From assembly GCF_024628805.1 (NCBI RefSeq), contig NZ_CP102382.1, positions 124,001-188,000 of the forward strand: DNA of 64,000 nucleotides, in the 5' to 3' direction. The position numbers and the translations under genes were made by a program. The notes beneath the pieces are model-generated. The model was not told the DNA's origin, ran no database searches, and saw only the letters and a program-made list of their open reading frames with translations. Shown here piece by piece: positions 1 to 64,000 of this stretch (position 1 is the first letter of the stretch; every line of letters starts with the position of its first letter). Source of the DNA: Paenimyroides aestuarii (lineage in GTDB: Bacteria > Bacteroidota > Bacteroidia > Flavobacteriales > Flavobacteriaceae).

Positions 1-307
1 TTTTGTGGGGCAAAACACGTGGTACACCTTATTGTTTGGTTTAGCTGCGGCATTGAGTATTATTTCGATTTTCTCGTATAAAAAAAGACAAACTCAATTT
101 GTGTATAACAGGTTGAACATGATATTGAACTTTATATTACTAGGATTATTTGTGTATCAATCGCTAAATTTATCTGGAGAAACTTTGGTTTCTGAGAAGG
201 GTATTGGGATGTTTCTTCCTATCATTTCTATCATTTTGTTGGTATTAGCCAATAAAGCCATTAAGAAGGACGAAGATCTTGTAAAATCTGCCGATCGTAT
301 ACGATAA
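1..307 (+). CDS. DUF4293 family membrane protein, 3' part only
   Basis: The reading frame is open at the left edge of the window, so the true start lies outside it and about 100 C-terminal residues are visible. They form hydrophobic segments (TLLFGLAAALSIISIFS, MILNFILLGLFVY and FLPIISIILLVLA) with a short basic tail, so this is a small multi-pass inner-membrane protein. Sequence and layout fit the DUF4293 family, which is conserved in Flavobacteria and often sits beside rho; the function is unknown. The IS element starts about 30 bases after the stop codon and has separated this gene from whatever followed. Confidence 0.7.
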   Translation, partial: FVGQNTWYTLLFGLAAALSIISIFSYKKRQTQFVYNRLNMILNFILLGLFVYQSLNLSGETLVSEKGIGMFLPIISIILLVLANKAIKKDEDLVKSADRIR

Positions 308-337
308 ACCTTTCATCTTAGTTTATTAGTGCGTTAA

Positions 338-2131
338 AGAGGCTGTCCAAAAAGTTTGGGCAGCCCTTTTTTTGTTGTGTTTTCTCTAAAAAATTCGTAT
401 TTTAGAGTTGAACAAAAAACCCAACTATGGCTAAGGTAACATTTAAAAATCAAACAGGCAACTCTCCAGAACTTTTCCCTATCAATATTTTTGATTTGAT
501 TCCAGAAGACCACCCCGTTCGGTTGGTGGATTCGGTGGTTAATCAATTGGATATCAGCGATATTACAAATCTTTACTTAGGCGGAGGTTGCTCTGCATAT
601 CATCCGAGAATGATGATTAAAGTGTTGTTTTACAGCTATTTGTCCAACATTTATTCGTGTAGAAAAATCGCCAAAGCCCTTACCGAAAACATTCATTTTA
701 TGTACATTTCGGGAAATTCTACGCCAAATTTTAGAACCATCAACGAATTTAGAGGGAAAATTTTGAAGGAGAAAATCAAAGATTTGTTTGCCGAAGTGGT
801 GAAAATGCTGGTAGAATTGGGCTACATCAGCCTTGATATTCAGTATATTGACGGCACAAAAATTGAGGCAAAATCCAATAAATACACCTTCGTTTGGCGG
901 GGTTCTGTGGAAAAGTACAAAGAAAAATTAGAAGTTAAAATCAATACGATTCTTTCAGATATTGAAAACAGTATTCAATCAGATAATCAAGAACTTAACA
1001 AGGAAGAACTGCCCAAAAAAATCAATTCCGAAGAACTAAAAGAGAAGTTATCTGAATTGAACAAAAAACTAAAAGAACCTACCAAAAAACAGGCAAAAGA
1101 GCTACAAAAACTTCAGGATGAGCATCTTCCAAAATTAGAAAAATACGAAAAAGACCTAGAAACTTTAGGCGATAGGAATTCTTACAGCAAAACCGACCCC
1201 GACGCTACTTTTATGCGGATGAAGGAAGATCACATGAAAAACGGACAGCTTAAACCGGCTTATAATACGCAGATTTCAACTGAAAACCAGTTTATTACAC
1301 ACATCTCTATCCATCAAAAACCTGGTGACACCACCACTTTAGAATCTCATTTGGAAGGTTTTGAAAATGCTTACAAAAAACAAAGCAAAGAAGTGGTTGC
1401 CGATGCAGGATACGGAAGTGAGGAGAATTACGAAATGCTTGAAAATAAGAGCGTTACAGCGTATGTGAAGTATAAATTATTTTCATGCAGAACAGAAAAA
1501 GAAGATGGAAAACAATCCGTTTTTGGTTCAGAATTTATTCTATAACCAAGAACAAGATTTTTACGTTTGTCCGATGGGTCAACGAATGGAAAATATAGGC
1601 AAAGGCAAACGAATTTCGAGCAACGGATACGAATCGCAAGTGTCTTATTATCAAGCTAAAAACTGCAACAATTGTCCGCTTCGAGGGGAATGTTTCAATG
1701 CAAAAGGCAACCGAAAAATAGAAGTCAACCACCGATTAAATGAATTAAAACACAAGGCTAAAACATTATTAACTAGCGAAGAAGGTTTAAAACACCGAAG
1801 CAAACGCCCGATAGAAGTAGAAGCTGTCTTTGGTCAACTCAAAAGCAATAATAAATTTAACAGATTTACATTCAAAGGATTAGAAAAAGTAGAATTAGAA
1901 TTTCTACTGATGGCTCTTGGACATAATTTTAGAAAAATGGTGGCTAAAGGAGCGACTTCTAAGAAAATTGTTGTAAAAACCGCAAAACGAGGTTCAAAAA
2001 TGATTTTTGAAATTGAAATTTTCATTTTTAAGCATCAAGAATTTTCTTCAACTAAAAATAATCATCAAAATTTTCACTATCAAAAATTAGCCGCATAAAA
2101 AAAAGACTGCCCTTTTTGGACAGCCTCTTTT
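338..2131. mobile_element. IS1182-family insertion sequence, transposase frameshifted
   Basis: Terminal inverted repeats are visible: AAGAGGCTGTCCAAAAAG at the left end (about 338-355) and its reverse complement at the right end (about 2113-2131). They enclose one transposase gene in two frames. Just inside each end a second short GC-rich stretch (GGGCAGCCC at the left, GACTGCCC at the right) forms a hairpin with the end and is followed by T-runs, so each end can act as a terminator. A target-site duplication is not clear. The element lies between the DUF4293 gene and a gene-poor stretch. Confidence 0.85.
427..2098 (+). pseudogene. IS1182-family transposase, disrupted by a +1 frameshift
   Basis: Two overlapping open frames, 427-1545 and 1505-2098, give the N-terminal two-thirds and the C-terminal third of one transposase. 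The first carries the DUF772-type N-terminal domain, a start of the DDE domain ([17 protein letters not shown]) and a lysine/glutamate-rich coiled insertion. The second carries a Cys cluster (CPMGQRM, NCNNCPLRGEC-like) and the final catalytic region (RPIEVEAVFGQLKSNNKF). At 1471-1480 the bases tataaattat contain one A too many. Removing it joins the frames as [17 protein letters not shown], the expected IS1182 sequence. The copy is therefore probably inactive, unless the A-run allows slippage. Confidence 0.85.
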
Positions 2132-2539
2132 TAGTTTATCTTACAATTTTTAGTAAATTTTTATTTTTTCTTACAAGATAAAATCATTACGCCAGCTGCC
2201 GCACAACCATAAAGAAGCGAACTCACGAAGTAATTTTTTTTATGGTTTAAGTAATAAAAAAAATGCTTCTCAAAGACCTCCAACTCTATGCAACAGCTAA
2301 AAAAATAAAAGTAAACTTTAAAAACAGTATTAATTTATAAACAAAGTTTCATCAATCATTTACTTGGGCATTTACTTTCTATCTGTATCATGATTTGCTC
2401 AATAAAAAGGAACTTTAACAAAAGTTAAAAAAATATTATTGCTATAAAAACGCATCAATTTTCATATCTATAAAAAATTAGAAAGCCAGCATTATAAGCG
2501 AGCATCTTTTTTACTTATATACGTTTTTTAGATAGTGTC
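2132..2539. other. intergenic stretch without a confident gene
   Basis: About 400 AT-rich bases between the IS end and the SDR gene. On the minus strand near 2164-2236 there is a short open stretch ending KKK-stop with a hydrophobic run (SSLLYGCAAAGVMILSC). It has a stop just upstream and no good start, so it may be a remnant of a small membrane or secreted protein. Nothing else is recognisable. Confidence 0.4.
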
Positions 2540-3244
2540 TTACTTTGTTTTAGTAGGTTTCACTTCAACTTTGCTTGGTAAAACATTTGGATTCATTTTT
2601 AATAAATCTACAACCAATTGACCTAAATCCGAAGGTTGAATTTTCCATTGATCTGTTTCACTTGGGATATGATTGTTAAAGTTCGAGGTAACCGAACCCG
2701 GCATAATGGTAGTACATTTTACATCATAATCGCGCAAATCTAGCATCGCTGCTTGTGTAAAACCTACAACTCCAAATTTGGATGCATTATAACCCGCACC
2801 ATTTGCAAAGAAGTTTGTACCTGCCAGGGAAGCGATTGAGATATAATATCCCTTGTTTTGCTTTAGTTGTTCTACAGTTGCTTTTAGCGTATGAAAAACA
2901 CCTGTTAGATTCGTGTTAATCATGCAATTCCAATCTTCTAAAGACATTTGGTCGATGGGTGCAAATTTACCCAATCCTGCGTTGGCAATAACAACATCTA
3001 ATTTACCATAGGTTGCTATAATTTCTTTAACTGCTTTTTTTTCGTCTTCAAAATTTCTAACATCAGATTGCACTGCCAAAACATTTTCAGTACCCAATTG
3101 TTCTTTTGCTTTATTTACATCATCGATATTTCTTCCGGAAATTGCCACTTTGACTCCGTTTTGCAATAAAGCTTTTGCTATACCAAAACCTATTCCTTTT
3201 GTACCTCCTGTTATGTAAGCTACTTTGTGTTCTATGTTTTGCAT
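2540..3244 (-). CDS. SDR-family oxidoreductase (3-oxoacyl-ACP reductase-like)
   Basis: A 234-residue classical short-chain dehydrogenase/reductase. The N-terminal NAD(P) fold has TGGTKGIGFGIAK (residues about 11-23), the structural motif NAGLG is near residue 90, and the catalytic YxxxK is YNASK near residue 150, preceded by a serine in SIASLAG. It should reduce a carbonyl or oxidise an alcohol with NAD(P)(H) in the cytosol; the substrate cannot be read from the sequence. It stands alone, with the IS-adjacent gap downstream and a divergent intergenic region upstream. Other short-chain alcohol or sugar dehydrogenases are equally possible. Confidence 0.85.
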   Translation of the reverse strand: MQNIEHKVAYITGGTKGIGFGIAKALLQNGVKVAISGRNIDDVNKAKEQLGTENVLAVQSDVRNFEDEKKAVKEIIATYGKLDVVIANAGLGKFAPIDQMSLEDWNCMINTNLTGVFHTLKATVEQLKQNKGYYISIASLAGTNFFANGAGYNASKFGVVGFTQAAMLDLRDYDVKCTTIMPGSVTSNFNNHIPSETDQWKIQPSDLGQLVVDLLKMNPNVLPSKVEVKPTKTK

Positions 3245-3611
3245 GTTTAAATTAAATTGATTTTTATACGTATTGTAAAGATAGCGAATTACTCCTTTTC
3301 AAGCTACTGCGCTGATAGGAAAAAAAATTGAGTTAAAAATTATATGCATGCATATAAAATTATTATATTTGCAGTTCATAAGTGTTTTTTTTGGTTAATT
3401 AAGAGGTTGTATGTTTTCTAACTGCAATCTCTTTTTTTGTAAAAACACTATTAGGTTTATTTTAATTCTATCATTCGAATGAGTGATATCCAAGTTATTG
3501 TATTTTTTTAAAAATTTTCCCACATTGATCTTTGCAGTTTTCATATAAAATTAAAAGCTAATTGAAAAAGATTTTTTCAGTTAATTGTTTTTATATTTAA
3601 AACTTGAATCC
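3245..3611. other. intergenic region between divergent genes, with a candidate short transcript
   Basis: This gap separates the SDR gene (minus) from the thioredoxin-fold gene (plus). It contains TATATTTG at 3364-3371 and a hairpin plus T-run at 3401-3438, listed separately. A second partly similar stretch, GATCTTTGCAGTTTTCATA near 3527-3545, resembles the first (both read TTTGCAGTT then CATA) and is a plausible promoter for the gene starting at 3612. Confidence 0.4.
3364..3438 (+). ncRNA. candidate small RNA with its own promoter and terminator
   Basis: TATATTTG (3364-3371) matches the Bacteroidota -7 element TAnnTTTG. About 30-60 bases downstream AAGAGGTTG (3401-3409) pairs with CAATCTCT (3425-3432, one wobble) and is followed by seven T residues, the form of an intrinsic terminator. 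No open reading frame of meaningful length lies between. The predicted transcript is about 60 nt. No matching -35-like TTTG is visible at the right distance, so the call is weak. Confidence 0.3.
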
Positions 3612-4541
3612 ATGACCTTTAATTTGCCTGCTCAGACAGATTGCAGTAAACTCTTGGCTCAAAAAATAATGCTGCATGATGATTTTGAAAAAACACAACT
3701 TGAACTAATTACCAACTTTTCTAAATTATCTGCCTGTGGATTAGATGATGAAGATGTGAACTTTTTGAAACAACCTCCGCTTACGGCTTCTATAGTTATA
3801 AAATTATTAAACGACGATCCCGATACTGTAACCTATCAAAAGCTAATGGATGAAATTCTGAAAGTAAGAGCAACTCCAGAATATAAGGAATCTGTAAAGC
3901 TTTACAATGACTTGTTAATGTTGCAAAGTAAACATATAAACCTTAGTGACTGGGATAGCGATCGTAAATTATTGCTAAAATTATTTAAAGATGAGAATTT
4001 GGTACATGCTATTTATCAAATAATTAAGGAAAACCCAAATCGCTATGAAACTTACGGTCACATGATGAATGATCTTAATCGAATAGCTGAAGCCGTGTCA
4101 AAAAGTGAAGTTTTAAATGAAGAGTTACCGGACTTTTTTAAAGATTCAGAACTTATTAATTACAAAGAGATGCTACAAATGGCTAAAAAAACAGGTAAAC
4201 CGTTACTTATTTATTTTTCTGCGTACGCAGATGTTAATTCACGTAGAATGGAAGATGCTTTTTTATTTGACATTGATATACAAGCATTTATTGTTTCAAA
4301 TTATCACTCTATAACATTATTTGTGGACTCAAAAAAAAATGTTCCAAAAGAATCAATCCTATACAATCAAAAAAACGGAAAGGCAATGAAAACATATGGA
4401 GCTTTTTATATAAAACTTCAGAAAGAAGTATTTAATGAAAATCGCCAGCCATTTTTTGTAATTGTTGATAGCGAAGGAAAAATATTAAAAACGCAAGGTT
4501 TCACTACTGACAAAAATGAATTTCAAAAATTCTTAAATTAG
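3612..4541 (+). CDS. thioredoxin-fold protein lacking the CxxC cysteines
   Basis: The ATG at 3612 is preferred (309 residues); an upstream TTG at 3585 would add nine residues with no support. Residues 1-180 are a helical, acidic region I do not recognise. Residues about 185-309 look like a thioredoxin domain of the DsbD C-terminal or YyaL type: GKPLLIYFSAYADVNSRRME, then QPFFVIVDSEGKIL with the cis-proline region. Relatives carry CVNCRKME here; this protein has D207-V-N-S210 in place of Cys-x-x-Cys, so it cannot do thiol-disulfide exchange at that site. No signal peptide is evident. The stop codon is directly followed by the ATG of the phosphatase-like gene, so the two are almost certainly co-translated. 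Confidence 0.6.
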   Translation: MTFNLPAQTDCSKLLAQKIMLHDDFEKTQLELITNFSKLSACGLDDEDVNFLKQPPLTASIVIKLLNDDPDTVTYQKLMDEILKVRATPEYKESVKLYNDLLMLQSKHINLSDWDSDRKLLLKLFKDENLVHAIYQIIKENPNRYETYGHMMNDLNRIAEAVSKSEVLNEELPDFFKDSELINYKEMLQMAKKTGKPLLIYFSAYADVNSRRMEDAFLFDIDIQAFIVSNYHSITLFVDSKKNVPKESILYNQKNGKAMKTYGAFYIKLQKEVFNENRQPFFVIVDSEGKILKTQGFTTDKNEFQKFLN

Positions 4542-4883
4542 ATGGTTCAAACAGTATTATTCATTTGCTCAGCAAACAAACAACGCTCTAAAACTGCCGA
4601 AGATTATTTTAGCGCTAAATATCCTAACATACAATTTGAGTCGGCTGGTACAAATCTTAAAATATGTAAAAAAGAGGGAACAAATCTATTGACAATAAAC
4701 CTTCTGAAACAAGCTGACCTGATTTTTGTTATGGAAAACAACCATAAAAAAGAAGTGGATATCTTGATGAATGGTAGATTGAAAAATGAAATTATTGTTT
4801 TGAACATCAAGGATATTTTCAAATATTACCAAAGAGAACTTATTGAAATATTAGAAAATAAAATAGATCATTATTTGGAATAA
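4542..4883 (+). CDS. small low-molecular-weight tyrosine-phosphatase-like protein (COG4551 type)
   Basis: 113 residues, cytosolic. The phosphate-binding loop CSANKQRS (C9 to R15, the C-x5-R signature) is followed by SKTAEDYF, then FESAGT and ADLIFVMENNHKKEV, all typical of the short phosphatase-like COG4551 family. The family's usual C-terminal IPDDYEYMxPEL motif, which supplies the general acid, appears here as IKDIFKYYQREL, so catalytic efficiency is uncertain. The start codon abuts the stop of the cysteine-less thioredoxin-fold gene. The physiological substrate is unknown; arsenate reductase activity, found in some relatives, is another possibility. Confidence 0.7.
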   Translation: MVQTVLFICSANKQRSKTAEDYFSAKYPNIQFESAGTNLKICKKEGTNLLTINLLKQADLIFVMENNHKKEVDILMNGRLKNEIIVLNIKDIFKYYQRELIEILENKIDHYLE

Positions 4884-5096
4884 GTTGCTTTATCAATAAT
4901 AGATTCAAACACAAATAAATCATCTTTTCATTGGAATATATTTCTTGTAAAGTAACTTGCCTATTTTGGAAGAACCGCCACATTTGCACGCCTTAATAGC
5001 AGAACCTAAGTAGAATTATTGTAAATTCGCAGCTATAATTCAGTTCACAAGTATCCGAAATTATGAGCGACAGAAAATTTGAATCGCTTTTTTTTA

Positions 5097-5104
5097 TACT
5101 TTTG
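5097..5104 (+). promoter_or_regulatory. promoter -7 element of the 5123 gene
   Basis: TACTTTTG matches TAnnTTTG and lies 18 bases before the ATG at 5123. A TTTG at 5078-5081 is upstream with a 15-base spacer, shorter than the usual 17-19. Confidence 0.4.
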
Positions 5105-5122
5105 TATTTTAAATAGTATGTT

Positions 5123-5524
5123 ATGGGAATAATGATTGAAGAAAATTTAAAAATAAAACCTTCTATTTGCGATGAGCTTAAAGAAGATATTTTATTCTTG
5201 AATAATGAAGAAAAGCAGGTAATTGTTCATTGTTCTATTTATTCCGTAGATTACGGTGATGCAGCCAGAATCTGGAAAAGTACATACTTGGTTGATAAAG
5301 AATCAGGTTTAACATATAAATTAATTTTTGCAGAAGGTATAAGTTTTGCTCCGCAGTGGACATTAATTCCTTTTCAAAAACCGTTAGAGTTCACCTTAAT
5401 TTTTAAAGGGTTGCCAAAAAGTTGTAAATCATTTGATTTGGTAGAAATAATACCCGAAGATGGTGGTTTTCAAGTGCTAAACATCAGTCGGAATACTGCA
5501 GACGTTTATTATGTAACAATTTAG
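5123..5524 (+). CDS. conserved hypothetical protein, Flavobacteriaceae
   Basis: 133 residues (or 130 from the second ATG at 5132). It has no signal peptide or membrane segment. Motifs such as SVDYGDAARIWKSTYLVD, FTLIFKGLPKSCKSFDLVEIIPE and GGFQVLNISRNTADVYYV suggest a compact beta-rich domain that recurs in flavobacterial genomes without an assigned role. It is a single-gene unit with its own promoter-like element, followed by the L27/L21 terminator. I cannot assign a function. Confidence 0.7.
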   Translation: MGIMIEENLKIKPSICDELKEDILFLNNEEKQVIVHCSIYSVDYGDAARIWKSTYLVDKESGLTYKLIFAEGISFAPQWTLIPFQKPLEFTLIFKGLPKSCKSFDLVEIIPEDGGFQVLNISRNTADVYYVTI

Positions 5525-5564
5525 TGTATTATAAACATAAAATTAATTTTTTTTAGTAGAACAA

Positions 5565-5592
5565 TAAAAAAAGCATCTCAATGAGATGCTTC
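5565..5592 (-). terminator. terminator of the rplU-rpmA operon
   Basis: AAGCATCTCA and TGAGATGCTT form a near-perfect hairpin; on the minus strand it is followed by a T-run. It lies just after rpmA. Confidence 0.8.
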
Positions 5593-5615
5593 TTAATTTT
5601 TTCAGTCTAAGAAGA

Positions 5616-5876
5616 TTAAGCTTCAAATGGTACAACAGAAACGAAAGATTTGTTATCTCTCTTTTTCACGAATTGTACAACTCCGTCAACTTTAGCATGT
5701 AAAGTATGATCTTTACCCATGTAAACGTTTTCACCTGGGTTATGTTTTGAACCTCTTTGTCTTACAATGATGTTACCAGCAATAGCTGCTTGTCCACCAT
5801 AAATCTTAACGCCTAAACGTTTCGATTCTGATTCTCTACCGTTCTTAGAACTACCGACACCTTTCTTGTGAGCCAT
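5616..5876 (-). CDS. rpmA: 50S ribosomal protein L27
   Basis: 86 residues, full family length. The N-terminus [24 protein letters not shown] is diagnostic of L27, whose N-terminal tail reaches the peptidyl-transferase centre. The central [18 protein letters not shown] region is also typical. There is no cleavable N-terminal extension of the Firmicutes kind. It is the second gene of a two-gene operon, 42 bases after rplU, and is closed by a hairpin terminator. Confidence 0.97.
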
Positions 5877-5918
5877 GATGTTTGGTTTTTAAAATTGTTA
5901 ATACTTTCTAGTTACAGA

Positions 5919-6230
5919 TTAAATGTTGATTCCCTCGATTACGATTTGCGTCAACGCTTGTCTGTGACCGTTTTTCTTTTTGTATCCTTTTCTTCTTTTC
6001 TTTTTGAAAACGATAACTTTGTCACCTTGAAGGTGCTTTAAAACTTTCGCTCCTACAGAAGCTCCTGTTATAGCTGGGGCGCCTAAAGTAACTGTTCCTG
6101 CATTGTCAACTAAAAGAACTTTGTCAAAAGTAACATTTGCTCCTTCTTCTGTTGCCAAACGGTTTACATACACTTTTTGGTCTTTGCTAACTTTGAATTG
6201 TTGCCCTGCTATCTCTACGATTGCGTACAT
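5919..6230 (-). CDS. rplU: 50S ribosomal protein L21
   Basis: 103 residues. MYAIVEIAGQQFKVSKDQKVYVNRL at the start and VIVFKKKRRKGYKKKNGHRQ near the end are the L21 signatures; the basic C-terminal block binds 23S rRNA. It is the first gene of the rplU-rpmA operon, the usual pairing. A well-spaced promoter lies at 6263-6292. Confidence 0.97.
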   Translation of the reverse strand: MYAIVEIAGQQFKVSKDQKVYVNRLATEEGANVTFDKVLLVDNAGTVTLGAPAITGASVGAKVLKHLQGDKVIVFKKKRRKGYKKKNGHRQALTQIVIEGINI

Positions 6231-6262
6231 AACAATTAAATTAAAATTGATTTTTAAGACTG

Positions 6263-6292
6263 CAAATATACAAAAAATATCTATAAAACAAA
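6263..6292 (-). promoter_or_regulatory. promoter of rplU-rpmA
   Basis: Read on the minus strand: TTTG (6292-6289), 18-base spacer, TATATTTG (6270-6263), an excellent match to the Bacteroidota sigma consensus. Predicted start of transcription is about 28 bases before the rplU ATG. Confidence 0.75.
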
Positions 6293-6419
6293 TCTAAGTG
6301 ACTCGTTTTTAAAAAATTAATTCCCCTCAAAAAAAATATTAAAAAAAAGTACATTTTAAATGTAACATAATCACGAAATTGCACACTAATTTAAAAATCA
6401 AATTAATTTAATCGGAGTT

Positions 6420-7745
6420 ATGAGAAAATCTTTAACAGCTTTAGCTACAACACTTCTTATTAGCAGTGTTGCCTTAGCACAGAAAGTTGAATTTGAAGAG
6501 TACACATTAGACAATGGTTTGCATGTAGTGTTACATCAAGACAAATCGGCGCCTGTTGTAGTTACTTCAGTGATGTACCATGTGGGTGCAAAAGACGAAA
6601 ACCCAGAGCGCACAGGGTTTGCACACTTTTTTGAACACCTTTTGTTTGAAGGTACCGAAAACATTGAAAGAGGTGAGTGGTTTAAGTTGGTAACTGCAAA
6701 TGGTGGTCACAATAATGCCAACACTTCAGACGACCGTACCTATTATTACGAAGTATTCCCATCAAATAATTTAGAATTGGCTATTTGGATGGAATCGGAT
6801 CGTTTATTGCAACCCGTAATCAACCAAATCGGAGTAGATACACAAAACGAGGTGGTAAAAGAAGAAAAACGCTTACGTGTAGATAACAGCCCATACGGAA
6901 ACTGGATTACAGAAGTTAAGAAAAATCTTTTCAAAAAACACCCTTACCGTTGGGCGCCAATTGGTTCAATGGAACATTTAGATGCAGCTACTTTAGAAGA
7001 GTTTCAGGCATTCAACAAAAAATTCTATGTGCCAAATAATGCTGTGTTAGTAATTGCTGGTGATATTGAATTTGCAAAAACGAAAGAATTGGTTCAAAAA
7101 TATTTTGGAGTGATTAAAAAAGGAGCAAACGTTCCGCGCGTAAACATTCAAGAAGATCCAATCACATCAGCTATTCATGCAACGGCAGAAGATCCAAACA
7201 TCCAAATACCAATGTACATCACCGCTTATAGAACACCATCTATGAAAACCCGTGATGCACGTGTGTTGGATATGATTTCTTCATACCTTTCTGGCGGAAA
7301 ATCATCGCCAATGCAAAAGAAAATTGTAGATGAAAAGAAAATGGCTTTACAGTTGTTTGCTTTCAACTACGCACAAGAAGATTACGGGATGTATCTAATC
7401 GCAGGTTTACCTATGGGCGATACAACACGTGAGGCTTTACAAAAAGAAATCGATGCTGAAATCACAAAATTACAAACCGAGCTAATTTCAGAAAGAGATT
7501 ATCAAAAGTTACAAAACGATTTTGAAAACCGTTATGTGAGTCAAAACTCAGATTTAGAAGGTTTGGCAGAAAACTTAGCTACCAACTATTTATTGTATGG
7601 TGACATCAACCTTATTAATGAAGAAATTAATATCTACCGTTCAATTACAAGAGAAGAAATTCGCGATGTTGCTAAAAAATATTTACAAAGCAATGCGCGT
7701 TTATTGTTAGACTATGTACCGGCAAAAGAAGATTCAGCAAAATAA
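6420..7745 (+). CDS. M16 family zinc metallopeptidase, catalytic type
   Basis: 441 residues with a signal peptide (MRKSLTALATTLLISSVALAQ), so periplasmic or surface exposed. The inverted zinc motif HxxEH is intact as H69-F-F-E-H73 in FAHFFEHLLFEGT, and the distal glutamate lies in the NEVVKEEKR segment. The order then follows the M16 half-barrel with the R/Y pair region (SSYLSGGKSSPMQKKIVDEKKMAL). It degrades peptides, probably after clam-shell association with its neighbour. The next gene begins 13 bases downstream and encodes an M16 homologue without the zinc motif, a common active/inactive pairing. Confidence 0.9.
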   Translation: MRKSLTALATTLLISSVALAQKVEFEEYTLDNGLHVVLHQDKSAPVVVTSVMYHVGAKDENPERTGFAHFFEHLLFEGTENIERGEWFKLVTANGGHNNANTSDDRTYYYEVFPSNNLELAIWMESDRLLQPVINQIGVDTQNEVVKEEKRLRVDNSPYGNWITEVKKNLFKKHPYRWAPIGSMEHLDAATLEEFQAFNKKFYVPNNAVLVIAGDIEFAKTKELVQKYFGVIKKGANVPRVNIQEDPITSAIHATAEDPNIQIPMYITAYRTPSMKTRDARVLDMISSYLSGGKSSPMQKKIVDEKKMALQLFAFNYAQEDYGMYLIAGLPMGDTTREALQKEIDAEITKLQTELISERDYQKLQNDFENRYVSQNSDLEGLAENLATNYLLYGDINLINEEINIYRSITREEIRDVAKKYLQSNARLLLDYVPAKEDSAK

Positions 7746-7758
7746 GAAAGTAAACAAA

Positions 7759-9807
7759 ATGAAAAAAATATTAGTATTCGCATCAGCTTTGTTACTAACT
7801 ATTAGTGCCGAAGCTCAAATAAAACGTCCACAACCAAAACCAGGACCAATGCCAACAGTGAACGTGCAAAAGCCGCAAGAGTTCACTATGAAAAATGGTT
7901 TAAAAGTAATGGTTGTAGAAGATCATAAACTGCCACGTGTAAGTTATATGTTAACGATTGATACACCACCTTATGTAGAAGGTGAAAAAGCAGGTGTATC
8001 TAGCCTAACAAGTGCAGTTGTTGGTAACGGAACCACAAAAACATCTAAAGAAAAATTCAACGATGAAATTGATTTCTTAGGAGCAAATGTTAACTTTTGG
8101 AACACCGGTGCATCAGCAAGCGGTTTGTCTAAATACAGTTCGCGTTTGTTAGAATTAATGGCAGAAGGTTCCCTAAATCCATTATTCGATCAAGAAGAGT
8201 TTGACAAAGCCAAACAGCAAGCTATTGAAGGTTTAAAAACAGATGAAAAATCAGTACCTTCTGTTGCCCGCAGAGTTACCAATGCTTTATTATTCGGAAC
8301 CAATCACCCAACAGGTGAATTTATCACCGAAGAAACATTGAACAATGTAACATTAGCAGATGTTAAGCAAAATTACGCATCGTACTTTGTACCAGAAAAC
8401 GCTTATTTAGTAGTTGTGGGTGACGTAAAGTTTAAAGATGTAAAAAAACAAGTAGAGAAATTATTCAAAAACTGGAAAAAAGCATCAGCACCTGTTGCTA
8501 AATATCCAGAACCAAATGATGTAGTAAAAACACAAATCGATTTTGTGGACATGCCAAACGCAGTTCAGTCTGAAATTGCTTTAGTAAACACCGTAAATTT
8601 AAAGTTAACCGACAAGGATTATTTTGCAGCATTAATTGCTAATCAAATCTTAGGTGGTGGTGGTGAAGGTCGTTTATTCTTGAACTTACGCGAAGCACAC
8701 GGATGGACATACGGCGCTTATTCGTCATTAGGATCAGGTAAATACACCTCAAAATTCACATCTTCTGCATCTGTTCGTAACGTAGTAACCGATTCTGCAG
8801 TGGTAGAATTTGTAAACGAATTGCAAAAAATCAGAACACAACCTGTAACCCAAGCAGAATTAGATCTTGCAAAAGCAAAATACATTGGAAACTTTGTAAT
8901 GGAAACCCAAAAACCAGGAACCATTGCGAGCTTTGCATTAAGAACAAAAACACAAAGTTTACCAGCAGATTTCTATGAAAACTACATAAAAAACATTCAG
9001 GCAGTAACTGTAGCTGATGTACAACGCGTAGCAAACAAATACTTCAAGAAAGACAATCAACGTATTGTGATTGTTGGTAAAGGAGCCGATGTTGCAGGTA
9101 CTTTAGACCGTTTAGGATACCCAGTAAACTATTACGACAAATATGCAAACCCAGTAGAAAAACCAGTTTTCAAAAAAGCAGCACCAGCAGGCGTAACTTC
9201 TAAAACAGTAATCGAAAATCACATCAAAGCAATTGGTGGTGAAGCAAAATTACAAGAAGCAAAATCGGTTGCAATGGTAGCAAAAGGAACCATGCAAGGA
9301 ATGGAAATTACATTAACCCAAAAACAAACTGCTAAAGGTCAAAAAATGGTATCTTTAAACGGTATGGGCATGGAATTAATGAAACAAGTAATTACACCAA
9401 CCATGGGCTACATGTCTGGCCAAGGTCAGAAGCAAGAATTAAAAGGCGACGATTTAAAAGATGCACAAGCTTCAGCAAAAATGTTCGATGAATTAGAAGA
9501 TTTGAAAAATGCAGCTAGTTTTGAATTAGCAGGAATCGAAACATTCAACGGCGAAGAAGTGTATGTTTTAAAGAAAGACAAACAAACCACTTTTTACAGC
9601 GTAGCCTCAGGCTTAAAAGTTGGATCATCCGAAACAATGGAAGCTCAAGGACAAACCGTAGAAATGACTACCGCATACAGCGATTACAAAGCAGTAAAAG
9701 GAATCAAGTTTCCACACAGTTTCACAGTGCCAATGTTAGGAAATGCAGAATTCAAAGTTTCTGATATAAAAGTAAACGAAGGCGTAACAGACGCAGACTT
9801 TAAATAA
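7759..9807 (+). CDS. M16 family peptidase-like protein, inactive type, with extra C-terminal domain
   Basis: The start is taken as the ATG at 7759, which opens a proper signal peptide (MKKILVFASALLLTISAEAQ); an upstream frame from 7714 overlaps the previous gene and lacks one. Residues about 30-470 are an M16 domain in which HxxEH is absent (the region reads GVSSLTSAVVGNGTTKTS) while the substrate-clamp part (GGGGEGRLFLNLREAHGWTYGAYS) is kept. Residues about 480-682 are a separate beta-rich domain (IENHIKAIGGEAKLQEAKS onward) resembling LolA-type outer-membrane lipoprotein-handling folds. It probably partners the catalytic M16 protein upstream in the periplasm. Confidence 0.85.
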   Translation: MKKILVFASALLLTISAEAQIKRPQPKPGPMPTVNVQKPQEFTMKNGLKVMVVEDHKLPRVSYMLTIDTPPYVEGEKAGVSSLTSAVVGNGTTKTSKEKFNDEIDFLGANVNFWNTGASASGLSKYSSRLLELMAEGSLNPLFDQEEFDKAKQQAIEGLKTDEKSVPSVARRVTNALLFGTNHPTGEFITEETLNNVTLADVKQNYASYFVPENAYLVVVGDVKFKDVKKQVEKLFKNWKKASAPVAKYPEPNDVVKTQIDFVDMPNAVQSEIALVNTVNLKLTDKDYFAALIANQILGGGGEGRLFLNLREAHGWTYGAYSSLGSGKYTSKFTSSASVRNVVTDSAVVEFVNELQKIRTQPVTQAELDLAKAKYIGNFVMETQKPGTIASFALRTKTQSLPADFYENYIKNIQAVTVADVQRVANKYFKKDNQRIVIVGKGADVAGTLDRLGYPVNYYDKYANPVEKPVFKKAAPAGVTSKTVIENHIKAIGGEAKLQEAKSVAMVAKGTMQGMEITLTQKQTAKGQKMVSLNGMGMELMKQVITPTMGYMSGQGQKQELKGDDLKDAQASAKMFDELEDLKNAASFELAGIETFNGEEVYVLKKDKQTTFYSVASGLKVGSSETMEAQGQTVEMTTAYSDYKAVKGIKFPHSFTVPMLGNAEFKVSDIKVNEGVTDADFK

Positions 9808-9825
9808 AAATCACAAACATCCCAT

Positions 9826-9862
9826 AAATGCCTTAGAGAAAATTCTTTAAGGCATTTTTTTT
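9826..9862 (+). terminator. terminator after the M16 pair
   Basis: AAATGCCTTA and its complement TAAGGCATTT flank a short loop and run into eight T residues. Confidence 0.85.
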
Positions 9863-9954
9863 ATCCCGCAAACAAAAAATACACATTTCTTTCATCAACC
9901 TAATAAAACAAACAATAAATTAGTATATTTAACCATAAAACATACTATCAACAC

Positions 9955-10329
9955 ATGCGAAATATAATAATAGTATTCATTTCCATCTTTTTCTTGTCGT
10001 GCACACAAAACGATGACAACAACGCTCGTGCCGACAACGGAACAACCCAAGTAACCCAAGCAACTATTAGCTACATCTCGCAAGAACCCACTCCACAAGG
10101 CAAATACCTAAACTACATACAAGCAACCGTACAAAACACTAAAAACACAATAGTAACAGGCTTCGTACAATTCAAAATCAAAGAATACGGCGACATCAAC
10201 TCATCCACCCTCATCATAGATAAAAACAGCGAAGTAACATTTTACGCCCTATTCGAAACCGATAAAATAATCAACGAAACCTATTTACTCTCCTCAAAAT
10301 TCTTGGAAGACACCCTAACCGTAGAATAA
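9955..10329 (+). CDS. small lipoprotein, unknown function
   Basis: 124 residues. A hydrophobic signal MRNIIIVFISIFFLSC ends in a lipobox-like LSC, then TQNDDNNARADNGTT, so the mature protein is likely lipid-anchored and surface or periplasmic. The remainder is a single beta-rich domain of the kind used for an extracellular carboxy-terminal or FxLYD-like fold (QEPTPQGKYLNYIQATVQN, TGFVQFKIKEYGD). Codon use is unusually rich in C-ending codons compared with neighbouring genes. No family can be assigned with confidence. Confidence 0.6.
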   Translation: MRNIIIVFISIFFLSCTQNDDNNARADNGTTQVTQATISYISQEPTPQGKYLNYIQATVQNTKNTIVTGFVQFKIKEYGDINSSTLIIDKNSEVTFYALFETDKIINETYLLSSKFLEDTLTVE

Positions 10330-10384
10330 CCAAAACATACAAGCCAACAACCATCATAAATACAGATATTAGTCCTACTTATCA

Positions 10385-10490
10385 GGGCAATCCCTTCCAC
10401 TAACGTTTCAGGTCGGGCTTTCCGCCGTCGCTTTTGTTTTTTTGCAAAAAACAAAGAGCTCCAACAAGGCTGCAATCCCTATTGCGGTTA
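10385..10490 (-). repeat. REP-like palindromic repeat, copy 1
   Basis: On the minus strand it reads GGGATTGCAGC, then a long T/A-rich stem (TTTGTTTTTTG and CAAAAAAACAAA), then AGCGACGGCGGAAAGCCCGACC. The same architecture, in the opposite orientation, occurs at 17131-17206. This is the pattern of a dispersed flavobacterial intergenic repeat. Confidence 0.55.
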
Positions 10491-10502
10491 GCTGATGATT
10501 AC

Positions 10503-10542
10503 TGTATAATGTAGGTTGTATAGTTGTATAATGTAAATTGTA
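10503..10542 (+). repeat. two copies of an 18-base AT-rich motif
   Basis: TGTATAATGTAGGTTGTA (10503-10520) and TGTATAATGTAAATTGTA (10525-10542). Further copies lie at 10688-10705, 14430-14447 and, inverted, 17108-17124, all around the rRNA operon. Confidence 0.6.
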
Positions 10543-10687
10543 CTGCTGTATATTGAAGAAAATAAGTGCAAATCTATAAATCTGTGGTTGGTCTGTTTAA
10601 GATTTTAAGTTCTTTTAGATGAACTTGCCTCGAACCTTAGTTCGATGGTTATGATGCAAATTTACAATTGACTTTAGCCACATTTCA

Positions 10688-10705
10688 TGTATAATGTAAA
10701 TTGTA
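10688..10705 (+). repeat. 18-base AT-rich motif, third copy
   Basis: TGTATAATGTAAATTGTA, identical to the copy at 10525. Confidence 0.6.
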
Positions 10706-10728
10706 TTACTGTATATTGTAGAAAAAAA

Positions 10729-11073
10729 GGCGACGACCCGAGCTTGCGAATTGCGCCGCACCACCCGAACGAAGCGAACGGTACACGTAGTAAATAACAA
10801 AAAAAAGCCCGTCTTGAAAAAGACAGGCTTTATTAAAAAAAGGCGACGACACGAGCTTGAGAATTGCGCCGCACCAACCGAGCGAAGCAAACGGTACGTA
10901 GTAAATAACAAAAAAGAAAGCCCGTCTTAAAAAAGACAGGCTTTACTAAAAAAAGGCGACGACCCGATCCACCTAGGCGGAGAATTGCGCCGCACCAACC
11001 GAGCGCGAAGCGAACGGTACGTAGTAAATAAAAAAAAAGCCTATCTTGAAAAAGACAGGCTTTATTAAAAAAA
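10729..11073 (-). repeat. tandem array of three 5S-tail units
   Basis: Three direct repeats lie immediately downstream of 5S rRNA: 10729-10841 and 10842-10954 (113 bp each) and 10955-11073 (119 bp). Read on the minus strand, each carries a terminator hairpin (AAAGCCTGTCTT... AAGACGGGCTTT), then ACGTACCGTTCGCTTCG..CGG, GTGCGGCGCAATTC, and ends GTCGTCGCC plus a T-run, a near copy of the last bases of 5S (GTCGCCGCC) and the bases after it. The unit next to 5S also contains TCCGCCTAGGTGGA, a hairpin similar to those in the tRNA-tail arrays. Confidence 0.8.
11041..11070 (-). terminator. terminator of the rRNA operon
   Basis: Just after 5S on the minus strand, AAAGCCTGTC pairs with GATAGGCTTT (one wobble) and a T-run follows. 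Copies recur in each 5S-tail unit, giving several terminators in series. Confidence 0.7.
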
Positions 11074-11182
<109 letters not shown>

Positions 11183-11379
11183 ATCTTTGTTTAAGGTTTA
11201 AAGTTTCTTTTGTTTCAGGTTTTTAACCTTGAACATTAAACTTCGAACTTTAAACGCAGCTTTGCTGCAATATTGTTAACATATTTTCGATACTTTTATT
11301 TATTTGTAGATATTATTTCAGTCTTAATACTTAATACTAAAATCTTAATACTAACACTATTCTTTACAAAGCAACTTCC

Positions 11380-14270
<2,891 letters not shown>

Positions 14271-14404
14271 CTCTACTTTTTTAGTTCTATGTTGTAAGCT
14301 ATAGGTTATAGGTTCGAAAACCTAAAACGTATTTCTTATAACGTACTACCAAAAAATGTGCTTTATATTATTTCTAATATCTTTTCTACTTTTTAAATGT
14401 ATCT

Positions 14405-14422
14405 CAATATGTCAATGAACTT
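14405..14422 (-). promoter_or_regulatory. boxA-like antitermination signal before 23S
   Basis: Minus strand AAGTTCATTGACATATTG. Almost the same sequence (AAGTTCATAGACATATTG) precedes 16S at 16643-16660. The duplication in both rRNA leaders and the GTTCwTwGA core fit the boxA element that recruits NusB/S10. Confidence 0.6.
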
Positions 14423-14429
14423 TTTTTAT

Positions 14430-14471
14430 TGTATAATGTAGTTTGTAATAGTGTATAATGTTCATTATACA
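14430..14471. repeat. 18-base AT-rich motif and adjacent perfect palindrome
   Basis: TGTATAATGTAGTTTGTA (14430-14447) is a fourth copy of the dispersed motif. Right after it TGTATAATG (14452-14460) and CATTATACA (14463-14471) form a perfect inverted repeat with a two-base centre. It sits in the rRNA spacer between the tRNA-Ala tail array and 23S. Confidence 0.55.
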
Positions 14472-14500
14472 ATATACAACTTACATTTTACAGTAAATTG

Positions 14501-14740
14501 TGGAGAATAAGGGAGTCGAACCCTTGACCTTCCCGCTTATAGCGGGACGCTCCAGCCCCTTTTGGCTGAATCTCTTGTGGTGGAGAATAAGGGAGTCGAA
14601 CCCTTGACCTTCCCGCCTATAGCGGGACGCTCCAGCCCCTTTTGGCTGAATCTCTTGTGGTGGAGAATAAGGGAGTCGAACCCTTGACCTTCCCGCCTAT
14701 AGCGGGACGCTCCAGCCCCTTTTGGCTGAATCTCTTGTGG
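14501..14740 (-). repeat. three 80-bp tRNA-Ala tail units (pseudo-tRNA array)
   Basis: Units 14501-14580, 14581-14660 and 14661-14740 are 80-bp direct repeats differing at only one obvious base (the first has TTATAG, the others CTATAG). In tRNA sense each unit gives a D-arm-like hairpin (CAGCC...GGCTG), GAGCG, a hairpin TCCCG-CTATAGG-CGGGA in place of the anticodon arm, then AGGTC and the exact T-arm and 3' acceptor strand of tRNA-Ala. The 5' acceptor strand is degenerate, so these are not functional tRNAs. They lie within the transcribed 16S-23S spacer. Confidence 0.85.
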
Positions 14741-14814
14741 TGGAGAATAAGGGAGTCGAACCCTTGACCTCCTGCGTGCAAGGCAGGCGCTCTAGCCAGC
14801 TGAGCTAATCCCCC
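14741..14814 (-). tRNA. tRNA-Ala (TGC)
   Basis: Cloverleaf on the minus strand: acceptor GGGGGAT/ATTCTCC with the G3-U70 alanine identity pair, anticodon stem CCTGC/GCAGG with loop CTTGCAC (anticodon TGC), variable AGGTC, T-arm AAGGG-TTCGACT-CCCTT. Here CCA follows the discriminator A in the DNA (14738-14740), where the repeat junction supplies it. Confidence 0.96.
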
Positions 14815-14901
14815 AATTTAGTTATGAATTGTGGATTATGAATTATGAACTAAATTTAATAATCCCTCAACCCTAGAATTTCCTTTGAATAAAATACTTT
14901 G

Positions 14902-14975
14902 TAGTCCCGGGCAGACTCGAACTGCCGACCCCTACATTATCAGTGTAGTACTCTAACCAGCTGAGCTACGAGACT
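14902..14975 (-). tRNA. tRNA-Ile (GAT)
   Basis: Minus strand cloverleaf with acceptor AGTCTCG/CGGGACT, anticodon stem CTACA/TGTAG around CTGATAA (anticodon GAT), T-arm GGCAG-TTCGAGT-CTGCC. It is in the standard 16S-Ile-Ala-23S spacer order. Confidence 0.97.
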
Positions 14976-15043
14976 CTGTATTTTTTATTCTGCTTTTTTT
15001 TGAACCAACAGTTAAAGAGTAAAAGATGTTTAAACCATCTCTA

Positions 15044-16562
<1,519 letters not shown>

Positions 16563-16642
16563 ATAATTTTTTATATTGTTGATGTGTCGTTTAAAACCTC
16601 TTGGTTGACCAAGAGCTTTTACTCTTTAATTCTCTGTTAATC

Positions 16643-16660
16643 CAATATGTCTATGAACTT
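16643..16660 (-). promoter_or_regulatory. boxA-like antitermination signal before 16S
   Basis: Minus strand AAGTTCATAGACATATTG, one base different from the copy before 23S (14405-14422). It lies between the rRNA promoter and the 16S 5' end, where an antitermination complex would load. Confidence 0.6.
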
Positions 16661-16696
16661 ATTCTTCTTTCTTTCGCTTCTCTCTCAAAGCGGTTG

Positions 16697-16727
16697 CAAA
16701 AGTAAAACTTATTTTTTAATCAGCAAA
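16697..16727 (-). promoter_or_regulatory. rRNA operon promoter
   Basis: Minus strand TTTG (16727-16724), 19-base spacer, TACTTTTG (16704-16697), a textbook Bacteroidota promoter about 135 bases before 16S. The following bases CAACCGCTTT are repeated at the second promoter upstream. Confidence 0.75.
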
Positions 16728-16761
16728 TTTATTTTTGCTTTTTTTTGAAAAAGTTTTTTTG

Positions 16762-16836
16762 TGGGCGATGAGGGGTTCGAACCCCCGACCCCCTCGGTGT
16801 AAACGAGGTGCTCTGAACCAGCTGAGCTAATCGCCC
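16762..16836 (-). tRNA. tRNA-Val (TAC)
   Basis: Minus strand cloverleaf: acceptor GGGCGAT/ATCGCCC, anticodon stem CCTCG/CGAGG with loop TTTACAC (anticodon TAC), T-arm CGGGG-TTCGAAC-CCCTC-type. It lies 200 bases upstream of 16S in the same orientation with its own promoter at 16859, and no clear terminator separates it from the rRNA promoter. Confidence 0.95.
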
Positions 16837-16858
16837 TTTTTCTTTTTTGAACGGACTG

Positions 16859-16891
16859 CAAAGATAATAACCTTTTTCTATACCATCCAAA
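16859..16891 (-). promoter_or_regulatory. promoter of tRNA-Val
   Basis: Minus strand TTTG (16891-16888), 21-base spacer, TATCTTTG (16866-16859), 23 bases before the tRNA-Val 5' end. Confidence 0.55.
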
Positions 16892-16946
16892 TTTATTTTT
16901 TACTTTTTTTCTATGAACGTGGCTTTCGTTGTCCTGAAAGCGGTTG

Positions 16947-16979
16947 CAAATATACTACTCTTTTTTTGGCTTTTGCAAA
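16947..16979 (-). promoter_or_regulatory. second upstream promoter of the rRNA/tRNA-Val region
   Basis: Minus strand TTTG (16979-16976), 21-base spacer, TATATTTG (16954-16947) followed by CAACCGCTTT, the same initiation context as the 16S promoter at 16697. It suggests a tandem rRNA promoter with tRNA-Val between the two copies. Confidence 0.5.
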
Positions 16980-17059
16980 TGGTTTTTCAAAGTTTTTTAA
17001 TCTTTTTTGTAATTGTTTGACAGCGTGTGGTTTTGAAGTTTAAGCTAGGTGAAAATAAT

Positions 17060-17088
17060 CTTTGCCAAAGTTTGAAACTTTGGCAAAG
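17060..17088. repeat. perfect 29-bp palindrome
   Basis: CTTTGCCAAAGTTT (17060-17073) and AAACTTTGGCAAAG (17075-17088) are perfect inverted repeats around a single G. No T-run follows on either strand, so it does not look like an ordinary terminator. It lies between the rRNA promoter region and a REP-like repeat. Confidence 0.7.
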
Positions 17089-17107
17089 TTGTACAATTTT
17101 ACAAAAC

Positions 17108-17124
17108 ACAATTTACATTATACA
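17108..17124 (-). repeat. 18-base AT-rich motif, inverted copy
   Basis: ACAATTTACATTATACA is the reverse complement of the motif found at 10503, 10525, 10688 and 14430. It lies upstream of the rRNA promoter, so copies bracket the operon. Confidence 0.55.
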
Positions 17125-17130
17125 GTAAAA

Positions 17131-17206
17131 CCGCGTTAGGGATAGCAGCGAAAATCCTTTTTGTGAGCTTGCGAACAAAAAGATTGTAGCGAATAGCCCG
17201 ACCCGA
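17131..17206 (+). repeat. REP-like palindromic repeat, copy 2
   Basis: Reads GTTAGGGATAGCAGCG, a stem (ATCCTTTTTG and ACAAAAAGAT) around GAGCTTGCGA, then TGTAGCGAATAGCCCGACCC. It matches the layout of the minus-strand copy at 10385-10490. Confidence 0.55.
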
Positions 17207-17297
17207 CTGTTTGCTTGTTTTTTTCTGTGATGGACGAAATGGTGTGTGGGTTCTGAGCTTTGTTTTGAAACGGAATGGAAGGGGAACGCCCATATCA

Positions 17298-17334
17298 TAA
17301 AAAAAATCCCGCCACTTTTGAAGGTGACGGGATA
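17298..17334 (-). terminator. terminator of ugd
   Basis: Minus strand ATCCCGTCACC and GTGGCGGGAT form a GC-rich hairpin followed by eight T residues, directly after the ugd stop. Confidence 0.85.
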
Positions 17335-17339
17335 TTGTT

Positions 17340-18731
17340 TTACTTGCCAATACCAATGTAGTGAAAGCCTATTTGTGTGATTTCGGACGGATTTAGTATG
17401 TTTCTTCCATCAAAAATGAATGCGGGTTGTTGCATTTGTTTTTTGATATTGGTATAGTTAAATGTTTTGAATTGATCCCATTCGGTTACTATTACTATAG
17501 CGTGTGCTTGCTGAAAAATAGTGTCTGGATGGTTGTATATTTTTATTTTGGTTGCTAGTTCTTCTTGTGGAATGGTGGTGCTTTTTTCTAAATCGGTAAA
17601 GATTTGTTGTGCGGTGACTTTTGGATCGTATATATGTAATTCTGCTTGTTCTTCTATGAGATAATTGGCGATATCGATGGCTGCTGATTCGCGCGAATCG
17701 TTGGTGTCTTTTTTGAACGCCCATCCTAATAGAACAATTTTTTTACCTGAAACGGTATTGAACATTTCTTGTACAATTTTGCGGGCGAATCGGCTTTTTT
17801 GATAATTGTTCATGCTAATTACTTGCTGCCAATAATCGGCAACTTCGTTTAAACCAAAAGTTTGGGCAATGTACACTAAATTGAGGATGTCTTTTTGAAA
17901 ACATGAGCCGCCAAACCCGACAGAAGCTTTTAGAAATTTGTCACCAATCCGACTGTCTTTTCCGATGGCAAATGCTACTTCGTCAATGTTTGCCTCTGTA
18001 GCTTCGCATATTGCCGACATGGCGTTTATGGAAGATATGCGCTGGGCAAGAAAGGCGTTTGCTGTGAGTTTTGATAATTCGCTAGACCAGATATTGGTGG
18101 TGATGATTTTATCGGTAGTGACCCAATTTTTATATATTTCGGAGAGTGCCGCAATGGCATTTTTACCTTCCGGGGTGTGATAATCGCCACCTATTAGAAC
18201 GCGATCAGGGTTTAGCAAATCATTGATAGCGGTGCCTTCTGCTAAAAATTCGGGGTTTGAGAGAATCTCAAACTGTACATTGTTTTGGGATTGTTTGAGT
18301 ATGCTTTTAATGGTTGATGCCGTACGAACGGGTAAGGTTGATTTCTCTACAACTATTTTATTGGTGGTGGCAACGCTTGCTATTTGGCGGGCGCAAAGCT
18401 CGACATATTTTAAATCTGCTGCCATGCCCTTGCCTAGTCCGTAAGTTTTTGTGGGAGTGTTTACCGATATAAAAATCATCTCGGCTTGTTGAATGGCTTC
18501 GTTTACTTGGGTGCTAAAAAATAAATTTACATTGCGCATTTGTGCAATGATTTCTGCCAACCCGGGTTCGTAAACAGGTAATTTGTCTAAGTTTTGTGCA
18601 TTCCAAGCGTTGATGCGTTCTTGATTTACATCTACTACTGTAACTTTTATATGTGGATTTTTTAATGCAATTACTGCCATTGTTGGACCACCAACATAGC
18701 CTGCACCAATACAACAAATTGATTTTATCAT
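17340..18731 (-). CDS. ugd: UDP-glucose 6-dehydrogenase
   Basis: 463 residues, usual length for the family. It oxidises UDP-glucose to UDP-glucuronate with two NAD+, supplying surface polysaccharide synthesis. The N-terminal Rossmann motif is [16 protein letters not shown]; the catalytic cysteine lies in [17 protein letters not shown]; the C-terminal UDP-binding domain carries [16 protein letters not shown]. It stands alone with its own terminator; no glycosyltransferase genes are adjacent. A closely related UDP-sugar dehydrogenase (for example for UDP-ManNAc) is less likely given the motif set. Confidence 0.93.
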
Positions 18732-18804
18732 AGAATTGTTTAAAAATAGTGCAACAAATTTGTTGCTTTAAGAGTCAAAATTACTAAATGATTTTTATTT
18801 ATGC

Positions 18805-19287
18805 TTATAAACTTTCTTCTCTAAATGTAAAAGGTAACAAGTTTTTTACAGACGGTGATTGAATGATTTCGCCGGCTTTTCCCATAAAGTAAATTGGAAT
18901 ATTGTTTTTTTGTTTGTTTTCGTATTCTAATAATGATTGCCTACAGGCTCCACATGGGGGAATGGGCTCTAATGTATCTTTTAAGGTGGATGATGCGGAG
19001 ATACAAATAGCTATTATTTGTTCGTTTGGAAAATTGGCTCCTGCAGAAAAAACAGCTGTTCGTTCGGCACAAAGTCCAGAAGGATATGCTGCATTTTCTT
19101 GATTAGACCCCAAAACAATTGTTCCGTTTTTTAACAATATCGCTGCTCCTACTTGGAAATTGGAATAAGGCGCGTATGCTTTTAACCGGGCTGCTACTGC
19201 TTGATTCATTAAATTTTGAATGGGCAATGGCAACTCGGTCAATTGTTTATAGCTGTATAATTTTGTTGGTATATTAATTTCTTGCAT
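18805..19287 (-). CDS. cdd: cytidine deaminase
   Basis: 160 residues from the ATG at 19287; a TTG four codons upstream is less likely. The zinc motifs are intact: CAERTAVF (with the catalytic glutamate) and PPCGACRQSLLEY. It deaminates cytidine and deoxycytidine to uridine in pyrimidine salvage, cytosolic, usually a tetramer. The porV terminator hairpin lies immediately upstream, so it is probably transcribed from a short separate promoter or by read-through. The cdd-porV-porU-gldJ neighbourhood is typical of Flavobacterium. Confidence 0.93.
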   Translation of the reverse strand: MQEINIPTKLYSYKQLTELPLPIQNLMNQAVAARLKAYAPYSNFQVGAAILLKNGTIVLGSNQENAAYPSGLCAERTAVFSAGANFPNEQIIAICISASSTLKDTLEPIPPCGACRQSLLEYENKQKNNIPIYFMGKAGEIIQSPSVKNLLPFTFREESL

Positions 19288-19296
19288 AAAAAAAGA

Positions 19297-19329
19297 CAAA
19301 AAAGCCCAAACAGTATTTGCTTGGACTTT
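19297..19329 (-). terminator. terminator after porV
   Basis: Minus strand AAGTCCAAGCA pairs (with wobbles) with TGTTTGGGCTT and is followed by a T-run. It ends just before the cdd start codon. Confidence 0.65.
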
Positions 19330-19349
19330 GTAATGATTTGTATGAGCAT

Positions 19350-20558
19350 TTAATTTTTATAATAATCTCTACCAAAGTTAAAGGTTAATGAAAAACGCAA
19401 TGTGTTTTCTAATGGATTCTGCACTTTACCGGTTGCTAATAAATAAGATACATCGATATTTACGATATTGTATTTGAAACCAGCTCCTAAAGTAGCAAAC
19501 TTACGAGCACCTTTATCTTCGGCTTCGTTAAAGTAACCTAAACGGAAGGCAAATGAATTTTGATACCAATATTCGGCACCTAATGACCATGTAAACTCGC
19601 GCATTTCTTCACCAAAACCACCTGGTGCATCGCCAAACGATTTAAACATTCCCGAAAACCAACCAATGTCACGGTATTCTTGAAAGCGGCTATTTACTTG
19701 CTCTCCAGCGTCGTATTCACCGTTTCCATTAGCATCTATAAAAGTTGGCTGTAAATTAGAAGGCACCATTAATTTTGTTGTTTCTCCGTAAAAAGTAACG
19801 GTATTGTAATTATCTAAAATATAATCGTAACCTACTCCTAAACGCAAGGTAGTGGGAATATTGCTTGAAAAATTCGTATCGCCTGTGTAACTTACTTTTG
19901 GCCCCATGTTTTGAAAATTGAAACCAGCACGCAATCTTCCTTCTGAGTTGCTCATTTGGATACGGTCGCTTTCATAATATCCTGCTACATCTACTGCAAA
20001 AGTATTAGCTGCTGTTTCGCCATCACCGCGCAATCTTAAATTGGAACTGATGTATCTACCAGCAACTGCCATACCAAAATTATCAGAAAATTTTATGGTA
20101 TAAGAAACATCAACAGAAAATTCATTAGGCTTTTCAACACCCTGAAATTCTCCTTGATTATTTGTAAGTGTAATTTCACCTAATGTAAAATAGCGCAAAC
20201 TTGTACCAATAGCACTTCGCTCATTTACACGGTTGTAGTAACTCACTCCCATTAAAGAAATATCACTGGCAATTTTTGACATATAAGGTGTATATGACAA
20301 TGCAAAACCTTGCTGTTTTTCTGCAAAAGCATATTTTGCAGGATTATAAAACTGCGAAAAAGCATCGGCTGACGTTGCAACTCCCATATCCCCTAAAGCA
20401 CCTGAACGCGCATCGGGGGTGATTGTTAAGAAAGATACACCTGTTGTAATTGCCGGATTATATGAAAGTGGTGTACCATCGGGCATTGGTAACTCTTGCT
20501 GTGCAAATGCTGCATTTACTGTAAATAAACTAACAACTGCTATTGAAATTTTTCTCAT
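19350..20558 (-). CDS. porV: type IX secretion system outer-membrane protein PorV (LptO)
   Basis: 402 residues with a signal peptide (MRKISIAVVSLFTVNAAFAQQ). PorV is a FadL-like 14-strand beta-barrel that shuttles T9SS cargo from the translocon to the PorU sortase. Seen here are the N-terminal motif ITPDARSGALGDMGVATSADAFSQFYNPAKYAF, diagnostic of the family, and an aromatic-rich barrel ending in a C-terminal RFSLTFNFGRDY. It follows porU by 57 bases in the same orientation and has its own promoter at 20579-20586. The order cdd-porV-porU-gldJ matches F. johnsoniae. Confidence 0.95.
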   Translation of the reverse strand: MRKISIAVVSLFTVNAAFAQQELPMPDGTPLSYNPAITTGVSFLTITPDARSGALGDMGVATSADAFSQFYNPAKYAFAEKQQGFALSYTPYMSKIASDISLMGVSYYNRVNERSAIGTSLRYFTLGEITLTNNQGEFQGVEKPNEFSVDVSYTIKFSDNFGMAVAGRYISSNLRLRGDGETAANTFAVDVAGYYESDRIQMSNSEGRLRAGFNFQNMGPKVSYTGDTNFSSNIPTTLRLGVGYDYILDNYNTVTFYGETTKLMVPSNLQPTFIDANGNGEYDAGEQVNSRFQEYRDIGWFSGMFKSFGDAPGGFGEEMREFTWSLGAEYWYQNSFAFRLGYFNEAEDKGARKFATLGAGFKYNIVNIDVSYLLATGKVQNPLENTLRFSLTFNFGRDYYKN

Positions 20559-20578
20559 TTATCTTTTATTATATGGAA

Positions 20579-20586
20579 CAAATATA
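20579..20586 (-). promoter_or_regulatory. promoter -7 element of porV
   Basis: Minus strand TATATTTG in the 57-base gap between porU and porV. It implies that porV can be transcribed separately from porU. Confidence 0.5.
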
Positions 20587-20615
20587 AAAATTAGTTTTTA
20601 ATAGTTTTTGATAAA

Positions 20616-23600
20616 CTATAAGATTACCAATTTTTCAATTTTTTCTGCTTGTTCACCAGAAACGGTTGATTTAACTTTTAAACGGTAAATATAAACCCCT
20701 TTACCTATCCGGTCACCGAAATCATCACGGCCATCCCATTTTATATCTTTGGATAAAAATCCTTCAGAAACAATGGTTTGATTAATAGTTTTTACTATTT
20801 TACCAGTAACGGTTAAAATTTGCACTTGTACTTGTAAGGTTTCATTCGGACGATTGTGCTGAAACCAAAACTCGGTATAATCTACAAACGGATTTGGATA
20901 ATTTAACACGCGGTCTAATGTTAATCCTGTTTCTGCTGCCACTACAAAGTCTAACGTTGCAGTTGCTAAATTATTGTACACATCCCATCCTTTAAATGTA
21001 ATGGTGTGCAAACCTTCTTTTAAATTGCTGAACGGATAATTCACAAATCCTTTCATAAAATTGTTTGGTTCGGTTTCATAAAATTCATTCATCACGATGG
21101 GGTTGTTTTCATCACCATCTAAAATAGCTACCATATCATGGCCAATTCCACTGGCTGTATTCATTCCGTTTTCATCTTCTAAGTGTGCTAAAAACAATGG
21201 AGAACTATTAGTGATACCTCCAGAAATAAACGTTTCATCATTCATAAACAGTTTTATCTGAGGTGGTTTATTGTCTTCGGCTGCATTTTCGTTAACACCT
21301 CCAATTTTTATTGTGGTGTTTCCACCGGCATATTCATCTAAAACATTAGATTCTTTTACAGCATAAAAACTGGCTTTGCCCTCACCTACTGCGATTTTAA
21401 TATCTTTTGGAACCACAAATTCTATTTCAAACCCACCGTTTGAAACTGATGCATTTCCTCGAAAAACGGTCTCTCCTAAAGTGGTAAAGGTCATTGGTTG
21501 GCCATTCCCATCGTTCATCAATGTTGTTTTTTCTTGGTTTTTGTCGAACATTTGAACTGCTAAATCGCCATTGAAATTGCCAATTAATTGTCCGCCCTCA
21601 GTAGTCACTTGTCCTTTTAATTTTACTCTATCTAACGCACGAAGGCTGCCTGTAAAATTCTCTATCGGTTCATCGTTTACATGTGTGATGGTAATATTTG
21701 GTTTTGGAATGGCTAATTTTAATGCTGGATCACCCACAAATGAAATCATTGCTTGTTCTCCAACGTTTTTCACAAGATCGTTTTTAGTGTGCATTAAAGC
21801 TTCTGCCATTGTTGCATTGGGCAATATATTATTGTAATTAAAAAGCCAAGCTGAAGTATTCTCGGTAAAGTCGCTTGCACTGCCAATTCCAATTTTTCGG
21901 TTGGTTGCTAGTATTCCAATAGCGCCTGAATTTTCGCGTAGGTACAAATATTCCCCTCCTGATTTTAGCTTTGGATTATCAAAACGAGTAAAATCACAAG
22001 TCATAATTGCAAATAATGGATATTTATCGATATTGTTTAACCTTTCAATATCAGGAATTTCAAAATAACGTTCGGCACCCCATCCTGTTTCAGAACCATG
22101 CCCCAAATAACTCACCATTAAACTGCCGGAATTTACTCCGTTTAAAAAATCTTCTTTAGCTTTTGGATATCTTGGCCCGCCTGCCACCACCTGCTGCTGA
22201 TATGAGTCTGCGATGATTTTCTTTACATTCATAAAAGGCTTATTAGCTACAAGTTCATCGGCCATATTATTTAAGGCCACTTGCAATACGGCATCAAAGC
22301 CGGCGTCTATATCATCTGCCAAGGCTGTGTAAACATTCTTCCAACGCCCTGCATTTTCTTTGCTTAAATATTGTTCTACTTTATTCACCATTGCGTTTGC
22401 CTCTTGAACATTATTAACAGGCATTCTTCCAATAACTACATCTATACCGGTGTAAGTATCGTTATTCATCAACCCTTCCGGGTCATCTAGCAAGGCATAA
22501 AAATCGTCTGTTGCAAAGGTGTGCCAGTCATTAAAGTTTTCGCTTGAATTAGGAGATAGTGTACTGTTCAAATAATGAAAAATAGGTACAATATTCGATG
22601 CTGGGTCGAAATAATCTGTAGAAGCATCACCAAACAAGTTTACATATTTAAGCGTTTGATTTCCTGCAAAATACACATATCTGATAAAATTGCGAATAGC
22701 CACAACATCTTGCTGACCCGACGAAAATTCGTTATAAATGGCATCTAGCGGAACCACTTTTACGTTTAAATTGCTTTGCGTTTTATGAAGATTTGCCAAA
22801 CGGTTGGCTGCTGAAAGCAGGTCGTTATTGGTAATGATTAGATAATCTACGTTTCCGTTGGCAAAAATAGTTCCTTTTAAATTTTGGTTTAAAATTTTTG
22901 CATTGCCCACTTCAATTGGCGTGTAGATGTCGTTTTGATCCACAGCCACAAAATCTTTCAACGCCCCTAAAGGCATTTTTAAATTTATTAATCCTGCTGT
23001 ATTGGTTTTGAATGTAGGGTTATATTGATCGGTCACATCCCACACTTGTGTAATACCTTGCGCATTTGTTATCTGAAAAGAGCCTACACCAACTTGTGAA
23101 ACTGCATCGGGAAAATTAAACTGGAATTGTTTATTGTTTCCAGCCAAGTATTTATAGTAATCAATTGCAACAAAATCGATATATCCCCGAGCCGATGGTA
23201 TGCCGTTATTATTAAAATTTATAGCAAACGTATGTGTTTCCCCGTTTAAATTTAACGTGTTGGAAAAATAGCCTTCATTTGCTTGCGCATTACTAATTTT
23301 TCCATTGATAGCTTGCGAACCTATCTGCTGATTATTTAAGGAGATATTAAAAAATGTTTGATTTTGTGAAATGGCAGCTAAATTGATACCTACAGTTGCT
23401 GGTTTAGAACTATTCATTAAAGGTGTTTGCAAAACTACTTGCTTTGTGAAACTTTGTCCAAAATTTTCACCAAACGTTTTCCGGCTAAGCTGTACAATAT
23501 TTTCAATATTTTTTTCATCGAAAACCCTTTCGAGATAATCGGTATAGTTTACTGTTGAAGCACCGGCTGGTTCCACGTATGTTTGCATACGTTTGCCAAC

Positions 23601-24419
23601 TGTTCCGCCATAGGTTACAAAATAATATGCATCATTGCTGTACAAATTTAAGTGCGTGGCGTTTTGTGCATTCCACCCTTTCGTACCCACTCCATAAAAC
23701 AATGCAAAATCATTATCATTTAAAACGCCGTCTTGTTCACCTTGAAATTGAATCGCAATTTCGGGCACATCAAAATGTTCGTTTTTATTGTTTTCAAGCG
23801 GAAGCATGCCACCACCGTATCCATAAACCTTAATAGTACGAGGATCTACATCGTTCGGAACACCCAATTTATTTAAGAAATGTTTGTCTAAACGATAAAC
23901 TCCTGTTTCATTGACCTTAAATTTAAACCAATTCCCCTGCGCCAAAACAGAATTTTGAACCGTAAAAACAGTATTCTTTAAAGCAGCTGTTTTCGTTCCA
24001 TAAACATCAAATGTAATATTGGTTACTTTACTGTAGCCATTACTTGTTTTAATAATAGGATTAAATGTTACAATAGCCGATTGCACGCCTTTTGTAACAT
24101 AAAACTGTATTTTAGGATCAATGGAACTAGGGATATTTTTCGGATTAATGTCTTTGTATTTAGACAAATCAATAGGTTGCACATTTTCAGAAACCACGCG
24201 TAGCTGATTTCCTTGCACATTATTTATAAAAACCTTTGCCCCAATAATGCGTTCTCCAGAATTATAATTAAAATATTCCTGTTGAAAACTTGGAACAAAG
24301 AAATTTTCTCCGTTACTGATAGTAAAATTTTGTTCAGTCCATTGCAAACGAACATCTTTTGTTTGCGCGTTTAAGGCAAAACTGCCAAGCATCGCAAAAA
24401 CTGGTAATAGTTTTTTCAT
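20616..24419 (-). CDS. porU: type IX secretion system sortase PorU (C25 peptidase family)
   Basis: 1267 residues with a signal peptide (MKKLLPVFAMLGSFALNAQ). PorU is the gingipain-like surface sortase that removes the C-terminal signal of T9SS cargo and attaches it to A-LPS. The C25 catalytic domain occupies roughly residues 500-900: histidine in SLMVSYLGHGSETGWG and the nucleophilic cysteine in FAIMTCDFTRFDNP. The C-terminus (LNYPNPFVDYTEFWFQHN ... GKGVYIYRLKV) is a FlgD/T9SS-type beta domain. It lies between gldJ (divergent) and porV (same direction). Confidence 0.95.
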   Translation of the reverse strand: MKKLLPVFAMLGSFALNAQTKDVRLQWTEQNFTISNGENFFVPSFQQEYFNYNSGERIIGAKVFINNVQGNQLRVVSENVQPIDLSKYKDINPKNIPSSIDPKIQFYVTKGVQSAIVTFNPIIKTSNGYSKVTNITFDVYGTKTAALKNTVFTVQNSVLAQGNWFKFKVNETGVYRLDKHFLNKLGVPNDVDPRTIKVYGYGGGMLPLENNKNEHFDVPEIAIQFQGEQDGVLNDNDFALFYGVGTKGWNAQNATHLNLYSNDAYYFVTYGGTVGKRMQTYVEPAGASTVNYTDYLERVFDEKNIENIVQLSRKTFGENFGQSFTKQVVLQTPLMNSSKPATVGINLAAISQNQTFFNISLNNQQIGSQAINGKISNAQANEGYFSNTLNLNGETHTFAINFNNNGIPSARGYIDFVAIDYYKYLAGNNKQFQFNFPDAVSQVGVGSFQITNAQGITQVWDVTDQYNPTFKTNTAGLINLKMPLGALKDFVAVDQNDIYTPIEVGNAKILNQNLKGTIFANGNVDYLIITNNDLLSAANRLANLHKTQSNLNVKVVPLDAIYNEFSSGQQDVVAIRNFIRYVYFAGNQTLKYVNLFGDASTDYFDPASNIVPIFHYLNSTLSPNSSENFNDWHTFATDDFYALLDDPEGLMNNDTYTGIDVVIGRMPVNNVQEANAMVNKVEQYLSKENAGRWKNVYTALADDIDAGFDAVLQVALNNMADELVANKPFMNVKKIIADSYQQQVVAGGPRYPKAKEDFLNGVNSGSLMVSYLGHGSETGWGAERYFEIPDIERLNNIDKYPLFAIMTCDFTRFDNPKLKSGGEYLYLRENSGAIGILATNRKIGIGSASDFTENTSAWLFNYNNILPNATMAEALMHTKNDLVKNVGEQAMISFVGDPALKLAIPKPNITITHVNDEPIENFTGSLRALDRVKLKGQVTTEGGQLIGNFNGDLAVQMFDKNQEKTTLMNDGNGQPMTFTTLGETVFRGNASVSNGGFEIEFVVPKDIKIAVGEGKASFYAVKESNVLDEYAGGNTTIKIGGVNENAAEDNKPPQIKLFMNDETFISGGITNSSPLFLAHLEDENGMNTASGIGHDMVAILDGDENNPIVMNEFYETEPNNFMKGFVNYPFSNLKEGLHTITFKGWDVYNNLATATLDFVVAAETGLTLDRVLNYPNPFVDYTEFWFQHNRPNETLQVQVQILTVTGKIVKTINQTIVSEGFLSKDIKWDGRDDFGDRIGKGVYIYRLKVKSTVSGEQAEKIEKLVIL

Positions 24420-24609
24420 TTTTATAGAAAAATAGTATCTATTAATAATTTGATAAAAATAATTAAAATAATTACATTGACCATTAAAACGAATAGTAAG
24501 AGACTAATATTTTACATTTTTTAAGTTTTTTTTAAATATTTTTAATTTTGATATTGTTAATCAAAAGCTAATTATTATATTGCAACGAAATTTATTACCT
24601 ACTTTAACA
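24420..24609. promoter_or_regulatory. divergent porU/gldJ promoter region
   Basis: 190 AT-rich bases between the starts of porU and gldJ. TATATTG near 24577-24583 with TTG near 24553 is a plausible, imperfect gldJ promoter. I see no clear operator. Confidence 0.35.
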
Positions 24610-26232
24610 ATGAAGATTAATAAAATTATGACATTACAATTGATAGCTGTAATAGCAGCGTCAATTGGACTAACAAGTTGTGGAAACAGCAATGCAAGTA
24701 TGTCTTCGGCTACAGGCTGGAAGATCAACGACAAAAAAGGTGGTTTCCAATATAACACGTCATACGATGGCACAGAAGTTCCGTATGGAATGGTAGCTAT
24801 TGAAGGGGGTACATTTACAATGGGACGCGTTCAAGACGATGTAATGGGAGAATGGAACAACAGTGCAACACAGCAATATGTGCAATCATTCTTTATGGAT
24901 GAAACTGAGGTTACCAACCTAATGTACACCGAATACTTGGCGTGGACAAAAGCAGTCTATCCACCTTCAGAAGCAAGATACCGTCAAATATACAATGCTG
25001 CTTTGCCAGATACATTAGTATGGCGTAATCAATTAGGTTTTACAGAAACCTTAACCAACACGTATCTGCGCCATCCGGCATACGCAAACTACCCAGTAGT
25101 TGGTGTATCTTGGATTCAGGCAAACGATTTCTCTAAATGGAGAACTGATCGTGTGAATGAATTAAATTTAGAGCGTGCAGGCTATATTGCTAAAAACGCT
25201 AAAACTGATAAAGTATATGGAGAACAATCGTTCTCTACAGACACCTACTTGAGTGCTCCTACAAAAGCATACGCTGGCAACGACAGCATTGTGCTTAGAG
25301 GAGTAAAAAACCGTGCACAACCTGGCCAAAGCGGTGTTTATGCAAAAATGGAATACGGTATTATTTCTGCTGAATTCCGTTTACCAACCGAGGCTGAGTG
25401 GGAATATGCTGCTAGCGTTAGAAAATCGGACCGTGTGTACAATAATCAACAAGGAAGAAACAAATATCCTTGGGGATCAGATGAAACACGTACCAACTCT
25501 CGCAGATCGAAAGGTGATTATTTAGCTAACTTCAAGCAAGGACGCGGTGATTACGGTGGTATCGCAGGTTGGTCAACAGATGCAGGTGAAATTACTACAG
25601 CTGTAAAATCGTTCCCAGCAAATGATTGGGGATTATATGATATGGCAGGAAACGTGGCAGAATGGGTAGCAGACGTTTATCGTCCGGCAATTTCTTCTGA
25701 GGTGAATGACATTAACTATTTCCGTGGAAATGTTTACAACAAAAGTGTGATTGCTCCTGACGGAACAGTACAAGTTGTAAGTACAAATATTGAATACGAC
25801 ACCTTACCAAATGGTAAATTGCACCCACGTGCTTTACCTGGTGAAGTTCAGAAAGAAGCTGTTGGTACAGAAGACACCTTCTTAAGACGCAATTTTCAAG
25901 GTGACAACAGCATTGCTTATAATGATGGTGATAATCTTGCAAGAGTGGGTCAAGCAAAATCGAAAATGTATAACGCACCGCAAAACACCGCAGCTTATGA
26001 CGCTGAGGGGAACTTAACTTACACTTTAGATGATGCAAACAGAACCAGTTTAATTAACAATAATTCACGTGTTATTAAAGGTGGTTCTTGGAAAGACAGA
26101 GCTTATTGGTTGGATCCTGCAACACGCAGATTCATAGATCAATACTCTGCATCAGACTTTGTTGGATTTAGAAACGCAATGACTAAAGTAGGTGTTACTA
26201 AATCAAGCGGAAAGAAAAAAGCAAGAGGTTAA
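24610..26232 (+). CDS. gldJ: gliding motility lipoprotein GldJ
   Basis: Start taken at the ATG at 24610, which gives a lipoprotein signal MKINKIMTLQLIAVIAASIGLTSC; the TTG at 24580 would spoil it. 540 residues. GldJ has a formylglycine-generating-enzyme (SUMF1)-like fold without the enzyme activity and is needed for gliding and stability of GldK/T9SS. The sequence carries MVAIEGGTFTMGRVQDDVM, DETEVTNLMYTEYL, FRLPTEAEWEYAA, NVAEWVADVYRP and GGSWKDRAYWL, in the expected order and closely resembling F. johnsoniae GldJ. It is divergent from porU and closed by a strong terminator. Confidence 0.95.
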   Translation: MKINKIMTLQLIAVIAASIGLTSCGNSNASMSSATGWKINDKKGGFQYNTSYDGTEVPYGMVAIEGGTFTMGRVQDDVMGEWNNSATQQYVQSFFMDETEVTNLMYTEYLAWTKAVYPPSEARYRQIYNAALPDTLVWRNQLGFTETLTNTYLRHPAYANYPVVGVSWIQANDFSKWRTDRVNELNLERAGYIAKNAKTDKVYGEQSFSTDTYLSAPTKAYAGNDSIVLRGVKNRAQPGQSGVYAKMEYGIISAEFRLPTEAEWEYAASVRKSDRVYNNQQGRNKYPWGSDETRTNSRRSKGDYLANFKQGRGDYGGIAGWSTDAGEITTAVKSFPANDWGLYDMAGNVAEWVADVYRPAISSEVNDINYFRGNVYNKSVIAPDGTVQVVSTNIEYDTLPNGKLHPRALPGEVQKEAVGTEDTFLRRNFQGDNSIAYNDGDNLARVGQAKSKMYNAPQNTAAYDAEGNLTYTLDDANRTSLINNNSRVIKGGSWKDRAYWLDPATRRFIDQYSASDFVGFRNAMTKVGVTKSSGKKKARG

Positions 26233-26262
26233 TCCTTATTCTTCATTTATAAAAGGTCTTAA

Positions 26263-26305
26263 AATAATACTCCGGTAAATTAATTTATCGGAGTATTATT
26301 TTTTT
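26263..26305 (+). terminator. terminator of gldJ
   Basis: AATAATACTCCG and CGGAGTATTATT form a perfect long stem followed by a T-run. It overlaps the stop region of the convergent minus-strand gene and may serve both. Confidence 0.85.
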
Positions 26306-26960
26306 AAGCTACCCTAGGATTTTTAGCTGCTTTAATTTCTTTTAAATCATAATTTGCAAATTTTGCTAAGTAGGTTCGGATGTTTGTTCCATACCCATCC
26401 ACGAAAGTCACTGAGCCATTTGATCGTAAAAAATCTTGCACAGCACCTGCTCCTCCTAAATGGGCGGCAGCGAGCATGCCTGATTCGCTGATCGATATTC
26501 CTGCGATGGTTTTACCAGCATACTTTTTAATTTCTCTACGCAATATCCATTTGTTTTTTTGGATATAAGCAACAAACGCTTTTTCTTGCAGTACCGGATT
26601 ATTTAAAAAATCATCGGTATTTTTTATGCCTATAAATTTCAAGGTTCCTTTACCAAATTGATATTTTCCCATATATCCATACGAATTAACTGATCGGTAA
26701 TTTAGATTTGATTCCTGCAAAGCTATAGCTTCTTTAAAATCTATAAATGAACCAGTAGTTTTTATTGAGAACGGTTCTTTCTTTTCGATTTGTTTTTTGT
26801 TTTTTAAGATTTCCTTTTCAGTGCATACACTATACGCCAATGGGGTGGTTACTTTGTAATAATTGCTCACTGTTGCTGGCGATTCAACACCTTTAAAAGC
26901 CATTGTTATGAGAGCAACTGCAAGAGCAATTAAAATAAAATAAGAACATTTTTTTATCAT
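26304..26960 (-). CDS. lysozyme-like (lytic transglycosylase fold) exported protein
   Basis: 218 residues. An N-terminal hydrophobic helix (YFILIALAVALITMAF) acts as signal or anchor. Residues about 70-200 resemble a lysozyme-like domain: FKEAIALQESNLNYRSVNSYGYMGKYQFGKGTLKFIG has a glutamate in ALQESN positioned like the catalytic residue, the GYMGKYQFG turn is typical of transglycosylases, and ESGMLAAAHLGGAGAVQDFL follows. It probably cleaves or binds peptidoglycan in the periplasm. It is convergent with gldJ and its promoter is visible at 27006. Confidence 0.7.
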   Translation of the reverse strand: MIKKCSYFILIALAVALITMAFKGVESPATVSNYYKVTTPLAYSVCTEKEILKNKKQIEKKEPFSIKTTGSFIDFKEAIALQESNLNYRSVNSYGYMGKYQFGKGTLKFIGIKNTDDFLNNPVLQEKAFVAYIQKNKWILRREIKKYAGKTIAGISISESGMLAAAHLGGAGAVQDFLRSNGSVTFVDGYGTNIRTYLAKFANYDLKEIKAAKNPRVA

Positions 26961-27005
26961 TCTAAATCATTTCTCAAATACTGTCACTATTTGAATTTCA
27001 ATGTG

Positions 27006-27013
27006 CAAAGATA
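27006..27013 (-). promoter_or_regulatory. promoter -7 element of the lysozyme-like gene
   Basis: Minus strand TATCTTTG, 46 bases before the ATG at 26960. Confidence 0.45.
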
Positions 27014-27073
27014 CGATTAATATTTAAAATACTGATTTTCAAGATTTTTGTAAGATTTCATTAACAGTTATAA

Positions 27074-27104
27074 CTAAAAAAAGGCCCACAAAAATGTGAG
27101 CCTT
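27074..27104 (-). terminator. terminator of the hmuY transcript
   Basis: Minus strand AAGGCTCACA and TGTGGGCCTT form a hairpin followed by seven T residues. Confidence 0.85.
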
Positions 27105-27132
27105 AAATATTCTACTAATTCAATTTCAAATA

Positions 27133-28233
27133 TTATTTAAGTAATTCGTATTCAAAAACAGGGTTACCTCTTTCACCTGCATCGTTAGTCATTGCAATAA
27201 ATTTAACTTTAAATACATTTCCATCTACATCTTTAATAATATAGAAACGATCGTCTTTAATACTTGGTGCTGAAGATGGTCCGCCACCATTTCTCCATGT
27301 ATCTCCAATAATTCTTTGATCTGTTGCAGATGTACTAAACTTACCTTCTTCAACATTAGCTTTTGTAAAAGCTGTAAATTCAGATGCTAATGTTGCTGCT
27401 GTAGATTGTACCATATAAACTTTTGTACCACCATGTACATTAGTTGTAATGAAATCGGCAAAATAATAAGTAATTTGATCTTGACCATAAGGAAAATAGT
27501 TAGTAAAACCAGTGAACGACAAATCCCATTGCTTTTTAGCTGGTTGCGCTGCTACTTCCTGACCAGAAGTTAAATTTAAAAAGGTAAAATTAAAATCTGC
27601 TTTTTTAGAAACTTTAACTGTTTTGTGCGTAGTATCTGCTAAATTAGCATAATCAACTACGTAGTCATTACCATCTCTTGTAATTCTAACTTTTTTCCAA
27701 CCACGAGCAGCACCGTCTAACGCTACAGATCCCGGGCTTGGTGCTGTTGTACCAACTTCAAACCCCATATTTACTAAATACACATAGTTATCAGCAGCTG
27801 TTGCAGAAATCTCTGCAATTGCAGTACCGTTTCCACCACCATTTCCTGTTAAAATACCCGTTGGATTATCTACATATCCCCAACTAGCCAGTGTACTGTA
27901 TCCTACCGCTACTGCATCATCTTGTGTTTGAACAGCATCGATATTTGTAGTTTCTAATTTTTTAACAGCCATTTTAACCGATCCGTTAATAATAACTCTA
28001 AAGTCAGATCCTGTAGAAAAACCTAAATCCCAAGTATCACGCTTAACACCTGTCTGTGTATTTGTACTTAAATCTACATAAACTTGGTTTGGTTGGTTTG
28101 GTCCACCTACTTTTGCAGCAACTGTACCGCCTTCTACTGGTTTTACAACAACTGGTTCTGATGTATTGTTATCATCTGAACAAGATGCAAAAACAAAAGA
28201 AGCTAATGCTAAAATGAAAATTGATTTTTTCAT
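27133..28233 (-). CDS. hmuY: HmuY-family heme-binding lipoprotein
   Basis: 366 residues. Signal ending in a lipobox (ALASFVFASCSDDN) makes it a lipid-anchored surface or periplasmic protein. HmuY proteins capture heme and hand it to a TonB-dependent receptor. The sequence contains the family features TWDLGFSTGSDFRVIINGS near residue 70 and KKQWDLSFTGFTNYFPYG with a FADFITTNVHGGTKVY segment. Heme ligands cannot be assigned by eye. It lies 14 bases after the receptor gene in one operon, opposite a heme ABC transporter operon, which supports the role. Confidence 0.88.
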   Translation of the reverse strand: MKKSIFILALASFVFASCSDDNNTSEPVVVKPVEGGTVAAKVGGPNQPNQVYVDLSTNTQTGVKRDTWDLGFSTGSDFRVIINGSVKMAVKKLETTNIDAVQTQDDAVAVGYSTLASWGYVDNPTGILTGNGGGNGTAIAEISATAADNYVYLVNMGFEVGTTAPSPGSVALDGAARGWKKVRITRDGNDYVVDYANLADTTHKTVKVSKKADFNFTFLNLTSGQEVAAQPAKKQWDLSFTGFTNYFPYGQDQITYYFADFITTNVHGGTKVYMVQSTAATLASEFTAFTKANVEEGKFSTSATDQRIIGDTWRNGGGPSSAPSIKDDRFYIIKDVDGNVFKVKFIAMTNDAGERGNPVFEYELLK

Positions 28234-28247
28234 GTCTAAAAAATATA

Positions 28248-30377
28248 TTAATTAAAATTGAGATTATATGTTAACTTAACAAAATAACTGCGTCCACTAA
28301 ATATGTTAACTGCGGCATCAACTTCATGACCTCCGCCCTCATTGACTCTTGATCTATTTAAAGTGGTAACGTTGAAAATATTTCGTGCTCCTATTGTGGC
28401 TTCAAACTTGTTATTCCAAAACATTTTACGAATAGACGCATCTAAATTACTATAAGAATCTCTCTCGGAAATCACAAATTCATCCATTCCAGCAACCCAT
28501 TCTTGAGATTTACCTATAAATTTGTAATAGGCAGCAAATGTTGTTTTCCAACTTGGCACGCTATATGAAACACTAGAATTAAAGTTAAAATCGTTAAAAA
28601 ACTTATCACTTGATTTAAAATCTAGATTATCTATAACTTGCGATACTAATGTAAGCGAGGCACCTAAATTAAATTTCCAGTTATCAAATACTAACTGATT
28701 GGTAGATGAGAAATTATAACTTTCATAATTACTTACATTTATAGTTTGATACATTGGCGTTGGTCCATCAAACCCAATAAGGGCACTTGTAATACGATCT
28801 TTTATATCATTGCGGCTTATCATTAAATTGTTTGATAAAAGCAATGCTTTTTCATTATTAGAAAAAGTGGTTACTTTCTTAATACTTGCTTCTAAAGAGT
28901 TACTTTTTTCTGGTATTAAATCTTCGTTTCCAACAAAATGATGCCCATCAAATATCAATCTAGAATACAACTCATCGAAATCTGGTGTTCTGTACGATTG
29001 TCCAATAGCAGCTCGAAATTCAAATCCGTTCTTCAATAAATATCTTCCTCCTAAAGAATAAGAATATTGATTTTCAAATATCGATTGGAAAGAATATCTG
29101 AATCCTGGTCGGAATGAAAATCTATCGTTTAAGTTAATATCTGTTATTGCAAAAACATCGTAATTATTTAGTTTTTTAGCTACATCTTGTGGATTTGCCG
29201 ATAATTCATCTACTATAGAAAAACCATTGGTATTTAAAAACTCATACCCAAGCTGTAAATTAAAAATTTCACTTTTGAAGAAATTACTAAATGTTCCTAT
29301 TGAATAAATAACATCTGTTGACTGTTGCTTTTCTTTTACATTTAACGTTTCTATACCGTGTGTTATATTATTTCTAAATGTTTCCTGCTCTCTTTTTTGC
29401 TGTTGATGAGATAGTGAAACATTAAAATTAACATGGTTAAAAAGTTTACCGCTTGCATTTAAATGATGATATAAACGATTAACAAAATAACGTTTATCTA
29501 ATCCGTATTTATAAGCTCCAATATCTTCATTATACCCAGATTGCACTACACGATTGTAATATTGTAAATCTTCGTCTAAAAATTCAAATCTATAGAAAAC
29601 CCTTAAATCATCTTTAGAGTAATTAATAAGTGTATTACCCTGTGTTTGCTGTCTTGGTAAAAATATATATCCTCTTTTACCATCGTTAAGGTCATGATGC
29701 TCTCCCTTTTGCCCCTTCAAGAAGCCTTTTGAATCATTTCGATTTAAACCTACAGATAGAAACCAATTATCATTTATATTATGATTAACTTTTAAAGCTT
29801 GAATATGTCGTCCTTTATTAAAAAAACTAAATTCTTTACCTACACTTTCCTCCTGTGCCGTTAATTGAAATTCCCATTTATGATCGGATGATTTCTTTGT
29901 AATAATATTTAAAACACCACTTACCGCATTTGCGCCGTGCGTAACACCCATAGATCCTTCGATAATTTCGACTCTTTCAACATCGTTTAAATTTATTTGA
30001 GATAAATCGGTGCTATTTCCAAAACCATTTTCACTAACTAATGGAACATTGTCTATTAAAATTTTAAAATATCTAGAATCAAGTCCAAACATTGAAACGG
30101 TTGACTTACCTGTTGAACTATCTGGTGTTACTGTGATATTTATGTATTGATTTAAAACATCGGCTAAATTAACAGCTCCTAAATTTTGAATATCTTCTTT
30201 AGAAATAACACGAACATTATTTATAGCTTTTTTAAGTGATTGCGGTTCTATCTGTGACGTAATAACTAATTCTTCTAATCTTGTATCTTCCATCGTTTGC
30301 TCTAATGAATCAACTTGTGCTTGCAGTACAAGCCCATTCATACAAATCAAAGAAAGATATATGTATTTAATTTCCAT
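28248..30377 (-). CDS. TonB-dependent receptor, heme type (HmuR-like)
   Basis: 709 residues, outer membrane. A signal peptide is followed by a TonB box-like LEELVITSQ, a plug domain (VRVISKEDIQNLGAVNLADVLNQYINI ... ILIDNVPLVSENGFGNSTDLSQINLNDVERVEIIEG ... AVSGVLNIITKK) and a beta-barrel ending in SYFVKLTYNLNFN with terminal aromatic residues. It transports heme or another iron chelate using TonB energy. It is first in the operon with hmuY and faces the ABC transporter genes across a shared operator. Confidence 0.9.
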   Translation of the reverse strand: MEIKYIYLSLICMNGLVLQAQVDSLEQTMEDTRLEELVITSQIEPQSLKKAINNVRVISKEDIQNLGAVNLADVLNQYINITVTPDSSTGKSTVSMFGLDSRYFKILIDNVPLVSENGFGNSTDLSQINLNDVERVEIIEGSMGVTHGANAVSGVLNIITKKSSDHKWEFQLTAQEESVGKEFSFFNKGRHIQALKVNHNINDNWFLSVGLNRNDSKGFLKGQKGEHHDLNDGKRGYIFLPRQQTQGNTLINYSKDDLRVFYRFEFLDEDLQYYNRVVQSGYNEDIGAYKYGLDKRYFVNRLYHHLNASGKLFNHVNFNVSLSHQQQKREQETFRNNITHGIETLNVKEKQQSTDVIYSIGTFSNFFKSEIFNLQLGYEFLNTNGFSIVDELSANPQDVAKKLNNYDVFAITDINLNDRFSFRPGFRYSFQSIFENQYSYSLGGRYLLKNGFEFRAAIGQSYRTPDFDELYSRLIFDGHHFVGNEDLIPEKSNSLEASIKKVTTFSNNEKALLLSNNLMISRNDIKDRITSALIGFDGPTPMYQTINVSNYESYNFSSTNQLVFDNWKFNLGASLTLVSQVIDNLDFKSSDKFFNDFNFNSSVSYSVPSWKTTFAAYYKFIGKSQEWVAGMDEFVISERDSYSNLDASIRKMFWNNKFEATIGARNIFNVTTLNRSRVNEGGGHEVDAAVNIFSGRSYFVKLTYNLNFN

Positions 30378-30385
30378 TATTTTTA

Positions 30386-30480
30386 TTTATTCTAATGTTA
30401 AATAACGAAAGCAAAAGTAAAAAGTTATTTTTATTTATTCTAAATAAATTCTTGTTTTTTAGAATAAATTTTTAATTTTG
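30386..30480. promoter_or_regulatory. divergent heme-locus promoters with palindromic operator
   Basis: TTATTCTAAA (30435-30444) and TTTAGAATAA (30458-30467) are a perfect 10-base inverted repeat with a 13-base spacer; a third copy, TTTATTCTAA, is at 30386-30395. The plus-strand promoter is TTG (30452-30454), 18 bases, TAATTTTG (30473-30480), so the operator overlaps it. The minus-strand promoter has TACTTTTG at 30419-30412. Such A/T-rich TTCTAAA half-sites next to iron genes suggest an iron- or heme-responsive repressor, probably of the Fur family; that identity is inference. Confidence 0.6.
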
Positions 30481-30524
30481 TGATGCGAAAAACGAATTAA
30501 TTTAATCTTAATATAAATAGTAAA

Positions 30525-31385
30525 ATGAAAAAAGTCCTTACTCTTATTGCATTTACAATGGTTTTAGTAAGCTGCAATCAAAAATCGAGTACCGCGAATA
30601 ATGGTACAAACACAGCCAATGAACCAGCAATAAACACCTCGCGAATTGTGTCATTAAACGGTGCAGTAACTGAAACCTTAGCGGCATTAGATGCATCAGA
30701 AAAAATTGTAGGAAGAGATGTTACTTCTACTTTTCCGAATGATTTAAAAGCAACCGATTTGGGACATGTTCGTTCCATTACAGCAGAAAGCATTTTGGCA
30801 CTGCAACCAACAGTGGTTTTTGGAACAACGAAGGACATGAATCCCAATTTAAACGAGCAATTAAAAAAAGCGAATGTTCCCTTAGTACTTATTGACCAAG
30901 AATATAGCGTGGAGGGTACTAAGCAGCTAATTACACAAGTTGCATCAAAGCTAAATAAAGAAAATTATCAACCTCTTTTAGATCATATTTCAACGAAAAT
31001 AAGCACCATTCAACCTTTTGCAAAAAAACCTAAAGTGCTTTTTATCTATGCGCGTGGTGCAGGAAATTTAATGGTTGCTGGTAAACAAACGCCTTTGCAC
31101 AGCATGATAGAATTGGCAGGTGCTGAAAATGCAGCCGCAGCTTTAACCGATTTTAAACCGTTAACTCCAGAAGCTTTGCTTACTACAAATCCCGATGTGA
31201 TTTTAATGTTCGATAGCGGTTTGCAAAGTGTTGGCGGTGTAGATGGTTTACTGAAAATAGACGGTATTGCGGCAACAAATGCTGGTAAGAATAAAAAAGT
31301 TGTTACCATGGACGGGCAATTACTTTCTGGTTTTGGTCCTCGTTTAGGAGAAGCAGTTATTGAATTACATAACAAATTACAATAA
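30525..31385 (+). CDS. hmuT: heme ABC transporter substrate-binding lipoprotein
   Basis: 286 residues. Signal peptide with lipobox (FTMVLVSCNQ), then a helical-backbone-type binding fold with RIVSLNGAVTETLAALDASEKIVGRDVTSTFP at the start and SGFGPRLGEAVIELH at the end. It binds heme in the periplasm and passes it to the permease. It is the first gene of a four-gene operon, and its stop overlaps the permease start by one base (TAATG). Confidence 0.88.
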   Translation: MKKVLTLIAFTMVLVSCNQKSSTANNGTNTANEPAINTSRIVSLNGAVTETLAALDASEKIVGRDVTSTFPNDLKATDLGHVRSITAESILALQPTVVFGTTKDMNPNLNEQLKKANVPLVLIDQEYSVEGTKQLITQVASKLNKENYQPLLDHISTKISTIQPFAKKPKVLFIYARGAGNLMVAGKQTPLHSMIELAGAENAAAALTDFKPLTPEALLTTNPDVILMFDSGLQSVGGVDGLLKIDGIAATNAGKNKKVVTMDGQLLSGFGPRLGEAVIELHNKLQ

Positions 31386-32413
31386 TGAAAAAGAAAATTG
31401 CTGTTTACAAACGCTTGTTTTACATTGTTTTACTGGTTGCTTTGGTAACAGCATTGTATTTGGGTGCTTATGATTTTAACACGTCGATAATAGAAATCAT
31501 CAGCACCTATTTTTCTACACGAACACATACACCCGATTCTTTTGTTTTAATAGAACTGCGTATTCCGCGCATTTTAATGGCCATTTTAACAGGTGCTGCA
31601 TTGGCAATTAGCGGTACTAGTTTGCAGGGCTTGTTTAAAAATCCGTTAGCATCACCCGATTTAATTGGCATCACATCAGGAGCGGTATTGTTTGCGGCTT
31701 TAACAATTGTTTTTGGTTCGGCAATAATGCCTTTGCTTCCTGCTTTTTTTCGATACATATTGCTGAGTATTATGGCGTTTATAGGTGCATTATTAACTAT
31801 GTGGTTTGTATATAAAATGGCAACTTCGAACGGAAAAACCCATGTGCTCATTTTGTTACTTTCGGGTGTGGCTATCACGGCTTTAACAGGTGCTGTCACC
31901 GGTTTTTTAACCTATATTTCAACAGAAGAAGAACTGCGAAACATCACTTTTTGGTCATTGGGTAGTTTAGCCGGAGCAAATTGGTGGAAAGTTTTGTTGG
32001 TATTTATTGTTGTTGCGGGCGGAAGTATATTTTTACTTAAAAAAGGCAAAGTGCTCAATGCTTTAATGCTAGGCGAAAAAGAAGCGGCGCACTTAGGTTT
32101 CCACATTGAAAGAACTAAAAAACAAATCATCATTGCATCTTCACTAATGGTGGGTTGCGTGGTTGCTTTCAACGGAACCATTGGTTTTATTGGTTTAGTG
32201 GTGCCTTATATATTACGCTTTGTGTTTCATTCCAACTATACCATACTTTTGCCTTTGTCGATGCTTTTAGGAGCTGTTGTGCTTTTAATTGCCGATACCA
32301 TTAGTAGATTAATTGTGATTCCGGCAGAATTGCCCATTGGTATTTTAACAGCTATTATGGGAGCACCCGTTTTTATTTCGATTTTAATCAATTATAAAAG
32401 AAAATTAAAATGA
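31385..32413 (+). CDS. hmuU: heme ABC transporter permease (FecCD family)
   Basis: 342 residues with about ten hydrophobic segments. FecCD motifs are present: LRIPRILMAILTGAALAISGTSLQGLFKNPLASPDLIGITSGA near residue 60 and ELPIGILTAIMGAPVFISIL near the end, the region that contacts the ATPase. It forms the inner-membrane channel for heme import. The stop overlaps the ATPase start (ATGA, 4 bases), consistent with translational coupling. Confidence 0.9.
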   Translation: MKKKIAVYKRLFYIVLLVALVTALYLGAYDFNTSIIEIISTYFSTRTHTPDSFVLIELRIPRILMAILTGAALAISGTSLQGLFKNPLASPDLIGITSGAVLFAALTIVFGSAIMPLLPAFFRYILLSIMAFIGALLTMWFVYKMATSNGKTHVLILLLSGVAITALTGAVTGFLTYISTEEELRNITFWSLGSLAGANWWKVLLVFIVVAGGSIFLLKKGKVLNALMLGEKEAAHLGFHIERTKKQIIIASSLMVGCVVAFNGTIGFIGLVVPYILRFVFHSNYTILLPLSMLLGAVVLLIADTISRLIVIPAELPIGILTAIMGAPVFISILINYKRKLK

Positions 32414-33183
32414 TACAAATTCACAATTTAAACGTTCAAGTAAACAATCGTTTTCTTTTAAAAAATATCGATTTAGAGATTCATAAAGGCGAACTCATTG
32501 CCATTGTTGGTCCAAACGGAGCAGGAAAATCCACCTTTTTAAGTTGTGTGGCAAACGAAATTTCGTATCAATCTGAAAAATTCTTCTTTAAAAACACCGA
32601 AATTAAATCCTACAAAAAAGAAGAAATTCCCTTTCATAGGGCAAAATTTTCGCAGCATCACTCAAATGAAATCAACTTAAAAAACGATGAAATTGTGCTC
32701 ATGGGCAGGTATCCTTACTTTAATGCAGAACCACATGCAAACGATTTAAAAATTGTAGAAAAATGGATGGCAAATACCCAAACCAATCATTTAAATGACC
32801 GCGAATATGAACAATTGTCTGGTGGTGAAAAACAGCGTTTACATTTAGCACGCGTTTTTGCTCAATTAGAAAATTCTGTTGAAAATAAATTATTATTGTT
32901 AGATGAACCTTTGAATAATCTAGATGTGGCGCATCAATTCAAAACCTTACATTTAATAAAAGAATTCACCCAACAAAACAATTCGGCTTTGGTGGTTTTA
33001 CACGATTTAAACATTGCCGCACAATTTGCCGATCGCTTATTATTAATGAACAAAAGCTGCGTCGAAATATTCGATGAACCCCAAAAAGTACTCACTCAAG
33101 AACGCATTTCAAGGGTGTATCAATATCCGTGTAGCATTACACCTCATCCTAAAAACAAACAACCTATTATATTATTTGGATAA
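32410..33183 (+). CDS. hmuV: heme ABC transporter ATP-binding protein
   Basis: 257 residues, complete ATPase: Walker A GPNGAGKST (about residues 37-45), signature LSGGEKQRLHLARVF, Walker B LLLLDEPLNNLD and the switch histidine in VVLHDLN. Its insert and C-terminus match the heme-importer subfamily HmuV. It acts with the permease encoded upstream. Confidence 0.9.
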   Translation: MIQIHNLNVQVNNRFLLKNIDLEIHKGELIAIVGPNGAGKSTFLSCVANEISYQSEKFFFKNTEIKSYKKEEIPFHRAKFSQHHSNEINLKNDEIVLMGRYPYFNAEPHANDLKIVEKWMANTQTNHLNDREYEQLSGGEKQRLHLARVFAQLENSVENKLLLLDEPLNNLDVAHQFKTLHLIKEFTQQNNSALVVLHDLNIAAQFADRLLLMNKSCVEIFDEPQKVLTQERISRVYQYPCSITPHPKNKQPIILFG

Positions 33184-33196
33184 ATTTTAATCAATT

Positions 33197-34234
33197 ATGA
33201 ATACAACAGAAAGTTTAAAAACACAATGGGATTTGCTAAAACAAGAGCAACCACAGCTAAGAATACGCAACGCTGCAGCACAATTAGGCGTTAGTGAAAT
33301 GGAATTATTGGCAACAAAAATAGACAATGGTGTTACACGTTTACGCCCAGAATTTAAAGAAATTTTATCAGAAATGAAATCGTTGGGCAAAGTGATGGCT
33401 TTAACCAGAAACGACGAATGTGTACATGAACGCAAAGGAATTTATTTGAACGGAGATTTTTCTAATCCACATGCAGGTTTATTTGTGGGCGAAGATATTG
33501 ACTTACGAATTTTCTTGTCGCATTGGAAAAAAGCATTTGCAGTAATCGAAGAAAATGCACGTGGAACATCAAAAAGTATTCAGTTTTTTGGAAAAGATGG
33601 CGAAGCGATTCACAAAATATTTTTAACAGCCGATAGCAATGAAACGGCTTTTAATGCATTAGTTGAAAAATACAAAAGCGAAGATCAGCAACCATTTGAA
33701 ACCACCGAAGCTTATACAGTAAACTTAGACGAAAAACCAGACAACGAAATTGATGTAGAAGGTTTTAAACAAGCATGGATAGATTTAAAAGATACCCACG
33801 AGTTTTTTGGAATGTTGCGCAAATTTGGTGTTTCTCGTACACAAGCATTGCGTTTGGCTCCGTCTGATTTTCATGCAAAGCAAATCTCAAAAGATGCAAT
33901 TGTCACCATGCTAGAAGAAGTTGCCAAAGAAAAAACACCAATTATGGTTTTTGTGGGCAACAAAGGAAACATCCAAATTCATACAGGAAATATTCGCAAA
34001 ACCATGTGGCATCAAGAATGGTACAATATCATGGATCCCGATTTTAACCTGCATTTAGATATGAGCAAAATTGCACAAACTTGGGTGGTTCGCAAACCCA
34101 CCGAAGATGGCGTGGTTACAGCAATTGAAGTTTTTAATGAAATGGGCGATATTATTGTTCAGTTCTTTGGAAAACGCAAACCAGGTATTCCAGAATTAGA
34201 TGTTTGGAGAACAACGGTTGAGAAATTGAATTAA
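33197..34234 (+). CDS. hmuS: hemin-degrading/heme-handling protein HmuS
   Basis: 345 residues, cytosolic, made of two related halves (about 1-170 and 175-345): each has an MK-LG-V-ALTRND/ FVGNKGNIQIHTG-type segment and a LR-FLSHWK or LHLDMSKIA segment. HmuS/HemS proteins bind imported heme and either chaperone or break it down. Last gene of the heme operon, 13 bases after hmuV, followed by a terminator. Confidence 0.9.
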   Translation: MNTTESLKTQWDLLKQEQPQLRIRNAAAQLGVSEMELLATKIDNGVTRLRPEFKEILSEMKSLGKVMALTRNDECVHERKGIYLNGDFSNPHAGLFVGEDIDLRIFLSHWKKAFAVIEENARGTSKSIQFFGKDGEAIHKIFLTADSNETAFNALVEKYKSEDQQPFETTEAYTVNLDEKPDNEIDVEGFKQAWIDLKDTHEFFGMLRKFGVSRTQALRLAPSDFHAKQISKDAIVTMLEEVAKEKTPIMVFVGNKGNIQIHTGNIRKTMWHQEWYNIMDPDFNLHLDMSKIAQTWVVRKPTEDGVVTAIEVFNEMGDIIVQFFGKRKPGIPELDVWRTTVEKLN

Positions 34235-34242
34235 GAAATAAG

Positions 34243-34273
34243 AAGCTGTCCGAAAAGTCGGACAGCTTTTTTT
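34243..34273 (+). terminator. terminator of the heme ABC operon
   Basis: AAGCTGTCCGA and TCGGACAGCTT flank a short loop with a long T-run. It may also end the convergent efflux operon. Confidence 0.85.
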
Positions 34274-34286
34274 TATATTTCAATGA

Positions 34287-35720
34287 TCAATTCCAACCAC
34301 CGCCTAGGGCTTTGTAAACCGTTATAGTAGTTTGTAACTGTTTCATTTTGGTTTCAATCAATTCAAATTTTGCTTCAAGCGCTTCGCGCTGGGTAAGTAG
34401 CACCTCCATATAATCTGCTCGTGCAGATTTAAAAAGGTTATTCGAAATGGTGATTGATTGTGTTAGTGCATCTACTTCTTGCTGTTTTAAACTGTAACTG
34501 TTTTCTAAATTTTGCATTTTAGATAAATGGTTAGCCACTTCTATATAAGCAGATAGCACCGTTTGTTCATATTCAAAAACCGCCTGAATTTGTTTTGCAT
34601 TTGCGTTGTAATAGGCTGCTTTGATTGCATTTCGGTTTACAAGTGGGGCAACCAAATCACCTGCTAACGAATACAAAAGGGATTGAGGCTTAAATATATA
34701 ACTTGGGTTAAACGCACTGTAACCAGCTGCTGCAGAAATACCTACCGATGGGTAGAATTGTGCTTTTGCGGTTTTTATATCTAATTTTGCTGCCGCTAAC
34801 AACAGTTCTGCTTTCTTAATATCGGGTCTGTTTTCTAATAAATCTGCCGGTAAACCTGCGAATATTTTTTGTGGAACTAAGTTTGAAAAATCTTCAGTGC
34901 TTCGTTCAATTGTTTGCGGATATCTTCCTACTAAAAAATTAATTCTGTTTTCGGTTTCAATAATTTGCTGTTTAATTTCAAATTGCAAGCCAGTGGTTTT
35001 TAAAACCTGTGCCTGAAATCGTTTAACGGCCAATTCGTTGCTCCGAGCTGCCTCTTTTAAAAGTTTTACCATATTCAAGGCATTGTTTTGAATTTCGATG
35101 TTTTGCTGCACTATTGTTAATTCATTATCCAGCGCCAACAGCTCATAATAGGATTGTGCAATTTCTGCAACCAACTGTGTTTTCATAAAACTTTGTCCTT
35201 CAATGGTTGCCAAATAACGGTTTACAGCTGCTTTTTTTGCGTTGTGCAATTTGCCCCAAATGTCTAATTCCCAGTTAGCAACTGCGGCTACACCAAAATC
35301 GGTTAATGGTTCGGGCATTTCTTTGCCTGGCTCTATATTGGTAGTTGCTTCCATTGCTCCAATATTTGTGAATCGAGCCACTTTATCCACTCCGGCACCT
35401 GCTTTTAAACCAACCGATGGTAAATATTCCGACTTGCGCAAGCGAATTTCATTTTTTGTAATGTCAATTTCTTGGAGCATTATATTTAATTCCTGATTGT
35501 TTTCGAATGCTGTTTCTATTAAATGCTGTAAATGCACATCGGTAAAATATGTTTTCCAATCCATTTTTGCAGAGTTAATGGTGTCATTTTGCATCCATCC
35601 AAAGTCAGCAGGAACTGTTCGGTTTTCTTGTTTTTCTTTAATATCAATTGATTTACATGCGGCTATGTTTAAAAGTATGCAGCCTATTACTGCATACTTA
35701 AATAGTTTTTGTTTGTTCAT
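34287..35720 (-). CDS. TolC-family outer-membrane efflux lipoprotein (NodT/OprM type)
   Basis: 477 residues. Signal with lipobox (CILLNIAACKSID), then two related halves of coiled-coil and barrel. Recognisable segments are NWELDIWGKLHNAKKAAVNRYLATIEGQ and LPADLLENRPDIKKAELLLAAAKLDIKTAKAQFYPSVGISAAAGY. It forms the trimeric exit duct of the RND pump encoded upstream; the two genes are two bases apart. Third gene of the efflux operon. Confidence 0.92.
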   Translation of the reverse strand: MNKQKLFKYAVIGCILLNIAACKSIDIKEKQENRTVPADFGWMQNDTINSAKMDWKTYFTDVHLQHLIETAFENNQELNIMLQEIDITKNEIRLRKSEYLPSVGLKAGAGVDKVARFTNIGAMEATTNIEPGKEMPEPLTDFGVAAVANWELDIWGKLHNAKKAAVNRYLATIEGQSFMKTQLVAEIAQSYYELLALDNELTIVQQNIEIQNNALNMVKLLKEAARSNELAVKRFQAQVLKTTGLQFEIKQQIIETENRINFLVGRYPQTIERSTEDFSNLVPQKIFAGLPADLLENRPDIKKAELLLAAAKLDIKTAKAQFYPSVGISAAAGYSAFNPSYIFKPQSLLYSLAGDLVAPLVNRNAIKAAYYNANAKQIQAVFEYEQTVLSAYIEVANHLSKMQNLENSYSLKQQEVDALTQSITISNNLFKSARADYMEVLLTQREALEAKFELIETKMKQLQTTITVYKALGGGWN

Positions 35721-35722
35721 GT

Positions 35723-38700
35723 TTAATAAATATCTTTGGTTAGTGGCGATTCATCTTCATTTTTAATCATTTTCCGTCCATCTGCAATTTTTGCGAATAT
35801 GTAATAAAGTCCGGGAATAATCACAACCCCGAAAAGCGTACCGAAAAGCATACCGCCCAAAGCAGATGCTCCGATGGTGTGGTTGCCAATTGCACCTGCT
35901 CCATGAGCAAAAATTAGCGGAATAAGTCCGGCGATGAACGCAAAAGAAGTCATTAAAATTGGACGGAAGCGAACTGTTGCAGCTTCAATAGCAGCATTTA
36001 AAATAGTGGCACCGCTTTGCCTTTTCTGCACAGCATATTCCACAATAAGCACGGCATTTTTACCAAGCAATCCAATAAGCATTATTAGACCTACTTGCGC
36101 ATAAATATCGTTTGCCAAGCCCATTGCTTTCAACATAAACAACGAACCAAAAATACCCATTGGCAATGACATAATTACCGCCAAAGGCAATATGAAACTT
36201 TCGTATTGTGCTGCTAAAACCAAATAAACAAAAATTAAAACCACACCAAATACATACAAGGCTTCATTGCCGCGTTGTGCTTCGTCAAATGATAAACCTT
36301 CCCAAGCTATTTTATAGCCGTGAGGCAATGTTTGTTGTGCTGTTTCATTGATTGCCTTAATGGCATCAGCAGTAGTATAACCCGGCGCTGGAAGCCCGCG
36401 AATTGAAGCGGAATTGTACATGTTATAACGCGTAATTTCGTTGGGGCCTTGGGTTTTCTTTAGTTTCATAAAAGCGGAGTACGGAACCATTTCACCCTGC
36501 TCATTTTTTACATATAAATTCAGAATATCACTTGGCAAACTTCGAAACTCGGGAGATGACTGCACATACACTTTGAAAAATTGACCAAAACGAATGAATC
36601 CTTGCTCGTAGGTACTACCAATAAGAATGTTTAAATTTTCCATAGCTTTTCCAATCGAAACCCCTTTTTGCATCGCAGCATTATTATCTATCTGCAATTC
36701 ATATTGCGGATAATTGGCAGCAAAAAATGTAAACACACCGGTTAATTCTTTTCGTTTGTTTAAGTTGGCCATAAATTCTTTATTGATTCTATCGAATTCA
36801 TGGTAATCAGTAGTTGCATTTTGATCTAATAAACGCATTGAGAAACCACCAGAAGATCCAAAGCCCGGAATTGCCGGTGGTTCAAAAAATTCGATTACTG
36901 CTCCTAAATTTCGTGTTTTGCCTTCTAATTCCTCCATAATTTCGGTTACGGAGTGTTCCCGATCGCTCCAATTTTTTAGGTTTATTAAGCATGTTCCTGC
37001 ATTGGAACCACGCCCTTCGGTCATAATTTCATAACCTGCCAAAGAAGAAACCGATTCAATTCCTGGAACTTCTTCGCAAATTTTTTGAAGATTACGTGCC
37101 ACTTGATTGGTTTGTTCTAAGGTGGATCCAGGTGGGGTTTGAATGATGGCGTAAATGGTTCCTTGATCTTCACTAGGAATAAAACCGCCGGGCAAAAATT
37201 GGTTTTGCACATAGATTGCTCCACAAAAAACAAGTAATACTGCCCAAGTGACCGATTTTCGGTTTACAATTCGTTTTAAAATACTCACATATTTACCTGT
37301 AAGTTTATCGAAACCTCTGTTAAACGCATCAATAAATCGGGTTATTATTGTTGCTTTTTTAGGTTTTCCATGATGATTTTTTAGCAAAATGGCACATAAA
37401 ACGGGTGTAAGCGTAAGGGCAATTACTGCTGAAATCACAATAGAACTGGCCATGGTGATAGAGAATTGACGGTAAAAAGTTCCAACCGGTCCTGTCATAA
37501 ATGAAATGGGTAAAAATACCGAAACCATCACCATGGTTATTGCAATGATTGCTCCGCTGATTTCGCCCATTACTTCTTTCACTGCCTTATATGGCGATAG
37601 GTTTTTTTCTTCCATTTTGGCATGTACGGCTTCTACGACCACAATGGCGTCATCTACCACTATACCAATTGCCAATACCAAAGCAAAAAGCGTAACCAAG
37701 TTAATAGATAATCCAAAAATCTGAATGAAAAAGAAGGCACCGATTAAAGAAACCGGAACGGCTATAATGGGGATAATGGTAGAGCGCCAATCGCCCAAGA
37801 AAATAAATACAACCACTGCTACCAACAAAAATGCATCGCGCAAAGTGTGGATTACTTGCTCTATGGATGCATCTAAAAAGTTTGAAACATCGTAACTAAT
37901 TTTATAATCAACACCTGGGGGAAAATTTTGTTTCATTTCTTCCAGTTTCACTTTCACTTGTTCAATTACTTCGTTGGCATTGCTGCCATAGTTTTGTTTC
38001 AAAACGATAGATGCAGACGGATCGCCATCTAAATTAGAATAAATATCAAAAAACTCACTTCCCAACTCAACGTTGGCAATGTCTTTCAACTTAATACTTT
38101 CACCTTCTGAATTGGCACGAATAATAATGTTTTCATACTCTTCGGGTTTGTTGTATTGTCCTTTATACGTTAAAACATATTCCAACGATTGGGCAGCGAT
38201 ACCCGAGCTTTGACCAATTCTACCTGGTCGACCAATGATGCTTTGTTCGCCAATGGCATCCATAACCTCATCAACCGAAATGCGGTACGCACGCATTCGT
38301 TCTGGGTTTAGCCACACACGCATGGCATAGCGTCGGCTTCCTAATATTTGTGATTTTGCAATCCCTTTAACGCGGTTTATTTCTGGGATAATGTTTACAG
38401 TAGCATAATTGTACAAGAATTTTTCATCCATGCTTTTATTTTTACTGTATAAGTTCACATACATAAGCATACTTGGCTGAATAGGTGTGACCACAACGCC
38501 TTCTTTCTGAACCAATTCAGGCAGTAAAGGCATTACTTGATCAATACGTGTTTTTACCAATACTACTGCTTCGTTGGGGTCGGTTCCGGGATCAAAAACC
38601 ACATTTAAAGTTGCTTCTCCGGCACTGGTTGCATCGGTAGAAATATACCGCATGCCTTGCACCCCATTGATGGCATTTTCTAAAGTGATTAAGGACGATT

Positions 38701-38875
38701 TTACCAAAACATCGGCACTTGCACCCGGATAAGCAATGAATACGCTAACAGTTGTAGGGGCAATTTGCGGAAACTGTGAGGTGGGTAATTGTTTAATAGC
38801 CAATGAACCCACAAATAGAATAATGACCGATATTACTATTGCGAATACAGGTCTATGAATGATTTTTTTAAACAT
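35723..38875 (-). CDS. RND multidrug efflux permease (HAE1/AcrB family)
   Basis: 1050 residues, full length. N-terminal MFKKIIHRPVFAIVISVIILFVGSLAIKQLP, proton-relay aspartates in GIVVDDAIVVVEAVHAK (TM4), and the PSMLMYVNLYS, GAAQYES-like LAAQYESFILPLAVIMSLPMGIFG and IGLLGKNAVLIVEYA segments are typical of AcrB/MexB. It exports hydrophobic compounds from the periplasm with proton energy. It sits between the adaptor and the outer-membrane protein genes in one operon. Confidence 0.95.
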   Translation of the reverse strand: MFKKIIHRPVFAIVISVIILFVGSLAIKQLPTSQFPQIAPTTVSVFIAYPGASADVLVKSSLITLENAINGVQGMRYISTDATSAGEATLNVVFDPGTDPNEAVVLVKTRIDQVMPLLPELVQKEGVVVTPIQPSMLMYVNLYSKNKSMDEKFLYNYATVNIIPEINRVKGIAKSQILGSRRYAMRVWLNPERMRAYRISVDEVMDAIGEQSIIGRPGRIGQSSGIAAQSLEYVLTYKGQYNKPEEYENIIIRANSEGESIKLKDIANVELGSEFFDIYSNLDGDPSASIVLKQNYGSNANEVIEQVKVKLEEMKQNFPPGVDYKISYDVSNFLDASIEQVIHTLRDAFLLVAVVVFIFLGDWRSTIIPIIAVPVSLIGAFFFIQIFGLSINLVTLFALVLAIGIVVDDAIVVVEAVHAKMEEKNLSPYKAVKEVMGEISGAIIAITMVMVSVFLPISFMTGPVGTFYRQFSITMASSIVISAVIALTLTPVLCAILLKNHHGKPKKATIITRFIDAFNRGFDKLTGKYVSILKRIVNRKSVTWAVLLVFCGAIYVQNQFLPGGFIPSEDQGTIYAIIQTPPGSTLEQTNQVARNLQKICEEVPGIESVSSLAGYEIMTEGRGSNAGTCLINLKNWSDREHSVTEIMEELEGKTRNLGAVIEFFEPPAIPGFGSSGGFSMRLLDQNATTDYHEFDRINKEFMANLNKRKELTGVFTFFAANYPQYELQIDNNAAMQKGVSIGKAMENLNILIGSTYEQGFIRFGQFFKVYVQSSPEFRSLPSDILNLYVKNEQGEMVPYSAFMKLKKTQGPNEITRYNMYNSASIRGLPAPGYTTADAIKAINETAQQTLPHGYKIAWEGLSFDEAQRGNEALYVFGVVLIFVYLVLAAQYESFILPLAVIMSLPMGIFGSLFMLKAMGLANDIYAQVGLIMLIGLLGKNAVLIVEYAVQKRQSGATILNAAIEAATVRFRPILMTSFAFIAGLIPLIFAHGAGAIGNHTIGASALGGMLFGTLFGVVIIPGLYYIFAKIADGRKMIKNEDESPLTKDIY

Positions 38876-38890
38876 TTTTCGGGAGATTAA

Positions 38891-39976
38891 TTACTCTGCA
38901 TAAAGTTCTAAACTTGATAAAACTTTTGCTGGTTGAATAAATTTGTACGAAATTTTTTCGTTCTCTTTTACAAGTCGCAGGCCATCGATTAAAATTTTAT
39001 CGCTTGCTTGCAAACCGCTACCCACGATGTAAATATGTGGAATTTCGGCAGCAATTTTAATTTCGCGTGCTTTTACAATGTTTCCTTTTGTGACAATAAA
39101 AACATACTTTTTATCTAGTACTTCAAAAGTGGCCTTTTGCGGAATAAGCAGTGCATTTTTAATAGGTGTACTAATAACTACGTTGCCTGTTTGCCCAAAA
39201 CGAAGTAGCGCTTTTGGGTTTGGAAAAGTAGCGCGATAAGCAATATTTCCAGTTTCATTGTCGAAATCGGCTTCAATGGTTTCAACAAAACCGTCGTGGT
39301 CAAATAGTTCGCCATTTGCCATTTTTAGTTTTACTTGCAGCAAACTATCTTTTGATTTATGCGCCATTTGATCTAAATATTCTGCTTCGGGCACATTAAA
39401 ATACACCCACATTTTGCTATTGTCTGCCAACTCTGTAAGCAGATCTCCCTCGGTAATTAAACTTCCTAAACGCGCATGAAATCGATCAATAATTCCATCG
39501 AATGGTGCTCGTATTTCGGTAAATTGTAAATGGGTTTTCATGGATGCCAATTCGGCTTGGGCTTTATCGTATTTGGCTTTTGCTAGTGCCAATTCGTTTG
39601 TAGAAACCACATTGTTGTCATAAAGCTGTTTGGTGTTTTTGTATTCTATTTGGGCATAATTTGCTTCGGCTTTTGCACGATTAGCATCGGCTTCATACAA
39701 ATTAGGCATAATTTTAAAGAGCAATTGTCCCTTTTTTACAAATTGCCCTTCATCTACAAATATTTTTTGCAAATAACCTTTTTCTTGGGCACGAATTTCA
39801 ATATGGTTCACAGAACGTATCTGTGCCACATAATCTTTATAAATAATAGTGTCTTTGACAAGCGGACTGGTTACCGAAAAAGTAGTTTTCTCGTGAGCTT
39901 CTTCTTTATGAGACTGGCAACCAACAGTTAAAAAAGCCAATGAAAAGCTTAAAAAAACAAACGCTTTTTTTATCAT
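38891..39976 (-). CDS. RND efflux periplasmic adaptor (membrane fusion protein)
   Basis: 361 residues. Lipoprotein signal (FSLAFLTVGCQSHKEE). The order of domains follows AcrA/MexA: beta-barrel start, lipoyl half (IRAQEKGYLQKIFVDEGQFVKKGQLLFKI), helical hairpin (about residues 90-135), second lipoyl half (FTEIRAPFDGIIDRFHARLGSLITEGDLL) and beta-barrel. It links permease and outer-membrane duct. It is the first gene of the efflux operon, and an IS5-type element ends about 30 bases upstream of its start. Confidence 0.93.
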   Translation of the reverse strand: MIKKAFVFLSFSLAFLTVGCQSHKEEAHEKTTFSVTSPLVKDTIIYKDYVAQIRSVNHIEIRAQEKGYLQKIFVDEGQFVKKGQLLFKIMPNLYEADANRAKAEANYAQIEYKNTKQLYDNNVVSTNELALAKAKYDKAQAELASMKTHLQFTEIRAPFDGIIDRFHARLGSLITEGDLLTELADNSKMWVYFNVPEAEYLDQMAHKSKDSLLQVKLKMANGELFDHDGFVETIEADFDNETGNIAYRATFPNPKALLRFGQTGNVVISTPIKNALLIPQKATFEVLDKKYVFIVTKGNIVKAREIKIAAEIPHIYIVGSGLQASDKILIDGLRLVKENEKISYKFIQPAKVLSSLELYAE

Positions 39977-40005
39977 GATGAATAATATTAATGATTTTTA
40001 ATTTT

Positions 40006-40922
40006 GAAGTGATTTAAACTTTTATTTTATTAAATTTTCTTAGAGCAATTACGATGAATGCTAAATAATTAAAGCCTAGCCAACTTGTAACTGTTGTGTC
40101 GAATCTATTTAATATGGATCTAAAACTATCCATCCAAGCATTTGTTCTTTCTATTTTATATCTCTCATTATAAAGTTCTTGGTCAAAATATTCATCTCTA
40201 TCTGTATCGCCATTTCTTTTATTGAAACAAATATTTGCATGTATTTCTTTTTTCTCACAACACAACCTAAATTCTTTAGAATCAAAGCCCGCATCAGCAT
40301 TTAAAAAAAGTCCTTCAACTGGAATTTTTGCTTGCTCTAAAGTTCCCGTTATCACTTCAAACTGAACTTCTATGTTAAAAAGATCGTTATGGTTACCAGC
40401 TACAGGTTCTGAAATGGCTAATGGAATTCCTTGTTTATCACTTAAATACAATGAGTTAGTGGTTTTACGTTTCTTTCTACCTTGATATTCTACTTCTTCA
40501 CCACCCCTAATTGCAGAGGTATGACTACCATCAAAATCTACATTCGAAAGGTCTAATTTTGATTTGTTTTTTTCTAAAATGCTTGTCCAGATTTTTTTTA
40601 AAATATCTGCCTTACACCATTTTCGATAATGATAATAAACCGATTCCCAACTTAATACATTTTCTTCAAATAATGCCTTAACTGGAAGTTGATGCCATTG
40701 AACTCCTGTTTTAAGTTTGTAAAGTACAGCATTTACTATTTCTTCCAAAGGAACTGTTGCCTGAAAACCTCGTTTTGCTAATGGCAAATAAGGTACTATT
40801 TCTTTTTTTATTATATCTTTGTTCAGTACACTGTACATAAGGGTTGATTTTGAAATGAATATGTTTTGCAACACAAATTTCGTCAACCCTTTATTATTTA
40901 CAAAATAAGTTTAAATCACTTC
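40006..40922. mobile_element. IS5-family insertion sequence
   Basis: Terminal inverted repeats GAAGTGATTTAAACTT (left, 40006-40021) and its complement at the right end (40907-40922) enclose one transposase gene. TTTT flanks both ends (40002-40005 and 40923-40926) and may be the target duplication, but the A/T-rich context makes this uncertain. The element sits between the RND operon and a small exported-protein gene. Confidence 0.85.
40014..40886 (-). CDS. IS5-family transposase
   Basis: Reading frame of 290 residues; the ATG 16 codons in (MYSVLNKD, about 40838) is an alternative start. N-terminal DUF4096-type domain (YLPLAKRGFQATVPLEEIVNAVLYKLKTGVQWHQLP), then the DDE catalytic set: DFDGSHTSAIRGG, NADAGFDSKEF and YKIERTNAWMDSFRSILNRFD. 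No disruption is visible, so the element may be active. The gene fills almost the entire element. Confidence 0.92.
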   Translation of the reverse strand: MTKFVLQNIFISKSTLMYSVLNKDIIKKEIVPYLPLAKRGFQATVPLEEIVNAVLYKLKTGVQWHQLPVKALFEENVLSWESVYYHYRKWCKADILKKIWTSILEKNKSKLDLSNVDFDGSHTSAIRGGEEVEYQGRKKRKTTNSLYLSDKQGIPLAISEPVAGNHNDLFNIEVQFEVITGTLEQAKIPVEGLFLNADAGFDSKEFRLCCEKKEIHANICFNKRNGDTDRDEYFDQELYNERYKIERTNAWMDSFRSILNRFDTTVTSWLGFNYLAFIVIALRKFNKIKV

Positions 40923-41007
40923 TTTTAAAAGATATAGAAAACAAGCAGCAATGTGTGCTCATTCAGCACATGCCGTGTTTATAAATGCAATCTAAAAAAA
41001 TTAAAAA

Positions 41008-41460
41008 TCACAGTCTTATCACCAAAAGGCTTATAAAAACCTGATTTTTTAGGTAGGAATAAAATGTAGAAAGCTGACCAACAATTTGGACGCTTTTTTT
41101 ACTGTGGTAAGAAGTAGGTATATGAACTAAAAAGTATAAAAAGAAAGCTTTTAAAAGCACTTTTACTTTTTGAATTTTTGATTCGTTTTGAAGTTCAAAT
41201 TCTGTTTCGGAAAAATCTGCTTTGTAATGGTTTACATATATGTGTTTTATTTTTCCTAAATGAACCTGTTTATGAGCTTTTTTGTCGAAATGATTTGCAA
41301 CCTTTTTTTGAGAAGTTAGTGTGTGGGCGGTATTTTGATACTTTAAAAAACCACTTTCGCTACCATTTTGCAGAATATGCATCTGGTTTGCATAATTGCT
41401 CATACTCGCAAAAAGCAAAGCAATCAACAAAAAGTAATATTTTAAAAAGGATGATTTCAT
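41008..41460 (-). CDS. small exported protein of unknown function
   Basis: 150 residues. Signal peptide (FLKYYFLLIALLFASMSNYANQ), a polar middle section rich in Lys and His (KKVANHFDKKAHKQVHLGKIKHIYVNHYK), and a hydrophobic stretch near 108-116 (AFFLYFLVHIP). No family recognised. It is upstream of, and in the same direction as, the RND efflux operon and may have been its first gene before the IS5-type insertion; that link is inference. Confidence 0.5.
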   Translation of the reverse strand: MKSSFLKYYFLLIALLFASMSNYANQMHILQNGSESGFLKYQNTAHTLTSQKKVANHFDKKAHKQVHLGKIKHIYVNHYKADFSETEFELQNESKIQKVKVLLKAFFLYFLVHIPTSYHSKKSVQIVGQLSTFYSYLKNQVFISLLVIRL

Positions 41461-41574
41461 TTCGGGTGTAAAATTATTTAAAACACTTAAAACTTTTGAT
41501 TGGTTGCTGCTAAATAAAAGTTAAAAAAACAACACCATATTACACACTTTTAAGCGGTTTTTTACGACTCTTTT

Positions 41575-42612
41575 TTATTTAATATTTCTTTTATTTAACC
41601 AACTAGTATATTTTTCTCGATTTTTGGCATGTTCGTCGATGGTTGATGCAAATTCGTGATACCCAATCCGTTCAACACTGGCACAAAAATATATATAATT
41701 GTGTTTCTCTGCATTTAACACCGCATCAATTGAACTTTCGTCGGGCATAGCGATTAATCCGTTGGGTATTCCTTTGAATTTATATGTGTTAAATGGATGG
41801 TTTAATGTTAAATCTTTTAAATAAACACGCTTTATAACTTGTTCAAAATCATTCGATAATGCTTTTTTAGCATAAACCACCGTTGGATCTGCCTGTAGCA
41901 GCATATCTTGGTTCAATCGGTTTAAATATGCACCTGCAACTCGTGGACGCTCATCTACTTTTGCCGTTTCTTTTTGAACAATTGCAGCTAAAGAAGCCAC
42001 TTGAACAGGCGTTAAACCTAATGCTTTTGCCTTTGCTTTTCGTTCATCGTTCCAAAAACGGATGTATTCTTTTTGCAGAATATTTCTGATTTTTAATGGA
42101 GTGGTATTCCAATAAACTTCATAGGTGTTGGGCATGCACATGGCTAAAACATTGTCTTTATTCATACCCATTTCCTCCAAAAAAGCAGGTTCCGTAAAAG
42201 TTTGGTATAAATCTGCAATATCGGGTTCCACTTGCGACGAAATACGTTGCAATAACTTTTCAAGGGTTTCTTGGTTATTAAATGTAAGTTTTACAGGCAC
42301 GTTTCTGCGCAGTGCTTTAACAATTCGGTAGTTATTGTAACCATTTTCAATAAGGTATCTTCCAGGTTCTACTGTTGCCGATTCACCCAATTTTGAAAAA
42401 AGACCTTCTAAAGAAGTGTAGTTTTTTACATATTTTTTTAACGAGTCTTGCACTTGGCTGTAAGTGGCATTGGTAGGTATATGAATGTAAATACTTTTAT
42501 CTGCAAAATTGGTATTGGGCGTAAAAGCTTTTCTGTATAGACTGTAACCAAAAATCAAGGCAGCAAAAACGCCAAGTACAGCTACATAGCTAACTAATTT
42601 ATTAATTTTCAT
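41575..42612 (-). CDS. mltG: endolytic transglycosylase MltG
   Basis: 345 residues: one N-terminal membrane helix (VSYVAVLGVFAALIFGYSLY), then a LysM-like section and the YceG catalytic domain with the glutamate in AAIVQKETAKVDERPRVAGAYLNRLNQDMLLQADPTVVYA and the C-terminal PDESSIDAVLNAEKHNYIYFCA. It cuts nascent glycan strands at the inner membrane and sets their length. Its start overlaps the end of the GNAT gene by 11 bases, making a dapF-GNAT-mltG operon. Confidence 0.94.
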   Translation of the reverse strand: MKINKLVSYVAVLGVFAALIFGYSLYRKAFTPNTNFADKSIYIHIPTNATYSQVQDSLKKYVKNYTSLEGLFSKLGESATVEPGRYLIENGYNNYRIVKALRRNVPVKLTFNNQETLEKLLQRISSQVEPDIADLYQTFTEPAFLEEMGMNKDNVLAMCMPNTYEVYWNTTPLKIRNILQKEYIRFWNDERKAKAKALGLTPVQVASLAAIVQKETAKVDERPRVAGAYLNRLNQDMLLQADPTVVYAKKALSNDFEQVIKRVYLKDLTLNHPFNTYKFKGIPNGLIAMPDESSIDAVLNAEKHNYIYFCASVERIGYHEFASTIDEHAKNREKYTSWLNKRNIK

Positions 42613-43138
42613 TTAAAGGATTTATTAATTGGTACAGCAGTTCATCAACATATACAGCTCCGATTTTGTTCCACTGTTTTTTAACGCCTACTTTTTCGAA
42701 ACCAAATTTAGAAAAAAGCTTGATACTTGCATGGTTTGTTGCAGCAACATTAACATATATTTGATGAACATTTAAGATATGAAACGCATATCCCAACAAA
42801 AGTTCTACCGATTCGCTGCCAAAACCTTTGTTTCGTTCTTCACTGCTTTTCACAACAATTCCCAAACCAACTCTACTGTTTTTAGGATCAAAATCATATA
42901 AATCTATTAACCCAATTAAATGATTAGAGCCATTTTCGGCAATGGCCAAGCGCAGTTGTTTTACTTCGTAAATATCCTGATGACTGTTTTCCAAATAATT
43001 TTTAAGCAACCATTTAGAATAAGGAGCTTGGGTATGGCTTACTTCCCACAACAATTCATCGTTTTCAATTTCGTATAAAAATGATAAATCTTCGGGTTCT
43101 AAGGCACGTAAATGAACTTTATTTCCTCTTAAAAACAT
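42602..43138 (-). CDS. GNAT-family N-acetyltransferase (RimL-like)
   Basis: 178 residues, cytosolic. The N-terminal VHLRALEPEDLSFLYEIENDELLWEVS is typical of RimL/SpeG-type acetyltransferases, and the acetyl-CoA loop is seen in GIVVKSSEERNKGFGSESVELLLGYAF, followed by NHASIKLFSKFGFEKVG. The acceptor is unknown. It overlaps mltG and starts one base before the end of dapF. Confidence 0.88.
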   Translation of the reverse strand: MFLRGNKVHLRALEPEDLSFLYEIENDELLWEVSHTQAPYSKWLLKNYLENSHQDIYEVKQLRLAIAENGSNHLIGLIDLYDFDPKNSRVGLGIVVKSSEERNKGFGSESVELLLGYAFHILNVHQIYVNVAATNHASIKLFSKFGFEKVGVKKQWNKIGAVYVDELLYQLINPLNEN

Positions 43139-43139
43139 T

Positions 43140-43934
43140 TTAGGGTATTAAAATTGTTCCTTTAAAAACTTGTTGAGCAGCTCCCGTTAACATAACGTTG
43201 TAGTATTTTTCGTCGTTTTGATCGAAAGACACTTGCACTTCTCCACCTTCAACCTGAATAGTGATTTTGTTTACAGCTGTTTTTCCTAAACTGTTCATTG
43301 CAAGTGCCACAGCCGTTGCTCCGGTACCGCAAGATAAGGTTTCGTCTTCCACGCCACGCTCATACGTTCGTATTTTAAAAGAATCGTTTGATAATTGTTC
43401 AACGAAGTTTACATTCGTTCCGCCCGGTTTGTATTGGTCGCTGTAACGAATGTTTTTCCCGTTTTCAAAAACATTAAAATTTTTCACATCATTTACTAGT
43501 TCCACATGATGCGGAGAGCCGGTAAACAAAAAAGTGTAATTACTATCTTTTTTAATGGTATCTTTTAAAACATCAATCATTTGCAAAGCCACAACACCTT
43601 CCTTGTTAATAGTTGCATGGTGCAAACCATCTATCGCATTGAATGTAGTATCTTTTGAAAAAATTCCTAAAAAATGCGCAAACGAAACAATACAACGTCC
43701 GCCGTTGCCACACATAGTGCTTTCGTTTCCATCGGCATTGTAATAAACCATTTTAAAATCGGCAGTAGCATCATTTTCCAATAAAATTAATCCATCACCG
43801 CCAATTCCAAATCTTCTGTCGCACAAAAAAGCGATTGTTGCTGCATCATTTTTTTGAAAGAAAAGGCTGCGGTTATCAACCATAATAAAGTCGTTGCCGG
43901 TGCCTTGGTATTTATAAAATGTTAATTGCTTCAT
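43140..43934 (-). CDS. dapF: diaminopimelate epimerase
   Basis: 264 residues. It converts LL- to meso-diaminopimelate for lysine and peptidoglycan synthesis. Both catalytic cysteines are present: TMCGNGGRCIV and ETLSCGTGATAVA. N-terminal YQGTGNDFIMVDNR is also diagnostic. First gene of an operon with a GNAT acetyltransferase and mltG, linking it to cell-wall metabolism. Its promoter element almost touches the start codon. Confidence 0.95.
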   Translation of the reverse strand: MKQLTFYKYQGTGNDFIMVDNRSLFFQKNDAATIAFLCDRRFGIGGDGLILLENDATADFKMVYYNADGNESTMCGNGGRCIVSFAHFLGIFSKDTTFNAIDGLHHATINKEGVVALQMIDVLKDTIKKDSNYTFLFTGSPHHVELVNDVKNFNVFENGKNIRYSDQYKPGGTNVNFVEQLSNDSFKIRTYERGVEDETLSCGTGATAVALAMNSLGKTAVNKITIQVEGGEVQVSFDQNDEKYYNVMLTGAAQQVFKGTILIP

Positions 43935-43938
43935 TGTG

Positions 43939-43946
43939 CAAAGATA
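43939..43946 (-). promoter_or_regulatory. promoter -7 element of dapF, implying a leaderless mRNA
   Basis: Minus strand TATCTTTG ends five bases before the dapF ATG (43934), so transcription would begin at or next to the start codon. No -33 TTG is well placed. Confidence 0.4.
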
Positions 43947-44054
43947 TAAAATATTAAAGCTTCGTTAAGTAGTGTTAACAAGCGTTAAACTATTTTTTAA
44001 TGATTTAGTACTATTGTAATTTTACTGTTAAATAAATAAACATTAAATAATTAT

Positions 44055-45449
44055 ATGAAAAATATAGGAACTATTTTAGCAACATCGTTGTTAAGTGGTG
44101 TTGTAACATTGGGGTCGTACAAATTGTTTTTTGAAGATACCAATTATTTTGAAAACGCAAAAGAAATTACCACAAGTGCACCTTTTCGAAATGTGAACAA
44201 TTCGGTTTTTGAAGCGCCTAATTTTAAGTTGGCCGCAGAAAAAACCATTCATTCGGTGGTACACGTTAAAAATGTATCATTTAGAAATGCACCGCGAAAC
44301 CCGATTATGGAATATTTCTACGGATACCAAGGTGGTGGACAAACCTACGCGCAAGTGGGTACGGGTTCTGGCGTGATTATTTCGGAAGACGGATATATCA
44401 TTACGAATAATCACGTAATTCAAGGTGCAAGTGAATTGGAAATTACGCTAAACGACAACCGTACTTTTAAAGCAAAATTGATAGGAACCGATTCTAAAAT
44501 GGATATTGCCCTTTTAAAAATCAATACGTCTGAGAAACTACCGTTTACAACTTTCGCCGATTCTGATGCCATTAGTGTGGGCGATTGGGTGCTAGCAGTG
44601 GGAAATCCGTACAATTTAACTTCTACTGTTACAGCTGGAATTGTTTCAGCCAAAGCCCGCAATTTATCAGAAAACGGTATTCAATCATTCATTCAAACCG
44701 ATGCGGCTGTGAATCCGGGAAATTCAGGCGGTGCATTGGTTAACAGCAACGGCGATTTAATTGGTATCAACACCATGATTTCGTCTGCAACAGGCTCGTA
44801 TGTGGGCTATTCTTTTGCTATTCCCTCTAATTTAGCTCGAAAAATAGTGAACGATTTAATGGAATACGGAAAAGTGCAACAAGGTATTTTGGGGGTGCAA
44901 GGTTATGAAGTGAACAGTCAAATTGCAGCAGAAAACAAGCTCACCTTTAAACAAGGATTTTATGTGGAGAACGTAACAAAAAATTCAGGAGCCGAAGCTG
45001 CAGGTATCAAAAAAGGCGATATTATTTATAAAATAGACGGCAAAGGAATCAATTCTTTTCTAGATTTAAACAGCATCATTGCCACCAAACGCCCGAACGA
45101 CGAAGTAAAAGTTTCTTTAAAACGAAACAATCAAGACAAAGAATTAGTGGTTAAATTAAGTAAAAAAGAAATTGCCCAAATCCAATTTAACGGATTCGAA
45201 ATTGAAAATTTGTCGCCAAAAGAACAAAAAGCGTTGGGAATTAATTACGGTGTTAAAATCAACGGTATATCCAACGAGCGTTTTAAAGCCTATGAAAGTG
45301 AATTGAAAAATGCGATTATTTTGGCAGTGAATGGTTCAAAAATCAAAAATACCGAACATGCCAACGAAATTCTTTCAAAACTAAATCAGGAACAACTCCG
45401 CATGGATTTAATCACTCCAAGAGGCGAACGATTGCGATTGATTTTGTAA
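44055..45449 (+). CDS. HtrA/Deg-family serine endoprotease
   Basis: 464 residues. N-terminal hydrophobic segment (TILATSLLSGVVTLGSYKLFF) anchors or exports it to the periplasm. Trypsin-like triad: H120 (YIITNNHV), D150 (SKMDIALLKI) and S224 (NPGNSGGALVN). Two PDZ domains follow; the first reads QGFYVENVTKNSGAEAAGIKKGDIIYKIDGKGI. Members degrade or refold damaged envelope proteins. It is a single-gene unit with its own terminator. The choice between degP and degQ cannot be made. Confidence 0.93.
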   Translation: MKNIGTILATSLLSGVVTLGSYKLFFEDTNYFENAKEITTSAPFRNVNNSVFEAPNFKLAAEKTIHSVVHVKNVSFRNAPRNPIMEYFYGYQGGGQTYAQVGTGSGVIISEDGYIITNNHVIQGASELEITLNDNRTFKAKLIGTDSKMDIALLKINTSEKLPFTTFADSDAISVGDWVLAVGNPYNLTSTVTAGIVSAKARNLSENGIQSFIQTDAAVNPGNSGGALVNSNGDLIGINTMISSATGSYVGYSFAIPSNLARKIVNDLMEYGKVQQGILGVQGYEVNSQIAAENKLTFKQGFYVENVTKNSGAEAAGIKKGDIIYKIDGKGINSFLDLNSIIATKRPNDEVKVSLKRNNQDKELVVKLSKKEIAQIQFNGFEIENLSPKEQKALGINYGVKINGISNERFKAYESELKNAIILAVNGSKIKNTEHANEILSKLNQEQLRMDLITPRGERLRLIL

Positions 45450-45458
45450 TGTGTTGAT

Positions 45459-45490
45459 AAAAAGTAGCTTATAAAAAAGCTACTTTTTTA
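45459..45490 (+). terminator. terminator of the HtrA-type gene
   Basis: AAAAAGTAGCTT and AAGCTACTTTTTT form a hairpin with a T-run. Confidence 0.8.
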
Positions 45491-45511
45491 ATTATATGTG
45501 CTTGTATATCA

Positions 45512-45539
45512 TAAAAATTAATATTTTTGTACAACTTTT
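45512..45539 (+). promoter_or_regulatory. promoter of gap
   Basis: TTG (45512-45514), 17-base spacer, TATTTTTG (45532-45539), 28 bases before the gap start codon. Confidence 0.65.
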
Positions 45540-45566
45540 TAAAATACAACACAATTTACACCCCAA

Positions 45567-47012
45567 ATGGAAAATAATTTATACGAAAAAGAATTGGCTT
45601 TCCAAGCAGACAGAAGAAAAGCTTGCGTAGAGTTTATTAAAATCGTTAATGATTTATGGTATGACAAATCAATTGAATTGGTTTTGTTCAGAAATCAATT
45701 GATTGACCGTAGCGTGAGCGACATTATTAATTTACACGAATATGCTGCAAAATTTGTTGAAAAACCTATTAATATTTTTGACACTGTTGAAATTGCTCGT
45801 GCCATTCAAACCGCAGACTTACCAGCAGCGCGCATTGATATTGGTAAATTAACGTATGAATTCCATCTAGAAGACAACAAATACAACGATTCTTTGTCTT
45901 TTGTTGTGGACAAGTTAAAAGGTGCAAAAGAAGGAAATACAATTGAGCCAAAAGACGTTGTTTTATACGGATTTGGTCGTATTGGTCGTTTATTAGCACG
46001 CGAATTAATGGCTAAAATTGGTAAAGGTCAACAATTACGCTTAAAAGCAATCGTAACACGCGATAAAAACGATGAAGCTTCATTGGAAAAGCGTGCATCT
46101 TTACTTCGATTAGACTCTATCCACGGAGATTTTGAAGGGTCAGTAGGAATTGATGTTGAAAACGAATCGTTGATTATCAATGGTTCACCAGTTCGCATGA
46201 TTTCTGCCGCTCAACCAGAAGATATCGATTACACACAATACGGTATCAACGATGCATTGGTTATTGATAACACAGGTGTTTTTAAAGACGAAGCCGCTTT
46301 ATCACGCCACTTACAATCAAAAGGTGCAACACAAGTTTTACTTACAGCGCCAGGAAAAGGTGTTCCAAATGTTGTTTATGGTGTAAACCATGAAAATTAC
46401 AACATCGACGAAACTCCGATTTGGTCTGCTGCATCTTGTACAACAAACGCCATTACGCCTGTTTTGGCTGTTATTGAAGAAGAATTAGGAGTGGTGAAAG
46501 GACATTTAGAAACCATTCACGCTTATACAAACGACCAAAATTTGGTGGATAACATGCACAAAAAATACCGTCGTGGAAGAGCAGCTGCCTTAAACATGGT
46601 AATTACCGAAACAGGTGCTGGTTCTGCAGTTGCAAAAGCATTGCCAAGTTTAGCGGGTAAATTAACCTCTAATGCCATTCGTGTACCTGTTCCAAATGGT
46701 TCATTAGTAGTTTTAAATTTAGAAGTTGGCAAAGAAACTTCGGTAGCAGATTTAAACAAAATAATGAAACAATATGCTTTAGAAGGCGAATTGGTAGAGC
46801 AAATTAAATATTCATTAAACAACGAATTGGTTTCATCAGACATCGTTGGAACATCAGCACCAGCAATTTATGATTCTAACGCAACAATTGTTTCTGCCGA
46901 TGGTAAAAACATTGTACTATACATTTGGTACGACAACGAATATGGCTACAGCCACCAAGTGATTCGTTTAGCAAAACACATTGCTAAAGTACGCAGATAC
47001 GTTTACTATTAG
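45567..47012 (+). CDS. gap: glyceraldehyde-3-phosphate dehydrogenase, long form
   Basis: 481 residues, about 140 longer than the usual 335. The extra N-terminal part (1-130) is helical and of unknown role; it is typical of one GAPDH class in Bacteroidota. The NAD fold starts at YGFGRIGRLLARE (134-146), the catalytic cysteine is C291 in SAASCTTNAITPV, and WYDNEYGYSHQVIRL closes the domain. It oxidises glyceraldehyde-3-phosphate in glycolysis or the reverse in gluconeogenesis. Single-gene unit between clear promoter and terminator. Confidence 0.93.
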   Translation: MENNLYEKELAFQADRRKACVEFIKIVNDLWYDKSIELVLFRNQLIDRSVSDIINLHEYAAKFVEKPINIFDTVEIARAIQTADLPAARIDIGKLTYEFHLEDNKYNDSLSFVVDKLKGAKEGNTIEPKDVVLYGFGRIGRLLARELMAKIGKGQQLRLKAIVTRDKNDEASLEKRASLLRLDSIHGDFEGSVGIDVENESLIINGSPVRMISAAQPEDIDYTQYGINDALVIDNTGVFKDEAALSRHLQSKGATQVLLTAPGKGVPNVVYGVNHENYNIDETPIWSAASCTTNAITPVLAVIEEELGVVKGHLETIHAYTNDQNLVDNMHKKYRRGRAAALNMVITETGAGSAVAKALPSLAGKLTSNAIRVPVPNGSLVVLNLEVGKETSVADLNKIMKQYALEGELVEQIKYSLNNELVSSDIVGTSAPAIYDSNATIVSADGKNIVLYIWYDNEYGYSHQVIRLAKHIAKVRRYVYY

Positions 47013-47035
47013 TAGATATATAATCTTAATATTTA

Positions 47036-47067
47036 AAAGCTGGTTTTTTGAAAACCAGCTTTTTTTA
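47036..47067 (+). terminator. terminator of gap
   Basis: AAAAGCTGGTTTT and AAAACCAGCTTTT flank a short loop and are followed by T residues. Confidence 0.85.
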
Positions 47068-47096
47068 GTTTATATTCGTAGTAAACAAAAAACATT

Positions 47097-47660
47097 ATGG
47101 CACGTACACCATCAAAAATGTTAGCCTTAGGCACAACAGCAGCCGATTTTTTTCTGCCCGATACAAATAGCAACGAATGGAAATCGTTTAATGACATAAA
47201 AGGAAACCACGGAACAGTTGTTATGTTTATCTGCAACCACTGCCCTTTTGTGTTGCATGTAATAGAAGAAATTGTTCGTGTGGCAAATGATTACCGCGTA
47301 CAAGGAATTGGATTTGTAGCCATCTCCAGCAACGACGCTATTGCATATCCTGATGATGCCCCTGAAAAAATGAGTGAGTTTGCTTTTCACCATAAATTCG
47401 GTTTTCCTTATTTATATGATGAAACGCAAGAAGTAGCAAAAAAATACGATGCTGCATGCACTCCCGATTTGTATTTGTTCGATGCACAAAACAAATTAAT
47501 CTATCGCGGTCAATTAGACGATTCACGCCCAAAAAACGGAATTCCTACCAATGGAAATGACCTTCGCAACGCCATTGATTCAATCTTGTACAACCGAAGT
47601 GTTAATCCTTTGCAAAAACCAAGTGTTGGGTGTAATATTAAATGGAAAAATACTCTTTAA
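47097..47660 (+). CDS. thioredoxin/peroxiredoxin-like protein
   Basis: 187 residues without a signal peptide. AhpC/TSA-type redoxin fold: LGTTAADFFLPDTNSNEWKSFNDIKGN at the start, the C46-N-H-C49 motif in VVMFICNHCPFV, and YGQ-like FPYLYDETQEVAKKYDAACTPDLYLFDAQNKLIYRGQLDD. The CxxC suggests thiol-disulfide chemistry; a resolving role in peroxide reduction or cofactor binding is also possible. It lies alone after gap. Confidence 0.85.
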   Translation: MARTPSKMLALGTTAADFFLPDTNSNEWKSFNDIKGNHGTVVMFICNHCPFVLHVIEEIVRVANDYRVQGIGFVAISSNDAIAYPDDAPEKMSEFAFHHKFGFPYLYDETQEVAKKYDAACTPDLYLFDAQNKLIYRGQLDDSRPKNGIPTNGNDLRNAIDSILYNRSVNPLQKPSVGCNIKWKNTL

Positions 47661-47675
47661 AATCAAAATGTTTAT

Positions 47676-47683
47676 TACCTTTG
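47676..47683 (+). promoter_or_regulatory. possible promoter of the glutamate-synthase-like gene
   Basis: TACCTTTG matches TAnnTTTG; it would leave a leader of about 160 bases before the ATG at 47852, containing a small hairpin (TAGAAAA/TTTTCTA). Confidence 0.35.
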
Positions 47684-47851
47684 CGAACACTATTTTTCTT
47701 TTTTCATTTTAGAAAATGAACAGGTTTTCTAGAATAAAATAAAGACCTCGAATTTGAAAGAGAAGCTTGATGGTTATTTTATAAAAAAATTAAGAACAAT
47801 AGGTATTAAAATCAATTATTAAACAACAACAATTTTTGCATTTAAAAATGT

Positions 47852-49396
47852 ATGTTACATCAAAAATTTTTTAATCGTTTTGTAATTAGGCAAGTTATTT
47901 GGGCATTTGTTATTACCTATTTAATTGTGACATTGTACCTCGTAATCTTTAGAAGTTGGAGTATAATATCACTCATATTGCCTGCAGTTTTGTTTTATTT
48001 AGCGTTTAAAGATGCTTTTCAAACGAAGCATACCATTCGCAAAAACTATCCAATTATTGGGCGTTTAAGATACATTTTAGAAGAAATTCGCCCGGAATTG
48101 CGTCAATATTTTTGGGAAGGTGAGCTAGATGGTAAACCTTTTAACCGCCGTGAGCGTTCTATTGTTTACCAACGTGCTAAAAACGCCAAGCAAACCGTAT
48201 CTTTTGGTATGCAAGATGACCCAAACCGCATTGGTTATGAATGGGCTTCGCATTCTGTTTATCCAAAAAACATCTCTGATTTTAACTTTAGAACTTTAAT
48301 TGGAAATGATCAATGTGCCAAACCTTACAGTGCAAGTATTTATAATATTAGCGCAATGAGTTATGGCGCATTAAGTAAAAAAGCGATTATTTCGTTAAAC
48401 AAAGGTGCTAAATTAGGAGGATTTGCGCACAACACCGGAGAAGGTGGTATTTCACCATATCACAGATCAGGAGGTGATTTAATTTGGCAAATTGGAACCG
48501 GATATTTTGGCTGTAGAGATGAAAATGGTTTTTTTAATGATGCCTTATTTGCCGAAAGAGCGCAATATGACGACGTTAAAATGATCGAATTAAAGCTTTC
48601 TCAAGGAGCGAAACCCGGTCATGGTGGATTATTACCTGCTGAGAAAAACACTTTAGAGGTTTCTAAAATTCGTAATGTAAAACCTTTTACAACCGTACAC
48701 TCGCCATCATCGCACTCTGCCTTTAGCAATGCTATTGAATTGGCATACTTTATTGGAAAAATGCGTAATTTAAGTGGCGGTAAACCCGTAGGTTTTAAAA
48801 TTTGTATTGGACGAAAAGACGAGTTTACAGATATCATCAAAGCGTTTAGCGAAACCGGAATTTATCCCGATTTTATTACAATCGATGGCGCTGAAGGTGG
48901 AACCGGGGCTGCACCATTAGAATTTATCGATTATATGGGAATGGCACTATCGGATGCATTGGTTTTTGCAAACAAGATATTGAAACAATACAATTTGCGT
49001 GACCAAATTAAAATCATCGCTGCCGGAAAGATTATCTCAGCATTTGATTTAGCCAAAAATATGTCATTAGGTGCCGATGCTTGTTACAGTGCCCGAGGAA
49101 TGATGTTTGCTTTGGGATGCATTCAAGCCTTGCAATGCGACAGCGGACACTGCCCTGTTGGTATCGCCACTCAAGATCCTTTGTTGTATGAAGGAATGGA
49201 TATTACAGACAAATCAGTGCGTGTAGCCACTTTTCATAAAAACACCATGAAAGCTTTTGGAGAATTTATTGGAGCTTGCGGTTTCTCTAAACCAAACGAA
49301 ATAAGTCCAGAGGTATTTCACAAACGTATTGAACATGGCAGAAACATTACTTTTGCAGAAATGTATTTTAAAGATAAAGAAACAGTTATCAACTAA
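47852..49396 (+). CDS. FMN-binding glutamate-synthase-family protein
   Basis: 514 residues. An N-terminal pair of hydrophobic segments (residues about 12-48) anchors it in the inner membrane. The rest is the FMN-dependent synthase domain of GltB: GSGALSK-like SAMSYGALSKKAIISLN, HNTGEGGISPYH, GAKPGHGGLLPAEK, GAEGGTGAAPLEF and the Fe-S cluster motif CDSGHCPVGIATQDP. It lacks the glutaminase domain and no gltD is near, so it is probably not a true glutamate synthase; the substrate is unknown. Confidence 0.85.
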   Translation: MLHQKFFNRFVIRQVIWAFVITYLIVTLYLVIFRSWSIISLILPAVLFYLAFKDAFQTKHTIRKNYPIIGRLRYILEEIRPELRQYFWEGELDGKPFNRRERSIVYQRAKNAKQTVSFGMQDDPNRIGYEWASHSVYPKNISDFNFRTLIGNDQCAKPYSASIYNISAMSYGALSKKAIISLNKGAKLGGFAHNTGEGGISPYHRSGGDLIWQIGTGYFGCRDENGFFNDALFAERAQYDDVKMIELKLSQGAKPGHGGLLPAEKNTLEVSKIRNVKPFTTVHSPSSHSAFSNAIELAYFIGKMRNLSGGKPVGFKICIGRKDEFTDIIKAFSETGIYPDFITIDGAEGGTGAAPLEFIDYMGMALSDALVFANKILKQYNLRDQIKIIAAGKIISAFDLAKNMSLGADACYSARGMMFALGCIQALQCDSGHCPVGIATQDPLLYEGMDITDKSVRVATFHKNTMKAFGEFIGACGFSKPNEISPEVFHKRIEHGRNITFAEMYFKDKETVIN

Positions 49397-49401
49397 TCAT
49401 A

Positions 49402-49434
49402 AAAAAACGGAAGACAATTGTTCTTCCGTTTTTC
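49402..49434. terminator. bidirectional terminator between convergent genes
   Basis: AAAAACGGAAGA and TCTTCCGTTTTT form a perfect stem with A-run and T-run on both sides, between stops at 49396 and 49437. Confidence 0.85.
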
Positions 49435-49436
49435 AT

Positions 49437-49982
49437 TTAATATTTTTCTAAAACCACATCAATAGGTTTGTTCATTCTTCTACCAAATTGCATGGCTTTT
49501 TGCTTTTCCTCTGACGTGCATAAGATATACATATTATAAGGCGCCAATTGCATCATAAAGGTTTTAAAATGTCCGCCATTTTCAATGCCATCTGTATCTT
49601 CGATTTTTAAATAATAATCTTCGGCATTAAAGGTATTGGAAACTGTTACCAAATAATGGTCATCGGCAAAATAATAAAACCATTTACCTTCGTCAAAACC
49701 TTCTAACTTTTTATTATTAGAATCAATTTTGTAATTGCGAACAAAATGCAACGGTTGGTTGTTATTTTTCCAACTTAACTTAAAATCTTTATTTATTACT
49801 TCGTTGCCATTTTCATCGCAAATAGTCATTTTTAAACCGTTTATGGTTTGTGTTTTGCCGTCTTCGTGAGGTTTTACAACTATATAACTGGTAAAGTCGT
49901 ATCCACAGTGAATGGCATCGCCAATTTGCGAATAAGCTCCTGCACTTAATAAGCTAGTAGCATAAATAATTAGTCGTTTCAT
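49437..49982 (-). CDS. exported protein of unknown function
   Basis: Start taken at 49982, which opens a signal peptide (MKRLIIYATSLLSAGAYSQ); an upstream ATG at 50030 would put 16 polar residues before it. 181 residues. The body is beta-rich with segments CGYDFTSYIVVKPHEDGKTQTINGLKMTICDENG and EDYYLKIEDTDGIENGG. I do not recognise a family. It probably acts in the periplasm or outside the cell. It is convergent with the glutamate-synthase-like gene. Confidence 0.6.
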   Translation of the reverse strand: MKRLIIYATSLLSAGAYSQIGDAIHCGYDFTSYIVVKPHEDGKTQTINGLKMTICDENGNEVINKDFKLSWKNNNQPLHFVRNYKIDSNNKKLEGFDEGKWFYYFADDHYLVTVSNTFNAEDYYLKIEDTDGIENGGHFKTFMMQLAPYNMYILCTSEEKQKAMQFGRRMNKPIDVVLEKY

Positions 49983-50205
49983 AAAACAAAGATAGCAAGA
50001 AAAAGAATTTTGATCTGTCTGCCTTTTCAATTAATTAACTATTAAAGCGAAATGCCGTTTATAACGAACCATATTCTTTATCATTGAAATCGTAAAAAAA
50101 TTAACTATATTATAAAAAACAAACATAAAAAATTTGGTTAACCAATATTTTTTGTATTTTTATAGCATTATTAAGTTAGTAAACGATTAACCTTATATAT
50201 TTAAG

Positions 50206-50589
50206 ATGAAAAAGATTTTATTCTTTATTGCAATAGCTAGTTTTTCAGTGATTGGTTTTTCTTCATGCTCTGAAGATGACACTGTATTAGAAACACCCGT
50301 TCCAAACCAAAATCCTAATATTGGGCAGCAATTAACACTTACTGCAAACACTTCTTATTCAACTGAAAAAAAGAGGTATTTTTCACCATTAGGAAATCAA
50401 GTGATGTTATCAGCAACGAGTGGCGGATCTGCAGTTTCTGATGCTACTTTTTATGTGAATGGCAAAGAAATAATGGGTAACCGATACACAAGTAATACTA
50501 TCACCACGGTAACTATTCAAGCAAAACGTGCGGGCTATCTTGACAGCAATGTAATAACTGTACAATTTGCACAAAAGCCTTATTTTTAA
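50206..50589 (+). CDS. small lipoprotein of unknown function
   Basis: 127 residues with a signal and lipobox (VIGFSSCSEDD). The mature part has a proline-rich linker (TPVPNQNPNIGQQ) followed by a beta-sandwich-like domain (LTLTANTSYSTEKKRYFSPLGNQVMLSATSGG...). SEDD after the cysteine resembles a Bacteroidota surface-export signal. No function can be given. Confidence 0.6.
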   Translation: MKKILFFIAIASFSVIGFSSCSEDDTVLETPVPNQNPNIGQQLTLTANTSYSTEKKRYFSPLGNQVMLSATSGGSAVSDATFYVNGKEIMGNRYTSNTITTVTIQAKRAGYLDSNVITVQFAQKPYF

Positions 50590-50623
50590 AAATTAATAAT
50601 TTTTGATAACTACTTACGTTTAT

Positions 50624-50658
50624 AAAAAAAAGTGAAGCATTTTAGGCTTCACTTTTTT
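50624..50658. terminator. bidirectional terminator
   Basis: AAAGTGAAGC and GCTTCACTTT form a hairpin with A-run and T-run, between the convergent lipoprotein and hydroxylase genes. Confidence 0.8.
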
Positions 50659-51322
50659 GTTTTCTATCAAACATTAAATCTTTAGATTTTTGTTTATCGA
50701 TACGGTCTTTTTTAAAATCGAACATGGTTCCAAAAACTTTGTCCCAAAACGTGTTACTCACCCCAAAACCAAGGTTTTCATTGCGGTAATGATGCAGATG
50801 ATGATTGCGCCACAAGGGTTGCAAGAACTTGAAAGGAGGTTCGATGGCGTGAATCAAATAATGCATCGAAGCATACATTAACCATCCTAGAATAAAACCC
50901 GGATAAAAAGCAAAAGCATACTTTCCTAAAAGCAGATATTGAATACCAAAAAGCGCCGCCGCAATAATTAAACTAGGCACCGGTGGCATAAATAAGCGCG
51001 ATTTATCTTTTGGATAATGATGGTGGTTACCGTGCATGATATAAGCAAACTTTTGCAAATTTTCCTTTTCGCTTATTAAATGAAACACATATCTATGTGC
51101 GATATACTCAAAAAATGTCCAAAAAAGCAATGCAAAAACGGCGATAGCAAACATTTCTGGCAATGTCAAAAAATAATGACTGTATCCATAATAAAAACAA
51201 TACACCAAAATGGGAACATGAATACCCCAACTTAATGCAGGATGCCCCTTAGTTAACAATTCCAAAAATGGATTTTTAAACAATTGCGCTTGTCCTGAAT
51301 TTTGTACTCTATGACCTTTCAT
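50642..51322 (-). CDS. fatty-acid hydroxylase / sterol-desaturase family membrane protein
   Basis: 226 residues with several membrane segments. The di-iron histidine clusters are present in order: HRYVFH (about residue 77), HGNHHHYPKD, HYLIH and NHHLHHYRN. Enzymes of this superfamily hydroxylate or desaturate lipids; in Bacteroidota, homologues may modify sphingolipids or carotenoids, but the substrate is not readable here. It lies 50 bases downstream of fabH in the same orientation, so a lipid role is plausible. Confidence 0.85.
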   Translation of the reverse strand: MKGHRVQNSGQAQLFKNPFLELLTKGHPALSWGIHVPILVYCFYYGYSHYFLTLPEMFAIAVFALLFWTFFEYIAHRYVFHLISEKENLQKFAYIMHGNHHHYPKDKSRLFMPPVPSLIIAAALFGIQYLLLGKYAFAFYPGFILGWLMYASMHYLIHAIEPPFKFLQPLWRNHHLHHYRNENLGFGVSNTFWDKVFGTMFDFKKDRIDKQKSKDLMFDRKQKSEA

Positions 51323-51374
51323 AACTTTTTTTATTATTCGAATTTACTGAGAACTATTATCAATTACAACTTTT

Positions 51375-52382
51375 TTACCAACGAATTAGAGCACTTGCCC
51401 ATGTAAAACCGCTGCCAAATGCTGCAAGTACCACTAAATCACCTTCTTTAATTTTGCCTTGTTCCCACGCTTCGGTGAGTGCAATAGGCACCGATGCAGC
51501 TGTGGTGTTGCCGTATTTCATAATGTTGTTATACACCTGATCGTTGGTCAGTTTGAATTTTTGCTGAATAAATTGTGCAATTCGCAAATTGGCTTGGTGT
51601 GGTATCAACATATTAATGTCTGCAACTTGTAAATTATTTGCTTGCAGCCCTTCATTAATCACTTCTGAAAAACGAACCACTGCATTTTTAAATACAAATT
51701 GACCATTCATGTACGGATAGTACGATTCATCGTCTGTATTATTTTCTTTAATAATATCGGTCACCCAGCGCTTGCCCATTCCGGGAGCAATTAACGCCAA
51801 TTCTTCTGCATGCTCGCCTTCTGAGTGTAAATGGGTTGATAAAATCCCTTTTGATAAATCTTCGGTTCGGCTTAAAACAGCAGCTCCTGCCCCATCGCCA
51901 AAAATCACCGAAACACCACGCCCGCGAGTGGTCATGTCCAATCCTTTTGAATGCACTTCAGAGCCAACCACCAAAATATTTTTATACATGCCCGTTTTAA
52001 TAAACTGATCGGCCACCGAAAGCGCATAAATAAAACCCGAGCATTGATTGCGAACATCTAACGCTCCAACGGTATTTATGCCCAATTCTTTTTGAAGGGT
52101 AACTCCCGGACCTGGAAAATAATAATCGGGACTTAACGTGGCAAATACAATAAAATCGATATCGTTCTTATCAATTCCTGCACGTTCAATGGCAATTTTC
52201 GATGCTTTTAGCGCCATACCTGAAGTGGTATCTTCTGGTAAAACTACATGGCGGCGTTCTTTTATACCGGTTCGCTCTTGAATCCATTCGTCATTGGTAT
52301 CCATAAGTCGTGATAAATCATCGTTTGTTACCACATTTTCCGGTACATAAAAGCCTAATCCGGTTATTTTTGAATGATACAT
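51375..52382 (-). CDS. fabH: 3-oxoacyl-ACP synthase III (KAS III)
   Basis: 335 residues. Catalytic C114 lies in RNQCSGFIYAL, the histidine in LIPHQANLRI and the asparagine in YGNTTAASVP. N-terminal ITGLGFYVPENVVTND and the E-WI-ERTGI-ERR segment are typical of FabH. It starts fatty-acid chains by condensing an acyl-CoA with malonyl-ACP. Not in a plsX operon here; a divergent S9 peptidase lies upstream and the hydroxylase gene downstream. A FabH-like paralogue with a special starter unit is possible. Confidence 0.92.
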   Translation of the reverse strand: MYHSKITGLGFYVPENVVTNDDLSRLMDTNDEWIQERTGIKERRHVVLPEDTTSGMALKASKIAIERAGIDKNDIDFIVFATLSPDYYFPGPGVTLQKELGINTVGALDVRNQCSGFIYALSVADQFIKTGMYKNILVVGSEVHSKGLDMTTRGRGVSVIFGDGAGAAVLSRTEDLSKGILSTHLHSEGEHAEELALIAPGMGKRWVTDIIKENNTDDESYYPYMNGQFVFKNAVVRFSEVINEGLQANNLQVADINMLIPHQANLRIAQFIQQKFKLTNDQVYNNIMKYGNTTAASVPIALTEAWEQGKIKEGDLVVLAAFGSGFTWASALIRW

Positions 52383-52407
52383 ACTTACTTTTTATTTGGA
52401 ATTCATA

Positions 52408-52415
52408 CAAATTTA
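52408..52415 (-). promoter_or_regulatory. promoter -7 element of fabH
   Basis: Minus strand TAAATTTG, 26 bases before the fabH ATG. Confidence 0.45.
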
Positions 52416-52565
52416 CACTTATTTTTAAAACAATACTAAGGTATTCATTAATCGAATATCCTGCACAATTATTAGATTAAATCATAGGAAACACATTACT
52501 ATTGATTGATTTTTGATAAATAATTGTATCTTTAAAAACATAATTTCACAATCAATTGTTTATTA

Positions 52566-54989
52566 ATGAAACGAATAAAACAAACCTTATTAGCATTATT
52601 ATTAGCCACAGCGCCTATGATTGCACAAGAAAACATTACGTTCCAGAAGCCTTCAAAAGAAATTTTACAGTTAGCCGATTATGAACGTGCCCCTTCTGTT
52701 TCTATAAGTACGAATAAAGAGTGGATGGTTCTCTCGTATCGAAATACCTATAAATCGCTTGACGAATTGAATCAAGACGAATTGCGTTTGGGTGGTTTAC
52801 GTATCAATCCAAACACGAATATTTCAAGCACGGCATCGTTCATCAACAACATAAAAATAAAAAAAATCAACGATAAAACCGAAACCGTTGTGAAAGGTTT
52901 GCCTGCCAACGCACAGATCAGCAACGTATCTTGGGCGCCAAACGAAACCAAACTGGCATTTACAAATACCACAGCAACCGGCAACGAATTATGGGTTTTA
53001 GACCTAGAAAAAGCAACGGCAAAAAAACTGACCAATGCCATTTTAAATGCCAATTTAGGCAACCCGATTACTTGGTTTAGAAACAGCAACGAGTTGTTGA
53101 TTAAGGTAATTCCCGAAAACAGAAAACCATTGATAGATGCTAAAAAAGCAATCCCTACCGGGCCTATTGTTTCTAATGCCGAAGAAGGTGTGGTTTCGCA
53201 AAACAGAACCTATCAAGATTTGTTGAAAAACAAAACCGACGAAGCCAATTTCGAGACCATTGTAACCTCTGAATTATATACAATTGATTTAAACGGAACC
53301 AAAAAACTGTTTAAAAAAGCCGATTTATTTGCTGGTGAAACTTTTTCGCCCGATGGAAATTATGTTTTGCTAACAACCATTCAAAAACCCTTTTCGTACT
53401 TGGTACCGCTAAGTCGGTTTCCAATGAAAACGATTGCTTATAAAGCAAATGGTGAAGAAGTGAAATTGGTAAACGATGTACCTTTGAACGAAGTGATGCC
53501 AAAAGGATTTATGGCAACTCGACAAGGAAAACGCAGCATGAACTGGAGAAGTGATAAACCAGCTACTTTGTTTTTTGTAGAAGCTTTAGACGGCGGCGAC
53601 CCTGCAAAAAGCGTAGAAAAACGCGATGCTTTATATACTTGGGAAGCGCCTTTTAACAATGAACCTGAGTTGCTTACAAAAACACCGCAACGCTTTGGTG
53701 GAATTGCTTGGGGCGATGAAGAAACGGCAATTGTTTACGATCAATGGTATGATACCCGGAACATAAAAACTTATTTGTTTAATCCAACCAAAAAATCGGA
53801 ATTAGTGACCATTTGGGATCGAAATTATCAGGATATTTACAGCGATCCGGGTGATTTTCAAACTAAAAAGAATGCATTGGGAAGATACACCTTGCAAAAA
53901 GAAAACAACAAATTGTATTTAATTGGCGAAGGACACACCAAAGAAGGGCAATTTCCTTTTATTGATGAATTGGATTTGGCTACTTTAAAAACAAAACGTT
54001 TGTATCAATCAAAACTTACAGACCGCTTGGAATCGATTTCTGAAATCATCGATATTAAAAAAGGAGCTGTTTTGGTGAATATCCAATCAAAAAACGATTA
54101 TCCTAATTACTATTTCCGCAACATTAACTCAAAAAATGATTTAAAGCAGATTACCTTCAACAAAAATCCGTTTGAAAGTATTAAAGATGTGCATAAAGAA
54201 GTAATCAAATACAAACGCAAAGACGGAGTGGAATTATCGGGAACATTGTATTTACCAGCGGGTTATGACCGTAAAAATCCTACCGAAAAATTACCTCTTT
54301 TAATTTGGGCATATCCGGCTGAATATAAAGATAAAAACAGTGCCGGACAGTCATCTGCAAATCCTAATGAATTTACATTTCCTTATTACGGTTCGTTTGT
54401 ATATTGGGCTGCGAAAGGCTATGCGGTTTTAGACGATGCCGCTTTTCCGATTATTGGCGAAGGAACACAAGAACCAAACGATTCCTTTATTGAACAATTG
54501 GCGCTGAATGCTGAAGCTGCGATTGATGCAGTGGATAAATTAGGATTTATTGATAGAACCCGTGTGGGCGTGGGCGGACACTCATACGGCGCTTTTATGA
54601 CTGCAAATTTATTGGCTCATACCAAATTGTTTGCCTGCGGAATTGCCCGCTCAGGTGCATATAACAGAACATTGACTCCTTTTGGTTTTCAAAGCGAACA
54701 GCGCAATTATTGGGAAGTTCCTGATGTGTACAACACCATGTCGCCTTTCATGAATGCCGAAAAAATGAAAACGCCATTGCTTTTAGTGCATGGCGAAGCC
54801 GATAACAACCCGGGCACTTTTACCTTGCAAACCGAACGCTATTTTCAAGCGTTGAAAGGATTAGGAGCACCGGTTCGTATGGTAATTTTACCAAAAGAAA
54901 GTCACAGTTACGTTGCTAAAGAAAACATTTTGCACCTGCTTTGGGAACAAGAACAGTTTTTAGACAAGCATTTAAAAAATAAAAAATAA
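52566..54989 (+). CDS. S9-family serine peptidase (prolyl oligopeptidase/glutamyl aminopeptidase-like)
   Basis: 807 residues with a signal peptide (MKRIKQTLLALLLATAPMIAQ), so secreted to the periplasm or beyond. Residues about 40-560 form a repetitive beta-propeller-like domain; residues 560-807 are an alpha/beta hydrolase with the nucleophile S673 in VGGHSYGAF, D746 in HGEADNNPG and H780 in KESHSYV. Such enzymes cleave short peptides. It is a single-gene unit divergent from fabH. Confidence 0.9.
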   Translation: MKRIKQTLLALLLATAPMIAQENITFQKPSKEILQLADYERAPSVSISTNKEWMVLSYRNTYKSLDELNQDELRLGGLRINPNTNISSTASFINNIKIKKINDKTETVVKGLPANAQISNVSWAPNETKLAFTNTTATGNELWVLDLEKATAKKLTNAILNANLGNPITWFRNSNELLIKVIPENRKPLIDAKKAIPTGPIVSNAEEGVVSQNRTYQDLLKNKTDEANFETIVTSELYTIDLNGTKKLFKKADLFAGETFSPDGNYVLLTTIQKPFSYLVPLSRFPMKTIAYKANGEEVKLVNDVPLNEVMPKGFMATRQGKRSMNWRSDKPATLFFVEALDGGDPAKSVEKRDALYTWEAPFNNEPELLTKTPQRFGGIAWGDEETAIVYDQWYDTRNIKTYLFNPTKKSELVTIWDRNYQDIYSDPGDFQTKKNALGRYTLQKENNKLYLIGEGHTKEGQFPFIDELDLATLKTKRLYQSKLTDRLESISEIIDIKKGAVLVNIQSKNDYPNYYFRNINSKNDLKQITFNKNPFESIKDVHKEVIKYKRKDGVELSGTLYLPAGYDRKNPTEKLPLLIWAYPAEYKDKNSAGQSSANPNEFTFPYYGSFVYWAAKGYAVLDDAAFPIIGEGTQEPNDSFIEQLALNAEAAIDAVDKLGFIDRTRVGVGGHSYGAFMTANLLAHTKLFACGIARSGAYNRTLTPFGFQSEQRNYWEVPDVYNTMSPFMNAEKMKTPLLLVHGEADNNPGTFTLQTERYFQALKGLGAPVRMVILPKESHSYVAKENILHLLWEQEQFLDKHLKNKK

Positions 54990-55060
54990 CTCACACGATG
55001 CTGTCATTCTGAACGAAATGTAATGGAGTGAAGAATCTCGTGTAAACTAAATATTTTTTT

Positions 55061-55087
55061 AAACGCCGGCAAATTGTCGGCGTTTTT
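55061..55087. terminator. bidirectional terminator
   Basis: AAACGCCGGCAA and TTGTCGGCGTTT form a GC-rich hairpin with T-runs, between convergent S9-peptidase and ABC genes. Confidence 0.8.
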
Positions 55088-55090
55088 ATT

Positions 55091-56020
55091 TTATCTAATT
55101 AAAAAATGAATCGTTCCGCTTAAAGGCTCACGCGATTCAATGGTTAGAACAACATCGTGAAATTGAGCTTTTAACACATACCCTCTTCCACTGTAATAAC
55201 ACGAAATAACTTTGGCTTGATAACCCTCGTTTGCTATAAAAAATTGATGTGGTCTAACGAGTAATATTTCATCATTTTGAACACCTAAATAGCGTACGGG
55301 AATTAAATTTATTTCACCTGTTAAACGAGCAATGTATTCACTTGAAGGAAGTTCATAAATATGTTGTGGTTTTTCTTTAGTCAAAATGACTCCATCTTTC
55401 ATTACAATCACTTCGTCTGAAAACATTAAAATCTCTTCGGGTGTATGCGAAGTATATATGATGGTGATTCCTTTTGATTTACAATACTGAAATACATGTT
55501 GACTTAATTTACTTTTTTGATGATGATCAATATGGGAAAAAGGTTCATCTAACAAAAGTAATTCCGGTTCTAAAGCCAAGACTCTCGCCAAAGCGGTTCG
55601 TTGCATTTGTCCTCCGCTTAAAAATTGAGCTTTTACATGGGCAAATTCCGTCATATCAACCAATTTCAGCAATTCATCAACTCGTTGCTTCTTTTCTTTT
55701 AAATAGAAATTCGATAAAAATCGACCTACATTTTCAGCAACCGAAACAAAAGGCATAAGGTCAAAATCCTGAGCCAAATATTTCATAAAGTCCATTCCGG
55801 GAACCAAATTGTATGCAGGGCCCAAAATCTGTTTATCTTTCCAAAAAATCGAACCTGAATCGGCATCCATCAAACCATAGATCAATTTTAGTAGGGTTGA
55901 TTTTCCACTTCCACTTTCTCCAATAAGCGCAATACTTTGCCCTTTTAGAACAGAAAATCTAATTTGTGATAACACTTGTTTATCTTCGTAAGAAAACGAA
56001 ATTGATTGAACTCTTAGCAT
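55091..56020 (-). CDS. ABC transporter ATP-binding protein, no partner nearby
   Basis: 309 residues. Walker A GESGSGKST, signature LSGGQMQRTALARVL, Walker B LLLLDEPFSHID and the switch histidine in IIYTSHTPEE are intact. Residues about 230-309 form a TOBE-like domain (NLIPVRYLGVQNDEILLVRPHQFF) as in PotA/FbpC-type importers. No permease or binding protein is adjacent, so the substrate is unknown. It lies 37 bases after trxB and a hairpin separates them. Confidence 0.85.
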   Translation of the reverse strand: MLRVQSISFSYEDKQVLSQIRFSVLKGQSIALIGESGSGKSTLLKLIYGLMDADSGSIFWKDKQILGPAYNLVPGMDFMKYLAQDFDLMPFVSVAENVGRFLSNFYLKEKKQRVDELLKLVDMTEFAHVKAQFLSGGQMQRTALARVLALEPELLLLDEPFSHIDHHQKSKLSQHVFQYCKSKGITIIYTSHTPEEILMFSDEVIVMKDGVILTKEKPQHIYELPSSEYIARLTGEINLIPVRYLGVQNDEILLVRPHQFFIANEGYQAKVISCYYSGRGYVLKAQFHDVVLTIESREPLSGTIHFLIR

Positions 56021-56023
56021 AAT

Positions 56024-56046
56024 AAAAAGGCGACCGAAGCCGCCTG
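56024..56046 (-). terminator. terminator between trxB and the ABC gene
   Basis: Minus strand AGGCGGCTTCGGTCGCCT forms a compact GC-rich hairpin with a T-run after it. Confidence 0.65.
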
Positions 56047-56057
56047 TTGGTATAAAA

Positions 56058-57002
56058 TTATAAACTTGCTAAATAACGTTCGGCATCTAAAGCCGCAATA
56101 CAGCCCGATCCAGCAGCAGTAATTGCTTGTCGGTAATCTTTATCCTGCACATCACCACACGCAAAAACGCCGGGAACGTTTGTTTTAGATGTTTTTCCTT
56201 CGGTGATTAAATACCCTGTTTCGTCCATCGTTAATTGTCCGGCGAAAATATCGGTATTAGGTTTGTGACCAATTGCCACAAAAACACCTGTAACAGCGAT
56301 TTCCTTTTTCTCGTTGGTTTTATTATTCACTATACGCACTCCGTTAACAATTTGTCCGTCGCCCAAAACTTCATCAATTTCGGTGCTCATTAAAATTTCA
56401 ATGTTTGGTGTGTTTTTCACACGTTCCTCCATGATTTTTGATGCACGAAATTTTTCAGAACGAACCAGCATAGTAACTTTTTTACATAAATGCGACAAAT
56501 AATGGGCTTCTTCACAAGCCGAATCGCCTGCACCAACAATAATTACTTCTTGATTACGGTAGAAAAAACCATCGCAAACTGCACAAGCCGATACACCGCC
56601 ACCCATTTGCAAATAGTGCTGTTCAGACGGAATACCTAAGTATTTAGCTGTTGCCCCTGTTGATATAATTACTGTTTTTGCATGAATTTCAATCGTGTCA
56701 TTGATCCATATTTTTTTCAATTCGCCCGATAAATCAACCTTGGTAGCAAAACCGTCACGTACATCTGTTCCAAAACGCTTAGCTTGCGCTTGCAGTTGCA
56801 TCATCATTTCTGGACCTGTAACCCCATCTGGATAGCCTGGGAAATTTTCTACTTCATTTGTTGTGGTTAACTGACCGCCAGGTTGCATTCCTTGATACAA
56901 TACAGGATTCATATTGGCACGAGCCGCATAAATCGCCGCAGTATAACCTGCTGGCCCCGAACCTATTATTAAACATTTTACCGTTTCTATAGTTGTTGAC
57001 AT
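56058..57002 (-). CDS. trxB: thioredoxin reductase
   Basis: 314 residues. FAD-binding GSGPAGYTAAIYAARA (14-29), redox-active C140-A-V-C143 in VSACAVCDGFFY, NADPH-binding GAGDSACEEA and the closing FACGDVQDKDYRQAITAAGSG. It reduces thioredoxin with NADPH in the cytosol. Promoter at 57031-57060; it is the last minus-strand gene before the tRNA-Pro array. Confidence 0.95.
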   Translation of the reverse strand: MSTTIETVKCLIIGSGPAGYTAAIYAARANMNPVLYQGMQPGGQLTTTNEVENFPGYPDGVTGPEMMMQLQAQAKRFGTDVRDGFATKVDLSGELKKIWINDTIEIHAKTVIISTGATAKYLGIPSEQHYLQMGGGVSACAVCDGFFYRNQEVIIVGAGDSACEEAHYLSHLCKKVTMLVRSEKFRASKIMEERVKNTPNIEILMSTEIDEVLGDGQIVNGVRIVNNKTNEKKEIAVTGVFVAIGHKPNTDIFAGQLTMDETGYLITEGKTSKTNVPGVFACGDVQDKDYRQAITAAGSGCIAALDAERYLASL

Positions 57003-57030
57003 ATTTTTTTACATTGTTTTTTAACGATTA

Positions 57031-57060
57031 CAAAAATAGCTATTTATCAATGGATTCAAA
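57031..57060 (-). promoter_or_regulatory. promoter of trxB
   Basis: Minus strand TTTG (57060-57057), 18-base spacer, TATTTTTG (57038-57031), 29 bases before the trxB ATG. Confidence 0.6.
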
Positions 57061-57163
57061 AGAAAGTTCTGTTTTAAATAACTATGGTATAATCGATTCG
57101 CTCTATGAGTAAATATTTTTTTATCTTTTTTTAAAATTTTACGCATTAAATAAAAAAAACATG

Positions 57164-57171
57164 TATATTTG
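57164..57171 (+). promoter_or_regulatory. promoter -7 element of tRNA-Pro
   Basis: TATATTTG, 24 bases before the tRNA 5' end. Confidence 0.6.
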
Positions 57172-57194
57172 CACTCGAATTATTGAAAACAATT

Positions 57195-57269
57195 CGGGGT
57201 GTAGCGTAGCCCGGTCATCGCGCCTGGTTTGGGACCAGGAGGTCGCAGGTTCGAATCCTGCCACCCCGA
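57195..57269 (+). tRNA. tRNA-Pro (TGG)
   Basis: Full cloverleaf: acceptor CGGGGTG/CACCCCG, anticodon stem CCTGG/CCAGG around TTTGGGA (anticodon TGG), variable AGGTC, T-arm GCAGG-TTCGAAT-CCTGC, discriminator A, no encoded CCA. It is the only complete tRNA of the array that follows; its 3' half (from 57239) is repeated five more times downstream. Confidence 0.97.
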
Positions 57270-57277
57270 CAAAAAAG

Positions 57278-57304
57278 AGACTTCTAAAATGGAAGTCTTT
57301 TTTT
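57278..57304 (+). terminator. terminator of tRNA-Pro, repeated in every unit
   Basis: AGACTTC and GAAGTCT flank a seven-base loop, followed by seven T residues. Copies recur every 350 bases (57628, 57978, 58328 and 58678). Each lies immediately before a nuclease start codon. Confidence 0.85.
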
Positions 57305-57320
57305 ATTTTAAAACAGTGTT

Positions 57321-57569
57321 ATGTTTTATACTTATATTTTATATAGTACCAAGTCTTTGAAGTATTATGTTGGGCAAACCAATAATTTATCCGACAGAAT
57401 CAATCGGCACAACGCGGCACAACAAATTGCAACTAAAAACGGCATCCCGTGGATTTTAATAACTTATTTTGAATGTCAGTCGAGAAGTGAAGCGGTTCAA
57501 CTCGAAAACAAAATAAAAAAAAGAGGTGCTAAAAGATTTCTTTTTGATATTGGATTTTATGAAATATAA
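57321..57569 (+). CDS. GIY-YIG nuclease, array copy 1
   Basis: 82 residues, a stand-alone GIY-YIG domain (UPF0213/YhbQ-like). Signature Y5-I-L and Y16-V-G18, the arginine R26 in LSDRINRHN, and the metal-binding glutamate E62 in VQLENKIKKRGAKRF are all present, so the fold and active site look complete. Family members are DNA endonucleases or repair-related proteins. The stop codon (TAA 57567-57569) leads straight into the tRNA-like ATCGCG sequence. Only 16 bases separate the preceding terminator from the ATG, so expression may depend on read-through. Confidence 0.9.
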   Translation: MFYTYILYSTKSLKYYVGQTNNLSDRINRHNAAQQIATKNGIPWILITYFECQSRSEAVQLENKIKKRGAKRFLFDIGFYEI

Positions 57570-57620
57570 TCGCGTCCCGCCTGGCGGGAAGGTCGCAGGT
57601 TCGAATCCTGCCACCCCGAC
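57570..57620 (+). other. tRNA-Pro 3' half with hairpin replacing the anticodon arm
   Basis: CGCG, then TCCCGCCTGGCGGGA (perfect inverted repeat around one T), then AGGTC and the unchanged T-arm and acceptor 3' strand of tRNA-Pro. The 5' half (acceptor strand and most of the D-arm) is missing, so it is not a tRNA gene. Equivalent copies lie at 57920-57970, 58270-58320, 58620-58670 and 58970-59020. Confidence 0.85.
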
Positions 57621-57670
57621 AAAAAAGAGACTTCTAAAATGGAAGTCTTTTTTTATTTTAAAACAGTGTT

Positions 57671-57919
57671 ATGTTTTATACTTATATTTTATATAGTACC
57701 AAGTCTTTGAAGTATTATGTTGGGCAAACCAATAATTTATCCGACAGAATCAATCGGCACAACGCGGCACAACAAATTGCAACTAAAAACGGCATCCCGT
57801 GGATTTTAATAACTTATTTTGAATGTCAGTCGAGAAGTGAAGCGGTTCAACTCGAAAACAAAATAAAAAAAAGAGGTGCTAAAAGATTTCTTTTTGATAT
57901 TGGATTTTATGAAATATAA
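57671..57919 (+). CDS. GIY-YIG nuclease, array copy 2
   Basis: 82 residues, identical in protein sequence to copy 1, with the same GIY-YIG, Arg26 and Glu62 residues. Flanked upstream by a tRNA-Pro 3' half plus terminator and downstream by the hairpin and the next tRNA half. Confidence 0.9.
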   Translation: MFYTYILYSTKSLKYYVGQTNNLSDRINRHNAAQQIATKNGIPWILITYFECQSRSEAVQLENKIKKRGAKRFLFDIGFYEI

Positions 57920-58020
57920 TCGCGTCCCGCCTGGCGGGAAGGTCGCAGGTTCGAATCCTGCCACCCCGACAAAAAAGAGACTTCTAAAATGGAAGTCTTT
58001 TTTTATTTTAAAACAGTGTT

Positions 58021-58269
58021 ATGTTTTATACTTATATTTTATATAGTACCAAGTCTTTGAAGTATTATGTTGGGCAAACCAATAATTTATCCGACAGAAT
58101 CAATCGGCACAACGCGGCACAACAAATTGCAACTAAAAACGGCATCCCGTGGATTTTAATAACTTATTTTGAATGTCAGTCGAGAAGTGAAGCGGTTCAA
58201 CTCGAAAACAAAATAAAAAAAAGAGGTGCTAAAAGATTTCTTTTTGATATTGGATTTTATGAAATATAA
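58021..58269 (+). CDS. GIY-YIG nuclease, array copy 3
   Basis: 82 residues, identical in protein sequence to copies 1 and 2, in the same context. Confidence 0.9.
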   Translation: MFYTYILYSTKSLKYYVGQTNNLSDRINRHNAAQQIATKNGIPWILITYFECQSRSEAVQLENKIKKRGAKRFLFDIGFYEI

Positions 58270-58370
58270 TCGCGTCCCGCCTGGCGGGAAGGTCGCAGGT
58301 TCGAATCCTGCCACCCCGACAAAAAAGAGACTTCTAAAATGGAAGTCTTTTTTTATTTTAAAACAGTGTT

Positions 58371-58619
58371 ATGTTTTATACTTATATTTTATATAGTACC
58401 AAGTCTTTGAAGTATTATGTTGGGCAAACCAATAATTTATCCGACAGAATCAATCGGCACAACACGGCACAACAAATTGCAACTAAAAACGGCATCCCGT
58501 GGATTTTAATAACTTATTTTGAATGTCAGTCGAGAAGTGAAGCGGTTCAACTCGAAAACAAAATAAAAAAAAGAGGTGCTAAAAGATTTCTTTTTGATAT
58601 TGGATTTTATGAAATATAA
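58371..58619 (+). CDS. GIY-YIG nuclease, array copy 4
   Basis: 82 residues; differs from copies 1-3 by A32T (one G to A change, AACGCGG to AACACGG). The active-site residues are kept. Sharing this change with copy 5 shows the order of amplification. Confidence 0.9.
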   Translation: MFYTYILYSTKSLKYYVGQTNNLSDRINRHNTAQQIATKNGIPWILITYFECQSRSEAVQLENKIKKRGAKRFLFDIGFYEI

Positions 58620-58720
58620 TCGCGTCCCGCCTGGCGGGAAGGTCGCAGGTTCGAATCCTGCCACCCCGACAAAAAAGAGACTTCTAAAATGGAAGTCTTT
58701 TTTTATTTTAAAACAGTGTT

Positions 58721-58969
58721 ATGTTTTATACTTATATTTTATATAGTACCAAGTCTTTGAAGTATTATGTTGGGCAAACCAATAATTTATCCGACAGAAT
58801 CAATCGGCACAACACGGCACAACAAATTGCAACTAAAAACGGCATCCCGTGGATTTTAATAACTTATTTTGAATGTCAGTCGAGAAGTGAAGCGGTTCAA
58901 CTCGAAAACAAAATAAAAAAAAGAGGTGGTAAAAGATTTCTTTTTGATATTGGATTTTATGAAATATAA
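58721..58969 (+). CDS. GIY-YIG nuclease, array copy 5
   Basis: 82 residues; has A32T, shared with copy 4, and A70G, unique to this copy. Active-site residues are kept. It is the most distal and most diverged copy, next to the terminal tRNA half. Confidence 0.9.
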   Translation: MFYTYILYSTKSLKYYVGQTNNLSDRINRHNTAQQIATKNGIPWILITYFECQSRSEAVQLENKIKKRGGKRFLFDIGFYEI

Positions 58970-59020
58970 TCGCGTCCCGCCTGGCGGGAAGGTCACAGGT
59001 TCGAATCCTGCCACCCCGAC
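58970..59020 (+). other. terminal tRNA-Pro 3' half with a T-stem mutation
   Basis: Same hairpin and 3' half as the others, but the T-stem has ACAGG instead of GCAGG, breaking one pair. The bases after it (AACACTTGCAC) are unlike those after every other copy, so this is the right-hand boundary of the array and may be the original tRNA 3' end displaced by the insertion. Confidence 0.75.
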
Positions 59021-59044
59021 AACACTTGCACTAAGTGAAGTCAT

Positions 59045-59078
59045 AAACCCGCAAATTCTAAGGATTTGCGGTTTTTTT
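59045..59078 (+). terminator. terminator after the array
   Basis: AAACCCGCAAAT and ATTTGCGGTTT form a hairpin followed by seven T residues; it probably ended the ancestral tRNA-Pro transcript. Confidence 0.8.
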
Positions 59079-59203
59079 GTTTTTATTTCATATCAAAATA
59101 TCCCAGTTTATATCAACCTATCCGTGAGCGATTAAGTGAGTAATACTTTTAAATTGTTCTAAAAAGGGGTAAGTTTACAGTTTCTTTAATGTTAATTTAA
59201 ACA

Positions 59204-59236
59204 AAAAACCTCAAACTTTTCAGCTTGAGGTTTTTC
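59204..59236 (-). terminator. terminator of dnaK
   Basis: Minus strand AAACCTCAAGC and TTTGAGGTTT form a hairpin with a T-run just after the dnaK stop. Confidence 0.85.
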
Positions 59237-59255
59237 GTATTTATGAAAAAAATTA

Positions 59256-61148
59256 CTATTTCACTTCTTCGTAATCTACGTCTTGGGTAGCATCGCCACT
59301 GTCTTGTGTTGGCTCAGCTTGTGATGCACCACCCTGTTGTGTGTCTGCTTGGGCTTTGTACATTTCTTCTGAAGCTGCCTTCCAAGCTTCGTTGATTTTG
59401 TCTAAAGCCGGTTGAATTGTTTCTACATTACGAGTTTCGTAAGCTTTTTTCAATTCTTCCAATGCGCCTTCGATATTCGATTTGTTACCATCTGATAATT
59501 TATCACCAAACTCTTTCAATTGCTTTTCGGTTTGGAAAATCATTCCGTCTGCTTCGTTTAATTTATCGGCAGTTTCTTTCGCTTTTTTGTCGCTTTCTGC
59601 GTTTGCTTCTGCTTCTTTCTTCATTCGTTCGATTTCCTCTGCTGTTAATCCAGAAGAAGCTTCAATACGAATATCGTGTGATTTACCTGTGCCTTTATCA
59701 GTTGCCGATACTTTAATGATACCGTTTGCATCAATATCAAAAGTAACTTCAATTTGTGGCACTCCGCGTTGTGCTGGTGGAATTCCGTCTAAATGGAAAC
59801 GACCAATTGTATTGTTATCATTTGCCATTGGGCGTTCTCCTTGCAACACGTGAATTTCTACCGATGGTTGGTTATCTACCGCTGTTGAAAACACTTGCGA
59901 TTTTTTGGTAGGAATGGTTGTGTTCGACTCAATTAATTTTGTAAAAACACCACCCATTGTTTCAATTCCTAATGATAAAGGTGTAACGTCTAACAACAAT
60001 ACATCTTTCACATCGCCTGTTAAAACACCTCCTTGAATAGCTGCTCCTAAAGCAACAACTTCGTCTGGATTTACGCCTTTTGATGGTTTTTTTCCAAAGA
60101 ATTTTTCTACGTGTTCTTGAATTACAGGAATACGTGTTGATCCACCTACCAAGATTACCTCATCGATATCTGAGATGGATAACCCTGCATCTTGTAATGC
60201 TTTTTTACATGGTTCCATTGAACGACGTACTAAATCGTCTGCTAATTGCTCAAATTTTGCACGAGTTAATGTTTGCACCAAGTGTTTTGGTCCTGTAGCT
60301 GTAGCAGTTACATACGGTAAGTTGATTTCCGTTTGAGCTGAAGAAGACAATTCGATTTTCGCTTTTTCTGCTGCTTCTTTTAAACGTTGAAGTGCCATTG
60401 GATCTTGGCGTAAATCTACACCTTCAGCTGCATTAAATTCGTTTGCTAACCAATTAATGATTACTTGGTCAAAATCGTCACCTCCTAAATGCGTGTCTCC
60501 GTTTGTTGATAATACTTCAAAAACACCGTCACCTAATTCTAAGATCGAGATATCAAAAGTACCACCACCTAAATCGTAAACTGCAATCTTTTTGTCTTGG
60601 CTGCCTTTATCCAAACCGTAAGCCAATGCTGCAGCAGTAGGTTCGTTGATAATACGCATTACTTCTAACCCAGCAATTTGTCCGGCTTCTTTAGTAGCTT
60701 GGCGTTGTGCATCGTTAAAATATGCAGGAACGGTAATCACCGCTTGCGTAACTGTTTGGCCCAAATAATCTTCAGCAGTTTTCTTCATTTTTTGAAGCGT
60801 CATTGCCGATAATTCTTGTGGAGTGTACAAACGTCCGTCCACATCAACGCGCGGGGTATCGTTGTCACCTTTTACTACTTTGTATGCTGTATGCTCTAAT
60901 TCTTTTTGAACTTCAGAGAATTTTTCACCCATAAAACGTTTAATAGACGCTATGGTTTTTGTAGGGTTTGTTACCGCTTGGCGTTTTGCAGGGTCACCCA
61001 CTTTAATTTCACCGCCTTCTACAAAAGCAATTACAGACGGTGTTGTTCTTTTACCTTCTGCATTTGGAATAACCACTGCTTCATTACCTTCCATTACAGC
61101 AACACAAGAGTTGGTAGTTCCTAAGTCAATTCCAATAATCTTACTCAT
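59256..61148 (-). CDS. dnaK: chaperone protein DnaK (Hsp70)
   Basis: Start taken at 61148 ([21 protein letters not shown]); an upstream in-frame ATG would add 16 basic residues. 630 residues. The ATPase domain carries [26 protein letters not shown] and [14 protein letters not shown]; the linker [15 protein letters not shown] and substrate-binding domain follow, with a Q/G-rich C-terminal tail ending DYEEVK. It folds and protects cytosolic proteins. No dnaJ or grpE is adjacent, so it is a single-gene unit. Confidence 0.97.
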
Positions 61149-61237
61149 ATCTTTTATATTCTTTATTTTGTACTTTATTTTTTGTGATTCATTCACGCTT
61201 TTGTATTAGTCAATTGTTGTGCCTAACTTAAAAAGCA

Positions 61238-61275
61238 TAAAAAAATGTCAGAAAAAGTAGATTTTCTGACATTAT
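61238..61275 (-). terminator. terminator of the T9SS cargo gene
   Basis: AATGTCAGAAAA and TTTTCTGACATT form a perfect stem with a T-run on the minus strand, between this gene and dnaK. Confidence 0.8.
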
Positions 61276-61318
61276 TAAACTGTATTAAAGGTTACATTAT
61301 GACATATTGACACAATTA

Positions 61319-63091
61319 TTACTTAACAATTATCTTATGTGACTTGATAATTTCATCATTTCGATAAAATGAAATAGCATAAACACCTGCTGCAACGTTT
61401 ATTAAAACCTCATTTTTTTGTTGGGCTACCTTATCTTCAAAGATTTTTCTCCCCGCTTCATCAAATATTTTGTAAGTGGTTCCGAACAAATACCCATCAA
61501 CTTCAATAATAAATTGACCATTAGAAGGATTTGGATAAATGGCTAAACGTAAATTTGGATTAGTACCAGTACCTGGCTGCTCTATTTCGTCTTCATTAAT
61601 TTCAGCGTTATTAAACATCGCTACATATTGAGATATTCCCCCCGCATTTCCCATAGGTGCAGGATTCTTTGCTGGGAGAAAAATTTCATATTCTGGTATT
61701 TCAGCATCAACATAACTATACATTCCGTATGTTATCAATTTTGAGCTTTTTTGATTCATATACATATGTGTATAAATTCCTTGTAATGTATGAATTTTTT
61801 TTACAGAAGTTTCATCAAAACTAATTAAAGCTGATGAATAATTATCATTCAAATTAATTTTTTCTCCATTTGATAAAGCAAATTCTCCCGAACCTCTTAA
61901 AGCAGCATATTTTATCCCCTCTTTATAATAGAACTCTCTAATAAAAGCGCTACCGTTATTAGATTTCAAAATTTTAATCCATTCAACTTTTCCATCTAAA
62001 TTATATTTTCCTATAAAAGGAGTATTTAAATCTCCATTTACTTCTTTATTAGATTGATAATTGATTGGTGAACCTATGATATTTAGATTTTTATTTCCTG
62101 TAAAATTTCCTCCTATATAAAGATAATTTTTAGTACTAATTAATAATCCTCGTGGCTCTTCAAAGGAAAGTTTTTGTCCCCAAATATATTTACCATTTCT
62201 ATCAATTTTTACGATAAAAGCATTAGTATCAAAAATTTCAGGTGCGATTAAGTCCGATGTTACAATATTTTCACCAATACTTGGATCTAAGTCTAATTTT
62301 CCTCTAAACGAACCAGTTATATAAACGTTTTCATCTCCATCAATATCAAACGTAAAACACTCTGCATAATCTGTTTCAAAAGTAAAATAATTAAGAATAC
62401 TGTAGTTTTTAGAATAATTAATATAAAAAACCGTTGAACCTTCCCTAGAAATCTCGTAAACTTTTGAGCGATTTTTTATATCAAAATTAACATTTCCCAT
62501 AAAACTCCCGCCTATATGAAATGCACCACTATTATCAACAATAAAATTACTTATAGATAAAAAGCCACCACCCATTGAAAAAAAATACATTTTATTAGCA
62601 TTTTTAAATTTTCCATCCAAATCATACTCTAAAATAACTAAATCTCGATTTCCATCAGGATAAATCTTGTAATTTCCTTTATCAAAATCAGGAGCTATCC
62701 CGTTTCTATAAAATTTACCCACAATATATATTTTGTTAAGATATAGTTTAGTTTTCTCAATAGTAAAAAACTCACTTGTTCCAGGATTTTCAATTGGTGT
62801 CCCTTTAACCCATAATAAATTCCCCTCTAAATCGTACTTTATTATACCATAACCTTTCGTTGGATTTCCTGTACTTGGATGCTTAAAAATGTATTCTTGA
62901 TTTTCTTTAAAATCTAAATCTTGATTCTCTCCAAAAGCACCAATGTAATACACACCATTATTGTCATCGAAATGCCAATCTCCGTTTAATGTCTTAGCAG
63001 ATGCTGTTCCATACCACTCCAAATTAGGTTGCGCAAACAAACCATTAATAAAAAAGCAGTAAATAAAAATTAAAAGTATTTTTTTTATCAT
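61319..63091 (-). CDS. secreted protein with T9SS type A sorting domain
   Basis: 590 residues. Signal peptide (ILLIFIYCFFINGLFAQ), then a beta-propeller-like region of repeated motifs with Y-L-G-N-W/ GKYIWGQKLSF, DENVYITGSFRGKLDLDPSIG and YLYIGGNFTGNKNLN, like the SBBP (seven-bladed beta-propeller) repeats of secreted flavobacterial proteins. Residues about 515-590 (RLAIYPNPSNGQFIIEVDG ... GVYAISFYRNDEIIKSHKIIVK) are a type A C-terminal sorting signal, so it is exported by the T9SS and cleaved by a PorU-type sortase such as the one encoded at 20616. Function of the propeller is unknown. Confidence 0.88.
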   Translation of the reverse strand: MIKKILLIFIYCFFINGLFAQPNLEWYGTASAKTLNGDWHFDDNNGVYYIGAFGENQDLDFKENQEYIFKHPSTGNPTKGYGIIKYDLEGNLLWVKGTPIENPGTSEFFTIEKTKLYLNKIYIVGKFYRNGIAPDFDKGNYKIYPDGNRDLVILEYDLDGKFKNANKMYFFSMGGGFLSISNFIVDNSGAFHIGGSFMGNVNFDIKNRSKVYEISREGSTVFYINYSKNYSILNYFTFETDYAECFTFDIDGDENVYITGSFRGKLDLDPSIGENIVTSDLIAPEIFDTNAFIVKIDRNGKYIWGQKLSFEEPRGLLISTKNYLYIGGNFTGNKNLNIIGSPINYQSNKEVNGDLNTPFIGKYNLDGKVEWIKILKSNNGSAFIREFYYKEGIKYAALRGSGEFALSNGEKINLNDNYSSALISFDETSVKKIHTLQGIYTHMYMNQKSSKLITYGMYSYVDAEIPEYEIFLPAKNPAPMGNAGGISQYVAMFNNAEINEDEIEQPGTGTNPNLRLAIYPNPSNGQFIIEVDGYLFGTTYKIFDEAGRKIFEDKVAQQKNEVLINVAAGVYAISFYRNDEIIKSHKIIVK

Positions 63092-63223
63092 AATTTACAC
63101 ATTTAACTGATTAATAAGTGAATAAACTCTTGAAATTTAAGAAATTTATTTTAAAATATCAAGACAAAAAATAATTCACATATAATTTCGTAACTTCGCT
63201 TTATTAATTTGTTAAGATTCAAT

Positions 63224-64000
63224 ATGGAATATATTTCGGTTTTCGATATGTTAAAAATTGGCGTTGGCCCATCCAGTTCGCATACTCTAGGTCCGTGGAG
63301 AGCTGCGGAACGCTTTATTGCAGAATTGAAGCATTTGGATATTTTTGATAAAACAGAACGAATTACCGTTGATTTATATGGATCCTTGTCGTTAACTGGT
63401 ATTGGTCACGCTACCGATTTGGCCGTGATGCTAGGATTGAGTGGTGCCGATCCTGAATATGTTCCTGTTGAAGCCATTTCAGAAATTATTGATACTATTA
63501 AAAACACTCATTTTTTAAACTTGGGTGGTACTCAAAAAATTGCTTTTAATCCAGCCAAACAAATTGTTTTTAATAAAGACTTTTTGCCCTTTCACGCCAA
63601 TGGATTAACATTTACTGCTTTTTATGAAGATCAAAATCATGAAGCTACTTTTTATTCAATAGGTGGTGGTTTTGTGGTGAAAGAAACAGCCGATACAGAC
63701 ACAACCAATGAAAAATCGAAAATTGATTTTCCGTTTGCTGTGGACAATGCCAATGAACTGCTTGCTTTTTGTGTCAAAGAAAATAAATCAATTTCTGAAA
63801 TTGTTTATGAAAACGAATTAATGTTGCGCAGCCCCGAAGAAATAGACCGAGAACTAATGCGGATTTGGAACACCATGTTAGAGTGCATTTATATTGGTTG
63901 CCATACCGAAGGAACACTTCCAGGCGGATTAAACGTGCGTAGAAGAGCGTATGATACTTATCAAAAATTAAAAGGCGATTTTTCTTATAACACCCCCGAA
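63224..64000 (+). CDS. sdaA: L-serine ammonia-lyase, 5' part (runs off the window)
   Basis: 259 codons are open to the window edge. The start MEYISVFDMLKIGVGPSSSHTLGPWRAAERF is the beta-domain signature of iron-sulfur L-serine dehydratase, and HATDLAVMLGLSG, FYSIGGGFVVKE and PGGLNVRRRAYDTYQKL follow as in single-chain SdaA. It deaminates serine to pyruvate and ammonia using a 4Fe-4S cluster; the cluster cysteines lie beyond the window. Start at the ATG at 63224. Confidence 0.93.
   Translation, partial: MEYISVFDMLKIGVGPSSSHTLGPWRAAERFIAELKHLDIFDKTERITVDLYGSLSLTGIGHATDLAVMLGLSGADPEYVPVEAISEIIDTIKNTHFLNLGGTQKIAFNPAKQIVFNKDFLPFHANGLTFTAFYEDQNHEATFYSIGGGFVVKETADTDTTNEKSKIDFPFAVDNANELLAFCVKENKSISEIVYENELMLRSPEEIDRELMRIWNTMLECIYIGCHTEGTLPGGLNVRRRAYDTYQKLKGDFSYNTPE

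Follow-up and report, generated by a model that had tools for sequence, protein, structure and literature searches.

Tandem units of a small GIY-YIG nuclease gene, a tRNA half and a hairpin behind a tRNA-Pro gene: a candidate family of minimal, tRNA-specific selfish elements in Bacteroidota

Several described systems resemble, in part, the locus analysed here. The islands inserted by tyrosine integrases carry the 3' part of a tRNA gene at both ends and rebuild the tRNA, and REPs are mobilised by RAYTs, which are HUH (Y1) transposases. Nucleases of the Seg group have a separate DNA-binding domain. SegB of the T-even phages is a free-standing GIY-YIG homing endonuclease (intronless homing). It drives the segmental amplification, in tandem, of a stretch with tRNA genes by means of breaks and homologous recombination (PMC13096335). 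CGTC repeats in Bacteroidetes are mentioned in PMC3733652, whose text does not contain the word GIY. Literature searches brought up no description of GIY-YIG/hairpin elements docked at tRNA genes.

The window, a 64,000-nucleotide stretch of the Paenimyroides aestuarii genome, contains a complete tRNA-Pro gene followed by five 350-bp units in register, an arrangement claimed in the preliminary description and confirmed with ARAGORN, Tandem Repeats Finder and a comparison of the units. The array consists of the following features, all on the forward strand:

57195..57270, + strand: intact tRNA-Pro(TGG) (ARAGORN; Rfam tRNA, 69 bits)
57240..57589, + strand: unit 1 (tRNA nt 44-76, terminator, GIY-YIG gene, palindrome)
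57590..57939, + strand: unit 2, identical to unit 1
57940..58289, + strand: unit 3, identical to unit 1
58290..58639, + strand: unit 4, 1 substitution
58640..58989, + strand: unit 5, 2 substitutions
58990..59020, + strand: last tRNA-Pro 3' half, 1 substitution, then the outer flank
57278..57304, + strand: terminator-like hairpin with a T run, read from the sequence and recurring in every unit at +350
57321..57569, + strand: GIY-YIG gene 1, 82 aa (ORF; Pfam GIY-YIG)
57671..57919, + strand: GIY-YIG gene 2 (ORF)
58021..58269, + strand: GIY-YIG gene 3 (ORF)
58371..58619, + strand: GIY-YIG gene 4 (ORF)
58721..58969, + strand: GIY-YIG gene 5 (ORF; Pfam GIY-YIG)
57575..57589, 57925-57939, 58275-58289, 58625-58639 and 58975-58989, + strand: palindrome TCCCGCCTGGCGGGA, standing where the tRNA has its anticodon arm

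Tandem Repeats Finder reports a period of 350 with 5.1 copies and 99% matches over 57240-59022, and the length and identity of the repeats exclude a chance origin. The composition first proposed for each unit (tRNA 3' half, terminator, 82-residue GIY-YIG gene and GC hairpin) is borne out by the sequence and the ORFs, with a complete 82-codon ORF in every one of the five units. To the right of the hairpin tRNA-Pro resumes exactly at nt 44; to its left, the match to the tRNA amounts to five bases only, TCGCG. The array protein is encoded at five sites, all in this array, and nowhere else in the genome, a single contig of 2.96 Mb. As in the integrative islands, both ends carry the 3' part of the tRNA and a full tRNA is regained, in support of the proposal that the unit uses this 3' half as its base and regenerates the tRNA. 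Unlike the islands, however, the unit is only 350 bp long and has no ORF of integrase size, in line with the proposed nuclease without an integrase, and its repeat runs from nt 44 onward and, inside the array, takes in the terminator as well. The likeness to SegB lies in a GIY-YIG nuclease gene located between or beside tRNA genes (PMC13096335; PMC2988022). In contrast to SegB, the element resides on a bacterial chromosome, encodes a single domain of 82 aa, brings along a tRNA half and a hairpin, leaves remnants without an anticodon arm, and belongs to lineages mostly confined to one tRNA kind.

Two observations go beyond the preliminary description: the hairpin occupies the place of the anticodon arm, and the window holds a second array, without a gene, at tRNA-Ala:

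14738..14814, - strand: intact tRNA-Ala(TGC), in an rRNA operon (ARAGORN)
14501..14770, - strand: three 80-bp units, each a tRNA-Ala 3' half with a hairpin but no gene, closed by one more 3' half (Tandem Repeats Finder)
14531-14547, 14611-14627 and 14691-14707, - strand: palindromes exactly replacing the anticodon arm

Here the replacement of the arm is exact on both sides, as in relatives. The host genome has eight gene-less tRNA-Ala copies over its four rRNA operons, five of them outside the window at the three other operons.

When palindromes (perfect stems of at least 6, outside called tRNAs; 153 stretches given) were mapped on the condition that the 10 bases on either side be present in the adjacent tRNA, with 2 mismatches allowed and up to 2 outer pairs assignable to the flank, 53 of the 135 mapped replaced exactly nt 27-43, the anticodon arm, at 36 loci and in 11 tRNA species, and 82 took other positions. 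An untrimmed mapping gave the same picture (54/131). The tRNA-Pro hairpins of the window are not among the 53, because on the left they match the tRNA in just five bases.

Relatives of the array protein occur in Bacteroidota and neighbouring phyla. At E 1e-6, 250 of 395 genomes have a match, a number that at this threshold includes other small GIY-YIG genes; about 138 of the 395 reach 1e-20 by a hand count. Within the genus the distribution is patchy, with 34 of 61 genomes positive at a 79-bit cut. The relatives adjoin tRNA genes on the same strand. This link, fixed beforehand as the test on which the idea of a tRNA-bound element was to stand or fall, was found at 66/82 loci (tRNA called within 500 bp), at 24/29 in a second sample (within 900 bp) and at 34/40 in a third (within 600 bp), the last hand-picked, non-randomly, from high-scoring rows to spread over genomes. 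Control GIY-YIG genes lay near a tRNA in 0/25 cases: in 0/5 for UvrC and in 0/20 for the other small GIY-YIG genes of the genus, which differ from the window family in this respect. The 29 genus loci come from 29 genomes, where 32 besides the window's own had a match, and the control run covered 29 of 30 loci, the window's own being omitted. An intact tRNA is here one called by ARAGORN, and the call at L066 is itself a copy with a palindrome as its anticodon arm. The samples contain one element twice (L020 = L102) and identical proteins at L055/L112, L034/L190 and L128/L257. Most of the loci lacking a called tRNA have tRNA fragments nearby, while L033, L045, L069, L215 and L223 have no tRNA trace in the sequence inspected.

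The preliminary description had further predicted a tRNA 3' half after each gene. Such a half outscored all 60 shuffles at 45 of the 58 loci with sequence there, reaching a score of at least 20 at 28 loci (best shuffle at most 14), and went undetected at the other 13. The role that it had assigned to this half holds as regards building the unit; as the target, the half is at most a candidate. The sharpest boundary is at nt 27-43, some elements (L021, L024, L027, L067) lie upstream of the tRNA, and lineages follow the kind of tRNA. The nuclease tree tracks tRNA identity with 28 changes, against 88.0 after shuffling (minimum 81; 126 labelled rows, 17 of the 143 being without label and ten labels having been assigned by reading remnants). 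The nearest row shares the isotype for 106 of 126 rows, where about 15 are expected. Within genomes, the nearest relative of a protein was in another genome in 14 of 14 comparisons (six genomes), with the same isotype in 12; neighbours closer than 0.02 were ignored in the nearest-relative comparison, and one tree dropped 10 of 83 proteins for being shorter than 60 residues. Each nuclease lineage is thus mostly devoted to one tRNA kind.

Syntenic tRNA genes without the element, to be sought according to the preliminary description by comparing strains, do exist. Ten species share the trxB-tRNA-Pro arrangement, but the 330 bases that follow it are free of genes, and at tRNA-Ala G056 has an element where G006 has none, between flanks about 87% identical. 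The element therefore adjoins a conserved gene of which alleles without it exist, as a homing endonuclease does. At the same tRNA-Pro, G045 has a gene of 34% identity, and four other genomes of the genus with an element at tRNA-Pro have genes of 54-64%. The anticodon stems of the tRNA-Ala genes of G056 and G006 differ, from which arose the idea that a recoded target confers immunity, as homing would predict; across the genus, however, carriers and non-carriers alike have either stem type, closely related nucleases sit on both, and the idea is not supported.

The first and last genes match PF01541 (GIY-YIG) with E values of 5e-16 and 1.1e-15, these two being the ones scanned. Residues Y5, Y16, R26, H30 and E62, which we take to be the catalytic residues of GIY-YIG nucleases, are invariant among 34 sequences, and the nuclease domain is intact, again as in a homing endonuclease. 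Of 17 pairs, 12 yielded a dN/dS value, within the range 0.03-0.15 (dS exceeding 2, and thus saturated, in 4 of the 12); the gene is under purifying selection. The 82-aa model forms one domain with no separate DNA-binding domain visible; its predicted fold resembles BH0048/UPF0213 small GIY-YIG proteins and Slx1. A PDB sequence search returned 1zg2 (BH0048) as the sole match (E 0.023), Foldseek gave the same structure as best match (E 8e-4), and VIA-align placed HIGLE and Slx1 best and I-TevI next. Of six proteins searched with PADLOC, four had matches, weak and to long models, and the window protein had none; NCBIfam gave weak matches only for the six, with a group I intron endonuclease match below its cut-off (25.5 vs 56 bits); a defence system or named family was rejected on these grounds. 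A group I intron with a GIY-YIG endonuclease was likewise rejected, as no intron family was found up to E 1 at 56900-59400 and the tRNA is uninterrupted. Plasmid and phage records contained no match to the window protein, and viral contigs contained one of 29 residues.

The anatomy, the tRNA link, the tRNA-specific lineages, the exact arm replacement, the arrays, the empty sites and the purifying selection are established. The best explanation, to which a probability of roughly 0.55 is given, is that the array belongs to a large family of free-standing, homing-type, tRNA-specific minimal selfish elements whose mode of amplification is that of phage SegB; the evidence suggests a class of selfish elements undescribed so far. 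Such an element contains a small GIY-YIG nuclease as its sole coding part, a tRNA half and a hairpin. The nuclease would cut tRNA genes of the kind with which it is associated, the probable site being the anticodon arm or its vicinity, and may recognise the arm as a branched or hairpin structure in the fashion of Slx1. Repair of the break by homologous recombination from an element-bearing copy would then copy the element in. Since a tRNA 3' half opens the unit, a full tRNA would be restored every time. What is left over, a copy in which a hairpin has replaced the anticodon arm, would no longer be a tRNA and would offer no site for cutting. Further rounds of cutting, with recombination from one tRNA half to another, would expand the array, as with SegB, and gene-less units such as those at tRNA-Ala may be non-autonomous derivatives. 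Against the homing reading count the persistence of an uncut intact tRNA in carriers, the failed recoding idea, the single visible domain, the absence of matches in plasmid and phage records, the 13 loci with no detected 3' half, the five loci free of tRNA traces, the dispersed palindromes in genomes that lack the nuclease, such as G006, and the 82 palindromes at other positions.

Considerably more doubtful is a wider claim, namely that this is a new class of mobile element in which nuclease-plus-hairpin units read tRNA genes as folded DNA, put a REP-like hairpin in place of an arm precisely at its base (nt 26/27 and 43/44), and diversify according to tRNA identity, with a separate parasite lineage for many of the tRNA kinds in Bacteroidota and the phyla close to it. 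Such a class could also take in, as additional branches, non-autonomous units at tRNA genes and perhaps at 5S rRNA genes, together with small GIY-YIG genes of other types that lie next to dispersed repeats. If the selfish-element reading is true, a major bacterial phylum harbours in its tRNA genes widespread, apparently undescribed minimal elements, each fitted to one tRNA kind, which would offer a natural series of small nucleases with differing tRNA-gene specificities, explain why tRNA genes and rRNA operons contain repeats that resist assembly, and give a testable answer to the origin of REP-like palindromes in Bacteroidota. The exact exchange of arm for hairpin would also make DNA-structure-specific cutting directly testable.

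These palindromes are the basis of the rival that survives best, although it is rather unlikely: that the nuclease chiefly mobilises REP-like palindromes, comparable to a RAYT, with arms being exchanged for palindromes at tRNA docks, tRNA genes being favoured because their arms are hairpins. Whole arms or loops are indeed replaced by palindromes, and, as with REPs, short palindromes are dispersed in the genus, here tied to a small enzyme gene: the core TCCCGAT..ATCGGGA has 0-106 copies per genome, against 0-2 for a reversed control pattern. A separate repeat motif, drawn up after viewing the same sequences, serves as a lead only. Genomes with the nuclease hold more palindromes than those without (median 10 vs 4, p 0.0005; 61 genomes), but the correlation is weak once genome size is allowed for (partial r 0.24, p 0.06), and palindrome number is not claimed to be explained by the nuclease. 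No family member exists in G006 despite its 53 palindromes, and the 13 GC-type palindromes of the host genome are all at tRNA genes (the AT type has two copies). Unlike in REP/RAYT systems, the enzyme is a GIY-YIG protein and the palindromes lie inside tRNA copies; no HUH (Y1) transposase was found in the unit, whose sole family-matched gene is the GIY-YIG gene. To our knowledge, no GIY-YIG enzyme joins DNA.

Isotype fidelity, the position of the gene beside its tRNA on the same strand, and remnants that retain a tRNA-like outline, hairpin for hairpin, would also suit a tRNA-specific ribonuclease, toxin-like or regulatory, with the hairpin remnant as an RNA decoy or guard. This is improbable: the closest folds are DNA nucleases, many remnants are decayed or interrupted by further palindromes, gene-less arrays are maintained, and the PADLOC results given above offer little. 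A tool useful to the host, amplifying or homogenising tRNA genes for dosage or gene conversion and not selfish, is slightly more improbable again. It would fit the purifying selection, the retention of the element beside one and the same tRNA across many species and the raised tRNA dose that accompanies SegB amplification (PMC13096335); yet it is the broken remnant and not the intact tRNA that is multiplied in the window and in most relatives' arrays, and the element is patchy within one genus. In L310, and perhaps in L306, at least two tRNAs of the kind are called, contrary to this pattern.

Tandem arrays are common among relatives, and recombination between repeated tRNA halves can suffice for tandem growth alone. 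Ordinary tandem duplication, in which a resident gene beside a tRNA was caught in such recombination without any mobility, agrees with array differences compatible with unequal crossing-over, but it is already unlikely and deserves very little weight given the same plan at many tRNA genes and phyla, the isotype lineages, the exact arm replacement and the empty sites. Growth of the array at its tRNA end was suggested by the identity of units 1-3 and the divergence of unit 5, the most diverged; it was rejected, since L303 and L304 disagree. Shortened copies, no proof of direction in themselves, lie at the tRNA-distal end in L311, L312, L316, L317 and G056.

The genome of the window is a single contig of 2,961,016 bases. 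Within the window, the elements considered here lie beside tRNA genes at these places:

57195-57270: intact tRNA-Pro(TGG), ahead of the array
57240 onwards (start of the first): five units of 350 bp, 3' of tRNA-Pro(TGG)
58990-59020: final tRNA-Pro 3' half, closing the five-unit array
14501-14770: tRNA-Ala array, behind a 16S rRNA gene

Each unit of the tRNA-Pro array runs from tRNA nucleotides (nt) 44-76 through a terminator-like hairpin with a T run and a complete 82-codon gene to TCGCG, the same five bases that stand immediately 5' of the anticodon arm in the tRNA, and then to TCCCGCCTGGCGGGA, which is directly joined to nt 44 of the next tRNA half. The encoded protein is a GIY-YIG domain and nothing else. 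Units 1-3 are identical, unit 4 carries one substitution and unit 5 two. The tRNA-Pro sequence is repeated over 82 bases at two further places in the genome (2161199 and 2162024).

The exchange of a tRNA arm for a hairpin recurs among the relatives. Palindromes were mapped with the requirement that both flanks match the neighbouring tRNA, and 153 input stretches yielded 135 palindromes at 86 loci. In 53 of the 135 the anticodon arm is exactly exchanged for a hairpin, the tRNA being kept to nt 26 and resuming at nt 44; this class spans 36 loci and 11 tRNA species, distinguished by anticodon and belonging to the isotypes Ala, Arg, Asp, Ile, Lys, Pro, Ser, and Val, and with the outer pairs untrimmed it comprises 54 of 131 palindromes at 38 loci. 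The tRNA-Ala array of the window belongs to it. The tRNA-Pro array falls outside the count because its left match is five bases only; the right joint of its hairpin is also at nt 44. Further classes affect the T loop (tRNA kept to 56 and resuming at 62; 11 palindromes), the T arm (joints 49 and 65; eight palindromes), and part of the T region (joints 49 and 58; 12 palindromes), besides the D loop, and in tRNAs for Gly, Asn, and Met shorter stretches are replaced. The palindromes differ in sequence, TCCCG..CGGGA being the most frequent, and paired variants include CCCCG..CGGGG, TTCCG..CGGAA, and TCACGC..GCGTGA. At two loci (L121 and L221), tRNA copies that neighbour family members bear hairpins of a different sequence (CCTGCCTGCC..GGCAGG) in their D region.

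The association with tRNA genes extends across the family. Scanning species genomes yielded 53 loci. A search through 61 genomes of the genus added the best place in each of 29 out of 32 other matching genomes, the remaining three falling beyond the locus cap. A same-strand tRNA was called within 500 bp in 66 of these 82 loci, upstream in 62 and downstream only in four. Reading of the other 16 revealed a tRNA fragment or a partial copy (remnant) in 13, and no tRNA fragment at L033, L045, and L069. A phylum search, using a profile built from 34 relatives and keeping the best locus per genome, returned 29 further loci; a tRNA was called within 900 bp at 24 of these, and apparent tRNA fragments follow the gene at the remaining five. 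Among a further 40 hand-picked places, a tRNA was called within 600 bp in 34 and a T-arm motif found in four more; L215 and L223 have neither. By contig name, the hosts include Bacteroidota as well as Chlorobiota, Ignavibacteriota, Balneolota, and Cloacimonadota, several being metagenome bins whose assignment is as named. The control set consisted of 29 GIY-YIG loci of the genus detected with Pfam, with a family cut-off of at least 90 bits to the family profile: all four family members adjoin a tRNA, and none does among the small GIY-YIG genes outside the family (20 genes, 43-62 bits) or the UvrC genes (five). Many elements are found at contig ends (L019, L026, L028, L030, L046, L062, L064, L065, L070, and others), so draft assemblies probably break at the arrays and give copy numbers that are too low.

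The tRNA half behind the gene was assessed in the 58 loci having sequence 3' of it. When the 3'-terminal 45 bases of the tRNA upstream were aligned behind the gene, they outscored all 60 shuffles in 45 of these loci; in the remaining 13 the remnant is absent or too decayed for the shuffle test. The score was at least 20 in 28 loci, and no shuffle scored above 14.

The nuclease lineages keep mostly to one kind of tRNA. In a protein tree of 143 rows and 85 columns, with 126 rows labelled with one of 13 tRNA isotypes, many forks unresolved and rows partly non-independent, 28 isotype changes were counted against a mean of 88.0 and a minimum of 81 in 200 shuffles. A smaller, more careful tree (73 rows, 69 labelled) gave 15 changes against 46.2. 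The nearest other row has the identical isotype in 106 of the 126 labelled rows, where about 15 are expected. For the six genomes that contributed rows from several tRNA genes, the nearest relative of every row (14 of 14) lies in another genome, in 12 cases beside a tRNA of the same isotype. Isotype switches are also seen: the nuclease of genome G005 (L124), beside tRNA-Pro remnants, clusters with Val lineages, and tRNA-Pro of G045 has a gene 34% identical to that of the window.

Empty sites are found within the genus. The left flank from trxB to tRNA-Pro aligns as one piece in twelve loci, of which two (L102 and L103) hold the element and ten have no gene within 330 bases 3' of the tRNA. At tRNA-Ala, genomes G056 and G006 are about 87% identical in both flanks. 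In G006, whose genome holds no family match and has a run of N upstream of this tRNA, a terminator follows the tRNA directly; in G056 two units stand behind the tRNA, followed by a decayed gene fragment and then the apparent remaining half of that terminator.

The preliminary description had regarded the unit as a minimal mobile or self-amplifying element that uses the tRNA 3' half as its target and regenerates it, with a nuclease and without an integrase. The model with most support is proposed homing of the free-standing kind, in which insertion would leave the tRNA restored by the tRNA half and terminator that the element carries, and these would also supply the repeats for amplification. 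The closest precedent is SegB of phage T6, a GIY-YIG nuclease adjoining tRNA genes, whose catalytic activity is required to amplify a tRNA segment in tandem, with recombination at short repeats (PMC13096335); T4 SegB, located between tRNA genes, is counted among the active free-standing endonucleases (PMC2988022). The intact tRNA of carriers might stay uncut if expression is weak, if cutting requires an extruded structure, or if the native flank is part of the target. Anticodon-stem recoding as the carriers' protection of their own tRNA was tested at tRNA-Ala and failed. Among the open-access matches listed, no title or abstract start describes a GIY-YIG/tRNA/hairpin element, the nearest being the phage SegB papers, and the element is apparently undescribed. 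It would belong with the free-standing homing nucleases, a known kind, with a fair chance of meriting a class of its own.

Arrays of the same plan also occur without a gene. The palindrome pattern TCCCGC..GCGGGA has 13 copies genome-wide against none for the reversed control pattern, and every copy adjoins a tRNA gene: five lie in the tRNA-Pro array and eight behind tRNA-Ala. These eight form 80-bp units without a gene, at four places (3, 2, 1, and 2 copies), and a 16S 3'-end motif adjoins the three tRNA-Ala places outside the window too. A further array, of about three 113-119 bp units in tandem, lies behind the 5S rRNA gene of the window (10722-11083, minus strand). Its units repeat the 3' end of the apparent 5S rRNA gene together with the terminator of that gene, following the plan of the tRNA arrays with no gene included. 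At L053, L056, L058, L068, and L111, whole tRNA-Ala copies with a hairpin for the anticodon arm are repeated upstream of the true tRNA-Ala, and no gene separates them.

Small GIY-YIG genes outside the family (L243-L245, L247-L256, L260-L262, L264, L269, L270, and L272) have a tRNA nearby in none of 20 cases. Dispersed repeats of the kind TGAGCG..TCGA / TTCGTCGAAATGAC, a motif picked post hoc from inspection, lie beside 12 of these 20 genes against 26 of 380 background stretches, and such genes with their repeats may be a non-tRNA branch of the same phenomenon. The AT-type repeat TCCCGAT..ATCGGGA is abundant and dispersed in the genus, at 0-106 copies per genome, against 0-2 for the control; the maximum of 106 is reached in G055, and 53 are present in G006, a genome without the nuclease.
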